Below are positions 1 to 64,000 of a DNA stretch of 64,000 nucleotides, one piece after another. The number at the start of each line of letters is the position of its first letter. Within the stretch, counting starts at the first letter, position 1. The DNA is from Leptolyngbya sp. FACHB-261 (GTDB lineage Bacteria > Cyanobacteriota > Cyanobacteriia > FACHB-261): contig NZ_JACJPL010000001.1 in the NCBI RefSeq assembly GCF_014696065.1, positions 62,001-126,000 of the forward strand, in the 5' to 3' direction. The translations under genes were made by a program, and so were the position numbers. A model generated the notes under the pieces. The model was not told the origin of the DNA. It made no database searches and saw only the letters and a list, made by a program, of their open reading frames with translations.

Positions 1-1
1 T

Positions 2-631
<630 letters not shown>

Positions 632-661
632 GCTGAGATTCAGCAACTAACGGGAACGGCT

Positions 662-1555
662 ATGGGTGAAGGGCGGGCGATTGGCATTGACTTAGGTGGG
701 ACCAACCTCAAGCTGGGCCTTTACTCAGAGACTGGAAGCTGTCTCGGTAAGCTTATGGTGCCTACGCCTCAACCCGCCAGCCCTGAAGCTGTTACCTCTG
801 CCATGGTTGCGGCCATTGAGCAATTGGATCCTGATCGGCAAGCCACTGTCTTAGGTGTCGGCACGCCCGGTCCCACTGACGTCAGTGGACGCGTTGCCCT
901 GGTCGCCATCAATCTAGCTGGCTGGCAGGATGTGACACTCGCCGATTGGCTGGAAGCTCGCACTGGAAGGCGGGTCGTGCTGGCTAACGATGCCAATTGC
1001 GCTGGCCTAGGCGAGGCTTGGCTAGGGGCAGGCCGAGAATTTCAGGATTTAATTGTGCTCACCCTAGGTACGGGGGTAGGTGGCGCCATTATTCTGAACG
1101 GTCAGTTGTTTTCGGGGCACCGAGGCGCAGCAGGCGAACTGGGCCTGATTGCGCTCTACCCCCAAGGTCACCCTTGCAACAGCGGCAACCAGGGCTCACT
1201 GGAACAGTATTGCTCAATAGGAGCAATCCGCCGTCGCACAGGCTCAGATCCCAAGGATCTTTCAGTTTTGGCCAGGCAGGGCGATGCAACGGCCCTGGCA
1301 CACTGGCAGGCCATCGGCAGTGACTTGGGCATTGGCCTCAGCAGTCTGATCTATGTGCTAACTCCCCAGGCGGTGCTCTTAGGCGGTGGGGTCAGTGCAG
1401 GCTTTGAGTTTTTTCAGGCAGCGATGCAAGCTGAAATCGAGCGACGAGTGCTGCCAAGCTCTAGGACAGGGCTTGTGATTCGGCCAGCGGCTCTAGGCAA
1501 CGAAGCAGGTACTATCGGGGCGGCAAGGCTAGCCTTTCAGCACTTAGTCAGGTGA
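662..1555 (+). CDS. ROK-family sugar kinase (glucokinase-like)
   Basis: This ATP-dependent sugar kinase of 297 residues belongs to the ROK family. The N-terminal phosphate-binding motif IGIDLGGTNLKLGLY is at residues 7-21. VLANDANCAGLGEAWLGAG (about 104-122) carries the catalytic Asp, and TLGTGVGGAIILNG (about 134-147) is the second ATP site. HRGAAGELG (about 153-161) holds the sugar-binding His and Glu, but the usual zinc Cys cluster is reduced to HPCNSGNQGSLE. Cyanobacterial homologues are normally annotated as glucokinase. A manno-sugar kinase (NanK-like) role is also possible because nanE lies 0.6 kb away on the other strand, but that is inference. The 3' end overlaps the convergent small ORF at 1544-1852 by 12 bp. 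Confidence 0.88.
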   Translation: MGEGRAIGIDLGGTNLKLGLYSETGSCLGKLMVPTPQPASPEAVTSAMVAAIEQLDPDRQATVLGVGTPGPTDVSGRVALVAINLAGWQDVTLADWLEARTGRRVVLANDANCAGLGEAWLGAGREFQDLIVLTLGTGVGGAIILNGQLFSGHRGAAGELGLIALYPQGHPCNSGNQGSLEQYCSIGAIRRRTGSDPKDLSVLARQGDATALAHWQAIGSDLGIGLSSLIYVLTPQAVLLGGGVSAGFEFFQAAMQAEIERRVLPSSRTGLVIRPAALGNEAGTIGAARLAFQHLVR

Positions 1556-1852
1556 ACGCTCAGGGGTCAGTTGTGCCGCTTCTTCGCGAACCCACAATGC
1601 CCAACCCTTAGCAGTCGTGGTTGCCAGCACATGCTCGCCTTTAGTGGTGAGCCGTTGAGCGGCTGTTCGCAATTTGAGCTCGTCAGTGAAGTGCTTGAGA
1701 AAGCTGTAGAGATAGCCCCGCCAATAGACTCCAGGCAAGGGACGCTCTTGGTCAGAAACGAGTAGGTGACAGCGCCGCAGCCCTCTTAAGGGCTGTATAT
1801 CAAGATTGTGAGGTCTGTCCGCCTCCTGTTGATTGGATTTCACGCCGAACAT
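1544..1852 (-). CDS. Small conserved-looking hypothetical protein (102 aa)
   Basis: I cannot name this protein. It is soluble and basic with no membrane segment. The central part, RGYLYSFLKHF then LTTKGEHVLATTTAKGWALWV, looks like a small folded domain and resembles short cyanobacterial proteins of unknown function. It begins at ATG 1852 with TAGGAGAAA just upstream, a good ribosome-binding site. It converges on the ROK kinase gene with a 12-bp overlap at the stops. The good start signal, plausible domain and convergent placement argue for a real gene, but without a homology search the call stays moderate. Confidence 0.6.
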   Translation of the reverse strand: MFGVKSNQQEADRPHNLDIQPLRGLRRCHLLVSDQERPLPGVYWRGYLYSFLKHFTDELKLRTAAQRLTTKGEHVLATTTAKGWALWVREEAAQLTPERSPD

Positions 1853-2138
1853 TTTCTCCTAACTCCTAGTTCCCTATGCTGCGGTTCAGGACTCCGGGCA
1901 GACAATGCTGGTATCAGGCTAGCGAGTCGCAACGACTAGAACTGCTCCTTGCACCCGATCGTCTGCGCAAGCTGCGCGGTGTCACGACTTAACAGCGCTT
2001 TGAGTAGCCTGAATCCGAATTCTAAAGCTCAGTCTGCACTTAAGACGATGTTAAGCTTTGCCTCAAAGCCCTGCCACAGTTAAATCTCGTATTTCCCAGA
2101 GTTTTTAAAGAGTTTTTAGTAGATGTTGGCAGCCGACC

Positions 2139-2810
2139 CTAAAGAGCTTGCATAAAGGCTTGCACCTTGGCATCAATGCCAGTAATTGCGGTGCCAACTA
2201 CAACGGTAAAAGCGCCAAGATCTAAGGCTTTGCGTACCATCTCAGGGCTGGCGATCCCGCCTTCACAAATTACTGGCACTTTTAAGGTTGCAACCATAGC
2301 GGCAAGCAACTCAAAGCCGGGGGGCGTTGCCTGCTTGGTTTCTGCGGTATAGCCATAAAGCGTAGTCCCCACAACATCGGCACCTGCTGCTTCTGCCACC
2401 AACGCTTCATCGAAGCTAGCCACATCCGCCATCACTGGGAGATTCAGCTCTGTGTGAATCCGTCGGATGAGCTCAGCCAATTGCTCGCCACCTGGACGGG
2501 GACGCTGCGTAGCATCAATGGCGATTAGATCGGCCCCAGCCTGGGCAACTTCCTGCGCATGCTGAAACTGGGGCGTGATGTAGACCTCATAGCCCGGCAG
2601 CACCTTTTTCCATAACCCAATAAGCGGCGCGTCAACCCGAGCACGGACTGCCCGGATATGAGGCGGTGAGTCGATCCGGACACCAGCAGCACCACCCTCT
2701 ACAGCGGCGGCAGCCATCGCAGCGATCACGCTGGGTTCGTGGAGGGGAGAACGAACAGGGGCCTGACAGGACACCACTAAGCGGCCTGCTAGAGCATTAC
2801 GCCAATCCAT
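2139..2810 (-). CDS. nanE: N-acetylmannosamine-6-phosphate 2-epimerase
   Basis: NanE interconverts N-acetylmannosamine-6-phosphate and N-acetylglucosamine-6-phosphate. The 223-residue length fits the family. Recognisable TIM-barrel motifs are LVVSCQAPVRSPLHEP near the N-terminus (with the family SCQA element), GVRIDSPPHIRAVRA (about 43-57), LIAIDATQRPRP (about 94-105) with the substrate-binding Asp and Arg, VMADVASFDEALVAEAAGADVVGTTLYGYT (about 125-154, split here by position) and VICEGGIASPEMVRKALDLGA (about 178-198) near the phosphate site. The gene starts 15 bp after argC on the same strand, so the two are probably co-transcribed. No other sialic-acid genes are in the window, so it more likely serves amino-sugar recycling or wall metabolism than sialate use; that is inference. 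Confidence 0.9.
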   Translation of the reverse strand: MDWRNALAGRLVVSCQAPVRSPLHEPSVIAAMAAAAVEGGAAGVRIDSPPHIRAVRARVDAPLIGLWKKVLPGYEVYITPQFQHAQEVAQAGADLIAIDATQRPRPGGEQLAELIRRIHTELNLPVMADVASFDEALVAEAAGADVVGTTLYGYTAETKQATPPGFELLAAMVATLKVPVICEGGIASPEMVRKALDLGAFTVVVGTAITGIDAKVQAFMQAL

Positions 2811-2825
2811 TAAGAAGCCGATCGA

Positions 2826-3881
2826 CTACGGATAAAACCCTAGCTGAGGCAGACCCAAGGTTTCTTCCCAACCCATCATGATATTCAGGCACTGGATTGC
2901 CTGACCGGCTTGCCCCTTGAGCAAGTTGTCAATCGCAGAGAGCACAATCACTCGGTCGGTGCGAGGGTCTACTTCCAAGCCGATATAGCAGAGATTGGTG
3001 CCTGCCGCCCACTTGGTCTGAGGATAAATGCCACTGGGCAGCACCTGCACCCAGGGAGAGGAGCGATAGAACGCCCGATAGATGGTAATTAGATCCTCAC
3101 GGACTAACCCGGGGTCGCGCAGCCGTGCGTAGATCGTGCTCAAAATGCCGCGCACCATTGGGATCATGTGGGGTGTGAACTGGACGCGCACCGCATGTCC
3201 AGCCAGATTGCTACACACCTGCTCGATTTCTGGGGTGTGACGGTGGCTGGCAACGCCATAGGCGCCCAGAGAGTTATCGGCCTCTGCCAACAGCAAATTG
3301 ACCTTGGCTTGACGACCGCCACCCGAGGTTCCCGATTTAGCGTCGATGATCACACTTTCGGGTTCGATCAAGCCCTGCTTGAGTAAGGGTGCAACCCCAA
3401 GCAGGCTGGCAGTGGGATAACAACCGGGGCAACCCACTAAACTAGCTCCGGCAATGCGCTCGCGATAGAGTTCTGGCAAGCCATAGACAGCCTGCTCAGA
3501 TACCGCCTGGTCTGTGCGCTCCCGACCATACCAGCTTTGATAAACCTGTAAATCCTCAAAGCGATAGTCCGCCGATAGGTCTAGCACCTTGCAACCCTTC
3601 TCTAACAGAGGAGGAGCCAGTTCGCAGGCTAAACCGTTGGGCAGCGACAGGAAAACCACCTTACAGCGACGAGCAATCTCGTCTGGATCTACTGCCTCAA
3701 CCGTAACCCCCTGTAACCGATGGCTGAGATGGGGGTACAGGTCAGCAAACGACTGCCCAACGCTACCACTACCCCCCAAATAGGCCAGTTCTAGAGCCGG
3801 ATGCTCTAGCAGCAGGCGGACCAGTTGGATGCCCCCATAACCCGATGCGCCGACAATGCCTACCGGCACCCGTTCACCCAT
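2826..3881 (-). CDS. argC: N-acetyl-gamma-glutamyl-phosphate reductase
   Basis: ArgC carries out the third step of arginine synthesis, the NADPH-dependent reduction of N-acetylglutamyl phosphate to the semialdehyde. At 351 residues it is full length. The Rossmann motif [17 protein letters not shown] is at about residues 8-24. The catalytic Cys sits in [15 protein letters not shown] (about 148-162). The later motifs [10 protein letters not shown] and [13 protein letters not shown] (about 237-249) complete the pattern. It starts at ATG 3881. The gene is followed after 15 bp by nanE on the same strand. argH of the same pathway is also in the window, about 28 kb away, so the arginine genes are dispersed as is usual in cyanobacteria. 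Confidence 0.96.
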
Positions 3882-4155
3882 GTTGTTTATCCCAAAGCTT
3901 TATCTAAGAGGACAGAGAACAATCAGACTGTGGAGCATTATGGACCAGGCTAACCTCAGAAAACGGGCATCAAACAAACAACTTGTTTAAAGTTTCAACC
4001 AAGCCAGCTCAGCCGACTCCTGGGGAGTCTGAGTGCTATGATTGGCCCCTAAAGTTTGGGCCAAAGTTTAGGGCTGCCCTCTGGGAACCCCTCATCTTAA
4101 GTCTTTTGCGCTTAGTCTTCTGTCAAACTCTTTTTGCCAAGCTACTGCTAGTCGT

Positions 4156-4692
4156 ATGGTCTCTGCTGAAGCCTTCAACCTGGATAGCCTAGCCACCTCC
4201 TCCTATCTGGACGAGACGGGCAACCTGCCTGCTCAGCTTAAGGGCAAAATTGGCACCTACGCCATTTTCGATCAAGCTCAGCAGCTCCAATATGTCGGCA
4301 TCTCCCGCGACATCGCGACCAGCCTGCTGCTGCATCTGGTCCGGGTGCCCGAGCGCTGCTACTGGGTCAAAGCTGCGATCATCGAGCGGCCCAGCCGCAC
4401 TTTGTTGACTGAGATCAAAGAGCGCTGGATTGCGGAGAAGACACCGCCGGGCAATGGCGCTGACCTGTTGTTGTGGGAAGAACCGCTCAACGGCACTCGC
4501 TACATGACCCCTGAGGAGCAAAAAGCCTACGAGCAGGCGATGAATGAGGGCGAGCGCGACAAAGTACTCAAGAACGTTGCTCGCCGCCTAGAGCAGGAAG
4601 TGCAAGCCAAGCTAGAGGCGCGGGGGCTTGGCTTCTCAGTCCGGTTTGACCCCAAAGCCAAGAACCAAGGGATCTTGGACTTGAAGGTGTGA
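4156..4692 (+). CDS. GIY-YIG nuclease-fold protein
   Basis: This soluble protein of 178 residues has an N-terminal GIY-YIG-type fold. The two signature strands appear as GTYAIFDQ and LQYVGISRD (about residues 32-54). A helix with ERCYWVKAAIIERPSRTLLTEIKERWI follows, where the conserved Arg and Glu of the family are expected. The C-terminal part (about 120-178) is charged and helical and ends in FDPKAKNQGILDLKV. Members of this type occur in cyanobacteria and plant plastids and are usually annotated only as GIY-YIG proteins. Nuclease activity is not established, and the signature is relaxed (GTY and YVG instead of GIY and YIG). The start at ATG 4156 is chosen; an upstream 210-bp overlapping frame looks random. 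Confidence 0.75.
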   Translation: MVSAEAFNLDSLATSSYLDETGNLPAQLKGKIGTYAIFDQAQQLQYVGISRDIATSLLLHLVRVPERCYWVKAAIIERPSRTLLTEIKERWIAEKTPPGNGADLLLWEEPLNGTRYMTPEEQKAYEQAMNEGERDKVLKNVARRLEQEVQAKLEARGLGFSVRFDPKAKNQGILDLKV

Positions 4693-4790
4693 ACTGAGGT
4701 CAGGCTTCACCGCAGCAGTCCCTTAAGAGCAGCTACGGTGGGAGCAAATCAGGCTCGTGGCTACTTAGTCCTAAGCTCAGGATTACAGGA

Positions 4791-6590
4791 TCAGTAGTAG
4801 TAGGGATAGCCATCGCTCTCAGGCTCAGGAGCCGGTTCTGGCTCCGGTTCAGCAGGAGTCTCAGGTGGGTAGAGCTGGTAGTACCAGCGATCGATGGCCG
4901 CTTGAGCTTCTCCTGCTAAGCGACTGCCAGACCCAATTTGCTCCGCAGTAGCAATCGCTCGCTCCAAACGGTCTTCATCAGCCAAGGCATAGGCACGGTC
5001 TAGAACGTTGCGATCGGCAATCTCACGAATGTCTGCTTGCCAACGGCCAATTGAGGCCTGAGCTCTAGGGTACAGGGCTCGACCCCGACGGATGCGGCGG
5101 GCGACAGCAATCGCATCTCTAAGGGCACCACGCCGGGCTAGGCCACGGGCCTGATCCAAAATTGGCTGGTCCTGAAGCACTTCAATATCATCGCGCCACC
5201 CCGCAATCAGACGTTTAGCCTGAGGAAATAGCACGCGTCCTTGGCGAATTTGCCCAGCGGTTTCAATGGCAGCTTGCAGGTCCGCCACGGTCCGATTGCG
5301 GGCCAATTGTTGGGCGCCTTCAATGATCGGCTGGTCCTCCAGCACTTCGATGTCTTTACGCCAACTGGCGATCAGGGTTTGAGCAAGACTACGGTAAGGC
5401 CGACCCATCTCCACGCCGGAGGCTGACCTAATCGCAGCTTTGAGGGCATCGACCCGATCCAGCCCCGCAAGAGCCCGTCCCAGATCGATGCGAGCTAAAT
5501 CTGGCATGCGGTCATGCCAAGCCATCAATTGGGTGTTAGCCTGCGCATAGAGTGGTCTGCCTGGCTTGATTTGGCGCGCTGTGGCGCTCGCTGCTAAGTA
5601 GCCGAGCAGTGTATCAACTTGGGCGAGGGCTCGGGCTTGGGTCAGTTGGGCAAAATCCTGAGCCTCAGCCGAGACTGCCAAATCCCCTGGCACACTCTGG
5701 GCAATCTCCACTGCACCGGCGAGATCTTTCTGCTGGAAGCGTTGCCTCGCCATAGCCAGCATTTGCCGTCCCCAACGATTCATTTCGCCCTGGGCAGTGG
5801 CTCGAATCATGCGCTCTGGCCCAACTGTCTTTGCCAGCTCAATTGCCTCAGCCAGTTGTGCAGGCTTGCCTTTGGCGGCTAGGCGACGAGCGTCTTCTAA
5901 ATGCCCCCAGGCAGTGCGCTCTGCTGCGATCCGCATCAACAGACGATTCAATCTGCCTTCGCGCCAGTAGCCAGTCTCAAAGTCCGACAGAGAGAGAGCT
6001 TCAGTCTGAGCCTCATCCCATTGGCGATTGCGAAGGGCCTTTATAACTTTCGTTTCGGTTTGCTGGCCTTGGCGCCACTCCTGCTGCCAAAAGGCACGCG
6101 TTTCACTGACCCTGGCATAGTTAGGCGCAGAATTGGGAATGCGATTTAACAGGCTTAAAGCTGATTGCAAGTCACCCTTTTGTACCTGCTGACGGGCCAA
6201 TCGCAGCAACTGCTCTGACCAATCGCTAACGGCTTGCCTAGCCTCATTGTGCAACGGTGATTCAGGCGGTAGCTGCTCAATCAGCTGGAGAGCAGCCATC
6301 AAGTTGGCTGAATCCCCCTGCCGTGCCAGAGAGCGAGCACAGTAAATCCGCAGCGAGTCAGTTGCCGTCAACGACCCTAAGGTACTGCAGTCAGGCTTGG
6401 GGGGTAGGCGCAGCAGTAGCAGTAGCGATGCTGTGCCTACTGAGGTTGCTGTTAGGAGACCAAGGCTGGCCCAAAACGTCCAGGAGGGAACTGACCAAGA
6501 CTGAGATGACTTCGGGGTCACAGGTGAAGGCCCCGAAGTTGAGGATGACTTCCCCGAAGAGAATGGGACTTCGTGCCGGTTGGTGCCCAT
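4791..6590 (-). CDS. Membrane-anchored protein with tandem ~52-residue helical repeats
   Basis: This 599-residue protein has a Ser/Pro-rich cytoplasmic start, one membrane segment at about residues 38-62 and a long helical region. The last 250 residues hold at least four repeats of 52-55 residues. Each begins GR.L(Y/F).(Q/R)A, continues W..DI..L.D.PI(L/I) and ends in an A(I/V).(T/V)A..I helix. The C-terminus is a Pro/Glu linker ending DGYPYYY. Such proteins are found in cyanobacteria and sometimes labelled chromosome-segregation ATPase, although I see no Walker motif here. TPR-like scaffolding is the safest description. It is transcribed alone, with the small anchored protein 6674-7183 just upstream on the same strand. 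Confidence 0.72.
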   Translation of the reverse strand: MGTNRHEVPFSSGKSSSTSGPSPVTPKSSQSWSVPSWTFWASLGLLTATSVGTASLLLLLRLPPKPDCSTLGSLTATDSLRIYCARSLARQGDSANLMAALQLIEQLPPESPLHNEARQAVSDWSEQLLRLARQQVQKGDLQSALSLLNRIPNSAPNYARVSETRAFWQQEWRQGQQTETKVIKALRNRQWDEAQTEALSLSDFETGYWREGRLNRLLMRIAAERTAWGHLEDARRLAAKGKPAQLAEAIELAKTVGPERMIRATAQGEMNRWGRQMLAMARQRFQQKDLAGAVEIAQSVPGDLAVSAEAQDFAQLTQARALAQVDTLLGYLAASATARQIKPGRPLYAQANTQLMAWHDRMPDLARIDLGRALAGLDRVDALKAAIRSASGVEMGRPYRSLAQTLIASWRKDIEVLEDQPIIEGAQQLARNRTVADLQAAIETAGQIRQGRVLFPQAKRLIAGWRDDIEVLQDQPILDQARGLARRGALRDAIAVARRIRRGRALYPRAQASIGRWQADIREIADRNVLDRAYALADEDRLERAIATAEQIGSGSRLAGEAQAAIDRWYYQLYPPETPAEPEPEPAPEPESDGYPYYY

Positions 6591-6673
6591 GACCCTAAAT
6601 ATGACTAGCGGAGCAGTGTGGACGGTCAGGCCGAAACCTTCCTACAGGCTAGCAGGGTCAAGCCGTTCTGCAA

Positions 6674-7183
6674 TCAGCTATTCACCTGTTTAGCCAAATT
6701 GCGATAGTAGTCCATGCCAGCACCGGGACGCCGCGAGGGACGAGGAGTGGCAATGGCCGCTGGGTCAAAGCTAGCGGCGGGAACAGCCGGTTCTACAACC
6801 TTGGGCTTGACCGGTTCGGGCGCAGGTTTAGGCTTAGCTGCCTCAGCCTTGGCAAGTTCAGCCTTCGCCGGTTCAAGTTTGGGAACTGCAGACCCAGCAG
6901 GTTCAGCCTTAGGTGTTTCAGCCTTAGGTAGCTCAGCCTTAGGAGCTGCAACAGGCTTAGTAGGTTCTGACGGAGCCAGCTTTGCTTGAGCTGTCTTTGC
7001 CGGAGCTGTCAGTTCAGCTTTGGCGACCTGCGCAGCCTTAGGTAATTCCCCTTTAAAGGGCTCCGGCGTCAAAGCCGGTCCTGATTTCAAGCCAAAAATG
7101 CCCAGGACTGCTCCTAGCAACCCTCCTACCAGAATCTTGAAGAAATCTCCGATGCCATTAACGATTGCTTTTAGTAAACCCAC
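6674..7183 (-). CDS. Short membrane-anchored Ala/Lys/Pro-rich protein
   Basis: This 169-residue protein has a hydrophobic glycine-rich N-terminus (about residues 12-34, FFKILVGGLLGAVLGIFGL). A long linker follows, built from loose repeats such as PKAELPKAETPKAEPA and AKAELAKAEAAKPKPAPEP. It ends in a short conserved-looking tail, PRPSRRPGAGMDYYRNLAKQVN. The linker resembles the PA/PK-rich spacers of anchored scaffolds. Function is unknown. The stop is at 6674 and the start is ATG 7183 with AGGGAGGGTTTGGCAC upstream, an acceptable ribosome-binding site. The adjacent downstream gene encodes another anchored repeat protein, so the two may act together; that is only inference. Confidence 0.62.
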   Translation of the reverse strand: MGLLKAIVNGIGDFFKILVGGLLGAVLGIFGLKSGPALTPEPFKGELPKAAQVAKAELTAPAKTAQAKLAPSEPTKPVAAPKAELPKAETPKAEPAGSAVPKLEPAKAELAKAEAAKPKPAPEPVKPKVVEPAVPAASFDPAAIATPRPSRRPGAGMDYYRNLAKQVNS

Positions 7184-7376
7184 AGTGCCAAACCCTCCCT
7201 AGCTGCACACGATAGACAAACACTCAACGAAACAAACCTTAAGATAAGTTAAGTTTATGAGCCTTATTGTGAGGCTAAGGATCCAAAAATGCAAGGCCGA
7301 AATCGAAGCTGATGGAGGGGCCACCAAAGCTTGCCTCGCCTCATGGCTAAGGCGCTGAACTCAGTTGCTCTAAGCC

Positions 7377-7595
7377 ATGTTCTACACTGGAAGGGCATTC
7401 AGCAGTTTCGACCAAAACATCATGGGTTGGTTTCTTCTGACAGTCCTTTATGTTGGCGGTGTTTGGAAGTTTTTGTCGGGGTTCCGACGCACAAACTTTA
7501 CGAGTAATCGGATTGGTCTAGCCCTGCTTTGGCCGGTACTGGTGGCCACGAACAAGAGCTACAGGCAGAACTTTACGAAGGCCCTTAAAGGTTAG
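7377..7595 (+). CDS. Small membrane protein (72 aa)
   Basis: Two hydrophobic stretches are visible, at about residues 16-33 (MGWFLLTVLYVGGVWKFL) and 46-57 (IGLALLWPVLVA). The basic tail TNKSYRQNFTKALKG resembles tails of small cyanobacterial proteins I have seen annotated only as hypothetical. The stop codon TAG at 7593-7595 shares its last base with the GTG start of the following methyltransferase, which suggests translational coupling and supports both genes being real. No function can be assigned. Confidence 0.65.
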   Translation: MFYTGRAFSSFDQNIMGWFLLTVLYVGGVWKFLSGFRRTNFTSNRIGLALLWPVLVATNKSYRQNFTKALKG

Positions 7596-8305
7596 TGGTT
7601 GCTTCCGCCCGAGCGAGAACTGGAGGTGCTGAGGATCCCTGGCAGCCGATCCTCAGTTCCCTGGTACAGCGTTTCGACCGTGAGTATCGAGGTGAACCTT
7701 TTGATTTACCTGCTGAAGCAGAAGCAATGCCTCTGTTTCGGGAGCGCATAGCAGGCACGTTACAAGCTCATCTCACCTCGCCTTTTTGGGATCTGGCGCG
7801 CATTAGCAAAGGCCAACGATGTTTAGATATCGGTTGCGGCGTCAGTTTTCTGATTTATCCCTGGGCAGAGTGGGGCGCATTTTTCTATGGCCAGGAAATT
7901 TCAGCTGTAGCTCGTGATGCTTTGAATGGACGTGGTCCTCAACTCAACTCCAAGCTGTTCAAGGGTGTACAGTTAGGGCCAGCTCATTCTTTGAACTATG
8001 ACCCTGGACAGTTTGACGTGGTGATCGCCACTGGCTTTAGCTGCTATTTTCCACCGGAATACTGGCGGTCAGTCTTGTCTGAAGTGCAACGCGTGCTTAG
8101 GCCAGGGGGCAGCTTTGTTTTTGATGTCATTGACCCTGACACCTCCCTCGCCGAGAATTGGGCGATTTTAGAAATGTACTTTGGCGTAGAAGTTTTTCTA
8201 GAGCCTCTGGAGCGCTGGCAGCAAGTCATTCGGGAGGCTGGAGCAACCCTCTCTGCTTCTCGTCCTGGTGATATTTTCCAGATGTACCGAGTTACGTTTG
8301 CCTAG
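7595..8305 (+). CDS. Class I SAM-dependent methyltransferase
   Basis: This 236-residue methyltransferase has the usual Rossmann motifs: motif I CLDIGCGVSFLIYPWAEWG (about residues 76-94), the acidic strand YGQEIS (about 99), motif IV FDVVIATGFSCYFP (about 136-149) and the post-motif VQRVLRPGGSFVFDVIDP. The substrate is not evident. It begins with GTG at 7595, overlapping the preceding small membrane protein gene by one base. That arrangement suggests co-translation and perhaps action near the membrane. The following 180 bp hold a striking nested inverted repeat (8344-8409). Confidence 0.85.
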   Translation: MVASARARTGGAEDPWQPILSSLVQRFDREYRGEPFDLPAEAEAMPLFRERIAGTLQAHLTSPFWDLARISKGQRCLDIGCGVSFLIYPWAEWGAFFYGQEISAVARDALNGRGPQLNSKLFKGVQLGPAHSLNYDPGQFDVVIATGFSCYFPPEYWRSVLSEVQRVLRPGGSFVFDVIDPDTSLAENWAILEMYFGVEVFLEPLERWQQVIREAGATLSASRPGDIFQMYRVTFA

Positions 8306-8343
8306 CCCTCCAGCGTCAGAGCATGGGGTTACTACAGGCTCAT

Positions 8344-8409
8344 GGCGTGCATTTAGCTCGGTTTCCTTATAATTCGTTCAGGTAAATGCCTGACAGAATT
8401 CTGCACGCC
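8344..8409. other. Nested inverted repeat, possible structured RNA or terminator
   Basis: Outer arms GGCGTGCA (8344-8351) and TGCACGCC (8402-8409) are perfectly complementary. Inside them AATTCGTTCAGG (8371-8382) and CCTGACAGAATT (8389-8400) pair over 12 positions with one 2x2 internal mismatch and a 6-base loop. A -10-like TATAAT lies at 8368-8373. There is no T-run for a classical terminator. The element sits between the methyltransferase stop and the glycerate kinase start at 8486. It could be a leader structure, a processed 3' end or a small RNA; the sequence alone does not decide. Confidence 0.45.
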
Positions 8410-8485
8410 TGCCCCTAAGATTGTGTCAATCAGCTTGGGTCAGTGCTGCTAGCCCTGAGCTGTCTCCTGACTGTCTTGGTGTGTC

Positions 8486-9823
8486 ATGAGCGAATTCGAT
8501 TTACTCTCCCTGCTGACTGCGCTTGCCGAGGGACAATCTCTACCATCTGGGGCTCAGCAGTTTCTGGGGGAGCGTTTGCTCAATGACCAGCCACGGGCGA
8601 GGGCATTTGGTGTAACGCCTGCAACGTTAGAGGATCATTTGCAGCAGCGGACTGCCCTCCTACGCTCTGCCTATCCCAGCTTTCGGGTTTTGGTAGAACG
8701 AGCTCTACATATCAAAGCGCCTCTGCTGCTGCCACTATGGGATCTGTGGCTGCCCCTAGCAATGCAAATTGCTGCTGCTCGCCAGCAAGTACAGCCCCGA
8801 GGCCTAGGTCTGGGAGTGTTGGGAGGGCAGGGCACCGGTAAAACCACTTTGGGTGCGGTACTGACGTTGCTACTGGCGCGGCAAAATTTGCGCACTGTCA
8901 GCCTATCCATTGATGACTTCTACACCACCTACCACCACCGCACCGAGCTAAAACAGCGCGATCCGCGCTACGAACGACGGGGGCCACCCGGCACCCACAC
9001 CGTGAACTTGGGCTTGCAAGCACTGGAAGCCTTGCGCCACAGCCAAGCGGATAGCCTGACTTGGGTGCCACGATTTGATAAGACAGCCCACCGGGGGCAT
9101 GGAGATCGCTTTGCTTGGGTCAATCTCCAGCCGGAGTTACTGCTCCGTGGCCAAATTTCAGCGGCTCATTTGCACCTGAAAGAGATGGTATTTAAGCAGC
9201 AGAGCTTGTCTCTACCTGAGTCAATGGGTGAGCCAGTGCCCTTGAGCTACTCACCTGCCTTCGGCTTCCCACCTGGAGTGTTTCAGGTTAGTTTGCTGCC
9301 TTCAGGTGAAGCACTATGGGAATTAGGGGAGACCCAAACACCGTTGAAGCTGCCGATTGCACAGTTGCCTAGTGGTTGGGACTTGGTGAGTGGGGCTGTA
9401 GATGTTGTGGTTCTGGAGGGTTGGTTCGTAGGCGCACGTCCAGTAGCACCCTCGGGTCTTGAGGCAGCACCGCCACCTATCCTCACACCAGAAGACCGGG
9501 ACTTTGCCCAGACAGTCAACACAGCCCTACATGACTACTTGCCTCTGTGGCAGTGTCTAGACCGACAGCTTGTCTTATACGTTAGCGACTACACCTTGAG
9601 CAAGCAGTGGCGAAGGGAGGCTGAGCAAAAGGCGATTGCCACTGGTAAAGGTGGCATGACCGACGCTGAAATCGACGCTTTTGTCGAGTACTTCTGGCGT
9701 GCCCTGCACCCGGAGCTGTTTATCAAGCCTCTAACCCAAAATCCAGACTTGGCAGACTTGGTCATTGAAATTCAGGCAGACCATAGCCCTGGTAGGGTGT
9801 ACCAGCCTGGCGAGGAGCTGTAA
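8486..9823 (+). CDS. Glycerate kinase, plant/cyanobacterial (GLYK) type
   Basis: This 445-residue protein phosphorylates glycerate to 3-phosphoglycerate, the last step of the photorespiratory C2 cycle. It has the P-loop fold: Walker A GGQGTGKTTLG at about residues 111-121, then the family motif SLSIDDFYTTYHHRTEL and the signature DPRYERRGPPGTHTVNLG (about 158-175). VVVLEGWFVGARPV (about 307-320) and the C-terminal WRREAEQKAIATGKGGMTDAEI and FVEYFWRALHPELF also match. The 70-residue loop between about 215 and 300 is longer and more variable than in plant enzymes. It is transcribed alone from the structured intergenic region. Family assignment is very secure. Confidence 0.93.
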   Translation: MSEFDLLSLLTALAEGQSLPSGAQQFLGERLLNDQPRARAFGVTPATLEDHLQQRTALLRSAYPSFRVLVERALHIKAPLLLPLWDLWLPLAMQIAAARQQVQPRGLGLGVLGGQGTGKTTLGAVLTLLLARQNLRTVSLSIDDFYTTYHHRTELKQRDPRYERRGPPGTHTVNLGLQALEALRHSQADSLTWVPRFDKTAHRGHGDRFAWVNLQPELLLRGQISAAHLHLKEMVFKQQSLSLPESMGEPVPLSYSPAFGFPPGVFQVSLLPSGEALWELGETQTPLKLPIAQLPSGWDLVSGAVDVVVLEGWFVGARPVAPSGLEAAPPPILTPEDRDFAQTVNTALHDYLPLWQCLDRQLVLYVSDYTLSKQWRREAEQKAIATGKGGMTDAEIDAFVEYFWRALHPELFIKPLTQNPDLADLVIEIQADHSPGRVYQPGEEL

Positions 9824-9911
9824 CTCTGCTCTTCGGGTGTTTTTGAGGCTACTTGAGGCCCAAATATTGGCCAGATACCGCTTGTGTAAAGGTTATATAG
9901 GGGTCAGCCAG

Positions 9912-10232
9912 CTAGATCCGACTGTTGTAGCGGAACCACCTAAGCACTAGAGTCACGACAAAGAGCACAACCGTGCAGCCCACAATAGCGGGGATCACCT
10001 TGACGCCAATATTGGGAATTTGCCAGTTAAGCACAGGAAATAGCCGCTTAATGCCGAAGCTGCGATCCATTTCAGCAAAACCCCAATCTCCTAGGGCAAT
10101 GCCTGCTAGGCCAATTAGCAATCCCCCGAAAAAACCTCCAGGCGTCCGACGGGGGACAAAGATAGTGGCGATACCGACGCAGACTAGTGCCACCGCCAGG
10201 TACACCACGAGTTGCGTAATCCTTGAATCCAC
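9912..10232 (-). CDS. Small three-helix membrane protein (106 aa)
   Basis: Three hydrophobic segments are visible at about residues 7-25, 32-48 and 78-98, with the glycine-rich stretch RRTPGGFFGGLLIGLAGIALGDWG around the second. That stretch weakly recalls GlsB/YeaQ-type transglycosylase-associated membrane proteins, but I do not claim membership. Start ATG 10232. It lies downstream of proC on the same strand with a 30-bp gap, so it may be the last gene of a sepF-proC transcript. Function unknown. Confidence 0.65.
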   Translation of the reverse strand: MDSRITQLVVYLAVALVCVGIATIFVPRRTPGGFFGGLLIGLAGIALGDWGFAEMDRSFGIKRLFPVLNWQIPNIGVKVIPAIVGCTVVLFVVTLVLRWFRYNSRI

Positions 10233-10262
10233 GGTTTTTCCAGCCTGGGCTACCCTAACTTC

Positions 10263-11063
10263 TTATTTTGCTCCCAATTCCTGAGCCCGCTTCGTCGCGC
10301 TGAGCACAGCCTCAATCAGAGCAGAGCGTAAGCCAGCTTGCTCCAGACTGGCAATGCCAGCGATGGTCGTCCCACCAGGACTGGTCACTCGGTCTTTGAG
10401 CTCTGCTGGATGCATGCCAGTTTTCTTCAGCAGCTCGGCGCTGCCTAGCAGTGTTTGTAACGCCAGTTGAGCTGCTGTTGCCCGGGGTAAACCTGCTGCC
10501 ACTCCCCCATCAGTCAGGGCTTCAACAATAAGGGCAACGTAACCTGGTCCAGAACCAGACAAGCCAGTAACAGCGTTCATCAGCGGTTCTGGCACTTCTA
10601 GGACTTCTCCGACTGAGCCGAAAACCTGACGCGCAATGCTCAGGTGCCCAGCACTTACCCATTGACCAGCCGCAAGGGCAGTCACGCCTGCCCCAACTTG
10701 GGCAGGCGTATTGGGCATAGCCCGAATCACAGGGAGATTGGGGAAGGCAGACTCAAGTTGGGTCAGAGTTGTGCCTGCCAGAATTGATAACAACAGTGAA
10801 ATTGGAGTCCCTGTCAAACCTGCTGCAACTTTGGCAAAACCCTGAGGTTTAACTGCTAACAGCACCGTGCCTGTAGCAGCTTTGCGATTGTCCTCTGTCA
10901 CTAGAACTTTGTACTGGCTAGAGAGCAACGTTTGTCGCTCGGGGCTGGGGTCACTGACGATTACCTGTTCAGGTTCGTAAAGCCCCAAAGACAGCAGGCG
11001 CGACAGGATTGCTTCTCCCATCACGCCACCGCCAATAATACCCAGTTGTACAGGCTGTGCCAC
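10263..11063 (-). CDS. proC: Pyrroline-5-carboxylate reductase
   Basis: ProC carries out the last step of proline synthesis, the NAD(P)H-dependent reduction of 1-pyrroline-5-carboxylate. It has 266 residues, the usual length. The N-terminal Rossmann motif is LGIIGGGVMGEAIL (about 7-20). LAVKPQGF (about 69-76) and VIRAMPNTPAQVGAG (about 113-127) are typical. The C-terminal signature is LSGSGPGYVALIVEALTDGG (about 169-188), followed by TSPGGTTIAGI. It begins only 5 bp after sepF. That pairing is common in cyanobacteria and many Gram-positive bacteria and implies one transcript. Confidence 0.96.
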   Translation of the reverse strand: MAQPVQLGIIGGGVMGEAILSRLLSLGLYEPEQVIVSDPSPERQTLLSSQYKVLVTEDNRKAATGTVLLAVKPQGFAKVAAGLTGTPISLLLSILAGTTLTQLESAFPNLPVIRAMPNTPAQVGAGVTALAAGQWVSAGHLSIARQVFGSVGEVLEVPEPLMNAVTGLSGSGPGYVALIVEALTDGGVAAGLPRATAAQLALQTLLGSAELLKKTGMHPAELKDRVTSPGGTTIAGIASLEQAGLRSALIEAVLSATKRAQELGAK

Positions 11064-11068
11064 TGCTG

Positions 11069-11689
11069 CTATTGAGCAAACCGGCTAACGGCTGCGTCGG
11101 CTGTCCAGGCAGGAGTGGGTGCCGCGGGACGAGCAGGGCGAGGATAGGGAGCTTCCTGAGGCATACCAGACTGGGTACTGACCTGAACACAATTGGGGGT
11201 GAACAGGAAGATGCTTTCACCGATACGTTCTTGGTGACCATCAATGGCGTAGGTGCCACCAGCAACAAAGTCAACGGCTCGCTGCGCTTGATCAGGATCC
11301 ATCATGGTCAGGTTGAGGACCACCGATTTACGCTCTCTGAGTGCTTGAATCGCCTGAGGCATCTCTTCAAAGGAGCGTGGCTCCATAACCAACACCTCCG
11401 ACAGGCCGTTGGTTGCTCCTGGCATTCCGATGACGTTACTGGTATGACCGCTCATGCCGCCTCCAACTGCACCAACCTCGTTGCTGACCGGCCCTCCCAG
11501 AGAAGTCACGCGATCGCGACGGTTGCGGCGACGACGCCCAGCAGCCTCTTCTGACTCAGGCCGCGCATTCTCTTCCTGGTAAAGGTTTTGGTAGTCCTCA
11601 CCCTGGTCTAACTCATCGTACTCGTACTCGTAGTCTACTGGCTCGTTGAAACTCACGAAGTCCCGCAACTTTGAGAAAATGTTGTTCAT
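11069..11689 (-). CDS. sepF: Cell division protein SepF
   Basis: SepF (Cdv2 in cyanobacteria) polymerises at the division site and tethers FtsZ to the membrane. I place the start at ATG 11689 (protein begins [14 protein letters not shown]), preceded by GGAG with an 8-base spacer. A longer frame reaching 11737 lacks such a signal. This gives 206 residues: an amphipathic membrane-binding start, an acidic/Tyr-rich linker ([17 protein letters not shown]), a variable linker, and the SepF domain at about 100-185. That domain includes [47 protein letters not shown] and [13 protein letters not shown]. It is directly followed by proC. Confidence 0.93.
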
Positions 11690-12192
11690 AACGCCTGCTC
11701 CATCACTTACTCCGGCATACCCATCGAATGCGATCACCCTAATCTTGTGAAAGCCGCGTCCCCCCCGATTTAAGACTGAAATCTTTTGGCGAGGTCTAAC
11801 CTAACCTGTCGAACTTGCCCACTTGTTGCCTTAGTTCGCTAACTGTTCACTCGTATTCGGGCGATCTTTTCAGAATTGATCTTTATAAGCCAGTTCATAA
11901 GTACAGGTTCAACTTATTAAACCTTACTTACGGCTGATGTCAATACGCTTGGCGTATGTTATCAGGCTATGAAAATCAATGCAGTCTTCTCTAACTCCAG
12001 TAGATGCGGTAGCAGAATTCGCCTATCAGCTCTAAAGCGGGCTGAACCTTGGTCGAATCCTTACACGCCAGGAGTATACCGCAGATCCCCTGGCTGGCTA
12101 CCCCAGGTTGCAGATTCTCAGTCATTCAGTTTTGGGAGGGTCTGCCAAAATAGAATCTCTGTGGTTGGAATCTCTGTGGTTGGATTGGATTC
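11690..12192. other. 500-bp intergenic region between sepF and smpB
   Basis: No convincing gene is seen. It must contain the divergent promoters of sepF and smpB. A short perfect inverted repeat, ATACGC-TTG-GCGTAT, lies at 11943-11957. A 110-codon frame from 11969 runs past the smpB start and looks random. A tRNA T-arm-like string near 12050-12060 has no matching stems, so I do not call a tRNA. A tandem duplication at 12153-12182 abuts the smpB start. Confidence 0.6.
12153..12182 (+). repeat. 15-bp tandem duplication in the smpB leader
   Basis: The unit GAATCTCTGTGGTTG is present twice without mismatch (12153-12167 and 12168-12182). The second copy ends 10 bp before the smpB ATG. It does not extend into the coding frame. 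It looks like a recent slippage duplication in the leader; it changes the distance between promoter and start. Confidence 0.85.
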
Positions 12193-12654
12193 ATGGCTGA
12201 ACACGGCGGCAAAGTCCTGGCTGACAACCGCCAGGCACGACATTACTTTGAAATTCTGGAGACATATGAAGCGGGAATTGAACTCACCGGTACGGAGGTG
12301 AAGTCTATCCGGGCTGGTAAGGCCAACCTAAGGGACGCTTTTGCGCGTTTTCGCAATGGTGAGTTGCTGCTGATGAACATGCATGTCTCTCCTCACCAAA
12401 ATACAACTCAAGCGTTTAACCACGATCCCTTGCGCAATCGCAAACTGTTAATGCATCGGCAGGAGATCCGCAAACTGGTTGGCAAGGTTGAGCAAAAGGG
12501 GCTGACCTTGGTAATACTTAAGCTCTATCTCAAGAACGGGTGGATCAAGGCAGACGTAGCTCTAGCCAAAGGGAAGAAGCTACATGACAAACGTGACGAC
12601 CTTAAGCAGAAACAGGCTAAACGCGAGATCGAGCGGGCCATGAAGGTCCGTTAA
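12193..12654 (+). CDS. smpB: SsrA-binding protein SmpB
   Basis: SmpB binds tmRNA and enables trans-translation, the rescue of stalled ribosomes. It has 153 residues. Conserved elements are [20 protein letters not shown] (about 11-30), [20 protein letters not shown] (about 31-50), NMHVSPHQ (about 61-68), and the basic C-terminal tail [26 protein letters not shown] (about 126-151), which reads the decoding centre. Start ATG 12193. Its partner ssrA (tmRNA) is not recognisable in the window. The stop is followed at once by a hairpin (12653-12698). Confidence 0.97.
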
Positions 12655-12698
12655 AGGCTCTGTTCAGCACTGGCTACTCCAGCGCGAGCAAGAGCCTT
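12653..12698 (+). terminator. Hairpin after smpB
   Basis: AAGGCTCT (12653-12660) pairs with AGAGCCTT (12691-12698), and a smaller CTGG-CTACT-CCAG stem lies inside. No T-run follows, so it may act as an mRNA 3'-end stabiliser rather than an intrinsic terminator. Confidence 0.4.
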
Positions 12699-12753
12699 AC
12701 TCACAGGTGTCCTACTCAAGGCAATACGTTTAGGGCACTACTTCAGAGCACTA

Positions 12754-13686
12754 CTACAGAGAGCACAAAGCCGAGTCAGTGACTGGCTCGGCCTCGCTAT
12801 ACAGGGTCTCCTGACTTTGGATGTTCAGAGCTTCATCTAGCCAGAGCAGGTTGATGTCTTGAACAACCCCGTCACTGAGCTGAATAAGGCTGAAATTCCG
12901 CAATGTGTGCTCTGGGCTACGAACAATCCGAGGGACATCGGCGGCATTGAGATAAACCGTTCCAGCCGCATCTCGATGCACTCGCTGTCGCTTTTGGGTC
13001 TTAGTGTGGCGCAACTGGTGGTGCATGTGGCCAAACACCACGAGAGGCACGGCTCGGCCAGCAGAGCGAGCTTTGACAATCGCCTGTTCCAAATCAGGGT
13101 CGCCGTGATCACCACCAATGGGTTGCCAGTCTCTGCCACAGGGCGCCTCAGGGGCATCTCCCAAGCCAGTAGGACCGCAGTGAGCCAGAAAAATTAGACT
13201 GGGCTGATTAGCAGCTTTGACCCCAGACAAGATGCGATCAGTCGAGTCTGCGAATGAATTCACATCGAAGTAGGTGTGGTAGAACTCTTCGTGCTTCCAC
13301 AGTGGCCCACCCCAACTGAAAGGACGCCCACCCACCACACTCAGCTCCAACTCTGGCCAGTCCCGGTAGCCATAGCCGACGTCGTAGTCCTGGAGCAGTT
13401 CTAGCTGAATTTGGAACCAGTCTTCGTGCTCACGGTTGTAAGGGCATTTCTGCCTGCCCCACTCTGTGGCCGTGTACCAGGCATCGTGGTTGCCGAACAC
13501 AGTTGCTTTTGGCAAATCCAAAGCCGCAATCCTGCGCACCGTCTCTAGCGACTCATTGCCAAAATCGCCCACGAACAGAACCAGATCAACCTCTAGAGCC
13601 TTCAAGGCGCGGTGATCTTCTAAATCCCAAGCATCGTGAACATCACCAACGGCTGCAATGCGAAGGGTACGCTTTGAAATCGACAT
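12754..13686 (-). CDS. Metallophosphoesterase, TIGR04168 family
   Basis: This 310-residue calcineurin-like phosphoesterase belongs to a family typical of cyanobacteria and plant plastids (TIGR04168). Metal-binding motifs are RIAAVGDVHDAWD (about 9-21), LVLFVGDFGNES (about 35-46), TVFGNHDAW (about 62-70), FLAHCGPTGLGD (about 167-178, with a long preceding insert) and VVFGHMHHQLRH (about 214-225). The Trp- and Tyr-rich middle (about 70-150) is family specific. The substrate is unknown; phosphatase activity is inferred from the metal ligands. Start ATG 13686. It lies 49 bp downstream of the 13736-14260 gene on the same strand. Confidence 0.88.
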   Translation of the reverse strand: MSISKRTLRIAAVGDVHDAWDLEDHRALKALEVDLVLFVGDFGNESLETVRRIAALDLPKATVFGNHDAWYTATEWGRQKCPYNREHEDWFQIQLELLQDYDVGYGYRDWPELELSVVGGRPFSWGGPLWKHEEFYHTYFDVNSFADSTDRILSGVKAANQPSLIFLAHCGPTGLGDAPEAPCGRDWQPIGGDHGDPDLEQAIVKARSAGRAVPLVVFGHMHHQLRHTKTQKRQRVHRDAAGTVYLNAADVPRIVRSPEHTLRNFSLIQLSDGVVQDINLLWLDEALNIQSQETLYSEAEPVTDSALCSL

Positions 13687-13735
13687 GGTTGAAGAGTGAG
13701 CGGGGAAGTAAGCGAGTGCTATTCAATTCAGCACT

Positions 13736-14260
13736 CTATTCGATGGGCTCAGTGGGGTCAGTGTAGCCCTGGATGTTCTCAGGCCCAAAAGGGCGCAGAA
13801 TGTTGGTCGCGCGCCGAGTTAAGGATTCAGAGCCCCGCACAACGATCAGGTACTTGCCTTGATCCAGACGGTTGCGATAGGTCAGGGCATCACCCCCACC
13901 TACGGCCAGACCGACCCCACCGCCTACCACATAAGCTCCCAAAGCACCCGATAAAGCTCCCAATAAACCGCCTAGCGCCCCATTGCCTAGCGTCCCTAGC
14001 CCCTCTAGTAGAGTGAGGCCAGTAATACGGTTAAAAGCAAAACCGGCAAAAAAGCCAAAGGGGATCAGCCAAGTTGACATGAGATTGATTTGTTTCTGTG
14101 CCTGCTCTTTGGGATCAATCAGGCCGTACTCATCCGCGCTTTTGTAACCGCGACCTAGAATCGCTACTGCCTGCATCGGCAGATCTTCTTTTTCCAAAGC
14201 GGTATAGGCCGCTTCAGCCGTATTTCGGTCACTGAGGACGGTAACCAAATAGTTGGACAT
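13736..14260 (-). CDS. Membrane protein with Gly-rich segment, general-stress (YflT-like) N-terminus
   Basis: I start this gene at ATG 14260 (MSNYLVTVLSDRN), with AAGGA close upstream; a longer frame to 14287 adds only nine unlikely residues. The 174-residue protein begins with a small alpha/beta region (YLVTVLSDRNTAEAAYTALEKEDLPM, about 4-29) like those found in general-stress proteins. A hydrophobic glycine-rich region of about 70 residues follows (about 62-125, LEGLGTLGNGALGGLLGALSG) and could form two membrane hairpins. The last part, GKYLIVVRGSESLTRRATNILRPF, returns to a ferredoxin-like strand-helix pattern. Homologues in cyanobacteria are hypothetical proteins. Function unknown. Confidence 0.72.
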   Translation of the reverse strand: MSNYLVTVLSDRNTAEAAYTALEKEDLPMQAVAILGRGYKSADEYGLIDPKEQAQKQINLMSTWLIPFGFFAGFAFNRITGLTLLEGLGTLGNGALGGLLGALSGALGAYVVGGGVGLAVGGGDALTYRNRLDQGKYLIVVRGSESLTRRATNILRPFGPENIQGYTDPTEPIE

Positions 14261-14370
14261 AATCCTTCGGGACGCACTCTGCCTCAATATCTCACGGGTT
14301 TGCTAAAGACAGCATCCATCCGCTTAGGTATCAGCAGCGGATCTCAATAAGCTTTCAATCCAGGCTAGAG

Positions 14371-14712
14371 CTAGACAGCCATAAGCAAGATTGGCAACTG
14401 GTAGGTTTGAGCACAGAAACCAGACCAGGCTCGCTTGAGGGCGATGGCACAATCAGCTCGACTAGCTTGAGCGCTCAGGCTAGCAAGTTCGTAATCAAGC
14501 CAGGCATGCAGGCGGACCTGGTGCTCAAGACTAAGGCTCAAACCAGCAATGAACAGACGCTGGCTGTAGTAGTGGCCCTCTCCTATCTCCCCTGCCGGAG
14601 GCTCTACCCGCTGCAACTGCACACCCAGAGCCACTTCAAAGGGCTCCTTCTGCACAACAGCGTCAACAATAAGGCGAAGCGGCAGGGAACGCTGTTGTGC
14701 AGAAGATGACAT
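14371..14712 (-). CDS. Hypothetical protein (113 aa)
   Basis: I do not recognise this protein. From ATG 14712 it encodes 113 residues; a TTG seven codons upstream (14733) is the alternative start. The sequence SLPLRLIVDAVVQKEPFEVALGVQLQRVE reads like beta strands of a small globular domain. A helical part, HQVRLHAWLDYELASLSAQASRADCAIALKRAW, follows. Residue usage is protein-like and nothing on the other strand competes. There is no clear ribosome-binding site, and an 11-bp inverted repeat overlaps the upstream region. It lies between the stress-type membrane protein and the fur-like gene, all on the minus strand but with gaps of 110 bp and more. Confidence 0.55.
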   Translation of the reverse strand: MSSSAQQRSLPLRLIVDAVVQKEPFEVALGVQLQRVEPPAGEIGEGHYYSQRLFIAGLSLSLEHQVRLHAWLDYELASLSAQASRADCAIALKRAWSGFCAQTYQLPILLMAV

Positions 14713-14721
14713 AGAGGTTGG

Positions 14722-14756
14722 GGCTGTAGCCAACGGGGATCAGGATGGCTACAGCC
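14722..14756. repeat. 11-bp perfect inverted repeat
   Basis: GGCTGTAGCCA (14722-14732) and TGGCTACAGCC (14746-14756) are perfect complements separated by 13 bases. The repeat lies just upstream of the 113-residue gene read on the minus strand. It could be a leader hairpin or an operator. There is no adjacent T-run. Confidence 0.6.
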
Positions 14757-14937
14757 TACCAATACTGAGAAAGATTGGCAATAAGGATGAGAGGCCTTCA
14801 CAGTAAGTTTAAGCAGCGTAGTTTCTGACTAGCCCACGCGCAGGGGCATAGAGACATAGTCAGTCAACACAACTAGTAGCAAAGAGGAGGTCCGGGTGGG
14901 GATGCAACCTTCTAAGCTTGGGTTGGCTTCTTAGTCC

Positions 14938-15462
14938 TTAGGTCAGCTGGGGTAAGAGCTGTCCCTCAGGACTGACACCAATGATTGTGAACTGGCAATC
15001 CAATACTTTGAAGCCATACTTCTCAGCGATTTTGCGCGCCGTCTTACACACCTGGTCGTTGTGAAATTCCTGAATGCGATTGGTGCGCACACAGACCAGG
15101 TGGTGATGGTGGGGGGCTGGGACCAACTGCTCAGCGGTTTCGTCTTCCTGCAACAGATCACCAGGAACAGCATTCAAACAGAACTCACGGTTCAGCTCGT
15201 AGTAATGCTCCTTGTTGGGGAACTCCAATTCCCGCAACAGCCCAAGCCGAGCCATCAACTTCAGGCAGCGGTAGACAGTGCTGAGGCTGGCGCGGCTGCC
15301 CTGCGCAGCGGTACGCTGATGGACCTCTTGAGCACTCAGATGCTCTCCCTCGGGTAAGTTCAAGAAAAAATCCAGAATCTCGCGCCGCTGGTTGGTCATG
15401 CGGAAGCCGACCCGATGCAGCTCCTCCTTGAGTGCGCTGGCCGTGTAATCCAGTAACTTCAT
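14938..15462 (-). CDS. Fur-family transcriptional regulator (PerR-like) without CxxC zinc sites
   Basis: This is a metal- or peroxide-sensing repressor of 174 residues. The winged-helix part matches cyanobacterial PerR/FurC well: ELHRVGFRMTNQRREILDFF, GEHLSAQEVHQRT, RASLSTVYRCLKLMARLGLLREL and EHYYELNREF (about residues 14-92). The dimer domain keeps the regulatory HHHH cluster (about 117-120) and QEFHNDQV, but both structural zinc pairs are lost. The first reads CVRT instead of CxxC and the second SPEG. A 23-residue insert with acidic residues separates the two domains. Start ATG 15462 with GGAG 10 bases upstream. It is divergent from sir across a 273-bp region, suggesting local or self control. 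Confidence 0.9.
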   Translation of the reverse strand: MKLLDYTASALKEELHRVGFRMTNQRREILDFFLNLPEGEHLSAQEVHQRTAAQGSRASLSTVYRCLKLMARLGLLRELEFPNKEHYYELNREFCLNAVPGDLLQEDETAEQLVPAPHHHHLVCVRTNRIQEFHNDQVCKTARKIAEKYGFKVLDCQFTIIGVSPEGQLLPQLT

Positions 15463-15735
15463 GGCCTTTCTCCTGCAAGGGTGCCAGGGACAGTGGCCGG
15501 GACCAAGGTGTCCCCCTAACTACTTACTTATTCACTCAGAATATTGACTGTTCCCGCTTCCTTTAAGGATAGCGATAGATTCTCTTAATAGGCGCCGTCC
15601 CTCTGGCCGTTCTATAACCGTTCCACAATTCTTATGTGAATACATTCATACTAATTCCGACCGGCTTACCGGGCTTTCTGTTATGCTAATAAACCTGGTT
15701 TATAGTCGTCCTCAGCTGTCACGGTCTGCCCAATC
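15463..15735. promoter_or_regulatory. Divergent fur-like/sir promoter region with operator-like palindrome
   Basis: This region carries the start signals of both the Fur-like regulator (minus) and sir (plus). TGAAT-AC-ATTCA at 15637-15648 is a short palindrome within the AT-rich string TTATGTGAATACATTCATA. It loosely resembles Fur/PerR-type boxes (two inverted AT-rich half sites). Further toward sir, TTATGCTAAT near 15680-15690 could be an extended -10 region. These are pattern observations only; no consensus was scored. Confidence 0.4.
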
Positions 15736-17607
15736 ATGGTCAACTCGCTCACCCCTCCAGTTCCTGAAGCCCCTGCCAAGAGAGTCTCCAAGGTTGAAGT
15801 GCTTAAGGAGAAGAGTAATTTTCTGCGCGAGCCTGTGGCGACTGAGATTCTCCAGGACACCAATTTTTTTAGCGAGGATGCTACTCAGATCCTCAAGTTC
15901 CACGGCTCTTACCAGCAAGATGACCGGGACAATCGCAAGGCTCGCACGTCAGCAGGTCTGGAGCGGGACTTTCAGTTTATGATCCGCACCCGCAACCCTG
16001 GTGGTTTTATCCCGCCGGAATTGTACCTGGTGATGGACGAGCTATCAGAAACCTATGGCAATCACACATTGCGGGTGACTACTCGCCAGGGCTTCCAAAT
16101 TCACGGTGTGGTGAAGGCGAACCTCAAGACAGTAATGGCTGCCATCATCCGCAATATGGGCTCAACCTTGGGGGCCTGCGGTGACCTGAACCGTAACGTG
16201 ATGGCACCACCAGCCCCTTTTGCCGATAAACCGGAGTACGTGTACGCTCGCGAGTACGCTGATAAACTTGCTGATTTGCTGCGGCCCCAAACCGAGGCTT
16301 ATTACGAGATCTGGTTGGATGGCGAGAAGGCGGTCACAGTTGAGGAAAGCCCTGAGGTCACTGAGGCTCGCTTGCGTAATGGCAATGGCACAGTTTTTCA
16401 CGATTCGCAGGAGCCTATTTACGGCACCCATTACATGCCACGCAAGTTTAAATGCTGCGTGACAGTGCCGGGGGACAACTCGGTGGACGTGCTGACCCAT
16501 GACCTCAGCCTAGTCGTCATTATCGATAAGGAAAATCGCTTGCAGGGCTTTAATCTCTTTGTCGGTGGCGGCATGGGTCGCACTCACAACAAAGAAGAGA
16601 CGTTCGCACGGCTAGCCGACCCACTAGGCTATGTACCCAAAGAATTGATCTTTGATGCAGTTAAGGCGATCGTGGCTGTCCAGCGCGACTACAGTGACCG
16701 CTTCAATCGTCGTCAGGCTCGTTTGAAGTACCTGATTAAAGATTGGGGCGTGGACAAGTTTAAAGCCGAGGTAGAGCACTATCTAGGCTACAAGCTGAAG
16801 AAATCCAAACGCTTGCCCAAGTTTGAGTACCGCGATTATCTAGGCTGGCATCAGCAAGGCGACGGCAACCTGTTTTTGGGCGTTTCGATTGAGAATGGGC
16901 GGGTCAAGGATGACGAGAATCTGAAGCTCAAGACGGCTCTGCGCGAGATCGTCAAGCGCTATCGCTTGCCCGTGCGTTTGACTGCCAACCACAATGCAGT
17001 TCTCTATGACATTGCGCCATCCGATCAGGCTGAGATTCAGGCCATTTTGGATGAGCACGGAGTGTTGAGTGTGGACAAAATCGACCCGCTCACCCGTTAC
17101 TCAATGGCCTGCCCTGCCCTGCCCACCTGCGGTTTAGCTGTGACCGAGTCGGAACGTGTCCTACCTGACATCAACCAGCGCATTCGCGCTTTGCTCAATC
17201 GCGTGGGGCTTCAGGATGAGTTCTTTGCTATTCGCATGACGGGTTGCCCCAATGGCTGCGCTCGCCCATACATGGCGGAACTAGGCTTTGTAGGCACAGC
17301 AAACGAGCAATACCAGCTCTGGTTGGGTGGTAGCCCTAACTCTATGCGATTGGCAGAGTCGTTCATTGAACGGTTGCATGTCAATGACCTAGAGACACGG
17401 TTAGAACCTCTGTTCGTGCAGTACAAGCAACAGCGGAAAGGCAAGGGCAAACGACGGGAGAGTTTTGGCGACTTCTGCGCCCGTGTTGGTTTTGAATCTT
17501 TACGGGAATTCGCTAATACTTACAGCGCCCAAACCGCCGAGGTTCAAACTGCTGAAGCCCAAACTGCCGTGGCCCAAACTGCACCAGATATCGCTAGCCT
17601 AAACTAA
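15736..17607 (+). CDS. sir: Sulfite reductase, ferredoxin-dependent
   Basis: Sir reduces sulfite to sulfide with six electrons from ferredoxin in sulfur assimilation. At 623 residues it is full length. The N-terminal half has the expected [21 protein letters not shown] and [14 protein letters not shown] (about 77-127), and [13 protein letters not shown] (about 147-159). The [4Fe-4S]/siroheme ligands are CPALPTC (CX5C, about residues 459-465) and CPNGC (CX3C, about 504-508). Siroheme-binding residues and the KYLIKDWG motif mark it as a sulfite rather than nitrite enzyme. After the conserved [16 protein letters not shown] the protein carries an unusual tail of five-residue repeats (17527-17586). 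A strong terminator follows at 17668. Confidence 0.95.
17527..17586 (+). repeat. Four 15-bp repeats in the 3' end of sir
   Basis: Four imperfect in-frame copies of a 15-bp unit of the form GCCCAAACTGCCGAA encode the pentapeptides [15 protein letters not shown] and AQTAP. The repeats lie behind the last conserved sir motif. They form a minisatellite-like, probably disordered C-terminal tail. Confidence 0.85.
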
Positions 17608-17667
17608 TTGCCTGAAGCAAATTTCTACGCTCCGGCGACATCCAGATCAGGATATTAATTCACTCAT

Positions 17668-17706
17668 AAAGCCCTTGCTCAGGAAATTATTTGAGCAAGG
17701 GCTTTT
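17668..17706 (+). terminator. Intrinsic terminator of sir
   Basis: AAAGCCCTTGCTCA (17668-17681) pairs perfectly with TGAGCAAGGGCTTT (17692-17705), giving a 14-bp stem, a 10-base loop and a short T-run. It lies 60 bp after the sir stop. Confidence 0.9.
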
Positions 17707-17809
17707 GATTATCTTTCGGTTTTAAAGAGTACCCTTGCGGGTACTAACCATCTCCTTTGAGCTGAACCTACCTTAGGAATGTCCTCACAAATCTACTCAG
17801 GTAAGCTGA

Positions 17810-18358
17810 ATGTTTGTCTCAACCTTTGAAATTCTGACCAAGAAGATCGCACCGGGCAACTCGCCTTCTGCCCGTAAAGTGGTTCAGGCTTACTTTCTGA
17901 CTATCTCTAACCTGGAATCTAATTCTGTTGAGATCGCTTTAGACTTTACAGCGATCACACCTGAGCTTAGCAGCGCTGTCATTAGCATCTTTGACGTTGC
18001 AGACATCAATGAGTTTCAGCCCCTGATTCCTAATCCCTCCGATTCTAAAAAGATGCGGCGTGTGGTGAACATTCCAGCTCATGATACCGGCCTGTTTATT
18101 CTGCAACCGAATATCATCCAGCAACCAGATCTCGATAACTTAGAGATCCGAGGCTTTGTCGAAATTGCCAAAGGGCCTTTCTTTAATCCAGCCCTAAGCA
18201 CTGCTAACCTGCTACTTTCTGCGCAGAGCCGTGGCACCTTCCTGCCTGCCAACTTTGATCCTAACAATCCGGGTGGTATAGACATTGGCAACCTGGATTT
18301 TGACCAAATTGCCTATGACCTGCCCATCGCTGAAGGCAAAGCAATGGTTGCCGTTTAA
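17810..18358 (+). CDS. Hypothetical protein (182 aa)
   Basis: I do not recognise this protein. It has no signal peptide or membrane segment. The pattern of short beta strands (VQAYFLTISNLESNSVEIALDFTAI, then RRVVNIPAHDTGLFILQPN and LEIRGFVEIAKG) suggests an all-beta, perhaps immunoglobulin-like fold. It could be a secreted or surface-layer component, or a cytoplasmic beta-sandwich. The start ATG 17810 is preceded by AGGTAAGCTGA, an acceptable ribosome-binding site. It is flanked by terminators on both sides (17668 and 18406), so it is an independent transcription unit. Confidence 0.72.
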   Translation: MFVSTFEILTKKIAPGNSPSARKVVQAYFLTISNLESNSVEIALDFTAITPELSSAVISIFDVADINEFQPLIPNPSDSKKMRRVVNIPAHDTGLFILQPNIIQQPDLDNLEIRGFVEIAKGPFFNPALSTANLLLSAQSRGTFLPANFDPNNPGGIDIGNLDFDQIAYDLPIAEGKAMVAV

Positions 18359-18405
18359 ACTCGTCATCGTCTGAGTTTTAGGCCATAGCCCCGTGGACAA
18401 GTGCC

Positions 18406-18449
18406 CTGCCTGCTCATTCGAGATTTAACTCAAGAGCAGGCAGTTTCTT
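18406..18449 (+). terminator. Intrinsic terminator
   Basis: CTGCCTGCTC (18406-18415) pairs perfectly with GAGCAGGCAG (18434-18443) and is followed by TTTCTT. It lies 48 bp after the stop of the 182-residue gene. Confidence 0.8.
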
Positions 18450-18553
18450 GCCCAAGTTATAGGCGCTAGTGAATTTATTACTAGTAATATCTCTGCCCTG
18501 TTTGTTCAGCTTCATATAGCTTGTTCAACCCCATATAGCAGCCAAAGGTCACT

Positions 18554-19492
18554 ATGCAGGCGAAGTTCCGATTCAGACCGGTTTCTTTTAGCTGGGTTGC
18601 AGTTCATCCAGAGCCAAAGGGTGTGATTCAGTTTGTTGGTGGGGCTTTCTTTGGAACATTCCCTACAATCTTCTATCGCTACTTTTTGAGGAAGCTGTTT
18701 GAAGAAGGCTACACTATTGTTACCTTACCCTTTCGCTTCAGCTTCCGCCATTGGCCTTTAGCCATTGGCTTGCTGAGAGAGCAAGATGCTCTACGCCAAG
18801 AACTCACTACCCTCGCAATCCATCTCGGCTATGAGCACGAGATTTATAACCACAAAGATCGCTATTTATGGATAGGGCACAGTCTAGGCTGTAAGTATAT
18901 TACTCTGCTGGAATTTTTGAGTGGTAAGCAGTGGCCTCAAGCCATTGAGGCTTGCATTGGTAGGAAAGAACGGCAGCGGCTCGAAAACCTGGTTGAAGCT
19001 AACGGGCCTGAAGAACTCTCAATCAAAGGGCAGCCCTCACTCTTGATTGCCCCCGATATTAGCAACACAGAAAGTGCCATTCCTGTACGGGCTGTCGCAC
19101 AGTTACTAGATCGTTTGCAATTGGGGGTTCTACCCACCCGAGAGCAAACTCAATGTCTAATCTCAGGTAGTGACTTGTTCAACTTGGCAGCACTAGTCTC
19201 TTTTAAGAAAGATGAATTGGCAGGGAGCATTACTGACGGGCAAAAGAGCGAAGAAATCCAAAAGAATAGCGATGTACTCTGGCTACTTCGGCAGCTTCAA
19301 CTGCGCCGATTGCCAGCCATCAATCAAGAACTTCCCGGCAAGCATTTGGAACCATTGGGCATTCAAATTGGCCCCTACGTTGTGGACTTCAATCCATTAG
19401 ACAAATTCGTTGAGCTTTTAAGCCAACGCTTCCTAGAAAAAGTTGTCATCCAATTTCTTGACAAGTTGAAACAGCGGGCCAAAGACATTTAG
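18554..19492 (+). CDS. DUF1350 family protein (alpha/beta-hydrolase-like)
   Basis: This 312-residue protein belongs to DUF1350, found in cyanobacteria and plant chloroplasts. The typical opening FSWVAVHPEPKGVIQFVGGAFFGTFPTIFYR is at residues 11-41. FEEGYTIVTLPFRFSFRHWPLA and the nucleophile-elbow-like LWIGHSLGCKYITLLE (about 114-129) follow. The Ser in GHSLG suggests an esterase or lipase fold, and a later ISNTESAIPVRA matches the family. The physiological substrate is unknown. It is a single gene, preceded by a terminator and facing the convergent GTPase gene. Confidence 0.88.
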   Translation: MQAKFRFRPVSFSWVAVHPEPKGVIQFVGGAFFGTFPTIFYRYFLRKLFEEGYTIVTLPFRFSFRHWPLAIGLLREQDALRQELTTLAIHLGYEHEIYNHKDRYLWIGHSLGCKYITLLEFLSGKQWPQAIEACIGRKERQRLENLVEANGPEELSIKGQPSLLIAPDISNTESAIPVRAVAQLLDRLQLGVLPTREQTQCLISGSDLFNLAALVSFKKDELAGSITDGQKSEEIQKNSDVLWLLRQLQLRRLPAINQELPGKHLEPLGIQIGPYVVDFNPLDKFVELLSQRFLEKVVIQFLDKLKQRAKDI

Positions 19493-19517
19493 CCAATCAG
19501 CAAAAAAGCCTAGGGGC

Positions 19518-20939
19518 CTAGCGCGATGAGGTCAAGGTATCGCGGAAGCGCTCCTGAGCCTCACGGAATGCCTCCTGCATCGTGCGCTGAATTTGCTCTG
19601 GATTGGGCTTCTTACCACCCATCAGGTCGCCGAAGTAGACGCAAGCCCCTTCTCCTAAGGCCCAGGTATAAGCCGTGGCCCAAGATGCTGCAACCACACT
19701 GCCCAGAATCGGGATTGCCTTGACTAACTCACGGCCCACTGCCTGCGCCACAAAGCCACCCGCAATCGTACTCACAACCCCCCCAGCTTGAGAGGGGTTC
19801 AAGTTCTGACCGTAAAGCTTGCCTAGAAGACTCACGAGCGTTATCTGCAAGGTTGTCAGAACTGGCATGGTCGCCAGAGGCAAGGGCACAGCAGCCACAG
19901 TTCCAGCCATCACAGCAAAGGTGGCAATGTAGCGTCGGCCTGCTTGTCGATAGAGGTCACCCACCTGATCTGGCAAGCCTGCACGGGTATCGAGTAGTTG
20001 GCCAATGGCTCTAGCCTCAGCATCAGGTAGCAGATCGCAAAGAGCGCTGGCAAAGGCATCAAGGCCATAAAGCACAGGCTCGTAGCCATCTTCTGGCTGG
20101 GTAAAGTCAATAGCAACAACCCGGTCGTAGAGACCTGCAAAGGCCTGTTTGGCAGCATCCATAGCCCGTTGAACCTCTAGGTCACTGGGCGGATAATCAG
20201 GGTGATTGGCTTGCGGATCTGAGTAGGCCTCGTGCAGGCAAGTCACCGCCAGCAGACAAGGCACTTCTGGGTGACGCTGACGGATTTTGCTGACGATCTG
20301 ACGCAGCGTGTCATTGGCAAAATCGGTCAGCCTAACCGTCACAACCAGAATTCGTGCTCTGGGCTGAGCCAGCGCTAATTGTCCTGCCGGTCGTTCTTCT
20401 CCTGCCTGTCCGTCGGTTAGTTGATCAGTTAGATCTCGTTCGTCTAGATCTAGTTCCTCGGTTGACTCGGCTGAGGTAGTAACTCCCGCCAGTCCAGTCA
20501 GCTCTTGAATAACCTCGGAGGTTTCTTGAGCGCCATCTCCAAGGCCTACCGTGTCAATAAATACCATGAGCGGCAGATCTGCTGCTGGGTAGCTATAGCG
20601 CTGAGTATGAGCCGTATGTGGTCTGAAGCCTTGGCCGACAATGTCTTTTGAAGCACCTGTCAACGCCTGCACAATCGAACTTTTACCCGTTTGCGGCTTG
20701 CCAACAAGCAGCACTTCGGTTGTCGGCATCTGGTTTCGAAGCTGGGCCAAAATTGCCGCTAACGATTGCTCGTCGATACCAAACCAGCCGTTGAACTGTT
20801 GGGTGGCTGTTTGAGAGAGGCCACCTGCCCACTCCCAAGCCTCTTGGAACCGAGACTGTAACCAACTGGTACTATCGCTCAGTTTGCGCTGAAGCGACCG
20901 AGCCGGTTTAGGCGGAATCAGGTCATCAAAGTCAGGCAC
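19518..20939 (-). CDS. Era-like GTPase with C-terminal DUF697 membrane domain
   Basis: This 473-residue GTPase has a G domain followed by a hydrophobic DUF697 (YcjF-like) domain. The P-loop GKPQTGKSSIVQAL is at about residues 80-93. The switch II/DxxG region appears as VFIDTVGLGDGAQET (about 127-141), and a base-specificity motif is not obvious (LAVTCLHEAY is where NKxD is expected). The C-terminal part has YIATFAVMAGTVAAVPLPLATMP, LITLVSL-like and glycine-rich helices that should insert into membrane. Cyanobacteria carry several such proteins; roles in membrane remodelling are assumed but not shown. Between switch II and that motif it has an acidic insert (EELDLDERDLTDQLTDG). Confidence 0.85.
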   Translation of the reverse strand: MPDFDDLIPPKPARSLQRKLSDSTSWLQSRFQEAWEWAGGLSQTATQQFNGWFGIDEQSLAAILAQLRNQMPTTEVLLVGKPQTGKSSIVQALTGASKDIVGQGFRPHTAHTQRYSYPAADLPLMVFIDTVGLGDGAQETSEVIQELTGLAGVTTSAESTEELDLDERDLTDQLTDGQAGEERPAGQLALAQPRARILVVTVRLTDFANDTLRQIVSKIRQRHPEVPCLLAVTCLHEAYSDPQANHPDYPPSDLEVQRAMDAAKQAFAGLYDRVVAIDFTQPEDGYEPVLYGLDAFASALCDLLPDAEARAIGQLLDTRAGLPDQVGDLYRQAGRRYIATFAVMAGTVAAVPLPLATMPVLTTLQITLVSLLGKLYGQNLNPSQAGGVVSTIAGGFVAQAVGRELVKAIPILGSVVAASWATAYTWALGEGACVYFGDLMGGKKPNPEQIQRTMQEAFREAQERFRDTLTSSR

Positions 20940-21264
20940 TGCCGGAGAACCAACCCTGCGCTTCTACCATAGCGAGCCTTACCGAATCAGAGCCAAATCA
21001 GAATAAATTCTGGCCCTTAGGCATCCTAGGCTATTGCAAATGGGTTGTGGGTATCAGGTACAGCACACACTTCAAATCTTTCGTCCAGCCCAAAGTAGGT
21101 TAGAGCTGCGTCCGGCGGCGAACTGTCTCCCTATCGAGTTCTGAATCGCCCTTTAGGGCATACAAGCAAAGAAGCCCCAGCTTCTAGGCCGGGGCTCCAC
21201 TCAAAAATTGCGAACCTTAGTTTTGCCGCTAGCAAGTTCTGCAGAACCTAGACAAAAGTAGGCA
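20940..21264. other. 325-bp intergenic region, no gene seen
   Basis: I see no credible coding frame. The left part should carry the promoter of the GTPase gene read leftwards. The right part contains a small GCCC-TTTA-GGGC hairpin around 21149 and a terminator at 21163-21197 that belongs to the DUF2973 gene. Confidence 0.6.
21163..21197 (-). terminator. Probable terminator of the DUF2605-DUF2973 pair
   Basis: Read on the minus strand, AGCCCC and GGGGCT (21191-21196 and 21173-21178) form the stem around a 12-base loop, followed by TCTTTG. It lies 70 bp past the DUF2973 stop. Confidence 0.6.
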
Positions 21265-21564
21265 TTAGACCTCGTTGCGCGGATCGTCCTGCGAAGCCAA
21301 CTCGGAACCTTCGCTATAAAGAGCATTCAGACGGTCCCGCGCCTCATCCACTGAGATAGACTTCATTACAAGCAGAGGCTCCCGGATCAAATTGCCTGAT
21401 TCATCCAGCAACTCTGGATGAGGAACCTGCCTGGGGCGACGCGATTGCGGGTAGGCGGGCCGTTGCATCTCCTGAGAACCCAGCGTCATCAGGCTGCGGA
21501 TTAAATTGCCCATGGCCAGAAAGGCCAACACTGTGAAAGCGATAATGTAAAGCATCGGTAACAT
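21265..21564 (-). CDS. DUF2973 family protein
   Basis: This 99-residue cyanobacteria-specific protein has one N-terminal membrane helix (MLPMLYIIAFTVLAFLAMGNLI) and the family-typical cytoplasmic part HPELLDESGNLIREPLLVMKSISVDEARDRLNALY (about residues 49-83). Function unknown. It follows the DUF2605 gene by 114 bp on the same strand. This pairing recurs in cyanobacteria, so the two probably work together. Confidence 0.88.
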   Translation of the reverse strand: MLPMLYIIAFTVLAFLAMGNLIRSLMTLGSQEMQRPAYPQSRRPRQVPHPELLDESGNLIREPLLVMKSISVDEARDRLNALYSEGSELASQDDPRNEV

Positions 21565-21678
21565 TTAGGAGTTCCTTATTCTTCCAACAACAGCTTTTTC
21601 AACTTTTCCAACAACGGCTAATTCAATACAAACCCATTAATATCAGCCGCAATAAACAAACAACCTCGTGCCTGGGAG

Positions 21679-21996
21679 CTACGCTTGCTGCTGAGCCCGA
21701 AAGCGATTGGCAACCTGCCAGCACTCCATGAGCAGCTGATGCCACGGCACTAAAGCCCGCGCCTCAATACCAGCTTTGCCCTCTGTCGCTTTAAACAAGG
21801 ACTGGCTTGCTCGGACCTCAGCGAGCGCTTGCAACACACGACCAAGTAAGTCAGCTTGAGCCTCCAGACTTAAAAAATCTAAGCGCTCCGTGCTAAGCAG
21901 CTTCTCTGAGCGAACAAACCAGTAAACGAAGTCCTCCAACAGGGGCTCTAACACCACCTTCAGCAACTCCGGGTCCGGCAGCTCGGCATTCAGCAT
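21679..21996 (-). CDS. DUF2605 family protein
   Basis: This 105-residue soluble helical protein matches the cyanobacterial DUF2605 pattern: LPDPELLKVVLEPLLEDFVYWFVRSEKLLSTERLDFLS at residues 6-43, then FKATEGKAGIEARALVPWHQLLMECWQVA. No catalytic motif is seen. It starts at ATG 21996 and is divergent from thrS. Its neighbour DUF2973 suggests a two-protein membrane-associated unit of unknown function. Confidence 0.88.
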   Translation of the reverse strand: MLNAELPDPELLKVVLEPLLEDFVYWFVRSEKLLSTERLDFLSLEAQADLLGRVLQALAEVRASQSLFKATEGKAGIEARALVPWHQLLMECWQVANRFRAQQQA

Positions 21997-22160
21997 GTAA
22001 TCTTTGTAAACCAGAAAATCAATTGTCCCTATATTAGCGCCTGTTACCTTTCTTTACAAATAAGTCTTGGGGATCAATCAGGGATCAAGTTAAATCCCTC
22101 GTCTGGATAGGCCACGCCGATAGAATGTGAAGGAAAGACCGAAACTCCATTTCCTTACTC

Positions 22161-23957
22161 ATGGACAGAAGCCACCTGCCTCGCCCCGGTGAGTCTGAAA
22201 AGCTGAACAAGATTCGCCACACGGCCTCCCACGTCATGGCAGCCGCCGTGCAAAAGCTATTTTCCAAGGCGCAGGTGACGATTGGTCCAACGACCGCGAC
22301 TGGCTTTTATTACGATTTCGATAACCCTGAGCCTTTTGCCGAGAAGGACCTCAAGGCAATTAAGAAAGAGATGGACCGGCTGATTCGCAAAGGTTTGCCG
22401 GTGATTCAGGAAGAAATCAGCCGCGAAGAGGCCAAAGCTCGGATTGAGCGTTTGGGAGAGCCCTACAAGCTAGAGCTATTAGAGGCTATTCCAGAAGGGG
22501 AAGCAATCACGATTTACCACCTTGGGGATGCCTGGTGGGATTTATGTGCTGGTCCCCACGTCGAGAACACCAGCGAGCTGAACCCGGATGCCATTGCGCT
22601 TGAGAGTGTAGCTGGAGCCTACTGGCGGGGTGACGAAACCAAGGCTCAGTTACAGCGAATCTACGGCACTGCCTGGGAAACGCCTGAGCAGCTAGCTGAG
22701 TACAAGCGCCGCAAAGAAGAAGCCCTCAAGCGCGACCACCGCAAACTTGGCAAGGAACTGGGCCTATTCGTGTTCTCCGACGATGTCGGACCAGGCTTAC
22801 CGCTATGGACGCCTAAGGGAACCACGCTGCGCAATACCTTAGAGGACTTCCTCAAGCAGGAACAACTCAAGCGCGGCTATCTGCCAGTGGTCACGCCCCA
22901 TATTGCCCGTGTCGATCTGTTCAAGATTTCAGGGCACTGGCAGAAGTACAAGGAAGATATGTTCCCGATGATGAGCGAGGACGACGAGTCCCGCGATCAG
23001 GAGCAAGGCTTTGTCATGAAGCCGATGAACTGCCCCTTCCATATCCAGATCTACAAGAGTGAGTTGCGCTCCTATCGTGACCTGCCCATGCGTCTGGCCG
23101 AATTCGGCACCGTCTACCGCTATGAGCAGTCTGGTGAATTGGGCGGATTGACGCGGGTGCGCGGCTTCACGGTGGATGATGCGCACTTGTTCGTCACGCC
23201 AGACCAACTGGATGCTGAGTTTCTGAAGGTCGTAGATCTGATTCTGGCCGTCTTCAACCGACTGGGGATGAAGGACTTCAGCGCTCGGCTCAGCTTCCGC
23301 GATCCGGCCTCCGATAAGTACCTGGGCTCCGCAGAGGTTTGGGAGAAGGCCGAAGGTGCGATCCGACGAGCAGTGGAGCAGCTTGAGATGCCTCACTTTG
23401 AGGCTCCTGGCGAAGCCGCTTTCTACGGCCCCAAATTGGACTTCATCTTCCGCGACGTGCTTGACCGCGAGTGGCAACTCGGCACGGTTCAGGTGGATTA
23501 TCAGTTGCCTGAGCGCTTTGATCTAGAGTTTGTCGCTTCTGATGGCTCGCGCCAACGGCCAGTGATGATCCACCGGGCTCCTTTTGGCTCACTAGAGCGC
23601 CTGGTCGGTATCCTGATCGAGCAGTATGCTGGCGACTTTCCGCTGTGGTTAGCACCAGAGCAGGTGCGATTGCTGCCCGTAAATGAAGAGGTGCAATCGT
23701 TTGCACAAAGCGTCGTCACGCAAATGCAAGCTCAGGGCGTTCGAGCCACGGTAGATACCAGCGGTGATCGTTTGGGTAAGCAAATTCGCAACGCTGAGAC
23801 CCAGAAGATCCCTGTCATGGCCGTGATCGGGGCCAAGGAGGTCGAGAGCAACAGCCTCAGCCTGCGCACCCGCGCCTCTGGCGATCTGGGGAGCGTTAGT
23901 GTTGCCGATGCCCTCACCCGCATTAAGGACAGCATCGACAACCAAACCAACCTGTAA
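22161..23957 (+). CDS. thrS: Threonyl-tRNA synthetase
   Basis: This class II synthetase charges tRNA-Thr. At 598 residues it is shorter than the E. coli enzyme because it has no N-terminal TGS domain; it begins near the editing domain with LNKIRHTASHVMAAAVQKLF (about 15-34). Editing-site motifs HxxxH and the later CAGPHVENTSEL (about 128-139) are present. The catalytic core holds MKPMNCPFHIQIYK (about 291-304, zinc Cys), RLAEFGTVYRYEQSGELGGL (motif 2 region), VRGFTVDDAHLF and motif 3 HRAPFGSLERLVGIL. The anticodon-binding domain follows. TGS-less ThrRS is usual in cyanobacteria. A hairpin lies behind the stop. Confidence 0.97.
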   Translation: MDRSHLPRPGESEKLNKIRHTASHVMAAAVQKLFSKAQVTIGPTTATGFYYDFDNPEPFAEKDLKAIKKEMDRLIRKGLPVIQEEISREEAKARIERLGEPYKLELLEAIPEGEAITIYHLGDAWWDLCAGPHVENTSELNPDAIALESVAGAYWRGDETKAQLQRIYGTAWETPEQLAEYKRRKEEALKRDHRKLGKELGLFVFSDDVGPGLPLWTPKGTTLRNTLEDFLKQEQLKRGYLPVVTPHIARVDLFKISGHWQKYKEDMFPMMSEDDESRDQEQGFVMKPMNCPFHIQIYKSELRSYRDLPMRLAEFGTVYRYEQSGELGGLTRVRGFTVDDAHLFVTPDQLDAEFLKVVDLILAVFNRLGMKDFSARLSFRDPASDKYLGSAEVWEKAEGAIRRAVEQLEMPHFEAPGEAAFYGPKLDFIFRDVLDREWQLGTVQVDYQLPERFDLEFVASDGSRQRPVMIHRAPFGSLERLVGILIEQYAGDFPLWLAPEQVRLLPVNEEVQSFAQSVVTQMQAQGVRATVDTSGDRLGKQIRNAETQKIPVMAVIGAKEVESNSLSLRTRASGDLGSVSVADALTRIKDSIDNQTNL

Positions 23958-23990
23958 GGTCCTGCAAGGTCAGTAGAGCTGCTGCAACTG

Positions 23991-24015
23991 CTCCCCCAGA
24001 ACAGAACTGGGGGAG
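23991..24015 (+). terminator. Hairpin after thrS
   Basis: CTCCCCCAG (23991-23999) pairs perfectly with CTGGGGGAG (24007-24015) across a 7-base loop. It is GC-rich and close to the thrS stop, but lacks a T-run, so termination strength is uncertain. Confidence 0.55.
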
Positions 24016-24188
24016 CTAGCTCTAGCTAATGCTGCATACCAAACGCTTGCTGAATTTGGCTGAGTAAGCTCGATCGTGCTCACATAAAGTGTGTATCTAG
24101 ATAGCAATTAACGTGCTCTAAGCTTCCTAAAACTTTAAGTCTCTGTGAATTCGCAAACAAGATCACAGCTAGCCCTAATCATTTCGGA

Positions 24189-25013
24189 ATGAAATGGGTA
24201 GGACTGTTTCTAACCCTGCCGTACTTTCTAATGCACAGACTTCTCGCAGGACCACTGAGTGTTGAAACTCTGACCATTCCTATTGCAGGCTTACCTTCAG
24301 CCTTAAAAGATACGAAATTAGTGCAACTCTCAGATTTTCACTTTGATGGTTTGCGGCTTTCGGAAGACTTACTTCAACAGGCCATTGAAACCACCAACGA
24401 AGCTGAGCCGGATCTAATTTTGCTAACCGGTGACTATATCACCACCGATCCCACACCGGCCTATAGCCTCGCGCACCGTCTTAAGGCCTTGCAAAGCCGG
24501 GCTGGAGTTTATGCTGTTTTAGGCAATCATGACCTGTGCTGGCCGAATGCGAAGGCCACTGTTACAGAGGCTCTCGAAAGTGTTGATATTCAAGTGTTAT
24601 GGAACCAGGTTGTTTACCCATTGGGAACAGGACTAGCTTTAGTTGGGCTACCAGACTTCCGGGCCGCTCAGTTTGAACCGGCATCAGTGATGGCTCAAAT
24701 TGAGCCAGAAACACCCCGCATTGTGCTTTCTCACAATCCGGATAGTGCTGAGGTTCTCCAACAGTGGCGGGTGGATTTGCAGCTATCGGGTCATACCCAC
24801 GGTGGGCAGATTGTATTACCGGGTTTGGGTCCTATGCATCGTTGGGTCGAACGATTGAATCCCTTCAGTTATAAAGTTGTGCATCATTGGGAATGGTCTG
24901 AAGGGCTACACCAAGTAGGCAACAATCGGCTGTATGTGAATCGTGGTTTAGGAACTTACTTACCTGGACGGTTTCTTTGCCCGCCTGAAGTAACTATCAT
25001 CAATCTAATCTAA
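24189..25013 (+). CDS. Membrane-anchored metallophosphoesterase (YaeI/YkuE-like)
   Basis: This 274-residue calcineurin-type phosphoesterase starts with a short hydrophobic segment (about residues 3-20). All metal motifs are present: LVQLSDFHFDGLRL (about 45-58), DLILLTGDYITTDP (about 77-90), YAVLGNHDLCW (about 109-119), IVLSHNPDSAEVL (about 178-190) and LQLSGHTHGGQIVLPG (about 198-213). Relatives of this type act on lipid or nucleotide phosphates at the membrane, for example UDP-diacylglucosamine; the substrate here is not known. It forms a single transcription unit, and the following minus-strand gene is convergent. Confidence 0.85.
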   Translation: MKWVGLFLTLPYFLMHRLLAGPLSVETLTIPIAGLPSALKDTKLVQLSDFHFDGLRLSEDLLQQAIETTNEAEPDLILLTGDYITTDPTPAYSLAHRLKALQSRAGVYAVLGNHDLCWPNAKATVTEALESVDIQVLWNQVVYPLGTGLALVGLPDFRAAQFEPASVMAQIEPETPRIVLSHNPDSAEVLQQWRVDLQLSGHTHGGQIVLPGLGPMHRWVERLNPFSYKVVHHWEWSEGLHQVGNNRLYVNRGLGTYLPGRFLCPPEVTIINLI

Positions 25014-25074
25014 AATTCTATTCACTTGAAATCTTATTTAAAATCTTGCTTTAAAAAATCGTAAAAGCAGCCAC

Positions 25075-26340
25075 TCAGCAGATCTGACTAATAAACGACA
25101 GGTCAACACAACCGAAGTGAGCACTCAAGGCCACATTGAGGTTTTCCAGAGATTGAATTAACCACTGCATCCCATCTTTCGTATAAGACTCGTAGTGATT
25201 AAACAAAATGGAGAAACGCTTCTCCAGACAAGGCTTGATTTTTTTGCAAAACAGGACAATCTTAAGCAGCAAACCAGTAGTAGCTGTAGGACCTACATTG
25301 GAAACCAGGTCCGTAAAAACGTAATGACTGGGCTGCTGGGCACTTTCCACAATCAAGAAATTTAAGACTCGACTGCAAGTCCTGACCATCAAAAAGTCGT
25401 CGAACTTATTGCAGTCCCGCTCAGGGAGTGTGTTTTTGAGGTGAGTCGCCAGTTGGTGATTAAAACGGTGTTTAGCATAGCCCGGATCAACAGCAGAGCT
25501 TAAGTAATGATAGAAATCGCTTTTGAAGGTTTTATAGGAGATTGGCTGGCTGACGTGGTTCTGGAACTGCTGAGCCAAGTGTCGGTAGCTATAATTCCCC
25601 TCAGCTTTGCCCACAAATTGTTTGACTGCTCCACACAGTTCTTGATCACTTAGCAAAGTGGGGTTCTTAACTGGCTGCAAAGTTCGACCTGACGAGAGCG
25701 AACACCGCACTTGGTAAGTCACGTAGTGAGATAAATCCACTTCAAATTGTCGCTGAACTTCAGCCTGGATATGTTGCACCACCCGCTGGTGCTCCAAAGA
25801 GCTATCCTCACTGACCAGGCAGTAGTCATACAAATACGGATAGCGGCGGATCAAGCTGACGAGTGGCTTTGCCTCCAAGCTGCCTAGCTCTGCACTTTGA
25901 GCGATCACCTCCGCTAGGCGGCGTAGAGTGGCATGCTGCTCAGTTTGGATGAACAGCTTTACCAACTGACGGAGCCGTCTCACCTCCTGGTAGCGCCCCA
26001 GACTAGCAGTAGGTATTGAGCCTGACAATTCGAAGAGTGCCAGCAAGTTCACCACCGCGTCCTGGTATTGGGGACGAGTTTGCCACCGGTTAATCAGAAT
26101 GTGGCAGCAGCGGTTTAGGACAAACTTGAATTCTTGAGCAGCTAAATCTGAAGCTGTTAGCTTGTCAATGGCAGCCAGAGCCTGACGATCCCCATAGGCT
26201 TGACCATCAATGAAGAGAGCCCGGAAGCGCTCTAACATCTGCAATGGAGACTCTAACTGAACCCAGTGCAGCAGATGATCGTACAGGTACTGCTCCTCTG
26301 GGCTAATCAATCGGTTGTAGGATTCGAGCCAAGTAGACAC
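25075..26340 (-). CDS. Hypothetical protein (421 aa)
   Basis: I do not recognise this large soluble protein. A start at GTG 26340 (MSTWLESYNRLIS) is preferred, because GAGG sits seven bases upstream; a TTG at 26376 would add twelve residues. The sequence is strongly helical, with ALAAIDKLTASDLAAQEFKFVLNRCCHILINRWQ (about 53-86) and many Leu/Arg-rich helices that suggest an alpha-solenoid. The C-terminal half (about 250-421) has several Cys and a pattern LLKIVLFCKKIKPCLEKRFSILFNHYESYTKDG. Similar hypothetical proteins occur in other cyanobacteria as far as I recall. A CRP-like palindrome lies 210 bp upstream. Confidence 0.72.
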   Translation of the reverse strand: MSTWLESYNRLISPEEQYLYDHLLHWVQLESPLQMLERFRALFIDGQAYGDRQALAAIDKLTASDLAAQEFKFVLNRCCHILINRWQTRPQYQDAVVNLLALFELSGSIPTASLGRYQEVRRLRQLVKLFIQTEQHATLRRLAEVIAQSAELGSLEAKPLVSLIRRYPYLYDYCLVSEDSSLEHQRVVQHIQAEVQRQFEVDLSHYVTYQVRCSLSSGRTLQPVKNPTLLSDQELCGAVKQFVGKAEGNYSYRHLAQQFQNHVSQPISYKTFKSDFYHYLSSAVDPGYAKHRFNHQLATHLKNTLPERDCNKFDDFLMVRTCSRVLNFLIVESAQQPSHYVFTDLVSNVGPTATTGLLLKIVLFCKKIKPCLEKRFSILFNHYESYTKDGMQWLIQSLENLNVALSAHFGCVDLSFISQIC

Positions 26341-26699
26341 TTCGTGACCTCGCGGTAAAGCCGTACCGCAACACAAGAGAGCGATTTGGGGCTTCTAACC
26401 GTGGTACGCGTGAGGAAGAAACCCAGTCAGCGACCTACTCGATCGGTGCAGCGTGAGTTGCTCTAAGCAGCTACACACTGCTGATAGAATCCAACAAACT
26501 AAATATCTTGCATGCTGCTCCAACTTCCAGTGATCAAGATCGCACAACTTTGTGATCTATATCACGGAAAGGGGTAATTGCAGTAGCGTGTTTTACACAA
26601 CACCCGGGCAAGTCCTAGGAGCAGGGGTAGCGGGCTCGTTCGTTAAGGTACCGTTGAGCTTTTAACTCAGCCTGTCAGGTTCCGACCTCAGTTTGACCT
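26341..26699. other. Intergenic region between ferredoxin and the 421-aa gene
   Basis: About 360 bp without a credible gene. It holds the promoter of the 421-residue gene and the CRP-like site at 26551-26566. I see no structural RNA. Confidence 0.55.
26551..26566. promoter_or_regulatory. CRP-like binding site
   Basis: TGTGATCTATATCACG matches the CRP consensus TGTGA-N6-TCACA in nine of ten specified positions and is palindromic. Cyanobacteria have cAMP receptor proteins of this specificity (SyCRP1). It lies 211 bp upstream of the GTG start of the minus-strand 421-residue gene. Confidence 0.5.
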
Positions 26700-27026
26700 T
26701 TAGGTCTTCTGAAACTGACCAAACTGGAGCTGGTAAACCTCGTCCTCTTTCTCGGTTTCGAGGCGCAGGTTGCTGAGCGGACGAGCGATACACAACAGCG
26801 CGTAACCTTGCTGCATCAGGCCGTCGCTGATCCCAATACCTTCACTTTGATCAACTTCACCTGCAAGCAGACGTGCGGCACAGGTAGTACAAACTCCAGC
26901 ACAGCACGAGTTGGGCAACGTGAGACCAGCGGCGGCGGCAGCCGCTAGGACCGTCTGGTCCGCAGCTACAGGCACTGTATAAGTCTGGCCCTGATGCAAA
27001 ATCTCAGCAGTGTACGAGTCGGTCAT
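26700..27026 (-). CDS. [2Fe-2S] ferredoxin, plant type
   Basis: This 108-residue electron carrier has the plant-type cluster motif SCCAGVCTTCAARL (CX4CX2C, about residues 41-49) and the fourth Cys in ALLCIARP (about 79). The start YTAEILHQGQTYTVPVAADQTVLAAAAAAG is typical. The C-terminus, about ten residues longer than in photosynthetic PetF, ends in QLQFGQFQKT. It therefore looks like one of the minor ferredoxins rather than the main photosynthetic one; the partner is unknown. It is divergent from nusB. Confidence 0.9.
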   Translation of the reverse strand: MTDSYTAEILHQGQTYTVPVAADQTVLAAAAAAGLTLPNSCCAGVCTTCAARLLAGEVDQSEGIGISDGLMQQGYALLCIARPLSNLRLETEKEDEVYQLQFGQFQKT

Positions 27027-27294
27027 GAATCGAGAGAGGAACGCTTAACAAGCCTGTCTGGAAGCCTGATCACCAGGATAGGCCATCACGTCCTCCCATA
27101 ACCCGACTTCACGCATCTGAATTCACACCTCACTCCGGCCCACTCCCCTAGCCCTACTCCTCCAGCCTCACTCTTAGACAGAACTATTGATGTTTGGAAT
27201 TTGAGATAGCATTGGCAATCTAAGCCGCCTTTACAAGCCACCTTTGTAGCCAGCTGGACCTTGGCAACTGAATTTTTAGGAGCGCCGAACTGCC

Positions 27295-27939
27295 ATGCAA
27301 GCCCGTCGTATAGCCCGTGAATTAGCTCTACTCGCCTTAAGTCAGCTTCCGAGTTCACCTGACAAGATTGCGTCTCAAGATCTTCCAGACTTACTGCTAG
27401 CAGCCGTGCGTACCCTGACTGCGGAAGTCCACGATGCGCTTTCCAACGCTGCTGCTGATCTCAGTCGTAGCCACGATCGCCTTTTGAACAGCGAAACCCG
27501 AGCAAAAACTCTAGAGGATGCTCGGGCCATGGTCAATGAGGCAATGACTCACACTGAAACTGCCATTAACCGCTTGGGCACAGCCTTGGAACTACCTGAG
27601 ATACTTCAGCTTTCCAATCGCAAAGAGGTTCGAGCTCTAGCGCTAAGTCTCCTGACTGCCTTTCATGAGAATCGAGACGAAATTGATGATTTGCTGAGCC
27701 GTTCGCTCGTAGATTGGCAGCTCAATCGCTTGGCGCGAGTTGACCGAGATATTTTGCGCCTAGCCGCAGCCGAACTGGTTTTTCTAGGACACAAGGAGAA
27801 CGTCACGATCACCGAAGCGGTCGAGCTGGCCAAACGCTACAGCAGCGAAGATGGCTACAAGTTCATCAACGGGGTGCTACGCCGCGTCACCGAGCAACTG
27901 CGGCAACCCGGCGGGCAGCCAGGTCGGCAGGTGGTTTAG
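27295..27939 (+). CDS. nusB: Transcription antitermination factor NusB
   Basis: NusB binds boxA RNA with NusE (S10) and prevents premature termination in rRNA operons. The 214-residue protein begins MQARRIARELALLALSQL, as is typical. The C-terminal half carries the family core: LLSRSLVDWQLNRLARVDRDILRLAAAEL and NVTITEAVELAKRYSSEDGYKFINGVLRRV (about 139-198), split by a short loop. The N-terminal half contains a cyanobacteria-specific helical insert of roughly 60 residues. It is followed after 57 bp by ftsY on the same strand, which suggests a shared transcript. Confidence 0.95.
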   Translation: MQARRIARELALLALSQLPSSPDKIASQDLPDLLLAAVRTLTAEVHDALSNAAADLSRSHDRLLNSETRAKTLEDARAMVNEAMTHTETAINRLGTALELPEILQLSNRKEVRALALSLLTAFHENRDEIDDLLSRSLVDWQLNRLARVDRDILRLAAAELVFLGHKENVTITEAVELAKRYSSEDGYKFINGVLRRVTEQLRQPGGQPGRQVV

Positions 27940-27996
27940 CCGGTAGACTCAGGGAGAGGAGGCAGGCTAGCAATTCCTGCTTTGAGGGCGAGGGTT

Positions 27997-29940
27997 ATGG
28001 TTTTCAATTGGTTTGAACGGTTTAAACAGAAGCAAAACCCAGCAGAGTCAGTCCCTGCTGAACCGGAGCAGCCAGCTGTCAGCCCAACCCAGGAGCCGGA
28101 GGCTGAGGAAAAATCGGCAGAAGCCAGCGAGTCGGCAGCTTCTACAGTCGATGGCCCCAATCAGGATCTCCTGAGCTTTGCCCGTGCTGCTTACAAGAAT
28201 CTTCAGCAGCGGGAACAGGAAACCTCAAGCCCAGAATCAGCCTCCGAAGCAGAATTAGCTTCTGAAACCAAGGCTGAGACTGCCGAGTTAACTCCAGCCC
28301 TAACTCCCGCATTGCCTAGTGAGGCGCCCTCTGAACCCTCACCAGAACCCATAAAACCGCAGACTCAGGAGGAGCCTCAGGTCGCACCACTGGTTCAGAA
28401 TGTTGCCGAGGAAATTGCTCAGGAGATTTCGCAAGAGGTGGCTCAAGCCCCCGATGCGGTTGCACCTTTTGCTGAAGCTGCCACAGTTGAGCCACCTGAA
28501 CTGTCCCCTCATCAGATTGAGCTTGAACCTGAATCCATTCCAGAACCAGTTCTGGACGTCCCTGCACTGGAAGCTGAGCTTGGGCAAGGGCAATCTGAGC
28601 GGGCTGTTGTTCAGATGCCAGAACCGATCCAAGCTCCAGAGTTACCTGCTCCAGTAGGGCCAGCAAGAGAGCCAGCTGAGCGGGTGCCAGAGCTAGTAGT
28701 AGAGGCGACGCCAGAAACAGCCCCTCTAGATACTGAAGCATCGCAGTCCACAACCCGACCTGAAGATGGGGCTTCACTCCCATTTTGGGCGAGAGCTGAA
28801 GCTGACCGCCAAGCGCGTTTGGAGCGGCTCAAGGCTACAGCAATTGAAGAAACCACGCCTGAACCCATTAGTGGCACGGCAACTGAATCTGCAACTCAGT
28901 CAGTTGTCTCGGTACCAGAACTCCCGGAGTTGCCGTTCGACGAAGGGTTTTTGTGGTCGGCTGAGATCCTGGCAGCACAAGGACGACGGGCAGAGGACAT
29001 CTCGATTGAGGAAATCACCTGGCTCAGGCGCTTGCGTCAAGGCCTAGAAAAAACTCGTCGCGGTCTAGTCAACCAGCTCAAAGCCTTGGCCAACCAAGGC
29101 CCCCTCAATGCCGATGCAGTTGATCAGATCGAAACGTTACTGCTACAGGCCGACGCAGGGGTTGCGGCAACCGATCGCGTCGTCAAAGCATTGCAGACAC
29201 GCTTGCGGCAAGAAACATTACCTCCCGAACAGGCCATTGCTTATCTGAAGCAACTGCTGCGAGACATGCTGGAAACTCCTTTGCAGGGACATTACAGCGC
29301 TAGCTTTGCCCCCACCAAAGACACTCTCAATATCTGGTTGATGACCGGCGTTAATGGTGCGGGTAAAACTACCACAATTGGCAAAATCGCCCACCTCGCC
29401 CAGAAATCAGGCTACCGAACTCTGATCGCTGCTGGGGATACCTTTCGAGCTGCTGCTGTAGCGCAGGTCCAGGTTTGGGGCGAACGGGCTGGTGTAGATG
29501 TGGTCGCCAATCCAGGCAAGAACACCGATCCAGCCGCCGTGGTCTTTGATGCTATTACCGCGGCTCAGGCACGAGATTCTGAGCTATTGCTGGTGGATAC
29601 AGCCGGACGCTTGCAAAACAAAAAGAACTTGATGGATGAGCTAAGCAAGGTGCGGCGTATCATCGACAAAAAAGCGCCTGATGCCATAGTCGAATCGTTA
29701 TTGGTTTTGGATGCTACTCTGGGCCAGAACGGTTTGCAGCAGGCTAAAGTTTTCGCTGAAGCGGCCAAGCTCAGTGGCGTCGTGCTAACAAAGCTTGATG
29801 GCACTGCGCGAGGGGGGGTGGCTCTAGCAGTGGTCGAGCAACTGGGATTGCCAATCCGATTTATTGGGGCAGGTGAAGGCATCGAAGATTTACGCCCCTT
29901 CTCTAGCTACGAATTCGTAGAAGCCCTACTAAGCGAGTGA
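27997..29940 (+). CDS. ftsY: Signal recognition particle receptor FtsY
   Basis: FtsY docks SRP-bound ribosomes at the membrane. I take ATG 27997 (MVFNWFERFKQKQ) as the start, with GAGGGCGAGGG upstream; an in-frame TTG five codons earlier is less likely. It has 647 residues. The first 300 or so form the very long acidic A region, rich in Glu, Pro and Ala. The NG GTPase domain follows: N-domain helices from about 325, P-loop MTGVNGAGKTTTIGKIAHLA (about 449-468), GDTFRAAAVAQVQVW, LLVDTAGRLQNKKNLM, VVLTKLDGTARGGVAL and FIGAGEGIEDLRPF. The low-complexity A region gives rise to several spurious antisense frames. Confidence 0.95.
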   Translation: MVFNWFERFKQKQNPAESVPAEPEQPAVSPTQEPEAEEKSAEASESAASTVDGPNQDLLSFARAAYKNLQQREQETSSPESASEAELASETKAETAELTPALTPALPSEAPSEPSPEPIKPQTQEEPQVAPLVQNVAEEIAQEISQEVAQAPDAVAPFAEAATVEPPELSPHQIELEPESIPEPVLDVPALEAELGQGQSERAVVQMPEPIQAPELPAPVGPAREPAERVPELVVEATPETAPLDTEASQSTTRPEDGASLPFWARAEADRQARLERLKATAIEETTPEPISGTATESATQSVVSVPELPELPFDEGFLWSAEILAAQGRRAEDISIEEITWLRRLRQGLEKTRRGLVNQLKALANQGPLNADAVDQIETLLLQADAGVAATDRVVKALQTRLRQETLPPEQAIAYLKQLLRDMLETPLQGHYSASFAPTKDTLNIWLMTGVNGAGKTTTIGKIAHLAQKSGYRTLIAAGDTFRAAAVAQVQVWGERAGVDVVANPGKNTDPAAVVFDAITAAQARDSELLLVDTAGRLQNKKNLMDELSKVRRIIDKKAPDAIVESLLVLDATLGQNGLQQAKVFAEAAKLSGVVLTKLDGTARGGVALAVVEQLGLPIRFIGAGEGIEDLRPFSSYEFVEALLSE

Positions 29941-30053
29941 GCAATCTCCCCTGCACAGATGCCCAGATAGCAAGTACCATTACACCAACCTCAGTGTCGG
30001 TGGTGAATCTCTGAGAAGCTGACTAACTGCTACTGGCTAAATGCTAACCTCCT

Positions 30054-31568
30054 GTGGATGCGCCCCTTGATTCACCATTGACGACTGCTGAACTCTCTGC
30101 TAGAGGCCCCGTGCCACGCGAACCCCAACTTCCCTTGACGTCAGTTTCGGCCAACACCGAGGTGGCCCCTCAAAGCCACGGGATACCTGATGTGAGCAGT
30201 GAAGTGACCCCCGTCTTTGCCCTCAAGGAGCTAGTGGCTCAGCTGAGCCGGGAACAGCGCAAAACGCAGGACTTACTCAGTTCCCTGGGATTTGCGCTGC
30301 GCAGCTTCACCAACCTCAACCAATTTCTAGAGCTGATTCCGCTGATGGCTAGTCGCGTGACTGACGCTGACGGCGGAGCCCTCATTCTGTTCAAGGCAGG
30401 GCAACCCCGCCTTGAACGCCTACATTGCACAGATGGTGAGCGCTGCCGCGATATTCGTAAGGCTTTAGAGTTGGCAACTCGCGAGATTGTCAGCGACCCA
30501 TCAGCGGCTCTAGATACCCTGGTCGCCCATCATCTAGGGCCGGAAATGCAGATGTTCGGTACTGCCATTCTAGTCAAGAACATCGAACGAGGGCGGCTCT
30601 GTGTCTTCAGCCGGGATCCAAACTACGCTTGGACTGAAACCCGTCAGAAACTCATGCGTCTCGTAGCCGACCAAACTGCGGTCGCCATAGAGAACGACGA
30701 GCTAACGGTTGAGTTGCGCAAAAAAGAGCGTCTGGACCGCGAACTAGAAATTGGGGCAGAGATTCAAACTCGCTTGCTACCGCGCACTTACCCAGTCATT
30801 GACGGCGCAGCTTTAGCAGCGAAGTGTGAAACCGCGAGTCGTGTGGGTGGCGATTACTACGATTTTATTGCCATTCGCGACCCTGAAGAAAACGCGATTG
30901 AGCGCTGGGGGTTGGTGATTGGCGATGTCATGGGTAAAGGTGTTCCCGCCGGCCTGATCATGACCATGACGCGGGGTATGCTGCGAGCCGAGGCCTTAAA
31001 CGGCCACTCACCAGGGCGGGTGCTAGAGCACCTCAACCATGTCATCTACACCGACCTGGAGAACTCCAATCGGTTCGTGACCCTGTTTTATTCGGAATAC
31101 AATCCAGCCACTGGTGTGCTGGTTTACAGCAATGCAGCCCACAATCCGCCGCTATTGTGGCGTGCAGCAACGGGCCAAGTCCATCGGCTGGACACACCAG
31201 GTATGTTGATCGGTTTAGAAGCGGAGAGCCAGTACCCAGAGGCCCAAGTTCAGCTTAGGGCCGGAGACATCGTTATTTACTACACCGATGGCTTCACCGA
31301 AGCGGCTAACGCCAGTGGTGACCGCTTCGATGAAGATAACCTCACAGCTGCTGTGCAGTGGGCCTGCCGGACTTACTCGGAGCCTCAGGCAATTCTAGAC
31401 TTCTTATTCGAACGGGTACATGGCTTCGTGGGCAGCGCTGCCGCCGAGGCAGAAGCGCGGGGTCTCGGCAGTAGCGGCGACGATATGACGCTTATCGTGT
31501 TTCAAGTACAGCCCGACCAGAACCAAGGCCAGACGTATAGCCCACCACCAAGCGTGGTAGTCTCATGA
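30054..31568 (+). CDS. GAF-domain PP2C/SpoIIE phosphatase (RsbU-like)
   Basis: This is a 504-residue soluble signalling phosphatase. After a Pro-rich start (about 1-50), a GAF domain spans about 75-220 (from LLSSLGFALRSFTNLNQFLELIPLMA to LVADQTAVAIENDEL). A short coiled linker precedes the SpoIIE/PP2C domain: EIGAEIQTRLLPRTYP, CETASRVGGDYYDFI with metal-binding Asp (about 259-273), WGLVIGDVMGKGVPAGL and AAHNPPLLW, then GDIVIYYTDGFTEAAN and GDDMTLIVFQV at the end. Such proteins act in partner-switching control of anti-sigma antagonists. No cognate STAS or kinase gene is adjacent. Start GTG 30054 with CCTCCT-type spacing is uncertain by a few codons. Confidence 0.9.
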   Translation: MDAPLDSPLTTAELSARGPVPREPQLPLTSVSANTEVAPQSHGIPDVSSEVTPVFALKELVAQLSREQRKTQDLLSSLGFALRSFTNLNQFLELIPLMASRVTDADGGALILFKAGQPRLERLHCTDGERCRDIRKALELATREIVSDPSAALDTLVAHHLGPEMQMFGTAILVKNIERGRLCVFSRDPNYAWTETRQKLMRLVADQTAVAIENDELTVELRKKERLDRELEIGAEIQTRLLPRTYPVIDGAALAAKCETASRVGGDYYDFIAIRDPEENAIERWGLVIGDVMGKGVPAGLIMTMTRGMLRAEALNGHSPGRVLEHLNHVIYTDLENSNRFVTLFYSEYNPATGVLVYSNAAHNPPLLWRAATGQVHRLDTPGMLIGLEAESQYPEAQVQLRAGDIVIYYTDGFTEAANASGDRFDEDNLTAAVQWACRTYSEPQAILDFLFERVHGFVGSAAAEAEARGLGSSGDDMTLIVFQVQPDQNQGQTYSPPPSVVVS

Positions 31569-31595
31569 TGCCAATTTGGGAGGGGTAGTCCAGGA

Positions 31596-31820
31596 ATGGA
31601 GCCGCTTTTTAGAGCTTTTCGACGATTCAAGCAGCCGCTAGTTCTCCTACTGTTTTGTTCCGTGCTGTTAATGGCAGCCCAAAGCAACAATCAGTTTGAT
31701 CAAGATGTTCTCAAAGACATGCGCGGCGGCTTTGACCAATTTGTAAGGTCGGGTCAAGCCTGGGCTTTAGCAATTGGCTTCGTGTTCGGCTATGTGCTGC
31801 GGGGATTCACGTCGTTCTGA
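31596..31820 (+). CDS. Small membrane protein (74 aa)
   Basis: Two hydrophobic segments (about residues 13-28, QPLVLLLFCSVLLMAA, and 54-70, AWALAIGFVFGYVLRGF) flank a polar loop with conserved-looking DMRGGFDQFVRSGQ. It starts at ATG 31596 with GGAGGGG upstream, a strong ribosome-binding site, 27 bp after the phosphatase stop. The good start signal makes it a real gene, possibly in one operon with the SpoIIE phosphatase. No function can be assigned. Confidence 0.68.
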   Translation: MEPLFRAFRRFKQPLVLLLFCSVLLMAAQSNNQFDQDVLKDMRGGFDQFVRSGQAWALAIGFVFGYVLRGFTSF

Positions 31821-31879
31821 AGCAGCTGGGAAACGCCTTCCAATTCTGATTGCTGTTCGTATTTGCGGACATTCTTATG

Positions 31880-31919
31880 GGGGCTGTGCTGGTAATATCT
31901 GGATTGCCAGCACAGCCCC
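31880..31919 (+). promoter_or_regulatory. 13-bp perfect hairpin just upstream of argH
   Basis: GGGGCTGTGCTGG (31880-31892) and CCAGCACAGCCCC (31907-31919) are perfectly complementary, with a 14-base loop. The stem ends 21 bp before the argH ATG. With no T-run it is not a textbook terminator. It may end the preceding transcript, or form a leader hairpin that restricts argH translation. Confidence 0.6.
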
Positions 31920-31940
31920 TGCCGAAGGGCCAGAGCAAAC

Positions 31941-33350
31941 ATGACAGCAACACCTTCTACCCCACAACCCTGGAGCCAGCGTTTTGAGTCTGCGCTACAC
32001 CCGGCAATCGTGCAATTTAACGCCAGTATTGGCTTTGATATTGAGCTAATCGAATATGACCTTACTGGCTCTCAAGCTCACGCTCAGATGTTGGCTCAGG
32101 TCGGCATCATCAGTGCTGAAGAGGGGGAGCAGTTGGTGCGGGGACTGGAACAGATTCGGCAGGAGTATCGGGCAGGTGAGTTTAAACCCGGCTTAGATGC
32201 CGAGGACGTTCACTTTGCTGTCGAGCGCCGTCTGACTCAACTGATAGGTGATGCCGGCAAGAAGTTACACACTGCTCGCTCCCGCAATGATCAGGTGGGG
32301 ACTGATATACGCCTATACTTGCGCGACCAAATCCGCCAGATTCAGGCTCAACTAGCGGCCTTTCAAACAGTCTTGCTAGACCTAGCTCAGCGACATGTGG
32401 AAACGCTGATTCCTGGTTACACTCACCTGCAACGGGCTCAACCAGTGTCCCTGGCTCATCATTTGCTCGCCTACTTTGAGATGGCACAGCGCGACCGTCA
32501 ACGGCTAGAAGAAATTTACACCCGAGTTAACATTTCACCTCTGGGCTCTGGCGCACTGGCTGGCACCCCTCACCCAATTGACCGGCACTACAGTGCCAGA
32601 TTGTTGCACTTCGATGCAGTCTATGCAAACAGTTTGGATGGGGTCTCAGACCGTGACTTCGCCATTGAATTCTTGGCAGCCTCTAGCCTGATTGTTATGC
32701 ACCTGAGCCGCCTTTCTGAAGAGGTTATTCTCTGGGCCTCCCAGGAATTTGGCTTTGTCAGCTTGAAAGATGCTTGCGCGACAGGGTCTAGCATCATGCC
32801 TCAGAAGAAGAACCCAGATGTTCCAGAACTGGTACGAGGCAAAACAGGTAGAGTCTTTGGGCATCTACAAGCCCTGTTAGTCCTGATGAAGGGGCTCCCT
32901 CTGGCTTACAACAAAGACCTACAAGAAGATAAAGAAGCCCTATTTGACAGTGTGCGCACTGTGAAAGCTTGCCTGGAAGCCATGACAATTTTGATATCAG
33001 AAGGGCTCAGCTTCCGCACGGAGCGCTTAGCCCAAGCTGTCAATGAAGACTTCTCCAATGCCACAGATGTTGCTGATTACCTAGCAAGTAAAGGCGTCCC
33101 TTTCCGGGAGGCGTACAACATTGTTGGCTCTGTAGTCAAAACTTGCTTAGCCCAAGGGATTCTACTCAAAGATTTGAGCTTAGAAAGCTGGCAGAGCTTT
33201 CATCCAGTCTTTGAGGCAGATATCTTCACGACGATTGAACCTCGTCAGGTGGTTGCTGCCCGGAAAAGTTATGGGGGTACTGGCTTTGAGCAGGTCAGAA
33301 ACCAGCTTGAAGCTGCAAAACAGCGCCTGACTCAGCCCCTCAAGGCCTAG
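31941..33350 (+). CDS. argH: Argininosuccinate lyase
   Basis: ArgH cleaves argininosuccinate to arginine and fumarate, the last step of arginine synthesis. It has 469 residues, full length. Key motifs are [29 protein letters not shown] (split here: about 84-112), [12 protein letters not shown]-like [18 protein letters not shown] (about 156-173), and the fumarase-superfamily signature [19 protein letters not shown] (about 281-299) with the catalytic Ser loop. [19 protein letters not shown] follows. It stands alone behind the strong leader hairpin. Confidence 0.97.
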
Positions 33351-33380
33351 CCAAGTTTTACCTTCAGCCCTGTCCTACTT

Positions 33381-33411
33381 AGCCCTATTTATTGGGGCTG
33401 CTATTTTCGAG
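33381..33411. terminator. Weak bidirectional hairpin between argH and ferredoxin
   Basis: AGCCC (33381-33385) and GGGCT (33395-33399) form a 5-bp stem, with CTATTTTC following on the plus strand. It is the only terminator-like structure between the convergent argH and ferredoxin genes. Confidence 0.4.
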
Positions 33412-33422
33412 AGAGATTGAGG

Positions 33423-33866
33423 TTATTGAAGCTGCGACCTGCGTTTAGCAGTGCGTTTTTTTCGGTTGCTGTGCGCACGGGCAGCTTCATGCAAAACAAC
33501 ACCCGCCTTGGGAATGACCTGATAGCGCCGGTCCTCTTCTAGCTGCCTCAACTCCGTGTAGTCAACCCAGTGAATGCAATCGACTGGACAAGTATCAATT
33601 GCCTCCTGGATCACTTCCTCTGAGTCACCATCCTGCCGGAATACCCGTGACCGCCCGTGATCTTCTTCCAGGTAAAAGGTGTTGCGAGCAACATGGACAC
33701 AATGCTTGCAGCCAATGCAGGCAACCTCATCCACATAAACGCCTCGCTGTCTTAGCAAACCGCCCAACTCGGGTTCTAATCCAGAACGGTTAGGCTGGTT
33801 GCGCAGACCTCCACCTAACTCCGGCTCTAATCCAGAGCGGTCAGGGTTAAGATCCGGCTCTAGCAT
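33423..33866 (-). CDS. 4Fe-4S ferredoxin with duplicated N-terminal segment
   Basis: This ferredoxin-like protein of about 147 residues starts at ATG 33866, overlapping the ycf35 stop (GTGATG); a GTG one codon earlier is the alternative. Its single cluster is bound by CIGCKHC (about residues 50-56) and CPVDC further on. VHVARNTFYLEEDHGRSRVF between them is typical of cyanobacterial and plastid homologues. The N-terminal extension repeats a 17-residue unit twice (RSGLEPELGG core), which ordinary members lack as far as I know. The C-terminus is basic (NRKKRTAKRRSQ). Co-localisation with ycf35 and DUF2997 is common in cyanobacteria; the role is unknown. Confidence 0.88.
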   Translation of the reverse strand: MLEPDLNPDRSGLEPELGGGLRNQPNRSGLEPELGGLLRQRGVYVDEVACIGCKHCVHVARNTFYLEEDHGRSRVFRQDGDSEEVIQEAIDTCPVDCIHWVDYTELRQLEEDRRYQVIPKAGVVLHEAARAHSNRKKRTAKRRSQLQ

Positions 33867-34252
33867 CACGCACTCCAGCGTTGAAGAACTAAGCGGATAG
33901 AGCCATCAGCACTGTTGCGCTGCTCTGTCAGCTGAAAGCCCTGGTTTGCTGTCTCTGCCAGAACTGTGTGATAGGCGTAGCGCTGAGAAATCCGGTTCAA
34001 GAAGCCTTCGACCGACCAGGACTGCTGCCAGTACTGCAGGTCAGCAACAAGCTCATATTCGCTACCATTCCAGCTGAACCCGACGTCGTAGCCATTATCT
34101 TGCTCAATTACGACCGCTGCTTCTCGGGTCTGGCCGCGATAACCACGAATAGGGCTTGGGCCGCTCTTCCAGTTGAGACCCAAATCGCTTAAGGCTTTTT
34201 GCAGAGGCTCAAGGCTACGAACTTTAGTTTTGATCTGGCTGAAGTGGGACAT
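33866..34252 (-). CDS. ycf35: Ycf35 / DUF1257 family protein
   Basis: This 128-residue protein belongs to the Ycf35 family, also encoded in red-algal plastids. It begins MSHFSQIKTKVRSLEPLQKAL, the family start. The following parts SGPSPIRGYRGQTREAAVVI, DVGFSWNGSEYELVADLQYWQQ and FLNRISQRYAYHTVL also match. Function is not established. Its stop overlaps the start of the ferredoxin gene, implying translational coupling. The DUF2997 gene precedes it by 124 bp on the same strand. Confidence 0.92.
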   Translation of the reverse strand: MSHFSQIKTKVRSLEPLQKALSDLGLNWKSGPSPIRGYRGQTREAAVVIEQDNGYDVGFSWNGSEYELVADLQYWQQSWSVEGFLNRISQRYAYHTVLAETANQGFQLTEQRNSADGSIRLVLQRWSA

Positions 34253-34376
34253 AGCAGTTTCCTGACTTTCTAGATAAAAGGGAGGGTTGGCTTACTAGGT
34301 ACTAGTTGGCTAAAGCCATTGTTTAAGAAAAGCAAAGTAGATCTTAAGCCCGTGGGCTATCAGCCAAAGGCTCGAC

Positions 34377-34586
34377 TTACCACTGGCTAACCTGAGTGCT
34401 CACAGTATCTTGAGCACCAGAGTTGATAACCTGAGCAAAGTGCTCGGAAGTCAACTCGCAGACAGTAACAGAACCGAGCTTGGCTTCAATTGCAGCTGTC
34501 ACCCCGGTGCAGCTGTTACCAACGATGCCAGTGACTCGCTCTTCAACGCGTCCATCTGGATGAATGATGAATTCTAGGGTTTCCAT
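34377..34586 (-). CDS. DUF2997 family protein
   Basis: This 69-residue protein starts at ATG 34586 (METLEFIIHPDGRVEERVTGI), the family-typical beginning. A longer frame to 34613 adds unlikely residues. GNSCTGVTAAIEAKLG (about 24-39) contains the conserved single Cys. It is found beside ycf35 and a ferredoxin in many cyanobacteria, so it likely belongs to the same unknown process. Confidence 0.88.
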   Translation of the reverse strand: METLEFIIHPDGRVEERVTGIVGNSCTGVTAAIEAKLGSVTVCELTSEHFAQVINSGAQDTVSTQVSQW

Positions 34587-34880
34587 TGCACGTGTGGACC
34601 GACTTCCCTGCAAAATATCAAATCAACGAGACTTGCTCATCTGCCTGGCTACATGAACCCGCATACTGAACAGTCAGCAACTTTTAGACACTATCTCAAA
34701 CTATTTAAATTAATCGTTAGTGTCGCTTAACTTCTCGAAGCAGTCAAGGACGCAGCCGCTAACCGAATCATGAACTTTCTTTGCAAGGGGACCATCGCTC
34801 CCAAGGAGTATGTTAGCCTCCAGCCTGCTGTCAAGAGCAGGTACAACCCAGTGTAAAATTGCTGGGCACCTTGGTAATCC

Positions 34881-35873
34881 GTGATGACAAGCTCAACTCT
34901 CCGTATCGGTATCCTCGGCTTTGGTGGCTTGGGACAAGCGGCTGCTCGTCTGCTGGGACACAAGCGGCAGGCTCGTTGGGTCGCCGTAGCCGATCGGAAG
35001 GGATACGCCCATAACAACACTGGTTTAGATCCCGATCGAGCCATTGCTACTTATCAGGCTCAAGACTCAGTGGGGTACTTAGAGCCAGAGGGGACACTCA
35101 GCAACGAGAGTATCTCTGAATTAATCCAGCAGGCAAATGTAGATGGTTATTTTCTAGCTTTGCCCAACCTACCCAATACCTTCATGGCTTCAGTTGTAGA
35201 GCAGTTTATTGAAGCGGGCTGGCGGGGAGTATTGGTCGACGCAATTAAGCGTACGAGTGCTGTCGAGCAAATCATGGCTTTAGAGCCGCGTCTACGAGAC
35301 TGCGGCATTACCTATATGGCTGGTTGCGGTGCAACCCCGGGTCTATTAACAGCGGCGGCGGCATTAGCAGCACAGAGCTATGCAGAGATCCACCACATCA
35401 AAATCACTTTTGGAGTAGGTATCGCTAACTGGGAGGCTTACCGTGCCACCATTCGCGAAGATATTGCCCATCTGCCGGGCTACAGTGTTGATCAAGCCAG
35501 CGCGATGAGCGATGCAGAAGTTTCAGCGCTGCTGGAGCGCACAAATGGTTTACTGCATCTAGAAAACATGGAGCATGCCGACGATGTTTTGCTGGAGCGG
35601 GCTGGCATCTGCCGACGTGATCAGGTCACAGTCGGTGGTGTTGTAGACACTCGTAACCCTAAAAAGCCGCTTAGCACCAACGTTCAGATCACAGGCCGTA
35701 CCTTTGAGGGGCGCATCTCCACCCACACCTTCACTCTAGGGGACGAGACCAGTATGGCTGCTAATGTATGTGGGCCTGCCTTCGGCTACCTGAAGGCAGG
35801 CGTCAGCTTACATCGCCGCGGCTGGTATGGTCTGCTGAGCTCAGCGGAGGTAATGCCACAGTTCTTGAGCTGA
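34881..35873 (+). CDS. Saccharopine dehydrogenase-like NAD(P)-binding oxidoreductase
   Basis: This 330-residue protein has an N-terminal Rossmann motif, [19 protein letters not shown] (about residues 8-26). A family-typical [14 protein letters not shown] and [29 protein letters not shown] follow (about 141-165). The second half forms the dimer/substrate domain, with [24 protein letters not shown] and [24 protein letters not shown]. Similar proteins are common in cyanobacteria and labelled as saccharopine dehydrogenase-like; the substrate is unknown. GTG 34881 and ATG 34884 are both possible starts. Confidence 0.78.
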
Positions 35874-35907
35874 TTAGCATCACCAAGGCTGAATTCAGAG
35901 AGTAACG

Positions 35908-36096
35908 TTAAGCCAAGACTTCGACTTCCAGGACGGTTTCTAGCCAACGACGGCTACAGGTCAGCTCAGCTAAGGTCTCCAAGCTAATCAATGAGAAGAT
36001 CCCCTGGTCTATCCAGGCCACCTGATATTTGCGCCCGTCCCGCGCCCGGAGTAGCGTACCCGGCCATACATCGTTGAGGGTCTTGGCAGTTTTCAT
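35908..36096 (-). CDS. Hypothetical protein (62 aa)
   Basis: This small soluble protein reads MKTAKTLNDVWPG, then LLRARDGRKYQVAWIDQGIFSLISLE, a pattern of short beta strands like an SH3- or KOW-type barrel. No name can be given. The ATG at 36096 has only a weak AGG upstream. It is convergent with the oxidoreductase, 34 bp apart. Confidence 0.55.
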   Translation of the reverse strand: MKTAKTLNDVWPGTLLRARDGRKYQVAWIDQGIFSLISLETLAELTCSRRWLETVLEVEVLA

Positions 36097-36169
36097 CGCC
36101 TATTAGGGGTTAGAGGAGCAGGGAGCAGAGGTCAAAACCCCTGTTCCCTTATTACAGGTCATTAAGGTG

Positions 36170-36201
36170 GCGGCATACTACCGTGATCTCGCCGCTTTTT
36201 T
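36170..36201 (+). terminator. Terminator-like hairpin
   Basis: GCGGC (36170-36174) pairs with GCCGC (36191-36195) and is followed by six T. Read on the plus strand, it could end transcription running past the oxidoreductase gene. Confidence 0.45.
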
Positions 36202-36236
36202 GATGGCCTATCCAGTGGATCCTCCTCTTACCTCCA

Positions 36237-36271
36237 CAAAAATACGGCTCTCTAACCTGAATTAGAGAGCC
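36237..36271 (-). terminator. Terminator of petG
   Basis: GGCTCTCTAA (36246-36255) and TTAGAGAGCC (36262-36271) are perfect 10-bp complements with a 6-base loop. On the minus strand they are followed by GTATTTTTG. It lies 27 bp past the petG stop. Confidence 0.85.
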
Positions 36272-36297
36272 TCAAACCTCAAAGTGCAGCGAAAAAC

Positions 36298-36411
36298 CTA
36301 CAGATCAAAGGGATTACCACGCCGATACTGCAGGTAGGCAGCTGTAAACAGGCCCCCCAAAGTCACCAAAATCAAACCAATGACAATACCGTCCAGAATC
36401 GGTTCAATCAC
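36298..36411 (-). CDS. petG: Cytochrome b6f complex subunit PetG
   Basis: PetG is the 37-residue single-span subunit needed for assembly and stability of the cytochrome b6f complex in the thylakoid membrane. Reading the minus strand from GTG 36411 gives (M)[19 protein letters not shown] followed by [17 protein letters not shown] and a TAG stop. The acidic start, the GL.L.TLGGLF.AAY.QY core and the exact length of 37 all match PetG. Its initiation codon is GTG. A perfect terminator follows at 36237-36271, so it is a monocistronic unit. It is too short for many gene-finders. Confidence 0.93.
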
Positions 36412-36488
36412 GCTTTTATTGCTCCTGAGTTGACGTGCCAGTCCAACCTTTGATTCTAGGTGATGGAGGCGCTGTCTAGAATAGGCTT

Positions 36489-37514
36489 GTGTTCCCTAAG
36501 ACTTTCGCGCGATCTTCGCGTTCCCTGCCCCCATCCATTCGTAAGTCTAGGGTTACTGCTTTGCTCGTTCAGCAGTGGGTTCGTAATCTCTATCGGCTAT
36601 TTAAGACTTGTGCCCGTGTTTGTCGTTATACGGTGCAACAGTCGATTGAGAATAACTTGGGCAGCGCTGCTGCTGAAATGGCCTATTACGCCATGCTCTC
36701 CCTGCTACCATCCGCACTGATCTTGGTAGTGGTCATTGGCTTATTTGCCTCTTCAGAGCAAACCTTTAACTGGATGATGGCAACACTGGCCCAAGCTGCA
36801 CCACGCCCGATCTTGGAACTGGTTGGGGATAATGTGCGCAGTCTAGCAGCTAGCCAAAAGGGACAGGTTTTCTCTTTCAGTCTCTTAGCAACTTTGTGGG
36901 CGGCGTCTGCATTTTTTGCGCCGCTAATTCGGGTGCTGAACTGTTCCTACCAAGTTCCGCCTCAGGCTCAACGCCCTTGGTGGCTCAATCGCATTCTAGC
37001 CATCGGCCTGTTTGCGGGAACAGTGCTGATGGTTCTACTCGCCTCACTGTTGCTGTTTCTAGGCCGCTGGGGTTTACGGTGGGGGGCAGAACGCTTGGGG
37101 GTCAGCAGTTTTCTTGTAGGGTTGTGGGGAGCTTTAATTTGGCCTTTGTCTCTAGGGCTGGTTGCTCTAGCCTTTGCCTTCATCTATCGCTTTGCGCCCG
37201 CACAGCAGCCGGTGAGAGCTCCTGTCTGGCCCGGGGCTTTAGCCGGTAGCTTGATCTGGCTAATAGTTTCTTTGGGCTTTCGGCTCTATGTTGCTAGCTT
37301 TGGGCAATTCAACCGCACTTACGGCAGTATTGGTGCAGTTATCGTGCTGCTAATCTGGTTGTTTCTAAGTGCTTTTGGCTTACTACTAGGGGGCGAGCTT
37401 AATGTCGCCATCGCTCGAGTCCGCCAACTTCAGGCTACGACTCCACCTCGACCTAGCCGTCTCAAGCGGTTGAGGCGTCGGCTCGTACATTGGTCTCGAT
37501 CTAAAGGCTCTTGA
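36489..37514 (+). CDS. YihY/BrkB family membrane protein
   Basis: This 341-residue integral membrane protein belongs to the YihY/BrkB family (formerly called RNase BN). After a basic start it has [30 protein letters not shown] (about 54-84), typical of the family. Five more hydrophobic helices follow, and [32 protein letters not shown] (about 262-293) is the signature region. [11 protein letters not shown] ends the core. The physiological substrate is not known. GTG 36489 is the annotated start; a few upstream codons are possible. The 3' end overlaps the convergent cytM gene by 14 bp. Confidence 0.88.
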
Positions 37515-37881
37515 GGTAGCTGAGAAGGTCAGCCATCTCCTGTGGATCTGGCTGAAACTGGGGCATTGGTGGCGTGCTGCCACTGGTTACCTGATGGATG
37601 ATGCTGGGAGCAGAACGCCGTTCCGAAACCCCACGCAAGCTTGGACCAACCTTGCCATCAGCTAGAACGCCATGACAGGCAGCACAGTTCATCTCAAAAA
37701 TTGCCCGACCCTGATTCGGGTGCCCCTTCAAAGTCAACACCAGCTGCGTGTAAGGGTCAGTTCCCCAACTTTGGATCGACAGCAGCAGTGCCAACCCAGT
37801 AATTAGAACGCCGATCAGCAGTAGCAGCAGCCAAGGCTTAGCTCTACGTGGCGTCGTTTTTGGCTCAACTGAACTGTCCAA
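37501..37881 (-). CDS. cytM: Cytochrome cM
   Basis: CytM is a small membrane-anchored c-type cytochrome of cyanobacteria that modulates electron flow under stress and in heterotrophic conditions. The 126-residue protein has an N-terminal membrane anchor (about 16-36), then DPYTQLVLTLKGHPNQGRAIFEMNCAACHG (about 42-71) with the heme motif CAACH. VGPSLRGVSER follows, and [23 protein letters not shown] at the end supplies the axial Met. It starts with TTG at 37881, the only in-frame start before the anchor. It overlaps the convergent yihY gene by 14 bp. Confidence 0.9.
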   Translation of the reverse strand: MDSSVEPKTTPRRAKPWLLLLLIGVLITGLALLLSIQSWGTDPYTQLVLTLKGHPNQGRAIFEMNCAACHGVLADGKVGPSLRGVSERRSAPSIIHQVTSGSTPPMPQFQPDPQEMADLLSYLKSL

Positions 37882-37986
37882 GGAAACTCAGGCTGGAGAA
37901 ATTAAACGAAACACTTTGTGCAAAAGAGTTTCTGTCAATAACATAACTTAAAACTGCAGTGACCGTCCTTCCCGTGTCCTAGCTGG

Positions 37987-38595
37987 CTAGATGGGCTCTG
38001 GCTCAAGCGTTGGAACAGGGGAACGGGTTACTGGTGAGGAGTTGCTGTACGTAGGGGTTGCTAAGAGGCTGGCCCGCTTGACTGGCCAGAAACGGACCCA
38101 AGCACGGCCAATAACCCGATCGGCTGGCAAAAACCCCCAGACATGAGAGTCGTTACTGTTATTGCGGTTATCTCCCATCACGAAGAAGTTACCTGAGGGA
38201 ATTTGCTCAGGTCCCCACTCGTAAGTTGGCGGAGCGGCAATGTACGGCTCTGCCAACGGTTTTTGATTAACGTAGACCTCACCATCGTGAATGGCTAATT
38301 CATCCCCTGGTGTGCCAATCACACGCTTGATAAATGCTTGGTGAACCGCTTCTCCAGGTAGTTTGTTCGGCTCGTCAGGCGGATAAAAAACGACAATCTC
38401 TCCGGGTTGTGGGGGGCGAAAGCGGTAGGAAACCTTTTCAACAATCAGTTTGTCGTTGATTTGCAGGGTTGGTTCCATTGAGGCTGAGGGAATGTACCGA
38501 GCCTCTGCCACAAAGGTGCGGATCAAGATTGCCAGCAATAGGGCAATCAAAATGGTTTGGAGGTTGTCTTTCTGACCGCGCAACCACTTGAGCAT
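37987..38595 (-). CDS. lepB: Signal peptidase I
   Basis: LepB removes signal peptides from exported proteins at the membrane. It has 202 residues with one membrane helix (about residues 13-30) and all catalytic boxes: ARYIPSASMEPTLQINDKLIVEK (nucleophile Ser in SASMEP, about 39), GEIVVFYPP, AFIKRVIGTPGDEL (Lys general base, about 90) and NFFVMGDNRNNSNDSHVWGFLP (about 136-157). It has a proline-rich C-terminal tail. Start ATG 38595. Cyanobacteria usually have two such enzymes, for plasma and thylakoid membranes; which this is cannot be told. Confidence 0.95.
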   Translation of the reverse strand: MLKWLRGQKDNLQTILIALLLAILIRTFVAEARYIPSASMEPTLQINDKLIVEKVSYRFRPPQPGEIVVFYPPDEPNKLPGEAVHQAFIKRVIGTPGDELAIHDGEVYVNQKPLAEPYIAAPPTYEWGPEQIPSGNFFVMGDNRNNSNDSHVWGFLPADRVIGRAWVRFWPVKRASLLATPTYSNSSPVTRSPVPTLEPEPI

Positions 38596-38728
38596 GAAAT
38601 CTGTGTCCGCTTCCCATCACATCACTGCCACACATTTTAGCCAGGGACTTTGAGCTATGTTACGCTTTTGTCCCCGCAAACCGGATGAAGGCACTGCCAA
38701 CTGATAGCTCAAACCTAATGGAATCAAC

Positions 38729-39703
38729 CTAGTAAAGTCGGTTCAAGACGTACTCAGTCAGGTCAATCAGTGCTTGACGAGAGACCGAGGGTGGCAATCC
38801 AGCTAGACAATCTACCGCTGAACGGGCATGTTTAGCTGCCAGATCCTTGGTCAGCGCGAGGCCATTGCTGTCTTCGATCAAACCTAGAGCCTGTTGCAAG
38901 TCTCCGGGCTGGGCGAACTGTCGCTCGATTAGAGGCTCAAGTTGGGGCTTGCTGCGCAGGGCAAAGAGGACGGGTGCAGTCAAGTTGCCCTGACGTAAAT
39001 CAGAGCCTGCGGGCTTGCCCAGAGCCTCGGTGGAACTGGTGAAGTCCAACAGATCATCCACAATCTGAAAGGCAATGCCAAAGTGACGCCCATATTCGTA
39101 GAGTTGCTCAGCTAACTCTGGCTCAACCCCACTCAGAACCGCTGCCGCTTTAGCACTACCAGACATCAGCGATGCCGTTTTGTAAAAGCTCTTGTCTAGA
39201 TAGTCCTCAATGGACAAACTAGTATCAAACTGCGTCAGACTTTGACGAATCTCCCCCTCAGCTAAGTCAGTAATGACCTTAGAGAGCAGCTTGACAACCT
39301 CTAAGTTGTCTAAATTCGCCAGATACCAGGATGATTGCGCGAATAGATAATCGCCCGCTAATACGGCAACTCGATTACCAAACAGACTGTTGACTGTATC
39401 AACACCGCGGCGAATATCAGCTGTGTCGATCACATCGTCATGAACCAGGCTAGCAGTGTGAATCATTTCGGTGATCTCTGCCAGGCGGCGGTGGCGCGCC
39501 GAGATTCCCTGTCCTGGCGGTACCGTGGCCTGGGCAATCAGTAAGACGATTGCAGGCCTAAGCCCCTTACCTTGAGCCTCGAACAGGTGCTCGGCTGCCG
39601 CATAGAGAATTGGGTGACGGGCGCCAACGAGCTTCTTGAGGTTTGCACTCAAGGCACTCAGCTCTGCTTCAACCGGTGCAAAGAGGGAAGTCACTGAGGT
39701 CAT
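38729..39703 (-). CDS. sds: Solanesyl diphosphate synthase
   Basis: This 324-residue all-trans polyprenyl diphosphate synthase makes the C45 side chain used for plastoquinone-9. The two Asp-rich motifs are LVHDDVIDTADIRRG (about 91-105) and QIVDDLLDFTSS (about 216-227). GKGLRPAIVLLIA and the FARM-adjacent residues suit a long-chain product. The end, SRQALIDLTEYVLNRLY, is the cyanobacterial form. Start ATG 39703. It stands alone in the window, and lepB is downstream after 130 bp. Confidence 0.93.
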   Translation of the reverse strand: MTSVTSLFAPVEAELSALSANLKKLVGARHPILYAAAEHLFEAQGKGLRPAIVLLIAQATVPPGQGISARHRRLAEITEMIHTASLVHDDVIDTADIRRGVDTVNSLFGNRVAVLAGDYLFAQSSWYLANLDNLEVVKLLSKVITDLAEGEIRQSLTQFDTSLSIEDYLDKSFYKTASLMSGSAKAAAVLSGVEPELAEQLYEYGRHFGIAFQIVDDLLDFTSSTEALGKPAGSDLRQGNLTAPVLFALRSKPQLEPLIERQFAQPGDLQQALGLIEDSNGLALTKDLAAKHARSAVDCLAGLPPSVSRQALIDLTEYVLNRLY

Positions 39704-40244
39704 GTATTGGGCTACTCAGGCACGCAAATTATCGGAACGTTACGAAATCTTACACACTCTTTCACATTCTAGGCCACCCGCTACCGCTTCGAAAGGAGAA
39801 TTGCTGTGCATTCTCTTGATCCTGAAAATACCTACTTGAAAGGGACTGGCGTTGCCAACGACTGGGTTGGTACTGCAAGAATGTATAGACTTGCAAACTA
39901 TAGCCTCAAGAAAGTCTCAGAATCCGGTTGCCGTGCTACCATGCACTCAGATTTACCCACAATCGAATATCCCACCTGAAGCAGCGAAGAGCAAGCTTTA
40001 GAGGTCGAGACTTTTCCACTGCGATGCTGAAGATCCCCTGGCAACATTTCCTTGCTTTTTAAGGAAAGGCCTTGAGGTGCCGCTGTGATGGTCTCCCGCC
40101 TCATTCTTGAGCGGGCAGCTTCAGGCAGAGGTTTTGCTCAGATTTCTGCTTGCTAGCACTACAAGCTGTGGCGGATAGGCATCAGTTACGGCAGCCTCTA
40201 TACCCCAACAGTCAAGCTTTCTGTTTCTTTGGGCCTGATCTGCA
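39704..40244. other. 541-bp region without a normal gene; possible structured RNA
   Basis: No long credible frame is present; a 69-codon minus frame (39898-40104) lacks protein character. The promoter of sds lies at the left end. TATAGA near 39884 could be a plus-strand -10 box. From 39975 to 40125 the sequence holds several complementary segments (described separately). The right end leads into the 37-residue ORF at 40245. Confidence 0.55.
39975..40125 (+). ncRNA. Candidate structured RNA, identity unknown
   Basis: The ends CCTGAAGC (39975-39982) and GCTTCAGG (40118-40125) are perfectly complementary and would close a 150-nt domain. Within it, TTTCCTT (40047-40053) pairs with AAGGAAA (40061-40067). 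CCCGCCTCA (40095-40103) pairs with TGAGCGGG (40108-40115) with one bulge. The size and closing-stem layout recall 6S RNA, but I cannot confirm a match. The strand is uncertain. Confidence 0.35.
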
Positions 40245-40358
40245 ATGACAAATTTCAACTTGCCCCTGACCATTGTGACCCTTGCGGGTAGCTACCTTCT
40301 GCTGGTCTACCTGTTACTGGGTTTGCTACAGCGGAATAAAATGTCAGGCCGGTCCTAG
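40245..40358 (+). CDS. 37-residue single-span membrane protein
   Basis: ATG 40245 opens a 37-codon frame reading MTNFNLPLTIVTLAGSYLL then LVYLLLGLLQRNKMSGRS and a TAG stop. It has one hydrophobic helix (about residues 6-29) and a basic tail, the layout of small subunits of thylakoid complexes such as Ndh, b6f or photosystem accessory proteins. It matches none of the sequences I can recall (PsbX, PetL, PetM, Psb30). The stop codon lies inside the first arm of a 13-bp intrinsic terminator, which is strong support for an expressed mini-gene. It falls below common length cut-offs. Confidence 0.65.
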   Translation: MTNFNLPLTIVTLAGSYLLLVYLLLGLLQRNKMSGRS

Positions 40359-40391
40359 AACGCCTGTGTTTGAGGCGTTCTAGGACTTTTA
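40352..40391 (+). terminator. Strong intrinsic terminator overlapping the mini-gene stop
   Basis: GTCCTAGAACGCC (40352-40364) and GGCGTTCTAGGAC (40374-40386) pair perfectly over 13 bp, followed by TTTT. The stop codon of the 37-residue ORF is within the first arm. Confidence 0.9.
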
Positions 40392-40425
40392 GATTCCTTC
40401 AACTAGCTGTTAACTTGCCTTGTTG

Positions 40426-40707
40426 TTAGCTTGCCTTGCTAAAGGACTCCAACAAGAAGCCAATCGCCGGCTTGACCCAACCGGCACTCAAAACCACAGT
40501 GATTCCCAGGAACAGGGTCGTCATTGTCCAGGTAATACGATTGAGCGTTGTCTCTGCGCTACGGGTGCTAGTGAACAGCTGCGCTTGACCACCAATACCG
40601 CCCAATCCATCGCCTTTGGGGCTGTGTAGCAAGATAAGTATCACCAAGCACAGCGCGATCAACGACCAGAGAAAGGTCAGGATGTTGTAGAGCAGAGGAA
40701 TCGTCAT
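40426..40707 (-). CDS. secG: Protein translocase subunit SecG
   Basis: SecG is the small third subunit of the SecYEG channel. I start it at ATG 40707 (MTIPLLYNILTFLWSLIALCL), 7 bp after the gpmI stop; the frame extends upstream to 40770 but then overlaps gpmI. The 93-residue protein has two hydrophobic helices (about 6-26 and 58-80) around the family motif LILLHSPKGDGLGGIGGQAQLFTSTRSAETTLNRITW. The gpmI-secG order is common in cyanobacteria. It shares the downstream region with the convergent mini-gene. Confidence 0.93.
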   Translation of the reverse strand: MTIPLLYNILTFLWSLIALCLVILILLHSPKGDGLGGIGGQAQLFTSTRSAETTLNRITWTMTTLFLGITVVLSAGWVKPAIGFLLESFSKAS

Positions 40708-40714
40708 GGGTTCA

Positions 40715-42313
40715 CTATGCCAGTCGAACGGGCGTTTTGTTGAGGCGGACTTCGTAGTCTGCTGAGACAATCATAGACCGCCCAGTCATCTCTGCTGGGA
40801 CAGGCAGCTGTAGAATTTCCAGGATCGTTGGCGCAATATCTGCCAACTTACCATCACTGCGCAGCTGCGGTTCAGCGCCGTGGCCAGGAATTTTCCGGCC
40901 TTCCCCCTCTACCAAAATGAAGGGCACTGGGTTGGTCGTATGGGCAGTCCAGGGATTCCCATCCTCATCCCACATCTGTTCGGCATTACCGTGATCAGCA
41001 ATGATGATCGCCGTACCACCCACCTGACCAATGCTGTCCAGCAGAGAGCCCAGACAGCGATCGACGGTTTCAATAGCTTGTACAGTTTTCTCGTGGTTGC
41101 CACTGTGACCAACCATGTCTGGGTTGGCATAGTTGACGACTACCAGGGCGTACTCTCGTTTGCGGATGGCCCGAGCGGTCACCTGAGTGACTTGCTCAGC
41201 GGACATCTCGGGCTGTTGATCGTAGGTTGCCACCATGGGGCTTGGAATTAGTTCCCGGTCTTCGCCCGCAAAGGGCTCCTCTATGCCGCCATTGAAGAAG
41301 TAGGTGACGTGAGCATATTTTTCTGTCTCCGCCACTCGAAACTGCTTGAGTTTGTTGCGAGCAATCACCTCTCCTAAAATGTTGCTCAAGTTCTGGGGCG
41401 GAAAGGCTACGGGCACCTGGGGCAGGGCAGAGTCATACTGCGTGAAAGTGGTGAAATGCAGAGGTTGGATGCGCTCCCGCTCGAAGCCCTTGAAGTCGAC
41501 CGCGACAAACGCTTGGGTGAGTTCGCGAGCCCGATCGGGGCGGAAGTTAAAGAAGATCAAACCATCGCCAGGCTCAACGGCTCCAGGGGCAAGGCGAGTA
41601 GGTACCAAGAATTCGTCTGTGATGCCTTCAGCGTAGGAGGCGCTCAGCACAGCTTCGGCGGTTCGGCCATCGCCAGGGCCATCCTGAGTCATCAGGGTGT
41701 ACACCTGCTGCACACGGTCCCAGCGCCGATCTCGATCCATACCGTAATAGCGACCACTAAGGGTGGCGATGCGACCAACCCCTAAACGGGCGATTTGAGA
41801 CTCAATTGCCCGAATGGAGGTAATGGCTGATGTGGGCGTAGTGTCACGGCCATCAGTTAGGGCATGAATGCAAACATCTTCAAGGCCCTGCTGCTGGGCG
41901 AGCTCCAGCAGAGCTAATAGGTGATCAATATGGGAGTGCACCCCGCCGTCTGAACACAAGCCCACCAAATGCAACTTGGTGCCATTCGCTTTAACCGCCT
42001 CACAGGTCTCAACTAGAACTGGGTTGGCTAGTAGGCTGCCATCCTCGACCGCATCTGAGATGCGAACGAGCTCTTGGGGTACCACGCGCCCTGCTCCGAT
42101 GTTGAGGTGGCCCACCTCGGAGTTGCCCATCTGGCCTCGGGGTAAACCGACTTCTTTGCCAGAGGTGTGAATCAGTGCGTGAGGGTAAACTGCCCATAGA
42201 CTGTCCATGACAGGCGTTTTGGCAGCAGCAATGGCGTTGCCATCCGTTTCCTCACGGTATCCCCACCCGTCGAGAATAATCAGAACAACTGGGGAGACAG
42301 GTGCCTGAGCCAT
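40715..42313 (-). CDS. gpmI: 2,3-bisphosphoglycerate-independent phosphoglycerate mutase
   Basis: GpmI interconverts 3- and 2-phosphoglycerate in glycolysis, using two Mn2+ ions. It has 532 residues. The N-terminal motif LIILDGWGYREETDGNAI is at about residues 11-28. The phosphoserine nucleophile is in GQMGNSEVGHLNIGAGR (about 59-75), and HALTDGRDT (about 149-157) with FFNFRPDRARELT follows. The metal ligands near the C-terminus are VVNYANPDMVGHSG and IIADHGNAEQMWDEDG (about 454-469). Start ATG 42313. It is probably co-transcribed with secG. Confidence 0.96.
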   Translation of the reverse strand: MAQAPVSPVVLIILDGWGYREETDGNAIAAAKTPVMDSLWAVYPHALIHTSGKEVGLPRGQMGNSEVGHLNIGAGRVVPQELVRISDAVEDGSLLANPVLVETCEAVKANGTKLHLVGLCSDGGVHSHIDHLLALLELAQQQGLEDVCIHALTDGRDTTPTSAITSIRAIESQIARLGVGRIATLSGRYYGMDRDRRWDRVQQVYTLMTQDGPGDGRTAEAVLSASYAEGITDEFLVPTRLAPGAVEPGDGLIFFNFRPDRARELTQAFVAVDFKGFERERIQPLHFTTFTQYDSALPQVPVAFPPQNLSNILGEVIARNKLKQFRVAETEKYAHVTYFFNGGIEEPFAGEDRELIPSPMVATYDQQPEMSAEQVTQVTARAIRKREYALVVVNYANPDMVGHSGNHEKTVQAIETVDRCLGSLLDSIGQVGGTAIIIADHGNAEQMWDEDGNPWTAHTTNPVPFILVEGEGRKIPGHGAEPQLRSDGKLADIAPTILEILQLPVPAEMTGRSMIVSADYEVRLNKTPVRLA

Positions 42314-42367
42314 AAAAAGCCCTCTACGCAGAGATTTTGCCCGTAATCATATCACCGCTAGCTCGTG

Positions 42368-42392
42368 GCCTAGCTTGTTATAACGACTAGGC
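42368..42392. promoter_or_regulatory. Imperfect palindrome between gpmI and the DUF815 gene
   Basis: GCCTAG (42368-42373) and CTAGGC (42387-42392) flank the inner palindrome GTTATAAC, whose centre is offset by half a base. It lies in the divergent promoter region and could be an operator. Confidence 0.35.
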
Positions 42393-42563
42393 TAACAGAC
42401 GAATAAAGGGTGAGTTTGAGGGCAATTTGCATGAAAAAATGATGTTGGTTGGAAGAGCAGCCTAGGCGTCTGGGCCTAAAGCCCGAAGGATAACAAGGCC
42501 AAATTGGTCTCGATTGAGGACTGATGATGGCTGGAGCCACGATGCAAGCGTGAATTGATTGTG

Positions 42564-43916
42564 ATGCACCGGGATGCAACCGTGATAGCCAAGGGCAATA
42601 GTGCTGAGATCGAGCAGAAGATTAGCACTCTGCTGCTATTTCAAGAAGTCCTGGCAGACTCTGTAGGTCAGGCATTCTGCCACCTGATTACTCTACTGAC
42701 CGACCATGCCCAGTCCGGAATGGTGACAAGGACGCAATTGTTGCAAGCGTATGGACAGTTGTTCAGTTCCCAAGCCGCAACCGGGCGGTCCTGGCTCGAC
42801 CATTTGATTGGGCAAATCCTAACGGCTGACAATCCCTTCACCCGCGGAGCGACACGCACTGATTTTTGCCAACTTCCTGCTGCCTTAGTTGCAGCAGCCA
42901 GTCACGACCTACACCTGCTGCAACAGCTTAAGCATTGGGACACGGCTCACTTCTGGTCTGTATTGGAAGAACAGGTTGGTGTGGGCCAAGGGGTTACTTG
43001 GGAAGTGCCACCCCCACCAAACTTAGTAGACATCGCTGGTCAGCTGAGACAGGTTGATGATTGGGGCACCTGCTTGGCTGGTTTAAGTAGCTACTATCGG
43101 CAGACTGGCGTAGGACTAGCCAATTGCGTTGCCTTCCGTTGGCAGAACAGTGAACTGGCGGGAGTGGAGCACCCAGATCCAGTCAAGCTGAGTGATCTAG
43201 CCGGCTACGCAAGTCAGCAAGAGTTACTGGTTAGAAACACGGAGTTTCTGCTACGCGGCTACCCTGCCCTAAACGTCTTGCTTTATGGAGGACGAGGCAC
43301 GGGTAAGTCCTCTCTAGTCAAGGCAATGCTCAATGAATACAGTGATCGGGGGCTACGCCTGGTCGAAGTTGCCAAGAGTGATTTGATCGAGCTGACTCAG
43401 ATCAGCGAGCGCCTGCGCGAGCTGCCACAGAAGTTTATTTTGTTTGTCGATGATCTGTCCTTTGAAACCGATGAGCGTTCCTATAGTCCGCTCAAGGTGC
43501 TTCTAGAAGGTAGCCTGTCGGCACGACCTCAAAACTTGGTCGTCTATGCAACTTCCAACCGTCGCCATTTGGTTCGGGAGTTTTTTGCTGATCGGCCTAA
43601 ACCAGGGGTGGCTAGCGCCAGAAGCTCGTTTGCAACCGACCAAGAGGATGAGGTCCATGCTTGGGATACCGTGCAAGAGAAGCTTTCATTCAGCGACCGC
43701 TTCGGCTTGACTCTAACCTTCATGCCACCGGATCAAACCCAGTATTTAGAGATCGTTCGTCATCTCTCTAAACAAGCCAGTATCGAGTTGACAGACTCTG
43801 ATTTAGAAGCCCGTGCCCTTCAATGGGCAACTCGTCACAATGGTCGCTCTGGACGGTCTGCACGTCAATTCGTTGATTTTCTTGCTGCTGAAATCAGGCT
43901 GGCGAGAGAGATCTAG
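42564..43916 (+). CDS. DUF815 family P-loop ATPase
   Basis: This AAA-like ATPase of about 450 residues contains a DUF815 domain in its second half. Walker A NVLLYGGRGTGKSSLVKAML is at about residues 232-251, Walker B KFILFVDDLSFETDE (about 287-301), and the sensor-like VVYATSNRRHLVREFFADR (about 326-344). The C-terminal region FSDRFGLTLTFMPPDQTQYLEIV matches the family. The N-terminal half (about 1-200) is a helical domain without a name. The start is uncertain: ATG 42564 is chosen, with TTG 42555 and GTG 42561 also in frame. Function is unknown; relatives are chaperone- or helicase-like. Confidence 0.88.
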   Translation: MHRDATVIAKGNSAEIEQKISTLLLFQEVLADSVGQAFCHLITLLTDHAQSGMVTRTQLLQAYGQLFSSQAATGRSWLDHLIGQILTADNPFTRGATRTDFCQLPAALVAAASHDLHLLQQLKHWDTAHFWSVLEEQVGVGQGVTWEVPPPPNLVDIAGQLRQVDDWGTCLAGLSSYYRQTGVGLANCVAFRWQNSELAGVEHPDPVKLSDLAGYASQQELLVRNTEFLLRGYPALNVLLYGGRGTGKSSLVKAMLNEYSDRGLRLVEVAKSDLIELTQISERLRELPQKFILFVDDLSFETDERSYSPLKVLLEGSLSARPQNLVVYATSNRRHLVREFFADRPKPGVASARSSFATDQEDEVHAWDTVQEKLSFSDRFGLTLTFMPPDQTQYLEIVRHLSKQASIELTDSDLEARALQWATRHNGRSGRSARQFVDFLAAEIRLAREI

Positions 43917-43951
43917 GCAAATTGCAATATTTCTCAACGTCTTGGTTATAA

Positions 43952-43969
43952 CTCATCCCGTAGGATGAG
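43952..43969 (+). other. Short hairpin upstream of menA
   Basis: CTCATCC (43952-43958) and GGATGAG (43963-43969) are perfect complements with a 4-base loop, 24 bp before the menA ATG. It is followed by ATGAGACC, a second partial copy of the arm. It may be a leader structure of the men cluster or an end of the DUF815 transcript. Confidence 0.4.
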
Positions 43970-43993
43970 GATGAGACCAGTCAGAATTTTTCC

Positions 43994-44923
43994 ATGAGCC
44001 TAAGCAGCCCTCGGGGAGACCTCACTACAAAACTCAAAAGTCATCCGAAACGTCAGTTATGGCTGGCGGCAATTAAGCCCCCAATGTATAGTGTCGCAGT
44101 CATGCCGATATGGGTCGGCACTGCCATTGCATTTGCTGAAACCAAAACAATCCAAGTCGGTATATTTTTCACATTTTTAGCTTCTGCCATTTTAATTCTG
44201 GCCTGGGAAAATCTCACCAATGACGTGTTTGATTCCGACACGGGCATTGATAAGAACAAAGCACATTCCCTGGTTAATCTGACCGGCAATCGTTCTCTCA
44301 TTTTTGGGTTAGGAAATCTATTCCTGATTTTGGGGATTCTAGGAATTCTGGCTATTTCTTGGTGGCAGCGGGAGCCTGTTGTCGTTGGCTTAGTCATATT
44401 GTGTTGCGCTTTGGGGTACAGCTACCAGGGACCTCCTTTTCGTCTGGGCTACCAGGGTCTTGGGGAAATCATTTGCTTTTTTTGTTTTGGTCCGCTAGCA
44501 GTAGCGGCAGCTTATTACAGTCAAGCTAAAGGTTGGTCTGAGGTCAGTTTAGTTGCCTCAATAATTGTGGGTGTCGCCACAAGCCTAATTTTATTTTGCT
44601 CTCACTTCCATCAACTTGAAGATGATCGAGCTGCGGGCAAAAAATCACCAATTGTCCGACTCGGTACTGCCAAAGGAGCAGCCCTCTTGCCCTGGTTATG
44701 CGGTAGTATCTATGCGTTAATAGGGCTGTCAGTTTTGTTGGGCACTTTTCCGGTGTGGACATTATTAGCCTACGCAAGTTTACCCTTTGCATTGCAACTT
44801 TCTCAGCACGTAAAAGCTCACCATAACCGGCCTGAGATGGTTAACAACTGCAAGTTCATTGCGGTTAAACTTCATTTCTGGAGCGGTCTATTTTTGGGAC
44901 TCGGGTTCATGCTGGCTGCGTGA
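43994..44923 (+). CDS. menA: 2-carboxy-1,4-naphthoquinone phytyltransferase
   Basis: MenA attaches the phytyl chain to 1,4-dihydroxy-2-naphthoate (DHNA) in the membrane, the first membrane step of phylloquinone synthesis. It has 309 residues and about eight hydrophobic helices. The prenyl-diphosphate site is NLTNDVFDSDTGIDKNKAHS (about 76-95), with the Asp-rich pattern of UbiA-type enzymes. GYSYQGPPFRLGYQGLGEIICF (about 141-162) is a typical cytosolic loop, and the second Asp motif is HFHQLEDDRAAGKKSPIV (about 203-220). It is the first gene of the men cluster, 133 bp before menF; the gap may hold a separate promoter. Confidence 0.94.
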   Translation: MSLSSPRGDLTTKLKSHPKRQLWLAAIKPPMYSVAVMPIWVGTAIAFAETKTIQVGIFFTFLASAILILAWENLTNDVFDSDTGIDKNKAHSLVNLTGNRSLIFGLGNLFLILGILGILAISWWQREPVVVGLVILCCALGYSYQGPPFRLGYQGLGEIICFFCFGPLAVAAAYYSQAKGWSEVSLVASIIVGVATSLILFCSHFHQLEDDRAAGKKSPIVRLGTAKGAALLPWLCGSIYALIGLSVLLGTFPVWTLLAYASLPFALQLSQHVKAHHNRPEMVNNCKFIAVKLHFWSGLFLGLGFMLAA

Positions 44924-45056
44924 GAAGTTCAGACTCGTGGTGAGCTCATTTCAGCACTAGAACTTCAACAAAACTGGAGAGATCAAGGAGCGTGTTACCG
45001 GGCTAGCTATACTATAGAAAGCTTCAACTTTTGAAAAGGCTCTAGACGCTAGTCTT

Positions 45057-46556
45057 ATGCAAACTATTCTGAAAGCGCTTCCGGAATCGGCCGGCCTTTT
45101 TCAAAATAGAAAAGCTCTTCAACATTTTTTGAACTCTTGTCAGCGGCTAGCTGTTGACAAGCAGCATGCTCAAATTGTCAGTATCTCCTCAACTATTCAA
45201 CCGGTCGATCCTTTAGCGGTCATTGCCTCATTTCGTCGCCCCAGAAAGCGGTACTTCTACTTTGGACGGCAATGTACTCAGGAGACTGTAGTAGGGATTG
45301 ATACTGCTCTAAACTTTACGGGTCAGGGAAGAAAGCGTTTCCTGGTTGCGAAAGAGCTAGTTCATTTAGCATTAGCCAATATCATTAAGGTTGGAGATTT
45401 AGATCTGCCGTTTGCAGGTCCGCACTTCTTCTGCCAATTCACTTTTTTTGATGAGGGTATAGAACCAGGCTTTCCCTTTTCACCAGCTTCAGTATTTTTA
45501 CCTCGATGGCAAGTTGCGCGTAGTCAAGAACAGAGTGTTGCAGTTGCCAATTTGGTAGTCGATTGGAAAACGGATATTGAGCTGCTAGCCCAGGAAGTGT
45601 GGCAGGTTTACCAAAAATTACTGCTACTAAGCCGAACTGGCATTGCTGCTACCAGCTCGGGGGAAACGATATCTACTAAAAAGCGTGAGTTTAGCCTTCA
45701 GCCCCAAATTGAGCGCTCCACAATCGATACAGCAGCATTCAAATCGATGGTGGTATCAGCCTCTCAAGCTATTCGCGACCACGAATTCGAAAAAATTGTC
45801 CTTGCTCACACCATTGATATCAATGCTTTAAAGTCTTTTGAGCCTTTAGCTTCAATCCAGCAACTACGACAGCAATATCCCTACTGCTATGTGTTTTGTA
45901 CCCACAATGGTATGGGCCAGAGTTTCATTGGCGCGAGCCCAGAACGATTGGCTAAGGTACAGCACCAGCAACTCTCAACTGAGGCTCTAGCAGGTTCAGC
46001 ACCAAGGGGCAAAACTGCAGCCGAGGATGCCTATTGCGCTCAGTCACTGCTATCCAGTGCCAAGGACTTGCGGGAGCACCAAATCGTGGTGGAGGCAATT
46101 GTCTCGCGGCTACTTCAACTCAGCATGCAACCGAAATTCTCTATTCAGCCTAACCTGTTACAACTACCGAATATTCAACATTTACATACTTCGATCTCAG
46201 CAAAGATACCCGAAGGTCTCAGCCTGTTTGATATTCTTGCAAAGTTGCATCCCACTCCTGCTGTTGGTGGAGAACCTCAAGAGATTGCCTACCAGAAAAT
46301 TCGTGATTACGAGAACTTCGAACGGGGTCTCTATGCAGGCCCTATTGGCTGGATTGATGACCAGGGAAATGGTGAATTTGCAGTAGCAATTCGCTCAGCA
46401 CTGCTAAACGGGTATCATGCAAGACTGTACGCTGGCACCGGTATCGTCGCGGATTCTAATGCTGACAAGGAAGCCGAGGAAATCAAACTTAAGTTTCAGC
46501 CTCTTTTAGACGCCTTGACTGGCGTGGCCGAACCCAGTAAGGTCCCCGATTTGTGA
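45057..46556 (+). CDS. menF: Isochorismate synthase
   Basis: MenF converts chorismate to isochorismate, the first committed step of phylloquinone synthesis. It has 499 residues. The chorismate-binding C-terminal half holds IVLAHTIDI, FIGASPERLAKVQ (about 304-316), LSTEALAGSAPRGKTAAEDAY, LHPTPAVGGEPQEIA (about 399-413), ERGLYAGPIGWID and LYAGTGIVADSNADKEAEEI (about 459-478). The N-terminal half is variable, as usual. Start ATG 45057. The stop is 3 bp before menD, so the two are tightly coupled. Confidence 0.95.
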   Translation: MQTILKALPESAGLFQNRKALQHFLNSCQRLAVDKQHAQIVSISSTIQPVDPLAVIASFRRPRKRYFYFGRQCTQETVVGIDTALNFTGQGRKRFLVAKELVHLALANIIKVGDLDLPFAGPHFFCQFTFFDEGIEPGFPFSPASVFLPRWQVARSQEQSVAVANLVVDWKTDIELLAQEVWQVYQKLLLLSRTGIAATSSGETISTKKREFSLQPQIERSTIDTAAFKSMVVSASQAIRDHEFEKIVLAHTIDINALKSFEPLASIQQLRQQYPYCYVFCTHNGMGQSFIGASPERLAKVQHQQLSTEALAGSAPRGKTAAEDAYCAQSLLSSAKDLREHQIVVEAIVSRLLQLSMQPKFSIQPNLLQLPNIQHLHTSISAKIPEGLSLFDILAKLHPTPAVGGEPQEIAYQKIRDYENFERGLYAGPIGWIDDQGNGEFAVAIRSALLNGYHARLYAGTGIVADSNADKEAEEIKLKFQPLLDALTGVAEPSKVPDL

Positions 46557-46559
46557 TCC

Positions 46560-48314
46560 ATGGCTGTCGATCTCGGCAACGTCAATTTAATTTGGGCTTC
46601 GGTCTTAGTAGAAAGCTTGAAGCGTTTGGGGCTGACTAAAGCGATCATCTGTCCCGGTTCGCGCTCAACCCCTCTAGCCTTCGCTTTTGCTCGAGATGAA
46701 ACCATCGAAGCAATCCCCGTTTTAGATGAGCGGTCAGCTGCTTTCTTTGCTCTAGGTCTTGCTCGGCAAGTGGGTTTGCCAGTTGCATTAGTTTGTACTT
46801 CGGGAACCGCTGGAGCTAATTTCTATCCTGCGTTGATTGAGGCGAAAGAAGCCCGGGTACCACTTTTAGTCTTGACAGCAGACCGTCCTCAAGAACTACG
46901 CGACTGCAATGCTGGTCAAGCGATTGACCAAGTCAAGTTGTTCGGGAGTTTTCCAAATTGGCACACAGAAGTGGCGCTACCTAGCTCGGAGCAATCCCTT
47001 CTGAGCTATCTTAGGCAAACTGCGCTTCAGGCTTGGCAGAAAGCGCTTTGGCCTGTGCCGGGTCCTGTTCATCTGAATCTTCCCTTTCGGGAACCACTGG
47101 TGCCAACCAACCAACAGGCAGTTGACGACTTTGTCCGCCAGCTCGAAAAGGAATATTTTTTCGCAGCGATTGCGAAACAGACCTACACCGCTTCTCCTAA
47201 CGACTTTTCTCAGCTTAATGCAGTACAACGGTGGCAGCAATGCCATCAAGGCTTGCTCATCGCTGGACCGGCTCAACCCCAATTTCCAGAAGCTTACTGT
47301 CAGGCTGTAGCAAGAATTTCAATCAGCCTGGGTTGGCCCGTACTGGCTGAAGCTTTATCGCCCCTCAGAAACTACGCAAGCCTCAATCCTCATTTGGTTT
47401 CTGCTTACGACATTATTTTGCGGAATCAGGAGCTAGCCCAGCAGCTAAAACCAGAACTAGTGATTCGGGTTGGCGAGATGCCAACCAGCAAGGTGTTACG
47501 TCTCTGGTTAACTGAAACTCAGCCTGAGTGCTGGGTAGTAGATCCAGCCGACCGTAATCTCGATCCACTGCATTTACGCACGAACTATCTGCGTTTACCA
47601 GTTGAGAAACTAGCTCAAGAATTCTTGGAGCCAGAGCTTGTGACCAGGAGTTATTTACATTCCTGGCAATCTGCTCAACAGCGGACTGCTCAGGCGATCG
47701 ATCAACTGATGGAGGCAACAAACACGCCCGTCGAGAGCAAAGTGGCTTGGTTACTGGCAAAAGTGTTGCCTAAGCAAACTCCAATTTTTATTGCCAATAG
47801 CATGCCCGTGCGAGATCTTGAGTTCTTTTGGCAACCGAATCAAGGTGCGTTTCAGCCTTTTTTTAACCGGGGAGCTAATGGTATTGATGGCACGTTATCA
47901 ACAGCCTTAGGAATTGCTCATAGCAATCGAAGTGCGGTTCTGTTAACCGGGGATCTAGCACTGCTGCATGACACCAATGGCTTTCTGCTGCGCAAGCAGT
48001 TCACTGGACATTTAACGATTGTCTTAATCAACAACAACGGTGGCGGCATCTTTGAAAATTTGCCTATTGCCGGTTTCAATCCCCCCTTCGAAGAATTTTT
48101 TGGTACACCGCAGGATATCGACTTCGCTAAATTGGCTAATACCTACGATGTTGAGTATGAGCTGGTCAGTTCCTGGGGGCAGTTAACGCAAAGGCTCAGC
48201 TCACTACCCGAACATGGAATTCGGCTACTAGAATGGCAGACCAATCGTAAGCAAGATGCTCTCTGGCGCAAGGTAAATTTAGCTCGACTGGCCGAGATTG
48301 CCAGTTGCAATTAA
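46560..48314 (+). CDS. menD: SEPHCHC synthase (2-succinyl-5-enolpyruvyl-6-hydroxy-3-cyclohexene-1-carboxylate synthase)
   Basis: MenD is a thiamine diphosphate enzyme that adds succinic semialdehyde (from 2-oxoglutarate) to isochorismate. It has 584 residues. The N-terminal motif IICPGSRSTPLAFAFA (about 27-42) and the LDERSAAFFALGLARQVGLP region with the catalytic Glu are clear. VCTSGTAGANFYPALIEA follows. The diphosphate-binding part is LTGDLALLHDTNGFL then VLINNNGGGIFENLPI (about 461-499). Start ATG 46560. The stop is just before menH. Confidence 0.96.
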   Translation: MAVDLGNVNLIWASVLVESLKRLGLTKAIICPGSRSTPLAFAFARDETIEAIPVLDERSAAFFALGLARQVGLPVALVCTSGTAGANFYPALIEAKEARVPLLVLTADRPQELRDCNAGQAIDQVKLFGSFPNWHTEVALPSSEQSLLSYLRQTALQAWQKALWPVPGPVHLNLPFREPLVPTNQQAVDDFVRQLEKEYFFAAIAKQTYTASPNDFSQLNAVQRWQQCHQGLLIAGPAQPQFPEAYCQAVARISISLGWPVLAEALSPLRNYASLNPHLVSAYDIILRNQELAQQLKPELVIRVGEMPTSKVLRLWLTETQPECWVVDPADRNLDPLHLRTNYLRLPVEKLAQEFLEPELVTRSYLHSWQSAQQRTAQAIDQLMEATNTPVESKVAWLLAKVLPKQTPIFIANSMPVRDLEFFWQPNQGAFQPFFNRGANGIDGTLSTALGIAHSNRSAVLLTGDLALLHDTNGFLLRKQFTGHLTIVLINNNGGGIFENLPIAGFNPPFEEFFGTPQDIDFAKLANTYDVEYELVSSWGQLTQRLSSLPEHGIRLLEWQTNRKQDALWRKVNLARLAEIASCN

Positions 48315-48318
48315 AACC

Positions 48319-49158
48319 ATGCTGTCCTGTTTGTACGAATCTGATTGGGGTAAGCTCCATTACCTAGACTCAGGCCTAGATAGGCCCACGGCTTTGATTT
48401 GCTTGCACGGTTTTACAGGCAGTAGCCGCGATTTTTTGAAAGTTCCGAAAGCAATCGCAGGACAGTATCGACTTTTGATACCTGATTTGCCTGGGCATGG
48501 CCAAACTCACCTTTCAGAAGCTGCTTTTGAAACATCGGCTCAAGTGAGTTTGCTACAACAGTGGCTTGAACACTTAGGCTGGAGCCGAATTCACTTATTG
48601 GGCTATTCGATGGGTGGTCGCTTAGCTTTGCAATTTGCAGTTAGAAACCCTGCAAGGCTTCGCTCACTCATCTTAGTCTCTGCTACTGCTGGCATTGTGG
48701 AGAAGGCTGCTCGTACAGACAGGGTCTCTCAAGATCAACAGCTTGCTGACAGGCTTCTAAGTTCTAAACCGGAGCAGTTTCTGTATTCATGGTTATCTCA
48801 ACCTCTGTTTCAAGACTTATTTGAACAAGGCGAGTCCATTTTGACCTCGGAAATTCAGCGTCGTCTGCCAATCCAGCTCACTGGTTTAGCAAGTAGCCTG
48901 AGGCATTTCGGCAGTGGAGCGATGCCCTCTACTTGGCATCAACTCAACCGGATTCAAGAGCCAACTCTCATTGTCGCAGGTTGTAAAGATGCAAAGTATC
49001 TTGAGCTAGCTCACCGCCTGGTTGCCTCGCTGCCAAATTCGGTCCTAGAAACTTTAGAAACAGGCCATTCTCCTATTGTTGGAGCCCCTACGGTATTCTG
49101 GGAACAGGTTGCTAATTTTCTCAAGAAAGCCAATGTCAGTTCAGTGGGAACCTGCTAA
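48319..49158 (+). CDS. menH: SHCHC synthase (2-succinyl-6-hydroxy-2,4-cyclohexadiene-1-carboxylate synthase)
   Basis: MenH eliminates pyruvate from SEPHCHC. It is an alpha/beta hydrolase of 279 residues. I start it at ATG 48319 ([15 protein letters not shown]), 4 bp after menD; a TTG at 48298 overlapping menD is less likely. Motifs are [14 protein letters not shown] (about 27-40), DLPGHGQTH, the nucleophile elbow [15 protein letters not shown] (about 93-107) and the catalytic His in ETGHSPIV near the end. The tail overlaps the start of menB by 26 bp, which shows tight packing. Confidence 0.9.
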
Positions 49159-49966
49159 AACTTACGAAGATATTCTTTACCATAAAGCAGACGGTATTGC
49201 GAAGATTACAATTAATCGTCCTCACAAGCGTAACGCTTTTCGTCCCAAGACGGTTTTTGAACTCTACGATGCCTTTGCCGATGCTCGTGAAGACACCAAA
49301 ATTGGGGTCGTTCTGTTTACAGGGGCAGGCCCTCATACCGACGGTAAGTACGCTTTCTGTTCGGGTGGGGATCAGAGCGTTCGTGGGCAGGGTGGTTATG
49401 TTGGCGAGGATGGCATACCCCGTCTGAACGTGCTCGATTTGCAGCGCCTAATTCGTTCGATGCCCAAGGTAATTATTGCGCTGGTTGCTGGTTATGCCAT
49501 TGGCGGCGGTCATGTTCTACACATTCTCTGTGACCTGACCATAGCAGCAGACAATGCGATTTTTGGGCAAACAGGCCCCAAAGTAGGCAGCTTTGATGGC
49601 GGGTTCGGAGCAAGCTATCTAACAAGGATCGTAGGTCAGAAGAAAGCGCGAGAAATCTGGTATCTCTGCCGCCAATACAACAGTGAAGAAGCCTTAGCAA
49701 TGGGGTTAGTCAACTGCGTTGTTCCAGTTGAGAAACTAGAAGAAGAAGGCATCAAATGGGCGCAAGAAATCCTCGCGAAAAGTCCAATCGCTATACGTTG
49801 TCTCAAAGCGGCTTTTAATGCCGATTGTGATGGTCAAGCAGGACTTCAGGAGTTAGCAGGTAATGCGACTTTACTGTACTATCTGAGCGAAGAAGGAGCT
49901 GAAGGCAAGCAGGCTTTTTTAGAGCGGCGAGAACCCGACTTCCGCCAATATCCTTGGTTACCTTAG
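49133..49966 (+). CDS. menB: 1,4-dihydroxy-2-naphthoyl-CoA synthase
   Basis: MenB closes the second ring, turning o-succinylbenzoyl-CoA into DHNA-CoA. I start at ATG 49133 ([21 protein letters not shown]), inside the menH end, with AAGAAAG upstream; the frame upstream to 49076 does not look like MenB. It has 277 residues. Crotonase-fold motifs are [35 protein letters not shown] (about 78-94), [22 protein letters not shown] and [20 protein letters not shown] (about 145-164). The Gly in GQTG marks the bicarbonate-dependent class. Confidence 0.97.
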
Positions 49967-49975
49967 CCTTGAGAA

Positions 49976-51007
49976 ATGCCCTATCGGTTCGAGTTTCGCC
50001 CTTACCAACGTAAGTTCAATCAGGCTCTGCAGACACACCATGGTCTCTGGGAAACTCGATGTGGCATTATCCTGCGTCTTACAGCAGAAAGTGGTCAGAT
50101 TGGATTCGGAGAAATTGCCCCTTTAAGTTGGTTCGGCTCTGAGAGTTTAGAGCAAGCCCTTGATTTCTGCCACCAACTTCCGACCCAAATTAAAGCAGAA
50201 GATATATTCACCATTCCCACCAGCCTACCTGCCTGCCAATTCGGCCTGGAGTCAGCTTGGGAATTGTTACAAGAGCAAGGTTTTCAAGACATCAATCGAG
50301 CATCGCAGCAAGAGCCAGTCCCGATTCCAGTCAGTGGTCTGCTGCCTGCTGGAGCAGCGGCTTTGAGCAGTTGGCAGGAGCTATGGCAACAGGGGTATCG
50401 AACCTTTAAATGGAAAATTGGTGTTGCACCTATCGAACAAGAACTGCAGCATTTTCAAGCTTTGGTACAGGTTTTGCCTTCCGAAGCGAAGCTTCGCCTA
50501 GATGCCAACGGTGGCCTCACCTCAGCTGAGGCGCATGATTGGCTCAAAGCCTGCGACCAAGTGGGCGTGGAGTTTTTAGAGCAACCTCTGCCAGTTGAGC
50601 AATTTGACACGATGCTGAGCTTAAGCCAACAGTACACTACCCCGCTCGCCTTAGATGAATCAGTAGCCCAACTAAACCAACTCGAAGCTTGCTATCGTCG
50701 AGGCTGGCGTGGAGTATTTGTGATTAAACCGGCAATTGTTGGCTCCCCAAAAAGGTTACGTCAGTTCTGTCAGACTTATGCCATTGATGCTGTCTTTTCC
50801 TCTGTCTTTGAAACTTCTATTGGTCAACAGGCTGGGCTCAAACTAGTGCTTGAGTTAGGATTGTGCCACCAAGCGCAAGGTTATGGCACTAACCATTGGT
50901 TTCCACACGATGGTTTTGGTAGGTCTAATCTGGCCTCACCCGAGCTAAGTCCCTCTAGCCCAGATTTTTCACAAACAGTCTTTCAAGCCTTATGGAATCG
51001 CCTCTAG
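49976..51007 (+). CDS. menC: o-Succinylbenzoate synthase
   Basis: MenC dehydrates SHCHC to o-succinylbenzoate. It has 343 residues with an enolase-superfamily capping domain and barrel. The barrel shows the KxK base pair in YRTFKWKIGVAP (about 141-152). The metal ligands are in LRLDANGGLT (about 172-181), VEFLEQPLP and LALDESVAQL. The second catalytic Lys is in VFVIKPAIVGSP (about 244-255). It starts at ATG 49976, 9 bp after menB, and its end overlaps menE by 16 bp. Note that MenB lies before MenC here although it acts after it. Confidence 0.93.
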   Translation: MPYRFEFRPYQRKFNQALQTHHGLWETRCGIILRLTAESGQIGFGEIAPLSWFGSESLEQALDFCHQLPTQIKAEDIFTIPTSLPACQFGLESAWELLQEQGFQDINRASQQEPVPIPVSGLLPAGAAALSSWQELWQQGYRTFKWKIGVAPIEQELQHFQALVQVLPSEAKLRLDANGGLTSAEAHDWLKACDQVGVEFLEQPLPVEQFDTMLSLSQQYTTPLALDESVAQLNQLEACYRRGWRGVFVIKPAIVGSPKRLRQFCQTYAIDAVFSSVFETSIGQQAGLKLVLELGLCHQAQGYGTNHWFPHDGFGRSNLASPELSPSSPDFSQTVFQALWNRL

Positions 51008-52404
51008 ACTACCTGAAGCAGCGTGGGAACAAAGCCTGGCTCATAGGTCACAATAGCTCAGATTTGTTAGCCTCCGTCGAGGAGTTACTGGAACAATTTA
51101 CGCAGCTGACCCCATTCCAACGAATTCTATTAGTAGAGACCAATCCAGTTCGACTGATTGCTGGTTTTGTTGCGGGTTATGCAGCAGGGCATCAAATTTT
51201 TTTAGGCAATTCTAGTTGGGGAACAAGCGAATGGCAGCAGGTATTCGCATTAGTTCAACCTCAAGTTGTGTGGGGAAACCGCCAACATCAATATCAATAT
51301 CAAGACCAAGCATGCCCTAATGCTGCTCAAGAAATTATCAATCAAGTGCCAAAAGTCAGGATCATGATTCCCACGGGAGGATCATCAGGCACCATTCGTT
51401 TTGCTATGCATACATGGGAAACTTTAATGGCCTCGGCTCAAGGCTTCAGACAGTATTTCCAAGTATCAGCCGTGAATTCTATCTGCGTGCTTCCCCTGCA
51501 TCACGTTAGTGGCTTGATGCAGTTTGTTCGTTCTTTAACTTCAGATGGTAAGCTGTTAATCGCGCCTTTTGCAGAGCTAAAATCAGGGAAACTCTGCCAT
51601 TTCAACCCAACTGATTTTTTTCTATCTTTAGTTCCAACCCAACTGCAAGCTCTCCTGAGTAACAGTACTTCTACTGCTTGGTTATCTTGCTGCAAAACAG
51701 TTTTATTAGGCGGTGCTCCTGCCTGGCCCAGCTTGCTCGATACTGCCAGACTGTATCAAATTCGTCTGGCTCCTTGCTACGGCATGACTGAAACAGCCTC
51801 CCAAATCGCCACGCTCAAACCTGAAGTATTTCTGCAAGGCAATGACCACAGTGGCCAGGTATTACCCCATGCTCAAGTCAAAATCATTGATTCATCGGGG
51901 CATCTACTGGGTTTAAACCAGGTTGGCGCAATTACTATTCAAGCAACGTCATTGGCCTTGGGCTATTACCCAGAATTCTTTCCAAGCTCGGCAGATTTTC
52001 AAACCCATGATTTAGGGCTTCTCGACAATCAAGGCAATCTTCATGTGCTTGGTCGCAGTAATGATCAGATTATTACCGGCGGTGAAAATGTAGCTCCCGT
52101 TGAAGTTGAAGCTGCGATTCAGTCTACTCAACTTGTTGTGGATGTAGCTGTGGTTGGTCTGCCAGATCAATACTGGGGCCAAGTTATCGCGGCTGCTTAT
52201 GTTCCTGCGACCTCAGCAATCTCCTCTGCTCAAATCCACTGTGCCCTTGAGACTAAACTAGCAAGATTTAAACACCCTAAACTCTGGTTGCCGGTTGAGA
52301 ATTTGCCGAGGAACGCCCAAGGCAAAATCAATCGAGCTCAACTTCTGGAAATGATTTCTAAGTGGCAGCAGGAACAGGCTGTTGGCTCAACCACTCTGGC
52401 CTAA
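50992..52404 (+). CDS. menE: o-Succinylbenzoate-CoA ligase
   Basis: MenE activates o-succinylbenzoate with ATP and CoA. It is an adenylate-forming enzyme of 470 residues. The P-loop-like A3 motif reads RIMIPTGGSSGTIRFAMHTW (about 122-141), A5 PCYGMTETASQIATL (about 259-273), A7 FQTHDLGLLDNQGNLHVLGRSNDQIITGGENV (about 341-372), and A10 GKINRAQL near the end. The Thr/Ser-rich loop is typical. It starts at ATG 50992 within the end of menC. The stop overlaps the convergent menI by 4 bp. Confidence 0.94.
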   Translation: MESPLDYLKQRGNKAWLIGHNSSDLLASVEELLEQFTQLTPFQRILLVETNPVRLIAGFVAGYAAGHQIFLGNSSWGTSEWQQVFALVQPQVVWGNRQHQYQYQDQACPNAAQEIINQVPKVRIMIPTGGSSGTIRFAMHTWETLMASAQGFRQYFQVSAVNSICVLPLHHVSGLMQFVRSLTSDGKLLIAPFAELKSGKLCHFNPTDFFLSLVPTQLQALLSNSTSTAWLSCCKTVLLGGAPAWPSLLDTARLYQIRLAPCYGMTETASQIATLKPEVFLQGNDHSGQVLPHAQVKIIDSSGHLLGLNQVGAITIQATSLALGYYPEFFPSSADFQTHDLGLLDNQGNLHVLGRSNDQIITGGENVAPVEVEAAIQSTQLVVDVAVVGLPDQYWGQVIAAAYVPATSAISSAQIHCALETKLARFKHPKLWLPVENLPRNAQGKINRAQLLEMISKWQQEQAVGSTTLA

Positions 52405-52808
52405 CTACTCGGGTTTAACCAATGTTTAATTTCTTCAGGCAATGCTTTCCTGGTTCTAGAACCGGGATCAATGCATATATGCCGGGTCAGAGCTTTGCCA
52501 ACTGCAGACTCTGGTAATCCAGTAGAAATTGCGTAGGTAATAGTGAAGGTATCTCCCGAAAACTGCTCAGCTGTTAGAGCAATGGTCAGCTGATCACCGC
52601 AAAAGATTGGCTTCAAGAAATCGACACTGGCATGAACAATTGGAATTGCAGTTGGGCCTGATCTGAAAAATAGCTTTAGATCAATCCCAGATGCTGCCAG
52701 TGACTCCTCATAAGCTTCATGACACATTTTCAAAAAATTGGCAAAATAGACCACGCCTGCCGCATCCGTATCCTCAAAGCGGACTGTTCTGGGGTGATGA
52801 AATATCAT
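52401..52808 (-). CDS. menI: 1,4-dihydroxy-2-naphthoyl-CoA hydrolase (hotdog thioesterase)
   Basis: This 135-residue hotdog-fold thioesterase hydrolyses DHNA-CoA to DHNA, filling the step between MenB and MenA. The motif TVRFEDTDAAGVVYFANFLKMCHEAYEE (about 8-35) contains the catalytic Asp. SVDFLKPIFCGDQLTI and FTITYAI follow, the pattern of the cyanobacterial DHNA-CoA thioesterase (Slr0204 type). Its stop overlaps the menE stop by 4 bp, on the opposite strand. It therefore completes the cluster from its own promoter around 52850. Confidence 0.9.
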   Translation of the reverse strand: MIFHHPRTVRFEDTDAAGVVYFANFLKMCHEAYEESLAASGIDLKLFFRSGPTAIPIVHASVDFLKPIFCGDQLTIALTAEQFSGDTFTITYAISTGLPESAVGKALTRHICIDPGSRTRKALPEEIKHWLNPSS

Positions 52809-52849
52809 TGTTTCTGAATTCTCAACAAACTAGTTGAAGTTGACAGATT

Positions 52850-52890
52850 CTTAAATTAAACATCCCCAGCTAATAGCTAGGGATGTTTAA
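52850..52890 (-). terminator. Terminator of the Cys-rich gene
   Basis: AACATCCC (52859-52866) and GGGATGTT (52880-52887) pair perfectly, with a partial CAGCT/AGCT inner stem. On the minus strand TTTAATTT follows. It ends the 52923-53234 gene and insulates menI. Confidence 0.75.
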
Positions 52891-52922
52891 AAGTGTTTGA
52901 AATATCTCAAAATTATGACGGT

Positions 52923-53234
52923 TTAATGGACGGGGATACTAACCTTTCGAGGTGCGCTGCTCTGTCCTAAACTCAGAGGCTGACTCACCAAAATATTTTC
53001 TTGAGCAGCAGTCAGCTCTAAATTTAGATTAACGGTTTGGCTAACCAAACCGGCCATTTCTTCGTGGGAGCGATTTTCCCAAGTGGGCGCGAAAGGAGGT
53101 AAAGCCATGTGGCAGGCCGACCATTGGCTGCGGACGGGTACCCCTAATAACTGACAGCCGCCACCCCGCCGCCCGGTTGGTGAATAATGGCGGCAGACCC
53201 GACAGCAGGAGACAGAGTTTGGTCGCGAATCCAT
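52923..53234 (-). CDS. Small Cys-rich conserved protein
   Basis: This 103-residue soluble protein has five Cys in its first half (SCCRVCRHYSPTGRRGGGCQLLGVPV then WSACHMALPPFAPTWE, about residues 8-52). The pattern suggests a metal or Fe-S site. I recall similar small cyanobacterial hypotheticals with the GGGCQLLGVPV core. Start ATG 53234 with TAGGAGTAA-like bases are not obvious on this strand, so the start could be one or two codons off. Function unknown. Confidence 0.7.
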   Translation of the reverse strand: MDSRPNSVSCCRVCRHYSPTGRRGGGCQLLGVPVRSQWSACHMALPPFAPTWENRSHEEMAGLVSQTVNLNLELTAAQENILVSQPLSLGQSSAPRKVSIPVH

Positions 53235-53472
53235 GGTGATTTAGGAGTAACCTTTGTCCTAAGATTTTTGCTCACCAATTTTTACCAACAGAATCCGCTT
53301 AAACCCTTGTCCCACCCCATCTTCAGCGATCCCGAATAAAATATTCACTTAAGGATATCTTCATTTTGCTTGTATCAAGGCTGTTCTAGCTTTCAGAGAG
53401 CACTAGCAACTTAGACAAAGGCGGGGAGCGGCACAATCAAGCGATTTACGCTTAGGGATCAAGAAAAAAGTA

Positions 53473-54213
53473 TTAAGAAGCAGAACGGTAAATTAAGGTC
53501 CAGTGGCGGTCAGACGTCAGTTGAAGTTGAAAATTAGCAGGGGACATCTCAGCCTCTGCAAGCACTAAACCCGCGCTTACAGCCAAATCCTGAACTTCTT
53601 CTAGAGTCAGAGCCGCCTGTAATGAGTCAGCAAATAGCTGCCGCTGTTGGGGCGTGTCGTCAGCCGCATAGGTACTGACCAACTGTTCTAGCGAAGCGGC
53701 ATCACTGGGACGTACCAGGTCGCGCACGAATAGAACTCCGTCGGCTGCCAGCACACGTTTAGCCTCTTTGAGCGCCAGCAGTGGTTCGGCTAGGTGATGA
53801 AATAGGCTGTTGGAGAAAACGACCGAGAACTGACCATCCGCGAAACTCAATGCTTTGGCATCAGCCTTCGCCAAGTTGATGCGTCCTGCTAAACCAGCTA
53901 CTTGTACGTTGCGGCGTGCGGCTACCAGCATCGAGTCGGAAGCATCCACTGCCGTGACCTGCACATCATCGACCCAACGCGTCAACATAATCGGCTGATG
54001 GGCAGGACCCGTGCCTAAGTCAAGCCACTCGCCACGGGGCGGTTTGAGCGCTAGTAGATCCTGAACAAAGGCTTGATTGACTGCACTGTGATCCATCGCG
54101 TCATAGGCATCCGCCTCCTCAGGGGTATCCATGACTTCCGGCTCCAGAACTCGCTCCAAGCGGGAGGGACCATTGGTAACGGAATCCGGTAAGGCATCTG
54201 CTTCAGCCGTCAT
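53473..54213 (-). CDS. Class I SAM-dependent methyltransferase
   Basis: This is a 246-residue methyltransferase. Motif I is EWLDLGTGPAHQPIMLTRW (about 61-79), with the ribose-binding acid in VTAVDASDSMLVAARRN (about 85-101). FSVVFSNSLFHHLAEPLLAL (about 130-149) and RVLAADGVLFVRDLVRPSDA follow. The substrate is unknown. It lies 0.65 kb from the men cluster, which lacks menG, but the sequence is not clearly UbiE/MenG-like, so I do not assign it. It is divergent from comB. Confidence 0.82.
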   Translation of the reverse strand: MTAEADALPDSVTNGPSRLERVLEPEVMDTPEEADAYDAMDHSAVNQAFVQDLLALKPPRGEWLDLGTGPAHQPIMLTRWVDDVQVTAVDASDSMLVAARRNVQVAGLAGRINLAKADAKALSFADGQFSVVFSNSLFHHLAEPLLALKEAKRVLAADGVLFVRDLVRPSDAASLEQLVSTYAADDTPQQRQLFADSLQAALTLEEVQDLAVSAGLVLAEAEMSPANFQLQLTSDRHWTLIYRSAS

Positions 54214-54293
54214 GAGATCTCAGGGATTTTGGGGAGCTACGCATCTATTGATATGCTAAGACCCGAATCCCCACTCCCGCGCCTCCCTGCTGT

Positions 54294-55007
54294 ATGAAGC
54301 TCTTCGTCTTCCACACCCCTGAGTTAGTGCCCGAGGGTTCGACACCAGCCTGTGCTGTTGTGATCGATGTGCTGCGGGCAACGACCACCATGGTCACGGC
54401 TCTAGCCGCAGGAGCAGAAGCGGTGCAAGTCTTTTCTGACTTAGACCTGTTAGTGGAAACTAGCGAAGCTTGGCCACCCGAGCGACGGCTGCGCATCGGT
54501 GAACGGGGAGGCAAGACGGTCGAAGGCTTTGATTTGGGCAATTCCCCACTCGATTGCACACCAGAACGGGTGCAGGGTCGGCGGATCTTCATCAGCAGCA
54601 CCAACGGGACACGTGCGTTTCAAAGGGTACAGGCAGTACCAATTGTCATTGCTGCAGCGCTGATCAATCTACAATCAGTCGTTCAATTCTTGCAGGCAGA
54701 ACAACCCGAGACCGTATGGATTGTGGGCTCTGGCTGGGAAGGAGGCTATTCGCTTGAAGACACGGTCTGTGCTGGGGCTATCCTGCACCACTTAGGGTCT
54801 GACCTACAAATAGGCAATGACGAGGCAATTGCAGCTATCGCCCTGTACCGTCAATGGCAGGACGATCTCCTAGGGCTGTTGCATAGCGCCAGTCATGGTC
54901 AGCGTCTGCTGCGTCTAGGCTGCGACGCCGATATTGCCTACTGCACTGGACTGAGTACAGTTGCGGCTCTGCCACGACAGAAGGAACTCGGAGTGCTGAA
55001 GGCCTGA
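54294..55007 (+). CDS. comB: ComB family 2-phosphosulfolactate phosphatase-like protein
   Basis: This 237-residue protein belongs to the ComB family, Mg2+-dependent phosphatases that make sulfolactate in coenzyme M synthesis of methanogens. Motifs are [22 protein letters not shown] (about 21-42), [20 protein letters not shown] (about 65-84), and [14 protein letters not shown] (about 98-111) with the SSTNGT signature. [23 protein letters not shown] (about 143-165) also matches. Cyanobacteria do not make coenzyme M, so the true substrate here is open. Start ATG 54294. Confidence 0.88.
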
Positions 55008-55043
55008 TTTGTAGGCTGATTAGAAGGACTCAAGCCCAGGACC

Positions 55044-55073
55044 AACACAGCGAGGGCGAACACAGCGAGGGCA
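55044..55073. repeat. 15-bp tandem duplication
   Basis: AACACAGCGAGGGCG occurs twice in tandem (55044-55058 and 55059-55073, one mismatch in the last base). It lies in the non-coding stretch after comB. Confidence 0.8.
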
Positions 55074-55140
55074 TAGGGTCAACATCAGAAAAGAACAAGC
55101 ACTTTACAGTTTTTTTACCCTAAACGTGATTTGGTAGGAA

Positions 55141-55218
55141 TGGCTCTACAGAAACTTGGACTGTGAACAAAATCACCCACCCTGCCGGGGGATGTTCATA
55201 GCCTAGGATCTAGAGCCA
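55141..55218 (+). promoter_or_regulatory. Structured leader candidate upstream of the 70-aa gene
   Basis: TGGCTCTA (55141-55148) and TAGAGCCA (55211-55218) are perfect 8-bp complements. They enclose a second stem in which TGAAC pairs with GTTCA and ATC-A-CCC pairs with GGG-GAT. The element ends 29 bp before the ATG of the 70-residue gene. It has the layout of a cis-regulatory RNA. Confidence 0.45.
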
Positions 55219-55247
55219 CACTGAGAGCGTGCTAGAACTCTAGGCCA

Positions 55248-55460
55248 ATGTTTACTATCGACCCCACACATTACGCCTTTGCTGATCCCAATGCCCTGTA
55301 CCTGGGGCGTTGGCACGAAGACAGCAACGGCTGGTTGGTTCGCTACATTTCATCCGAAGCCTCGGGTGTTGGCCGTAGTCATGATTTGGCTGCTGCCATG
55401 TTCAATGCTGAGTGTGATGCTTTTGTGCAGCGCCTCGCTGGCGGTGCACTCAACTTCTAA
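55248..55460 (+). CDS. Hypothetical protein (70 aa)
   Basis: I do not recognise this small soluble protein. It has a Tyr/His/Asp-rich start (MFTIDPTHYAFADPNALYLGRW), then LVRYISSEASGVGRSHDLAAAMF and a hydrophobic end. Start ATG 55248. It follows the structured leader closely and is followed by a stable hairpin at 55505-55542, so it forms an independent unit. That context makes a real gene likely. Confidence 0.62.
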   Translation: MFTIDPTHYAFADPNALYLGRWHEDSNGWLVRYISSEASGVGRSHDLAAAMFNAECDAFVQRLAGGALNF

Positions 55461-55821
55461 CGACTCAGCGCTAGCTGATTCACTCATCCAACTCATCCAA
55501 CCGCCCATCCTCTGGACCCCATCAAGGGGTTTCGGAGGATGGCAAAGTTAGAACTTCAAAACTCATTAAGCACTAAGCTTCAATTGCTTTTTCCAACCGG
55601 TCTATTCGAGCTTGAGCAACAATTCTTAGCAGAGCTCAAGATGGGTACCAGATAAGGCTTGACGGTGTTATGAACCCGAATGCTACTTGCCAAGGTGACC
55701 ATCTTTTGCCGCCACGATATAATTATGCAAGATTAAGTTCGGTTAGAAATTTGCTCGACTTCATTAGTTGTCAATTACTCTCCGATCTAATTCCTACACT
55801 TCAGATTGGAGATAGCGTCCC
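55461..55821. other. 361-bp region upstream of the RNA-binding protein gene
   Basis: No gene is seen. At its left end a hairpin with arms CCATCCTC (55505-55512) and GAGGATGG (55535-55542), with inner ACCCC/GGGGT pairing, probably marks the 3' end of the preceding transcript. The right end should contain the promoter and a long leader of the RNA-binding protein gene, as is usual for cold-induced rbp genes. Confidence 0.5.
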
Positions 55822-56160
55822 GTGAGTATTTACGTGGGTAACTTAGCCTACAGTGTTACCGAAGCCAACTTGAGCGAAATTTTTGCTGAGTACGGCACAG
55901 TCAAGCGCGTCCAGATCCCCACAGATCGGGAGACAGGTCGGGTGCGCGGCTTCGCCTTTGTTGAAATGGAAGAAGACGCTCAAGAGGACGCTGCTATTGC
56001 TGCCCTAGATGGAGCTGAGTGGATGGGTCGTGACCTCAAAGTGAACAAGGCCCGTCCCCGCGAAGCACGTAGCGGTGGCGGCGGTGGTGGCGGCTACGGT
56101 GGCGGCGGCGGCGGTCGCGGTGGCTTCTCAGGTGGTGGTGGCGGTGGCCGTCGTTACTAA
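55822..56160 (+). CDS. Glycine-rich RNA-binding protein (RRM)
   Basis: This 112-residue RNA-binding protein has one RRM (about 1-82) and a glycine-rich tail (about 86-112). RNP-2 is IYVGNL (about 3-8) and RNP-1 RGFAFVEM (about 42-49). The linker KVNKARPREARSG leads into the repeats of Gly with Arg and Tyr. Such Rbp proteins in cyanobacteria are often cold-inducible and bind mRNA; some help target thylakoid mRNAs. It starts with GTG at 55822. A terminator follows at 56222. No rpsU gene is found downstream, unlike in some relatives. Confidence 0.93.
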   Translation: MSIYVGNLAYSVTEANLSEIFAEYGTVKRVQIPTDRETGRVRGFAFVEMEEDAQEDAAIAALDGAEWMGRDLKVNKARPREARSGGGGGGGYGGGGGGRGGFSGGGGGGRRY

Positions 56161-56221
56161 TCTCCTGTAACCACTCAAGCTTTTGTATTAGCTCGGTAGC
56201 AATTTGCTCACCCAGCATGAG

Positions 56222-56252
56222 AAGGGCAGGAGGTAACTCTTGCCCTTTTTTA
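56222..56252 (+). terminator. Intrinsic terminator of the RNA-binding protein gene
   Basis: AAGGGCA (56222-56228) pairs with TGCCCTT (56241-56247) around a 12-base loop, followed by a run of T. Confidence 0.85.
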
Positions 56253-56340
56253 TAGGGAAGCGATAGCTCAGTAGAAGTTTGTACCGGATTAATTCCGGGA
56301 AGCTTAGAAACTTAATTTTGAACCGTGTAAAGGCATGCCC

Positions 56341-57204
56341 ATGTTTTCAATTGCCGTGAAGCAAGAGCAATACCAGACCTACATTCTGAACGACCAGGCT
56401 GGCAAATCACGGCTGGAACTAGTGCCAGAACGCGGCGGTATTGTCACTAGTTGGCAGGTCGATGGCACCGAAATCCTGTATCTGGATGAAGCCCGGTTTG
56501 CTGATCCTTCGCTTTCTGTGCGCGGCGGCATCCCGATTCTGTTCCCGATCTGTGGCAACCTGCCCAACAATACCTACAGCCTAGATGGACAGACCTACAC
56601 GCTAAAACAGCACGGCTTCGCCCGTGATTTGCCTTGGACCCCAGGGGAGGCGATCACGCAAAACATGGCGCAGGTCACCTTGCTACTGTCCAGTTCTGAG
56701 CAAACCCTCGCGGTCTATCCTTTCGAGTTCGAACTTGCCTTCACCTATACCTTGCAGGGACCGACGCTCACGATTGCACAGCGCTACACTAACCGCTCAG
56801 CGCGACCCATGCCCTTTTCAACTGGGTTGCACCCCTATTTCGCGGTCACTGACAAGTCTGATCTGCGCTTTAAGTTGCCTGCTCGACACTACTACGAGCG
56901 GGTAACGGATAGCCAAGGCGAACTCGTAGATCAATTCGACTTGAACCAGGCAGAAATTGATGCTGCCTTTAGCAATGTCTCTGGCACCGTTGCCACAGTG
57001 AGCGGCGAAGGCCGTCGTCTTAGCCTGGAGTTCGATCCACTCTACAAAACGCTAGTGTTCTGGACGCTCAAGAACAAAGAGTTCTACTGCCTGGAGCCTT
57101 GGAGCGCCCCTCGCAACGCGATCAGCACAGGCGAGCATCTGACCCAACTAGCACCAGGGGCTAGCCTGGACACCTTTGTGCGTTTGCGGGTGGAGTCTGT
57201 GTAG
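56341..57204 (+). CDS. Aldose 1-epimerase/hexose-6-phosphate mutarotase-like protein
   Basis: This 287-residue protein of the galactose-mutarotase fold is close to the hexose-6-phosphate epimerase type. I start at ATG 56341 (MFSIAVKQEQYQTYIL), because AAAGG is seven bases upstream; ATG 56335 is in frame too but too near the site. Motifs are VPERGGIVTSWQVDG (about 30-44), RGGIPILFPICGNLPN (about 62-77), and LKQHGFARDLPW (about 88-99) with the catalytic His. STGLHPYFAVTD (about 161-172) and the C-terminal FWTLKNKEFYCLEPWSAPRNAI with the catalytic Glu complete the site. The sugar substrate is not known. Confidence 0.88.
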   Translation: MFSIAVKQEQYQTYILNDQAGKSRLELVPERGGIVTSWQVDGTEILYLDEARFADPSLSVRGGIPILFPICGNLPNNTYSLDGQTYTLKQHGFARDLPWTPGEAITQNMAQVTLLLSSSEQTLAVYPFEFELAFTYTLQGPTLTIAQRYTNRSARPMPFSTGLHPYFAVTDKSDLRFKLPARHYYERVTDSQGELVDQFDLNQAEIDAAFSNVSGTVATVSGEGRRLSLEFDPLYKTLVFWTLKNKEFYCLEPWSAPRNAISTGEHLTQLAPGASLDTFVRLRVESV

Positions 57205-57253
57205 GCGTTCGCTTGTGGTGGCGCAGTTCGCTCAGGTAGGTGTAGGTGAAGGT

Positions 57254-58039
57254 CTAGGTGAAACGCACGAGTTGGACGCGATAGCGCTCTTTCTTAGTGA
57301 TATTCACGTCGCCGACGCTGACCCGTCCTTTGCCTCGCACTGAAATAAGGTCGCCGGAGTTAACGGTGTAGCTAGCCTGGGTAATCGTCTTCCAGTTAAC
57401 CGACACATCACCAGCGTCGATGAACTCGACCATTTTGCTGCGGGACATGCCAAAGCCTGCCGAGGCTACAGCATCTAAGCGCATAGACGCTTCTGTCGTG
57501 GTCAATTCCTTCTTCTGAGGTGGACGGACCTTAAGTTCAGAGAACTCAATGCGCCGGGTCTTCACTGGCACTGAGCGCACCTGAGTGAGCGCTTGCTCCA
57601 AAAACTCAGCCAACTCCGGCACGACGATGGCCTGGGCACCCCGCTCTCCCAACACCAAAATGTCCCCCACCTTGTCGCGGATGATGCCAGTGCCTAGCAT
57701 CGCACCCAGAAAATCGCGGTGAGCAGCCGTATCAAACAGAAAATTGCCAGCAATGTCGATTGCTGCTAGAGACACTTGTTCGCTAGTAAGCGGAAGTTCG
57801 CTGCGCGTGATCCCAAGGCGCTGACGCTCAGCTTGAGGATAGCCACCCCAGGGCAAAATTACGATATCGACTAACTTGTGTGTCACTCGTTGCACAACCG
57901 CAACTTCAGGCGGGGAGAGAAAATCAGTGCAAACAGTTTCCCAAGTTTTAATCGCCTGTTCTGCTTGGTCGATCACCCGTGCCACAGTGTCCCGGTAGTC
58001 AGGGTCTACGCTTTTAAGTAAGTCTTCGCGGGGCAACAT
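57254..58039 (-). CDS. Photosystem II S4 domain protein
   Basis: This 261-residue protein is the cyanobacterial/plastid S4-domain protein (TIGR03069, Slr1646 type) and is linked to photosystem II maintenance by its family name. The N-terminal part MLPREDLLKSVDPDYRDTVARVIDQAEQAI matches. The YlmH-like middle TDFLSPPEVAVVQRVT, LVIL-like and GTGIIRDKVGDILVLGERGAQAIV is conserved. The RNA-binding S4 domain sits at about 185-245 with MRLDAVASAGFGMSRSKMVEFIDAGDVSVNW. Start ATG 58039. It is divergent from the PiT gene. Confidence 0.92.
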   Translation of the reverse strand: MLPREDLLKSVDPDYRDTVARVIDQAEQAIKTWETVCTDFLSPPEVAVVQRVTHKLVDIVILPWGGYPQAERQRLGITRSELPLTSEQVSLAAIDIAGNFLFDTAAHRDFLGAMLGTGIIRDKVGDILVLGERGAQAIVVPELAEFLEQALTQVRSVPVKTRRIEFSELKVRPPQKKELTTTEASMRLDAVASAGFGMSRSKMVEFIDAGDVSVNWKTITQASYTVNSGDLISVRGKGRVSVGDVNITKKERYRVQLVRFT

Positions 58040-58079
58040 GGGCGTTTGAACAACATCCGGCTTAACAGTTGGACTCTAT

Positions 58080-58100
58080 TCTAAGAGAACTGCTCTTAGA
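58080..58100. promoter_or_regulatory. 8-bp perfect inverted repeat in the PSII S4/PiT divergent promoter
   Basis: TCTAAGAG (58080-58087) and CTCTTAGA (58093-58100) are perfect complements with a 5-base spacer. It sits 33 bp upstream of the PiT ATG and 40 bp from the other start, a good operator position. It does not resemble the cyanobacterial Pho box. Confidence 0.5.
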
Positions 58101-58133
58101 CCCTTTCGACTTTCGGAGAGATTACCCACGCCC

Positions 58134-59360
58134 ATGCTGCTGTTACTACTAGTTGCGTTGGCGTTCTACCTAGCCTTTAACCTGGGAGCCAATGATGTTG
58201 CCAACGCGATGGGAACGTCGGTGGGATCCGGAGCTTTAAGCCTACGGCGGGCCCTACTGGTGGCTGGAGTTTTGGAGCTCACAGGCGCGGTGCTGTTTGG
58301 CAAGGCTGTTTCCACCACGATTGGCACTGGCATTGTCAACCCCAGCCTTTTCGTGGACCGGCCTCAAATGCTGCTGCTGGGCATGATGGTCGTGTTGTTG
58401 GCCTGTGCGCTCTGGCTACAAATCGCCACAGCTAAAGGGTTACCCGTTTCCTCATCCCATGCCGTTGTCGGTGCACTCGCTGGCTTTGGTATTTTGGCTG
58501 TTGGCAAGCAGGCAGTGGACTGGCCGCAGATCGGGGTGATCTCGCTGACCTGGCTGGTAACACCACCGGTTAGCGGCTTAGTTGCCTGTGCCCTCTACAG
58601 TGGCCTGCGCCGTTGGATTTTAGAACCACCCGACGCTTGGGCTCGCCTAAGAGAGTGGGTGCCCTGGCTTAGTGCTGGTCTGTGTGCGGCCTTTGGCACC
58701 TTAGTGCTACCTACAGTTAGCAAACCGCTTCAGGTATTGCTCGCGCAACGAGGCTTGGACTTGCCCAACCATGATCTGCCACTACTGCTGGGTACAGTTG
58801 GGGCAATCGGCCTAACGGCTGCGAGTTGGCGCGCCTTGGACCGTCAAAATACCAACATTGAGCAACAACTGGCTCGCTTTCAGGTGTTGAGTGCTTGCTG
58901 TGTGGCTTTTGCACACGGTTCTAACGATGTTGGCAATGCTATTGCGCCGCTGGCAGTTGCAGTTGAAATCCTAAAAACCGATGCTGTGCCGCTTCAAAGC
59001 TTGGACATTCCTTTGTGGGTATTGGCGTTAGGGGGAGTGGGTCTCGTGACAGGCTTAGCGGTTTTGGGGGCTAGGGTCATCAAAACTGTGGGGGAAGGCA
59101 TCATCTCCTTGCAACCCAGTGGCGGCTTCTGCGCCGAGCTGGCAACCGCGATCACAGTGCTATTGGCCTCGCGATTAGGCTTACCCGTCTCGACCTCCCA
59201 TGCTTTGGTAGGAGGAGTGGTCGGCGTAGGGTTGGTACGCGGGCTAGGCACAATCAACCTGAGCACGGTTCGGCAAATTGCCCTGGCTTGGCTGGTCACT
59301 ATTCCAATCGCGGCCCTGTTGGCGGCAGGACTATTTTGGCTGCTCAACCGATGGTTTTAG
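58134..59360 (+). CDS. Inorganic phosphate transporter, PiT family
   Basis: This low-affinity phosphate/cation symporter has 408 residues and about ten membrane helices. The two inverted halves carry the duplicated PiT signature: NLGANDVANAMGTSVGSGAL (about residues 17-36) and FAHGSNDVGNAIAPLAVAVE (about 260-279). LPVSSSHAVVGALAG and GLPVSTSHALVGGVVGVGL also repeat. Start ATG 58134. The high-affinity pstAB genes are 5 kb downstream, but no Pho box is seen here. The pabB-like gene follows after 21 bp and may be co-transcribed. Confidence 0.94.
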   Translation: MLLLLLVALAFYLAFNLGANDVANAMGTSVGSGALSLRRALLVAGVLELTGAVLFGKAVSTTIGTGIVNPSLFVDRPQMLLLGMMVVLLACALWLQIATAKGLPVSSSHAVVGALAGFGILAVGKQAVDWPQIGVISLTWLVTPPVSGLVACALYSGLRRWILEPPDAWARLREWVPWLSAGLCAAFGTLVLPTVSKPLQVLLAQRGLDLPNHDLPLLLGTVGAIGLTAASWRALDRQNTNIEQQLARFQVLSACCVAFAHGSNDVGNAIAPLAVAVEILKTDAVPLQSLDIPLWVLALGGVGLVTGLAVLGARVIKTVGEGIISLQPSGGFCAELATAITVLLASRLGLPVSTSHALVGGVVGVGLVRGLGTINLSTVRQIALAWLVTIPIAALLAAGLFWLLNRWF

Positions 59361-59381
59361 GACGCCTATGCTAGAAAACCC

Positions 59382-60755
59382 ATGAAAGATTGGCACTGGC
59401 ACTCTTTAGCCTTGGACGGCCGCAGTGGCAGTCAGGTTTGGCAAGCTCTCTATCGCGATGCAGCGATTACGACATTGCTAGAAAGTCCTAGCGGTACGGC
59501 GGGAATGGCAACGGGTCCGCTAACTCGCTACTCAGTTTGTGCAGGCCCACCTCGCCCAGGACGGTTATGGACGCCAGCCCTCGGGGAGATTCTGCCCTTT
59601 CTGCGCTCTGGTCTAGCAACGGCTGGCTCAGCCAACGCTCCAGCCCCAGACTTGCCTTTCACGGGAGGCTGGCTGGGTTGGCTCGGCTATGACTTGGCCT
59701 GGGAGTTGGAAAAGCTACCTCATCTCAAAGCCGATACCTTGCCTTTCCCAGTGGCCTATTGGTATGAGCCCGAGAGCTTCGCCGTTTTGGATCACCAGTT
59801 GCAAATCCTCTGGCTAGCGGCAACTGAGCTAGAGGACTTAGAGCGTTTGAGTGCAAACCTGGTTAATTGGGTTCCTCAGATAGCCAAGGTTGAGCAGGAT
59901 CTGCGCTCTGAGGTCGAAGAGGCAAGGGCAGTTCGGCTGCTCACTGACCAGACAGCATTTGAGACCCTGGTGAGCAAGGCGAAAGCTCACATTCGAGCCG
60001 GAGATATTTTCCAGGCCAATCTATCTTTGCGCTTCGAAAGCGATTATCAGGGCAACGGCTGGTCACTCTACGAGCGTTTGTACCAAATCAACCCCTCACC
60101 CTTTGCCAGTTATTGGCGCACTCCCTGGGGCGAGGTGATCAGCGCATCGCCGGAACGTCTAGTGCAACTGGTCGGACGCAGGGCCCAGACTCGTCCGATT
60201 GCAGGCACCCGACCTCGGGGTCTAACCCTGGCGCAAGATCAACAGTTGGAGCATGAGTTAATCGCCAGTGCCAAGGAGAGTGCTGAGCACGTCATGCTAG
60301 TAGACCTGGAACGCAATGATCTGGGCCGAGTTTGCGAGTGGGGATCGGTGCAGGTCGATGAATTATTGGTCGTAGAACGCTACAGCCACGTTATGCATAT
60401 CGTTAGTAACGTGATCGGTACGCTGCGCCCTAATATCTCGCCCATCGACTTGGTTGGAGCCGTGTTTCCAGGCGGCACGATCAGTGGTTGCCCAAAGGTA
60501 CGCTGTCTTGAAATTGTGGAAGCGCTGGAACCAACGCGGCGGAGCTTATTCTATGGCTCCTGCGGCTACCTCGATCGGCGCGGCTATTTAGATCTCAATA
60601 TTTTGATCCGCACTTTATTGAAGGTTGGCTCCCAGGTTTGGGGGCAAGTGGGAGCAGGCATTGTGGCAGACAGCAATCCCGAGCGGGAATGGCAAGAGTC
60701 CTTGCACAAAGCCCAGGCTCAATTGCTGGCCCTAGGCGCGAGGTTGCCCCGCTAA
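59382..60755 (+). CDS. pabB: Aminodeoxychorismate/anthranilate synthase component I family protein
   Basis: This 457-residue chorismate-using enzyme carries the TrpE/PabB core. IRAGDIFQANLSLRFES (about 206-222) and PFASYWRTPWGEVISASPERLV (about 240-261) are typical. TRPIAGTRPRGLTLAQD, HVMLVDLERNDLGRVCEWGSV, FPGGTISGCPKVRCLEIV and GAGIVADSNPEREWQES complete it. The PIAGT motif (Ala where PabB often has Lys) and the lack of a clear tryptophan feedback motif make PabB likely, but a TrpE paralogue is possible. PabB makes the p-aminobenzoate precursor of folate together with PabA. It follows the PiT gene by 21 bp. Confidence 0.82.
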   Translation: MKDWHWHSLALDGRSGSQVWQALYRDAAITTLLESPSGTAGMATGPLTRYSVCAGPPRPGRLWTPALGEILPFLRSGLATAGSANAPAPDLPFTGGWLGWLGYDLAWELEKLPHLKADTLPFPVAYWYEPESFAVLDHQLQILWLAATELEDLERLSANLVNWVPQIAKVEQDLRSEVEEARAVRLLTDQTAFETLVSKAKAHIRAGDIFQANLSLRFESDYQGNGWSLYERLYQINPSPFASYWRTPWGEVISASPERLVQLVGRRAQTRPIAGTRPRGLTLAQDQQLEHELIASAKESAEHVMLVDLERNDLGRVCEWGSVQVDELLVVERYSHVMHIVSNVIGTLRPNISPIDLVGAVFPGGTISGCPKVRCLEIVEALEPTRRSLFYGSCGYLDRRGYLDLNILIRTLLKVGSQVWGQVGAGIVADSNPEREWQESLHKAQAQLLALGARLPR

Positions 60756-60796
60756 GCAGCCAAAAGGCTAAGCAACCAAATTAGGCAGCCTAAAGA

Positions 60797-61903
60797 CTAG
60801 GCAGCATCAGAACAACCGGGCAGTTCACGACTGATTAAGCTACAGATAATTTCGGGGGAGCGGGAGCGGGTTTCAATGATGCGAGCGCCTGCGTTCTTAG
60901 CCCGACTTTTAACCGGGATCGAATCTTTATGACCGAAGGAGCGGATCAGCGAAACCACAATCATGCCCGGCACCAAATGATAGTCATTGAAGCAACCTCG
61001 GCTGAGGTTAACTGTCTTGGGTAGCCAACCATGCTGACGAATCGCCTGCTTCAGGGACTGAATCCCTTCCATGCCGATTTCTGACTTAAACACCAGAATC
61101 ACACGGGGCAGATTTTCTTCGCACCTAGCAGCGGGTTTACTCACCCGAACTGGGGTTGGCAACACTGGTGGTGGGCAGATGGGCTGAGGTTGAGGTAACG
61201 CAGGCGCCAGAGTGACGCTCAGAGGCGGTTCAGGCAGGTGAATGTAGCCGCCCCAATCCAGGCCTTGGTCAATCAGACGAGAAACAGTTTCGGTGCGAAC
61301 CAGCTCAGCTTCTAGCGTATCGAGCAGGGTACTGCTATCGATAAAAAGATCTTCTAGAAACAGACTGCGAGCCTCCCGATCTAAGTGACATAAAAGCCCC
61401 CAGGCATTGAGGCTGGGAGTTGGGTTGGCCTCTAGCCAATTGCGAGCTTTAGCGGCTAGAGAAGTATCAAATCCTCGCCCCCGTAGTTGCTCTAGGCGGG
61501 TTTCTGGCCAGAGTAGATCACGCCAAAAAATGTTGAACCAGCCAACCGGACGTTCTAAGTGCTGCCAATTCCAGCCCAGAACATCGGGCAGCGCGGTGAG
61601 TAACCCTTCACGCTGAAGCCATTCCCCAACTAGCGCATCAGCCATTAAACTGCCGAAGACAGACTCAGGGTAATCGCGTTCTACCGCCGCTGCCGTAGCG
61701 ACCTGCCGGGCTCGTTTCTGAATTGGAGCGTAGTGGTCTTCCCGCCGACTCCGCCAGCACTGGATATAACGACTGCGTTCGACGTAATCAGGGCGGCTGG
61801 GTACACTGTGGATCGCAGTTTGAAATAGATCCAGTGGGGAACCGGGACTCACCGTTGCGTAAGCAAGGTCCAATTCGAGGCTTGGTTTCTGGCTATTCAG
61901 CAT
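60797..61903 (-). CDS. Hypothetical protein with C-terminal DUF2325-like domain
   Basis: I do not recognise the first 245 residues, which are helical and Trp/Arg rich (SRYIQCWRSRREDHY, VLGWNWQHLERPVGWFNIFWRDLL). A proline-rich linker (about 228-262) follows. The last 100 residues (LPRVILVFKSEIGMEGIQSL, MIVVSLIRSFGHKDSIPVKS and AGARIIETRSRSPEIICSLI) look like a DUF2325-type domain: a Rossmann-like strand, a helix, a middle strand and an RSRSP end. Start ATG 61903. It is convergent with pabB, 41 bp apart. Function unknown. Confidence 0.72.
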   Translation of the reverse strand: MLNSQKPSLELDLAYATVSPGSPLDLFQTAIHSVPSRPDYVERSRYIQCWRSRREDHYAPIQKRARQVATAAAVERDYPESVFGSLMADALVGEWLQREGLLTALPDVLGWNWQHLERPVGWFNIFWRDLLWPETRLEQLRGRGFDTSLAAKARNWLEANPTPSLNAWGLLCHLDREARSLFLEDLFIDSSTLLDTLEAELVRTETVSRLIDQGLDWGGYIHLPEPPLSVTLAPALPQPQPICPPPVLPTPVRVSKPAARCEENLPRVILVFKSEIGMEGIQSLKQAIRQHGWLPKTVNLSRGCFNDYHLVPGMIVVSLIRSFGHKDSIPVKSRAKNAGARIIETRSRSPEIICSLISRELPGCSDAA

Positions 61904-62283
61904 AAGGGGTTCGCTTATCCAGGACTCGTCAATATCCAGAGGTACGCGAGAACAGCACCCGCCTCTGGCTAAACGGCCTTGGAGGGAGCTTACTTAAACT
62001 CCGCGCATCTGCCAATATTAGGCACGCTGAAAACAATGCGACTGCTGCTGGGATTTAATGCCTCAGCTCGTCGGTGTTGCTGTGCCGCTGGTCTTAAATG
62101 TATCGCTACCCTAACTGACAACGGCCCAGACAAACGTGTGCTGGGATACGAATCACCTTAGACCGTGTATTCTTCCTGAAATTTTGTTCAGTTTTGCCTA
62201 GAATGCTTGAAGTTTTGACCTGAATTCTGACCTGAATTCCGACCTGAATCTTGGGGCTCAGCTTCGCTCCAATTGCGAGCGTT
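61904..62283. other. 380-bp region without a gene
   Basis: No convincing frame is present; short frames on both strands lack protein character. It contains the promoter of the 368-residue gene and a triple 12-bp repeat at 62216-62251. Confidence 0.55.
62216..62251. repeat. Three 12-bp tandem repeats
   Basis: TGACCTGAATTC occurs at 62216-62227 and 62228-62239, followed by the variant CGACCTGAATCT at 62240-62251. It lies 32 bp past the stop of the minus-strand 155-residue gene. Confidence 0.85.
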
Positions 62284-62751
62284 TTAGAACAACGAACGAC
62301 AAAAGGCTGGTTCAAATTCGGGCAGATAATCTGCACAGACAGAGCTTTCCACCGCCTTACCTTCCCAAAGCTCATGGATGGTTTTGGCAGAGGTACCAAC
62401 CAGGCGGGCTAGAACTTCAGCTGGGATCTCAGTGACGGTAACTGAACCAAAGAAGGCTTCAAAGCTATCGATGAGTTGTTGAGCCCGTAATCTCGGCTGT
62501 TGGCGATTGGTGATTTTTTGCAGCCAATGCAACCATTGAATGCGCCGGCTGTAAGCGGCTTGCCGCTCCTGCCTAGACTCCAGGTAGATTAGCTGGGGGT
62601 CATTGATTAGCAACACTTGATTGACCCCTTGATCCAAAAAACCACCGAGCGCTGCACCAGGACCGGCAAACTCAGCATGATGCTGCTTACAAAGAATGAC
62701 GCCACTGCGACGCTGTGGACTGACAGCGATGAGACGATCTAGATTCAGCAC
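62284..62751 (-). CDS. Hypothetical protein (155 aa)
   Basis: I do not recognise this soluble protein. It starts with GTG 62751 (MLNLDRLIAVSPQRRSGVIL), has CKQHHAEFAGPGAALGGFLDQGVNQVLLIND (about 21-51), then a helical part rich in Arg and Gln (RQERQAAYSRRIQWLHWLQK). It ends FGSVTVTEIPAEVLARLVGTSAKTIHELWEGK. The CKQH element and Arg-rich helix could bind nucleic acid, but no family can be named. The leader holds two crossing complementary segments (62760-62876). Confidence 0.68.
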   Translation of the reverse strand: MLNLDRLIAVSPQRRSGVILCKQHHAEFAGPGAALGGFLDQGVNQVLLINDPQLIYLESRQERQAAYSRRIQWLHWLQKITNRQQPRLRAQQLIDSFEAFFGSVTVTEIPAEVLARLVGTSAKTIHELWEGKAVESSVCADYLPEFEPAFCRSLF

Positions 62752-62759
62752 AACTGACG

Positions 62760-62876
62760 CGTCTAGGGAGATGACCTGAGCAGCTCCCGTGGCTTATCAA
62801 CCACCAGGGTTCGAACTCGTTGCATTTGCTACAAGGTTCTGTAGGAGCCCTAACCGCATCCTAGACGTGAGCTGCT
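62760..62876 (-). promoter_or_regulatory. Pseudoknot-like complementarity in the 155-aa gene leader
   Basis: CGTCTAGG (62760-62767) pairs with CCTAGACG (62860-62867), and AGCAGCTC (62779-62786) pairs with GAGCTGCT (62869-62876). The two helices cross, and the second arms are one base apart. The first arm lies 9 bp from the GTG start, where the ribosome would bind. No known riboswitch was recognised. Confidence 0.35.
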
Positions 62877-63012
62877 AGCTTGCAAAGCCTGAGATCAGCG
62901 ATTTGTCTGAATTCACATACTGCTTATATCCGTCTAAACTCTTTGTAAAGCAAGCTTAACCTAGCAACCCTCGAACTCTATAAGGTGCTTTAAAATACAA
63001 AGTGGTCAGTAC

Positions 63013-63786
63013 TCAACCGAAACGGCCACTGACGTAGTCTCGCGTCCGCTGATGGCTTGGGGCCTCAAAGATGCGCTGGGTAGGGCCGTATTCAACCAAT
63101 TGACCAGCACCCGCCTCACCCGCTTTCATGTCGACACTAAAGAAGCCAGTCTGTTGCGCAACCCGAGCCGCCTGTTGCAGGTTATGGGTCACAATCACAA
63201 TCGTCAGATGCTCCTGAAGCTGCTTGATCAGCTCCTCAATTTTGAGCGTCGCAATCGGGTCGAGAGCCGAGCAGGGCTCATCCATCAGCAACACTTTGGG
63301 AGAGACGGCAAGCGAACGAGCGATGCAGAGACGCTGTTGCTGTCCGCCTGATAAACCCAAGGCCGACTGATGCAGCTTGTGCTTGACCTCATCCCAAAGA
63401 GCAGCCTGGACCAGCGAGGTCTCAATAATGTCGTCGAGCTTGGCGCGACGGCTAGCCCCATTCAGTCGTGGTCCGTAGGCGATGTTGTCATAGATGCTCA
63501 TTGGGAAGGGATTGGGCTTTTGAAAGACCATGCCAATCTGAATGCGCAACTGTTGCAGGTTGACCCGCGGCGAATAAATATCTTGGCCGAGGAACTCAAC
63601 TTTGCCCTGCACCCGCATCGGTGAGTCCAATTCACCAATGCGATTGAGCGACTTGAGGAAGGTCGATTTACCGCAGCCGGAAGGACCAATCAAAGCCGTG
63701 ACTTGGCGCCTCTGGATCTCCATGTTGACCCCGGTCACCGCCAGCTTTTTGCCGTAATAGATGTCTAAATTCTTTGCGCTTAACAT
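63013..63786 (-). CDS. pstB: Phosphate ABC transporter ATP-binding protein PstB
   Basis: PstB is the ATPase of the high-affinity phosphate importer PstSCAB. It has 257 residues. Walker [17 protein letters not shown] is at about residues 33-48, the Q-loop in [21 protein letters not shown] (about 84-104), the signature [18 protein letters not shown] (about 143-160) and Walker [14 protein letters not shown] (about 165-177). The H-loop is in [16 protein letters not shown]. The ATG at 63786 is preceded by AGGAGGT, located inside the end of pstA. It is the last gene of the pst operon in this window. Confidence 0.97.
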
Positions 63787-63792
63787 GCCGGT

Positions 63793-64000
63793 TTACCTCC
63801 TGCTTGCGGCCATAGGATTACGAGCAGCCACACGGGAGAGCACGCTAGTAAACAGCACCAAACCAACCAGCAATAGAGAGGCGGTCCAGAGCAGTTCGGT
63901 GCGGTTCGGGTCTGGGTCGTTGTAGAAGTTGAAGATCAGCACAGATAGTGAGGCAGTCGGACTGAACAAACCGTCCGTCCACTGGTCAGTAAACAGCGCG
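63793..64000 (-). CDS. pstA: Phosphate ABC transporter permease PstA, C-terminal part
   Basis: This is the 3' end of pstA; the start lies beyond the window edge. The last 68 residues translate as ALFTDQWTDGLFSPTASL, then VLIFNFYNDPDPNRTELLW and a final membrane helix ASLLLVGLVLFTSVLSRVAARN, ending MAASRR and TAA (63793-63795). This matches the typical PstA C-terminus. The stop is 6 bp upstream of the pstB ATG, and its last codons form the pstB ribosome-binding site AGGAGG. Confidence 0.92.
   Translation of the reverse strand, partial: ALFTDQWTDGLFSPTASLSVLIFNFYNDPDPNRTELLWTASLLLVGLVLFTSVLSRVAARNPMAASRR

Follow-up and report, generated by a model that had tools for sequence, protein, structure and literature searches.

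A short open reading frame upstream of sds in the cyanobacterium Leptolyngbya sp. FACHB-261 is almost certainly a real, conserved, and translated gene for a membrane micro-protein. The mini-gene occupies positions 40245–40358 of the forward strand of the window (the whole stretch of 64,000 nucleotides analyzed here). It opens with ATG, runs for 37 codons, and closes with TAG at 40356–40358, encoding the peptide MTNFNLPLTIVTLAGSYLLLVYLLLGLLQRNKMSGRS. Its most constant neighbor by far is the divergently transcribed gene for solanesyl diphosphate synthase, and the conserved residues of its single predicted helix are concentrated on one face. Our favored reading, to which we assign a probability of roughly 0.5 as a joint statement, is that the gene is real and conserved and that its product acts as a one-helix subunit, accessory or regulatory in role, packing into a larger, probably thylakoid, complex.

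How widespread is the mini-protein among cyanobacteria? A search with the single window sequence gave matches at E ≤ 1 in 160 of 388 Cyanobacteriia genomes, although many were weak, and a common pattern unites the 29 best non-self loci. When an 18-sequence profile was run across the phylum, 122 of 386 genomes had a match at E ≤ 0.1. Fifteen of these genomes lie outside the class; their matches are weak, with the best (E = 3.4e-4) falling in a stop-containing frame of 447 aa, and we therefore take the family to be confined to Cyanobacteriia. With a 26-sequence profile at E ≤ 0.01, the mini-protein was found in 193 of 388 Cyanobacteriia genomes, representing 103 of 155 genera, and no match was found in the remaining 195. 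The window copy, from a genome that is the sole representative of its order among those compared, matches the family profile at E = 1e-13 and carries all of the invariant or near-invariant residues (A14, Y17, L18, Y22, and L25). A diverged homologue is present in four of five genomes of the genus of genome G064, which, judging by gene order, is probably Synechocystis. All four of these loci contain sds, and all four homologues score weakly (E = 8e-4 to 2e-3 for three of them).

Is the genomic position of the mini-gene conserved as well? In the window, its divergent neighbor is sds (38729–39703, reverse strand), identified by TIGR02749 above its cut-off (E = 2e-158) and by PF00348; the enzyme, solanesyl diphosphate synthase, makes the plastoquinone side chain. 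Among the 29 best non-self loci, of which 1.5 kb on each side was examined, sds was found in 23. Among 21 loci of 12 kb (20 plus that of the window), 20 have sds as the divergent neighbor; 9 have a convergent murI-like gene, and amidase genes are present in 6 (one representative of each was named by Pfam). Starting instead from sds in named genomes, using the best 80 of 570 confirmed loci, we found the mini-gene divergently upstream in 56, at a spacing of 454–1,891 bp. Another 20 of these sds loci lack it, and in 4 the upstream DNA is too short to tell; a wider profile applied to these 24 loci recovered nothing convincing (best E = 0.15). The presence of homologues at the same position in relatives was a test set in advance, and it came out in favor of the gene: in 40 further mini-gene loci, hand-picked among the matches listed with weak ones included and one per genome, sds is divergent in 35, at 385–1,951 bp, and in any other arrangement in none. 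It is absent from the stretch in the other five, one of which is ended by a contig end. Six of the 40 duplicate loci in earlier sets (the sets used for all of these neighborhood counts share a few loci), and among the 34 new ones divergent sds occurs in 29. The mini-gene thus typically diverges from sds across roughly 0.4–2 kb, and the window copy, at 541 bp, lies within this range. Overall, the sds-linked mini-gene appears to have been maintained over much of cyanobacterial evolution and to be missing in several lineages. With no match at E ≤ 0.01 in 195 of 388 genomes, and none upstream of sds at 20 of the 76 named loci that could be judged, it would seem dispensable in many cyanobacteria.

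The adjacency to sds suggests that the partner of the micro-protein may be either a plastoquinone-using thylakoid complex or Sds itself. If the latter, the micro-protein would provide a membrane docking point for the prenyl synthase or for the lipid that it makes, much as fibrillin 5 acts with the solanesyl diphosphate synthase of plants. The constancy of sds compared with the murI-like gene (20/21 vs. 9/21), which extends to the further loci, argues for such a partnership. However, Sds evidently needs no such partner at the 20 testable loci without an upstream mini-gene, and the two genes are divergent and hundreds of base pairs apart, so that they are not cotranscribed as an operon. We consider this explanation rather unlikely. 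A related proposal, in which a one-helix adaptor encoded head-to-head with sds would couple plastoquinone supply to the membrane by using its Ala/Tyr/Leu face to dock either a plastoquinone-using complex or Sds, strikes us as somewhat less probable still. The same gene arrangement also counts against the favored subunit reading: the contribution of sds to electron transport in the membrane is an indirect one, and genes that diverge form no operon.

What does the DNA between the two genes contain? In the window, the intergenic region spans 541 bp (39704–40244), of which the stretch proximal to sds is, across loci, the most widely shared part; the window copy of this stretch is weaker and matches only two other loci at E < 1e-3. 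Within it lies a direct repeat upstream of sds, GTTACGAAATCTTACACA (39739–39756, forward strand), which agrees with 13 of the 16 positions of the HLR1 consensus of RpaB. Elsewhere, GTTACGAAAGTTTACATA or close variants of it stand about 20–45 nt upstream of the sds start (L079–L158). Where the mini-gene is present, 48 of 56 loci have an HLR1-like site with at least 14 of 16 positions; of the 23 loci in which no mini-gene was found (20 lacking it plus 3 too short; L110 was dropped for too little upstream DNA), 18 have one, as against 4 of 1,580 shuffled sequences. The window score of 13 was equaled or exceeded in 66 of the 1,580 shuffles. Because loci in which no mini-gene was found have the site just as often, we assign it to sds and reject it as evidence for the mini-gene. 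It suggests that plastoquinone side-chain synthesis may be under light/redox control; in a literature search linking RpaB or HLR1 with this enzyme, the word "solanesyl" appeared in none of the matches listed. We also rejected an RNA gene in the intergenic region, given that neither the window nor any of 12 loci had an Rfam match at the gathering threshold; positions 40000–40244 fold no better than shuffled sequences (z = −0.06). Nostocales loci have a conserved block of roughly 130–160 nt in the middle of the gap (e.g., gap positions 401–573 in L085, with similar blocks in L098, L114, and L086). This block had no Rfam match in the loci searched and may represent an RNA or an element of a 5′ UTR.

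Does the well-studied Anabaena/Nostoc sp. PCC 7120 carry the gene? In that genome, sds is presumably alr0096. The relevant part of one report gives amiC1, amiC2, and murI as alr0092–alr0094 (PMC8472315), and by locus-tag order asl0095 is the leftward small gene directly after murI. In the portion of PMC10406281 concerned, asl0095 is listed as a "hypothetical protein" with a predicted 19-base FurC site, in an entry that also carries the figure 7 in one column. The sequence of this site recurs, with two to three mismatches, 19 bp upstream of the mini-gene (L012/L061, L010, and L033) in three genomes of genus g55 (G492, G106, and G086), hinting that the mini-gene may be under peroxide or redox control by a FurC (PerR)-like regulator in that genus. 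A fourth g55 genome with its locus examined, G598, has no such site within four mismatches. Because locus-tag order and the recurring FurC-like site agree, we take asl0095 to be the probable Anabaena homologue, an assignment made by gene order and upstream site. Another candidate, asl0097, was rejected: it is a different gene, beside hetZ.

The 3′ end of the mini-gene in the window overlaps an intrinsic terminator at 40351–40387 (forward strand), for which a scan gave 15 pairs, a 7-nt loop, and a T-rich tail. Its folding energy of −27.8 kcal/mol (z = −6.55) was equaled by none of 200 shuffles. The first-pass annotation had placed the stop codon inside the first arm of a perfect 13-bp terminator. 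The TAG does sit in the first arm and the terminator is strong, but the stem is longer and less perfect than described: read off the sequence, it has 14 Watson–Crick pairs and one G-U. That annotation also held that such an arrangement is hard to explain unless the frame is expressed, a claim for which we find no support. A terminator marks the end of a transcript and not translation, and the layout alone is therefore no proof that the mini-ORF is translated. Moreover, a terminator-like hairpin lies near the stop in 10 of 56 named homologues (mean 2.55 and maximum 6 in shuffles), one of the 10 being a weak 8-bp stem that overlaps the stop; the stop-in-terminator layout shows no conservation across the 56. 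For ORFs of at least 110 aa in the window, 1 of 56 has a stop touching a stem (a 183-aa ORF with a hairpin at 13714–13736, reverse strand). The layout is in keeping with a single, compact gene that faces its convergent neighbor secG (40426–40770, reverse strand; TIGR00810 and PF03840), to the right of which, in the window, gpmI is also convergent.

Could the transcript have a second role besides coding? It might double as an antisense RNA that continues into whichever gene converges on it (in Anabaena, murI and the amidase genes), in the manner of an excludon. Antisense reads over alr0091–alr0094 in Anabaena are consistent with this (PMC3141674, in a passage that leaves their origin unstated), as are the murI-like genes convergent at 9 of the 21 long loci and the small proportion of homologues with a hairpin near the stop. 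The window copy, however, has a strong terminator and a different convergent neighbor, secG, and the identity of the convergent gene varies whereas the protein is conserved; we judge such an antisense role quite unlikely. Far less probable is a leader peptide or attenuator, in which translation of the ORF would govern the overlapping terminator and hence a downstream gene. The stop codon within the stem is what such a device would show, but the next gene, secG, is convergent and leaves nothing to attenuate on the forward strand; the overlap between stop and terminator is not conserved, and the helix is conserved across many genera at the amino acid level.

The protein-coding sequence itself is under purifying selection. 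Across 385 pairs, which are not independent, the median dN/dS is 0.34, and 99.7% of the values fall below 1 (dS 0.1–2), in keeping with the low ratio looked for as a check on the original observation; the input comprised 57 matched stretches, of which 2 lie within a longer frame and have no start codon at their beginning. Although short ORFs of hydrophobic character abound and many relatives have weak E-values in the single-sequence search, a spurious frame without a product is scarcely credible given the conserved position, the profile matches, the dN/dS values, and the conserved face.

AlphaFold2 (22 sequences) predicts a single helix over residues 5–35 with a mean pLDDT of 82.7, which agrees with the initial description of a 37-residue single-helix membrane protein. 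Conservation is concentrated on one face of this helix (P = 0.0007 by position shuffling of 83 distinct sequences, with phylogeny ignored), made up of I10, A14, Y17, L18, V21, Y22, L25, and A28. A conserved face inside the membrane is expected of a helix that packs on other helices. The C-terminal flank is more positive than the N-terminal flank in 96 of 98 sequences (98 of 99 were counted, duplicates kept), which predicts an N-out/C-in topology.

How might an accessory subunit of this kind act? The micro-protein would span the membrane once, with its N-terminus outside or in the lumen and its basic C-terminus in the cytoplasm. Its conserved face would pack on helices of a larger membrane complex, which is probably one of those in the thylakoid electron-transport machinery that plastoquinone serves, and it would tune the assembly or stability of that complex. 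The computations show the gene, its conservation, its place next to sds, and the purifying selection on it, together with a predicted helix, face, and topology; that the protein is made in Leptolyngbya sp. FACHB-261, resides in the thylakoid, has a protein partner, and is tied to plastoquinone-using complexes is our inference.

About half of the cyanobacterial genomes searched (193/388) thus carry a one-helix protein for which Pfam and NCBIfam have no model. Few membranes have been studied as well as the cyanobacterial thylakoid, and the case illustrates how genes of 30–40 residues escape family databases. Its fixed adjacency to sds and its one conserved helix face make the search for a partner direct.

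How does the mini-protein compare with known families and systems? The first-pass annotation had likened it to the size class of small thylakoid-complex subunits while noting no match to a familiar one, and database searches bear this out. The window protein matched no Pfam or NCBIfam family at E ≤ 10, and 18 family members gave isolated chance-level matches to these collections (best E = 0.035). Searches of the PDB by sequence and with two profiles yielded chance matches alone (best E = 0.12). As a control, the PetG ORF of the same window was identified at once by Pfam and NCBIfam and matched six distinct PDB chains. The petG gene (36298–36411, reverse strand) also encodes 37 aa and lies ~4 kb from the mini-gene. 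In size and in having a single helix, the mini-protein is like PetG-type small thylakoid subunits, but it is unlike the known Pet, Psb, and Psa subunits in sequence, and none of their Pfam or NCBIfam models matched it. No NDH-1 chain was matched in the PDB profile searches, and the PDB copy searched presumably holds the NdhP and NdhQ chains. The lack of a PDB match would count against a permanent place in complexes whose structures come from carrier species. Among the papers listed in literature searches, we recognized no study of the family.

Several small Synechocystis proteins invite comparison. According to Table 2 of PMC5126843, ndhP and ndhQ are separate genes located elsewhere in Synechocystis. 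The same table lists Chr_ORF_2, a candidate for the homologue in Synechocystis PCC 6803, with psaM about 1.6 kb away; near the mini-gene homologue in L163, no psaM was found among hydrophobic ORFs of 28–36 aa within 3.5 kb. Norf4, as described in the relevant part of that study (PMC5126843), has 31 aa and one predicted membrane helix, occurs in 51 cyanobacterial genomes, and is encoded by an mRNA that overlaps gap1. It has a single helix in common with the mini-protein, but we rejected identity because its primer-derived start, MTADQLL (the part compared), is not that of the family. SliP4, earlier called HliR1, is closer in form, with 37 aa and one predicted membrane helix; the 2016 study reports, in the section concerned, no homologue outside Synechocystis (PMC5126843). 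We rejected identity here too, since its primer-derived ends (the parts compared) are unlike those of the family and its location differs, the SliP4 gene lying upstream of sodB and the mini-gene beside sds. The mini-protein is an uncharacterized addition to the small single-span membrane proteins of cyanobacteria. SliP4, which shares its length and single helix and is described in part of a further report as a partner of NDH-1 and the photosystems (PMC12850537), provides a model for how it could work.
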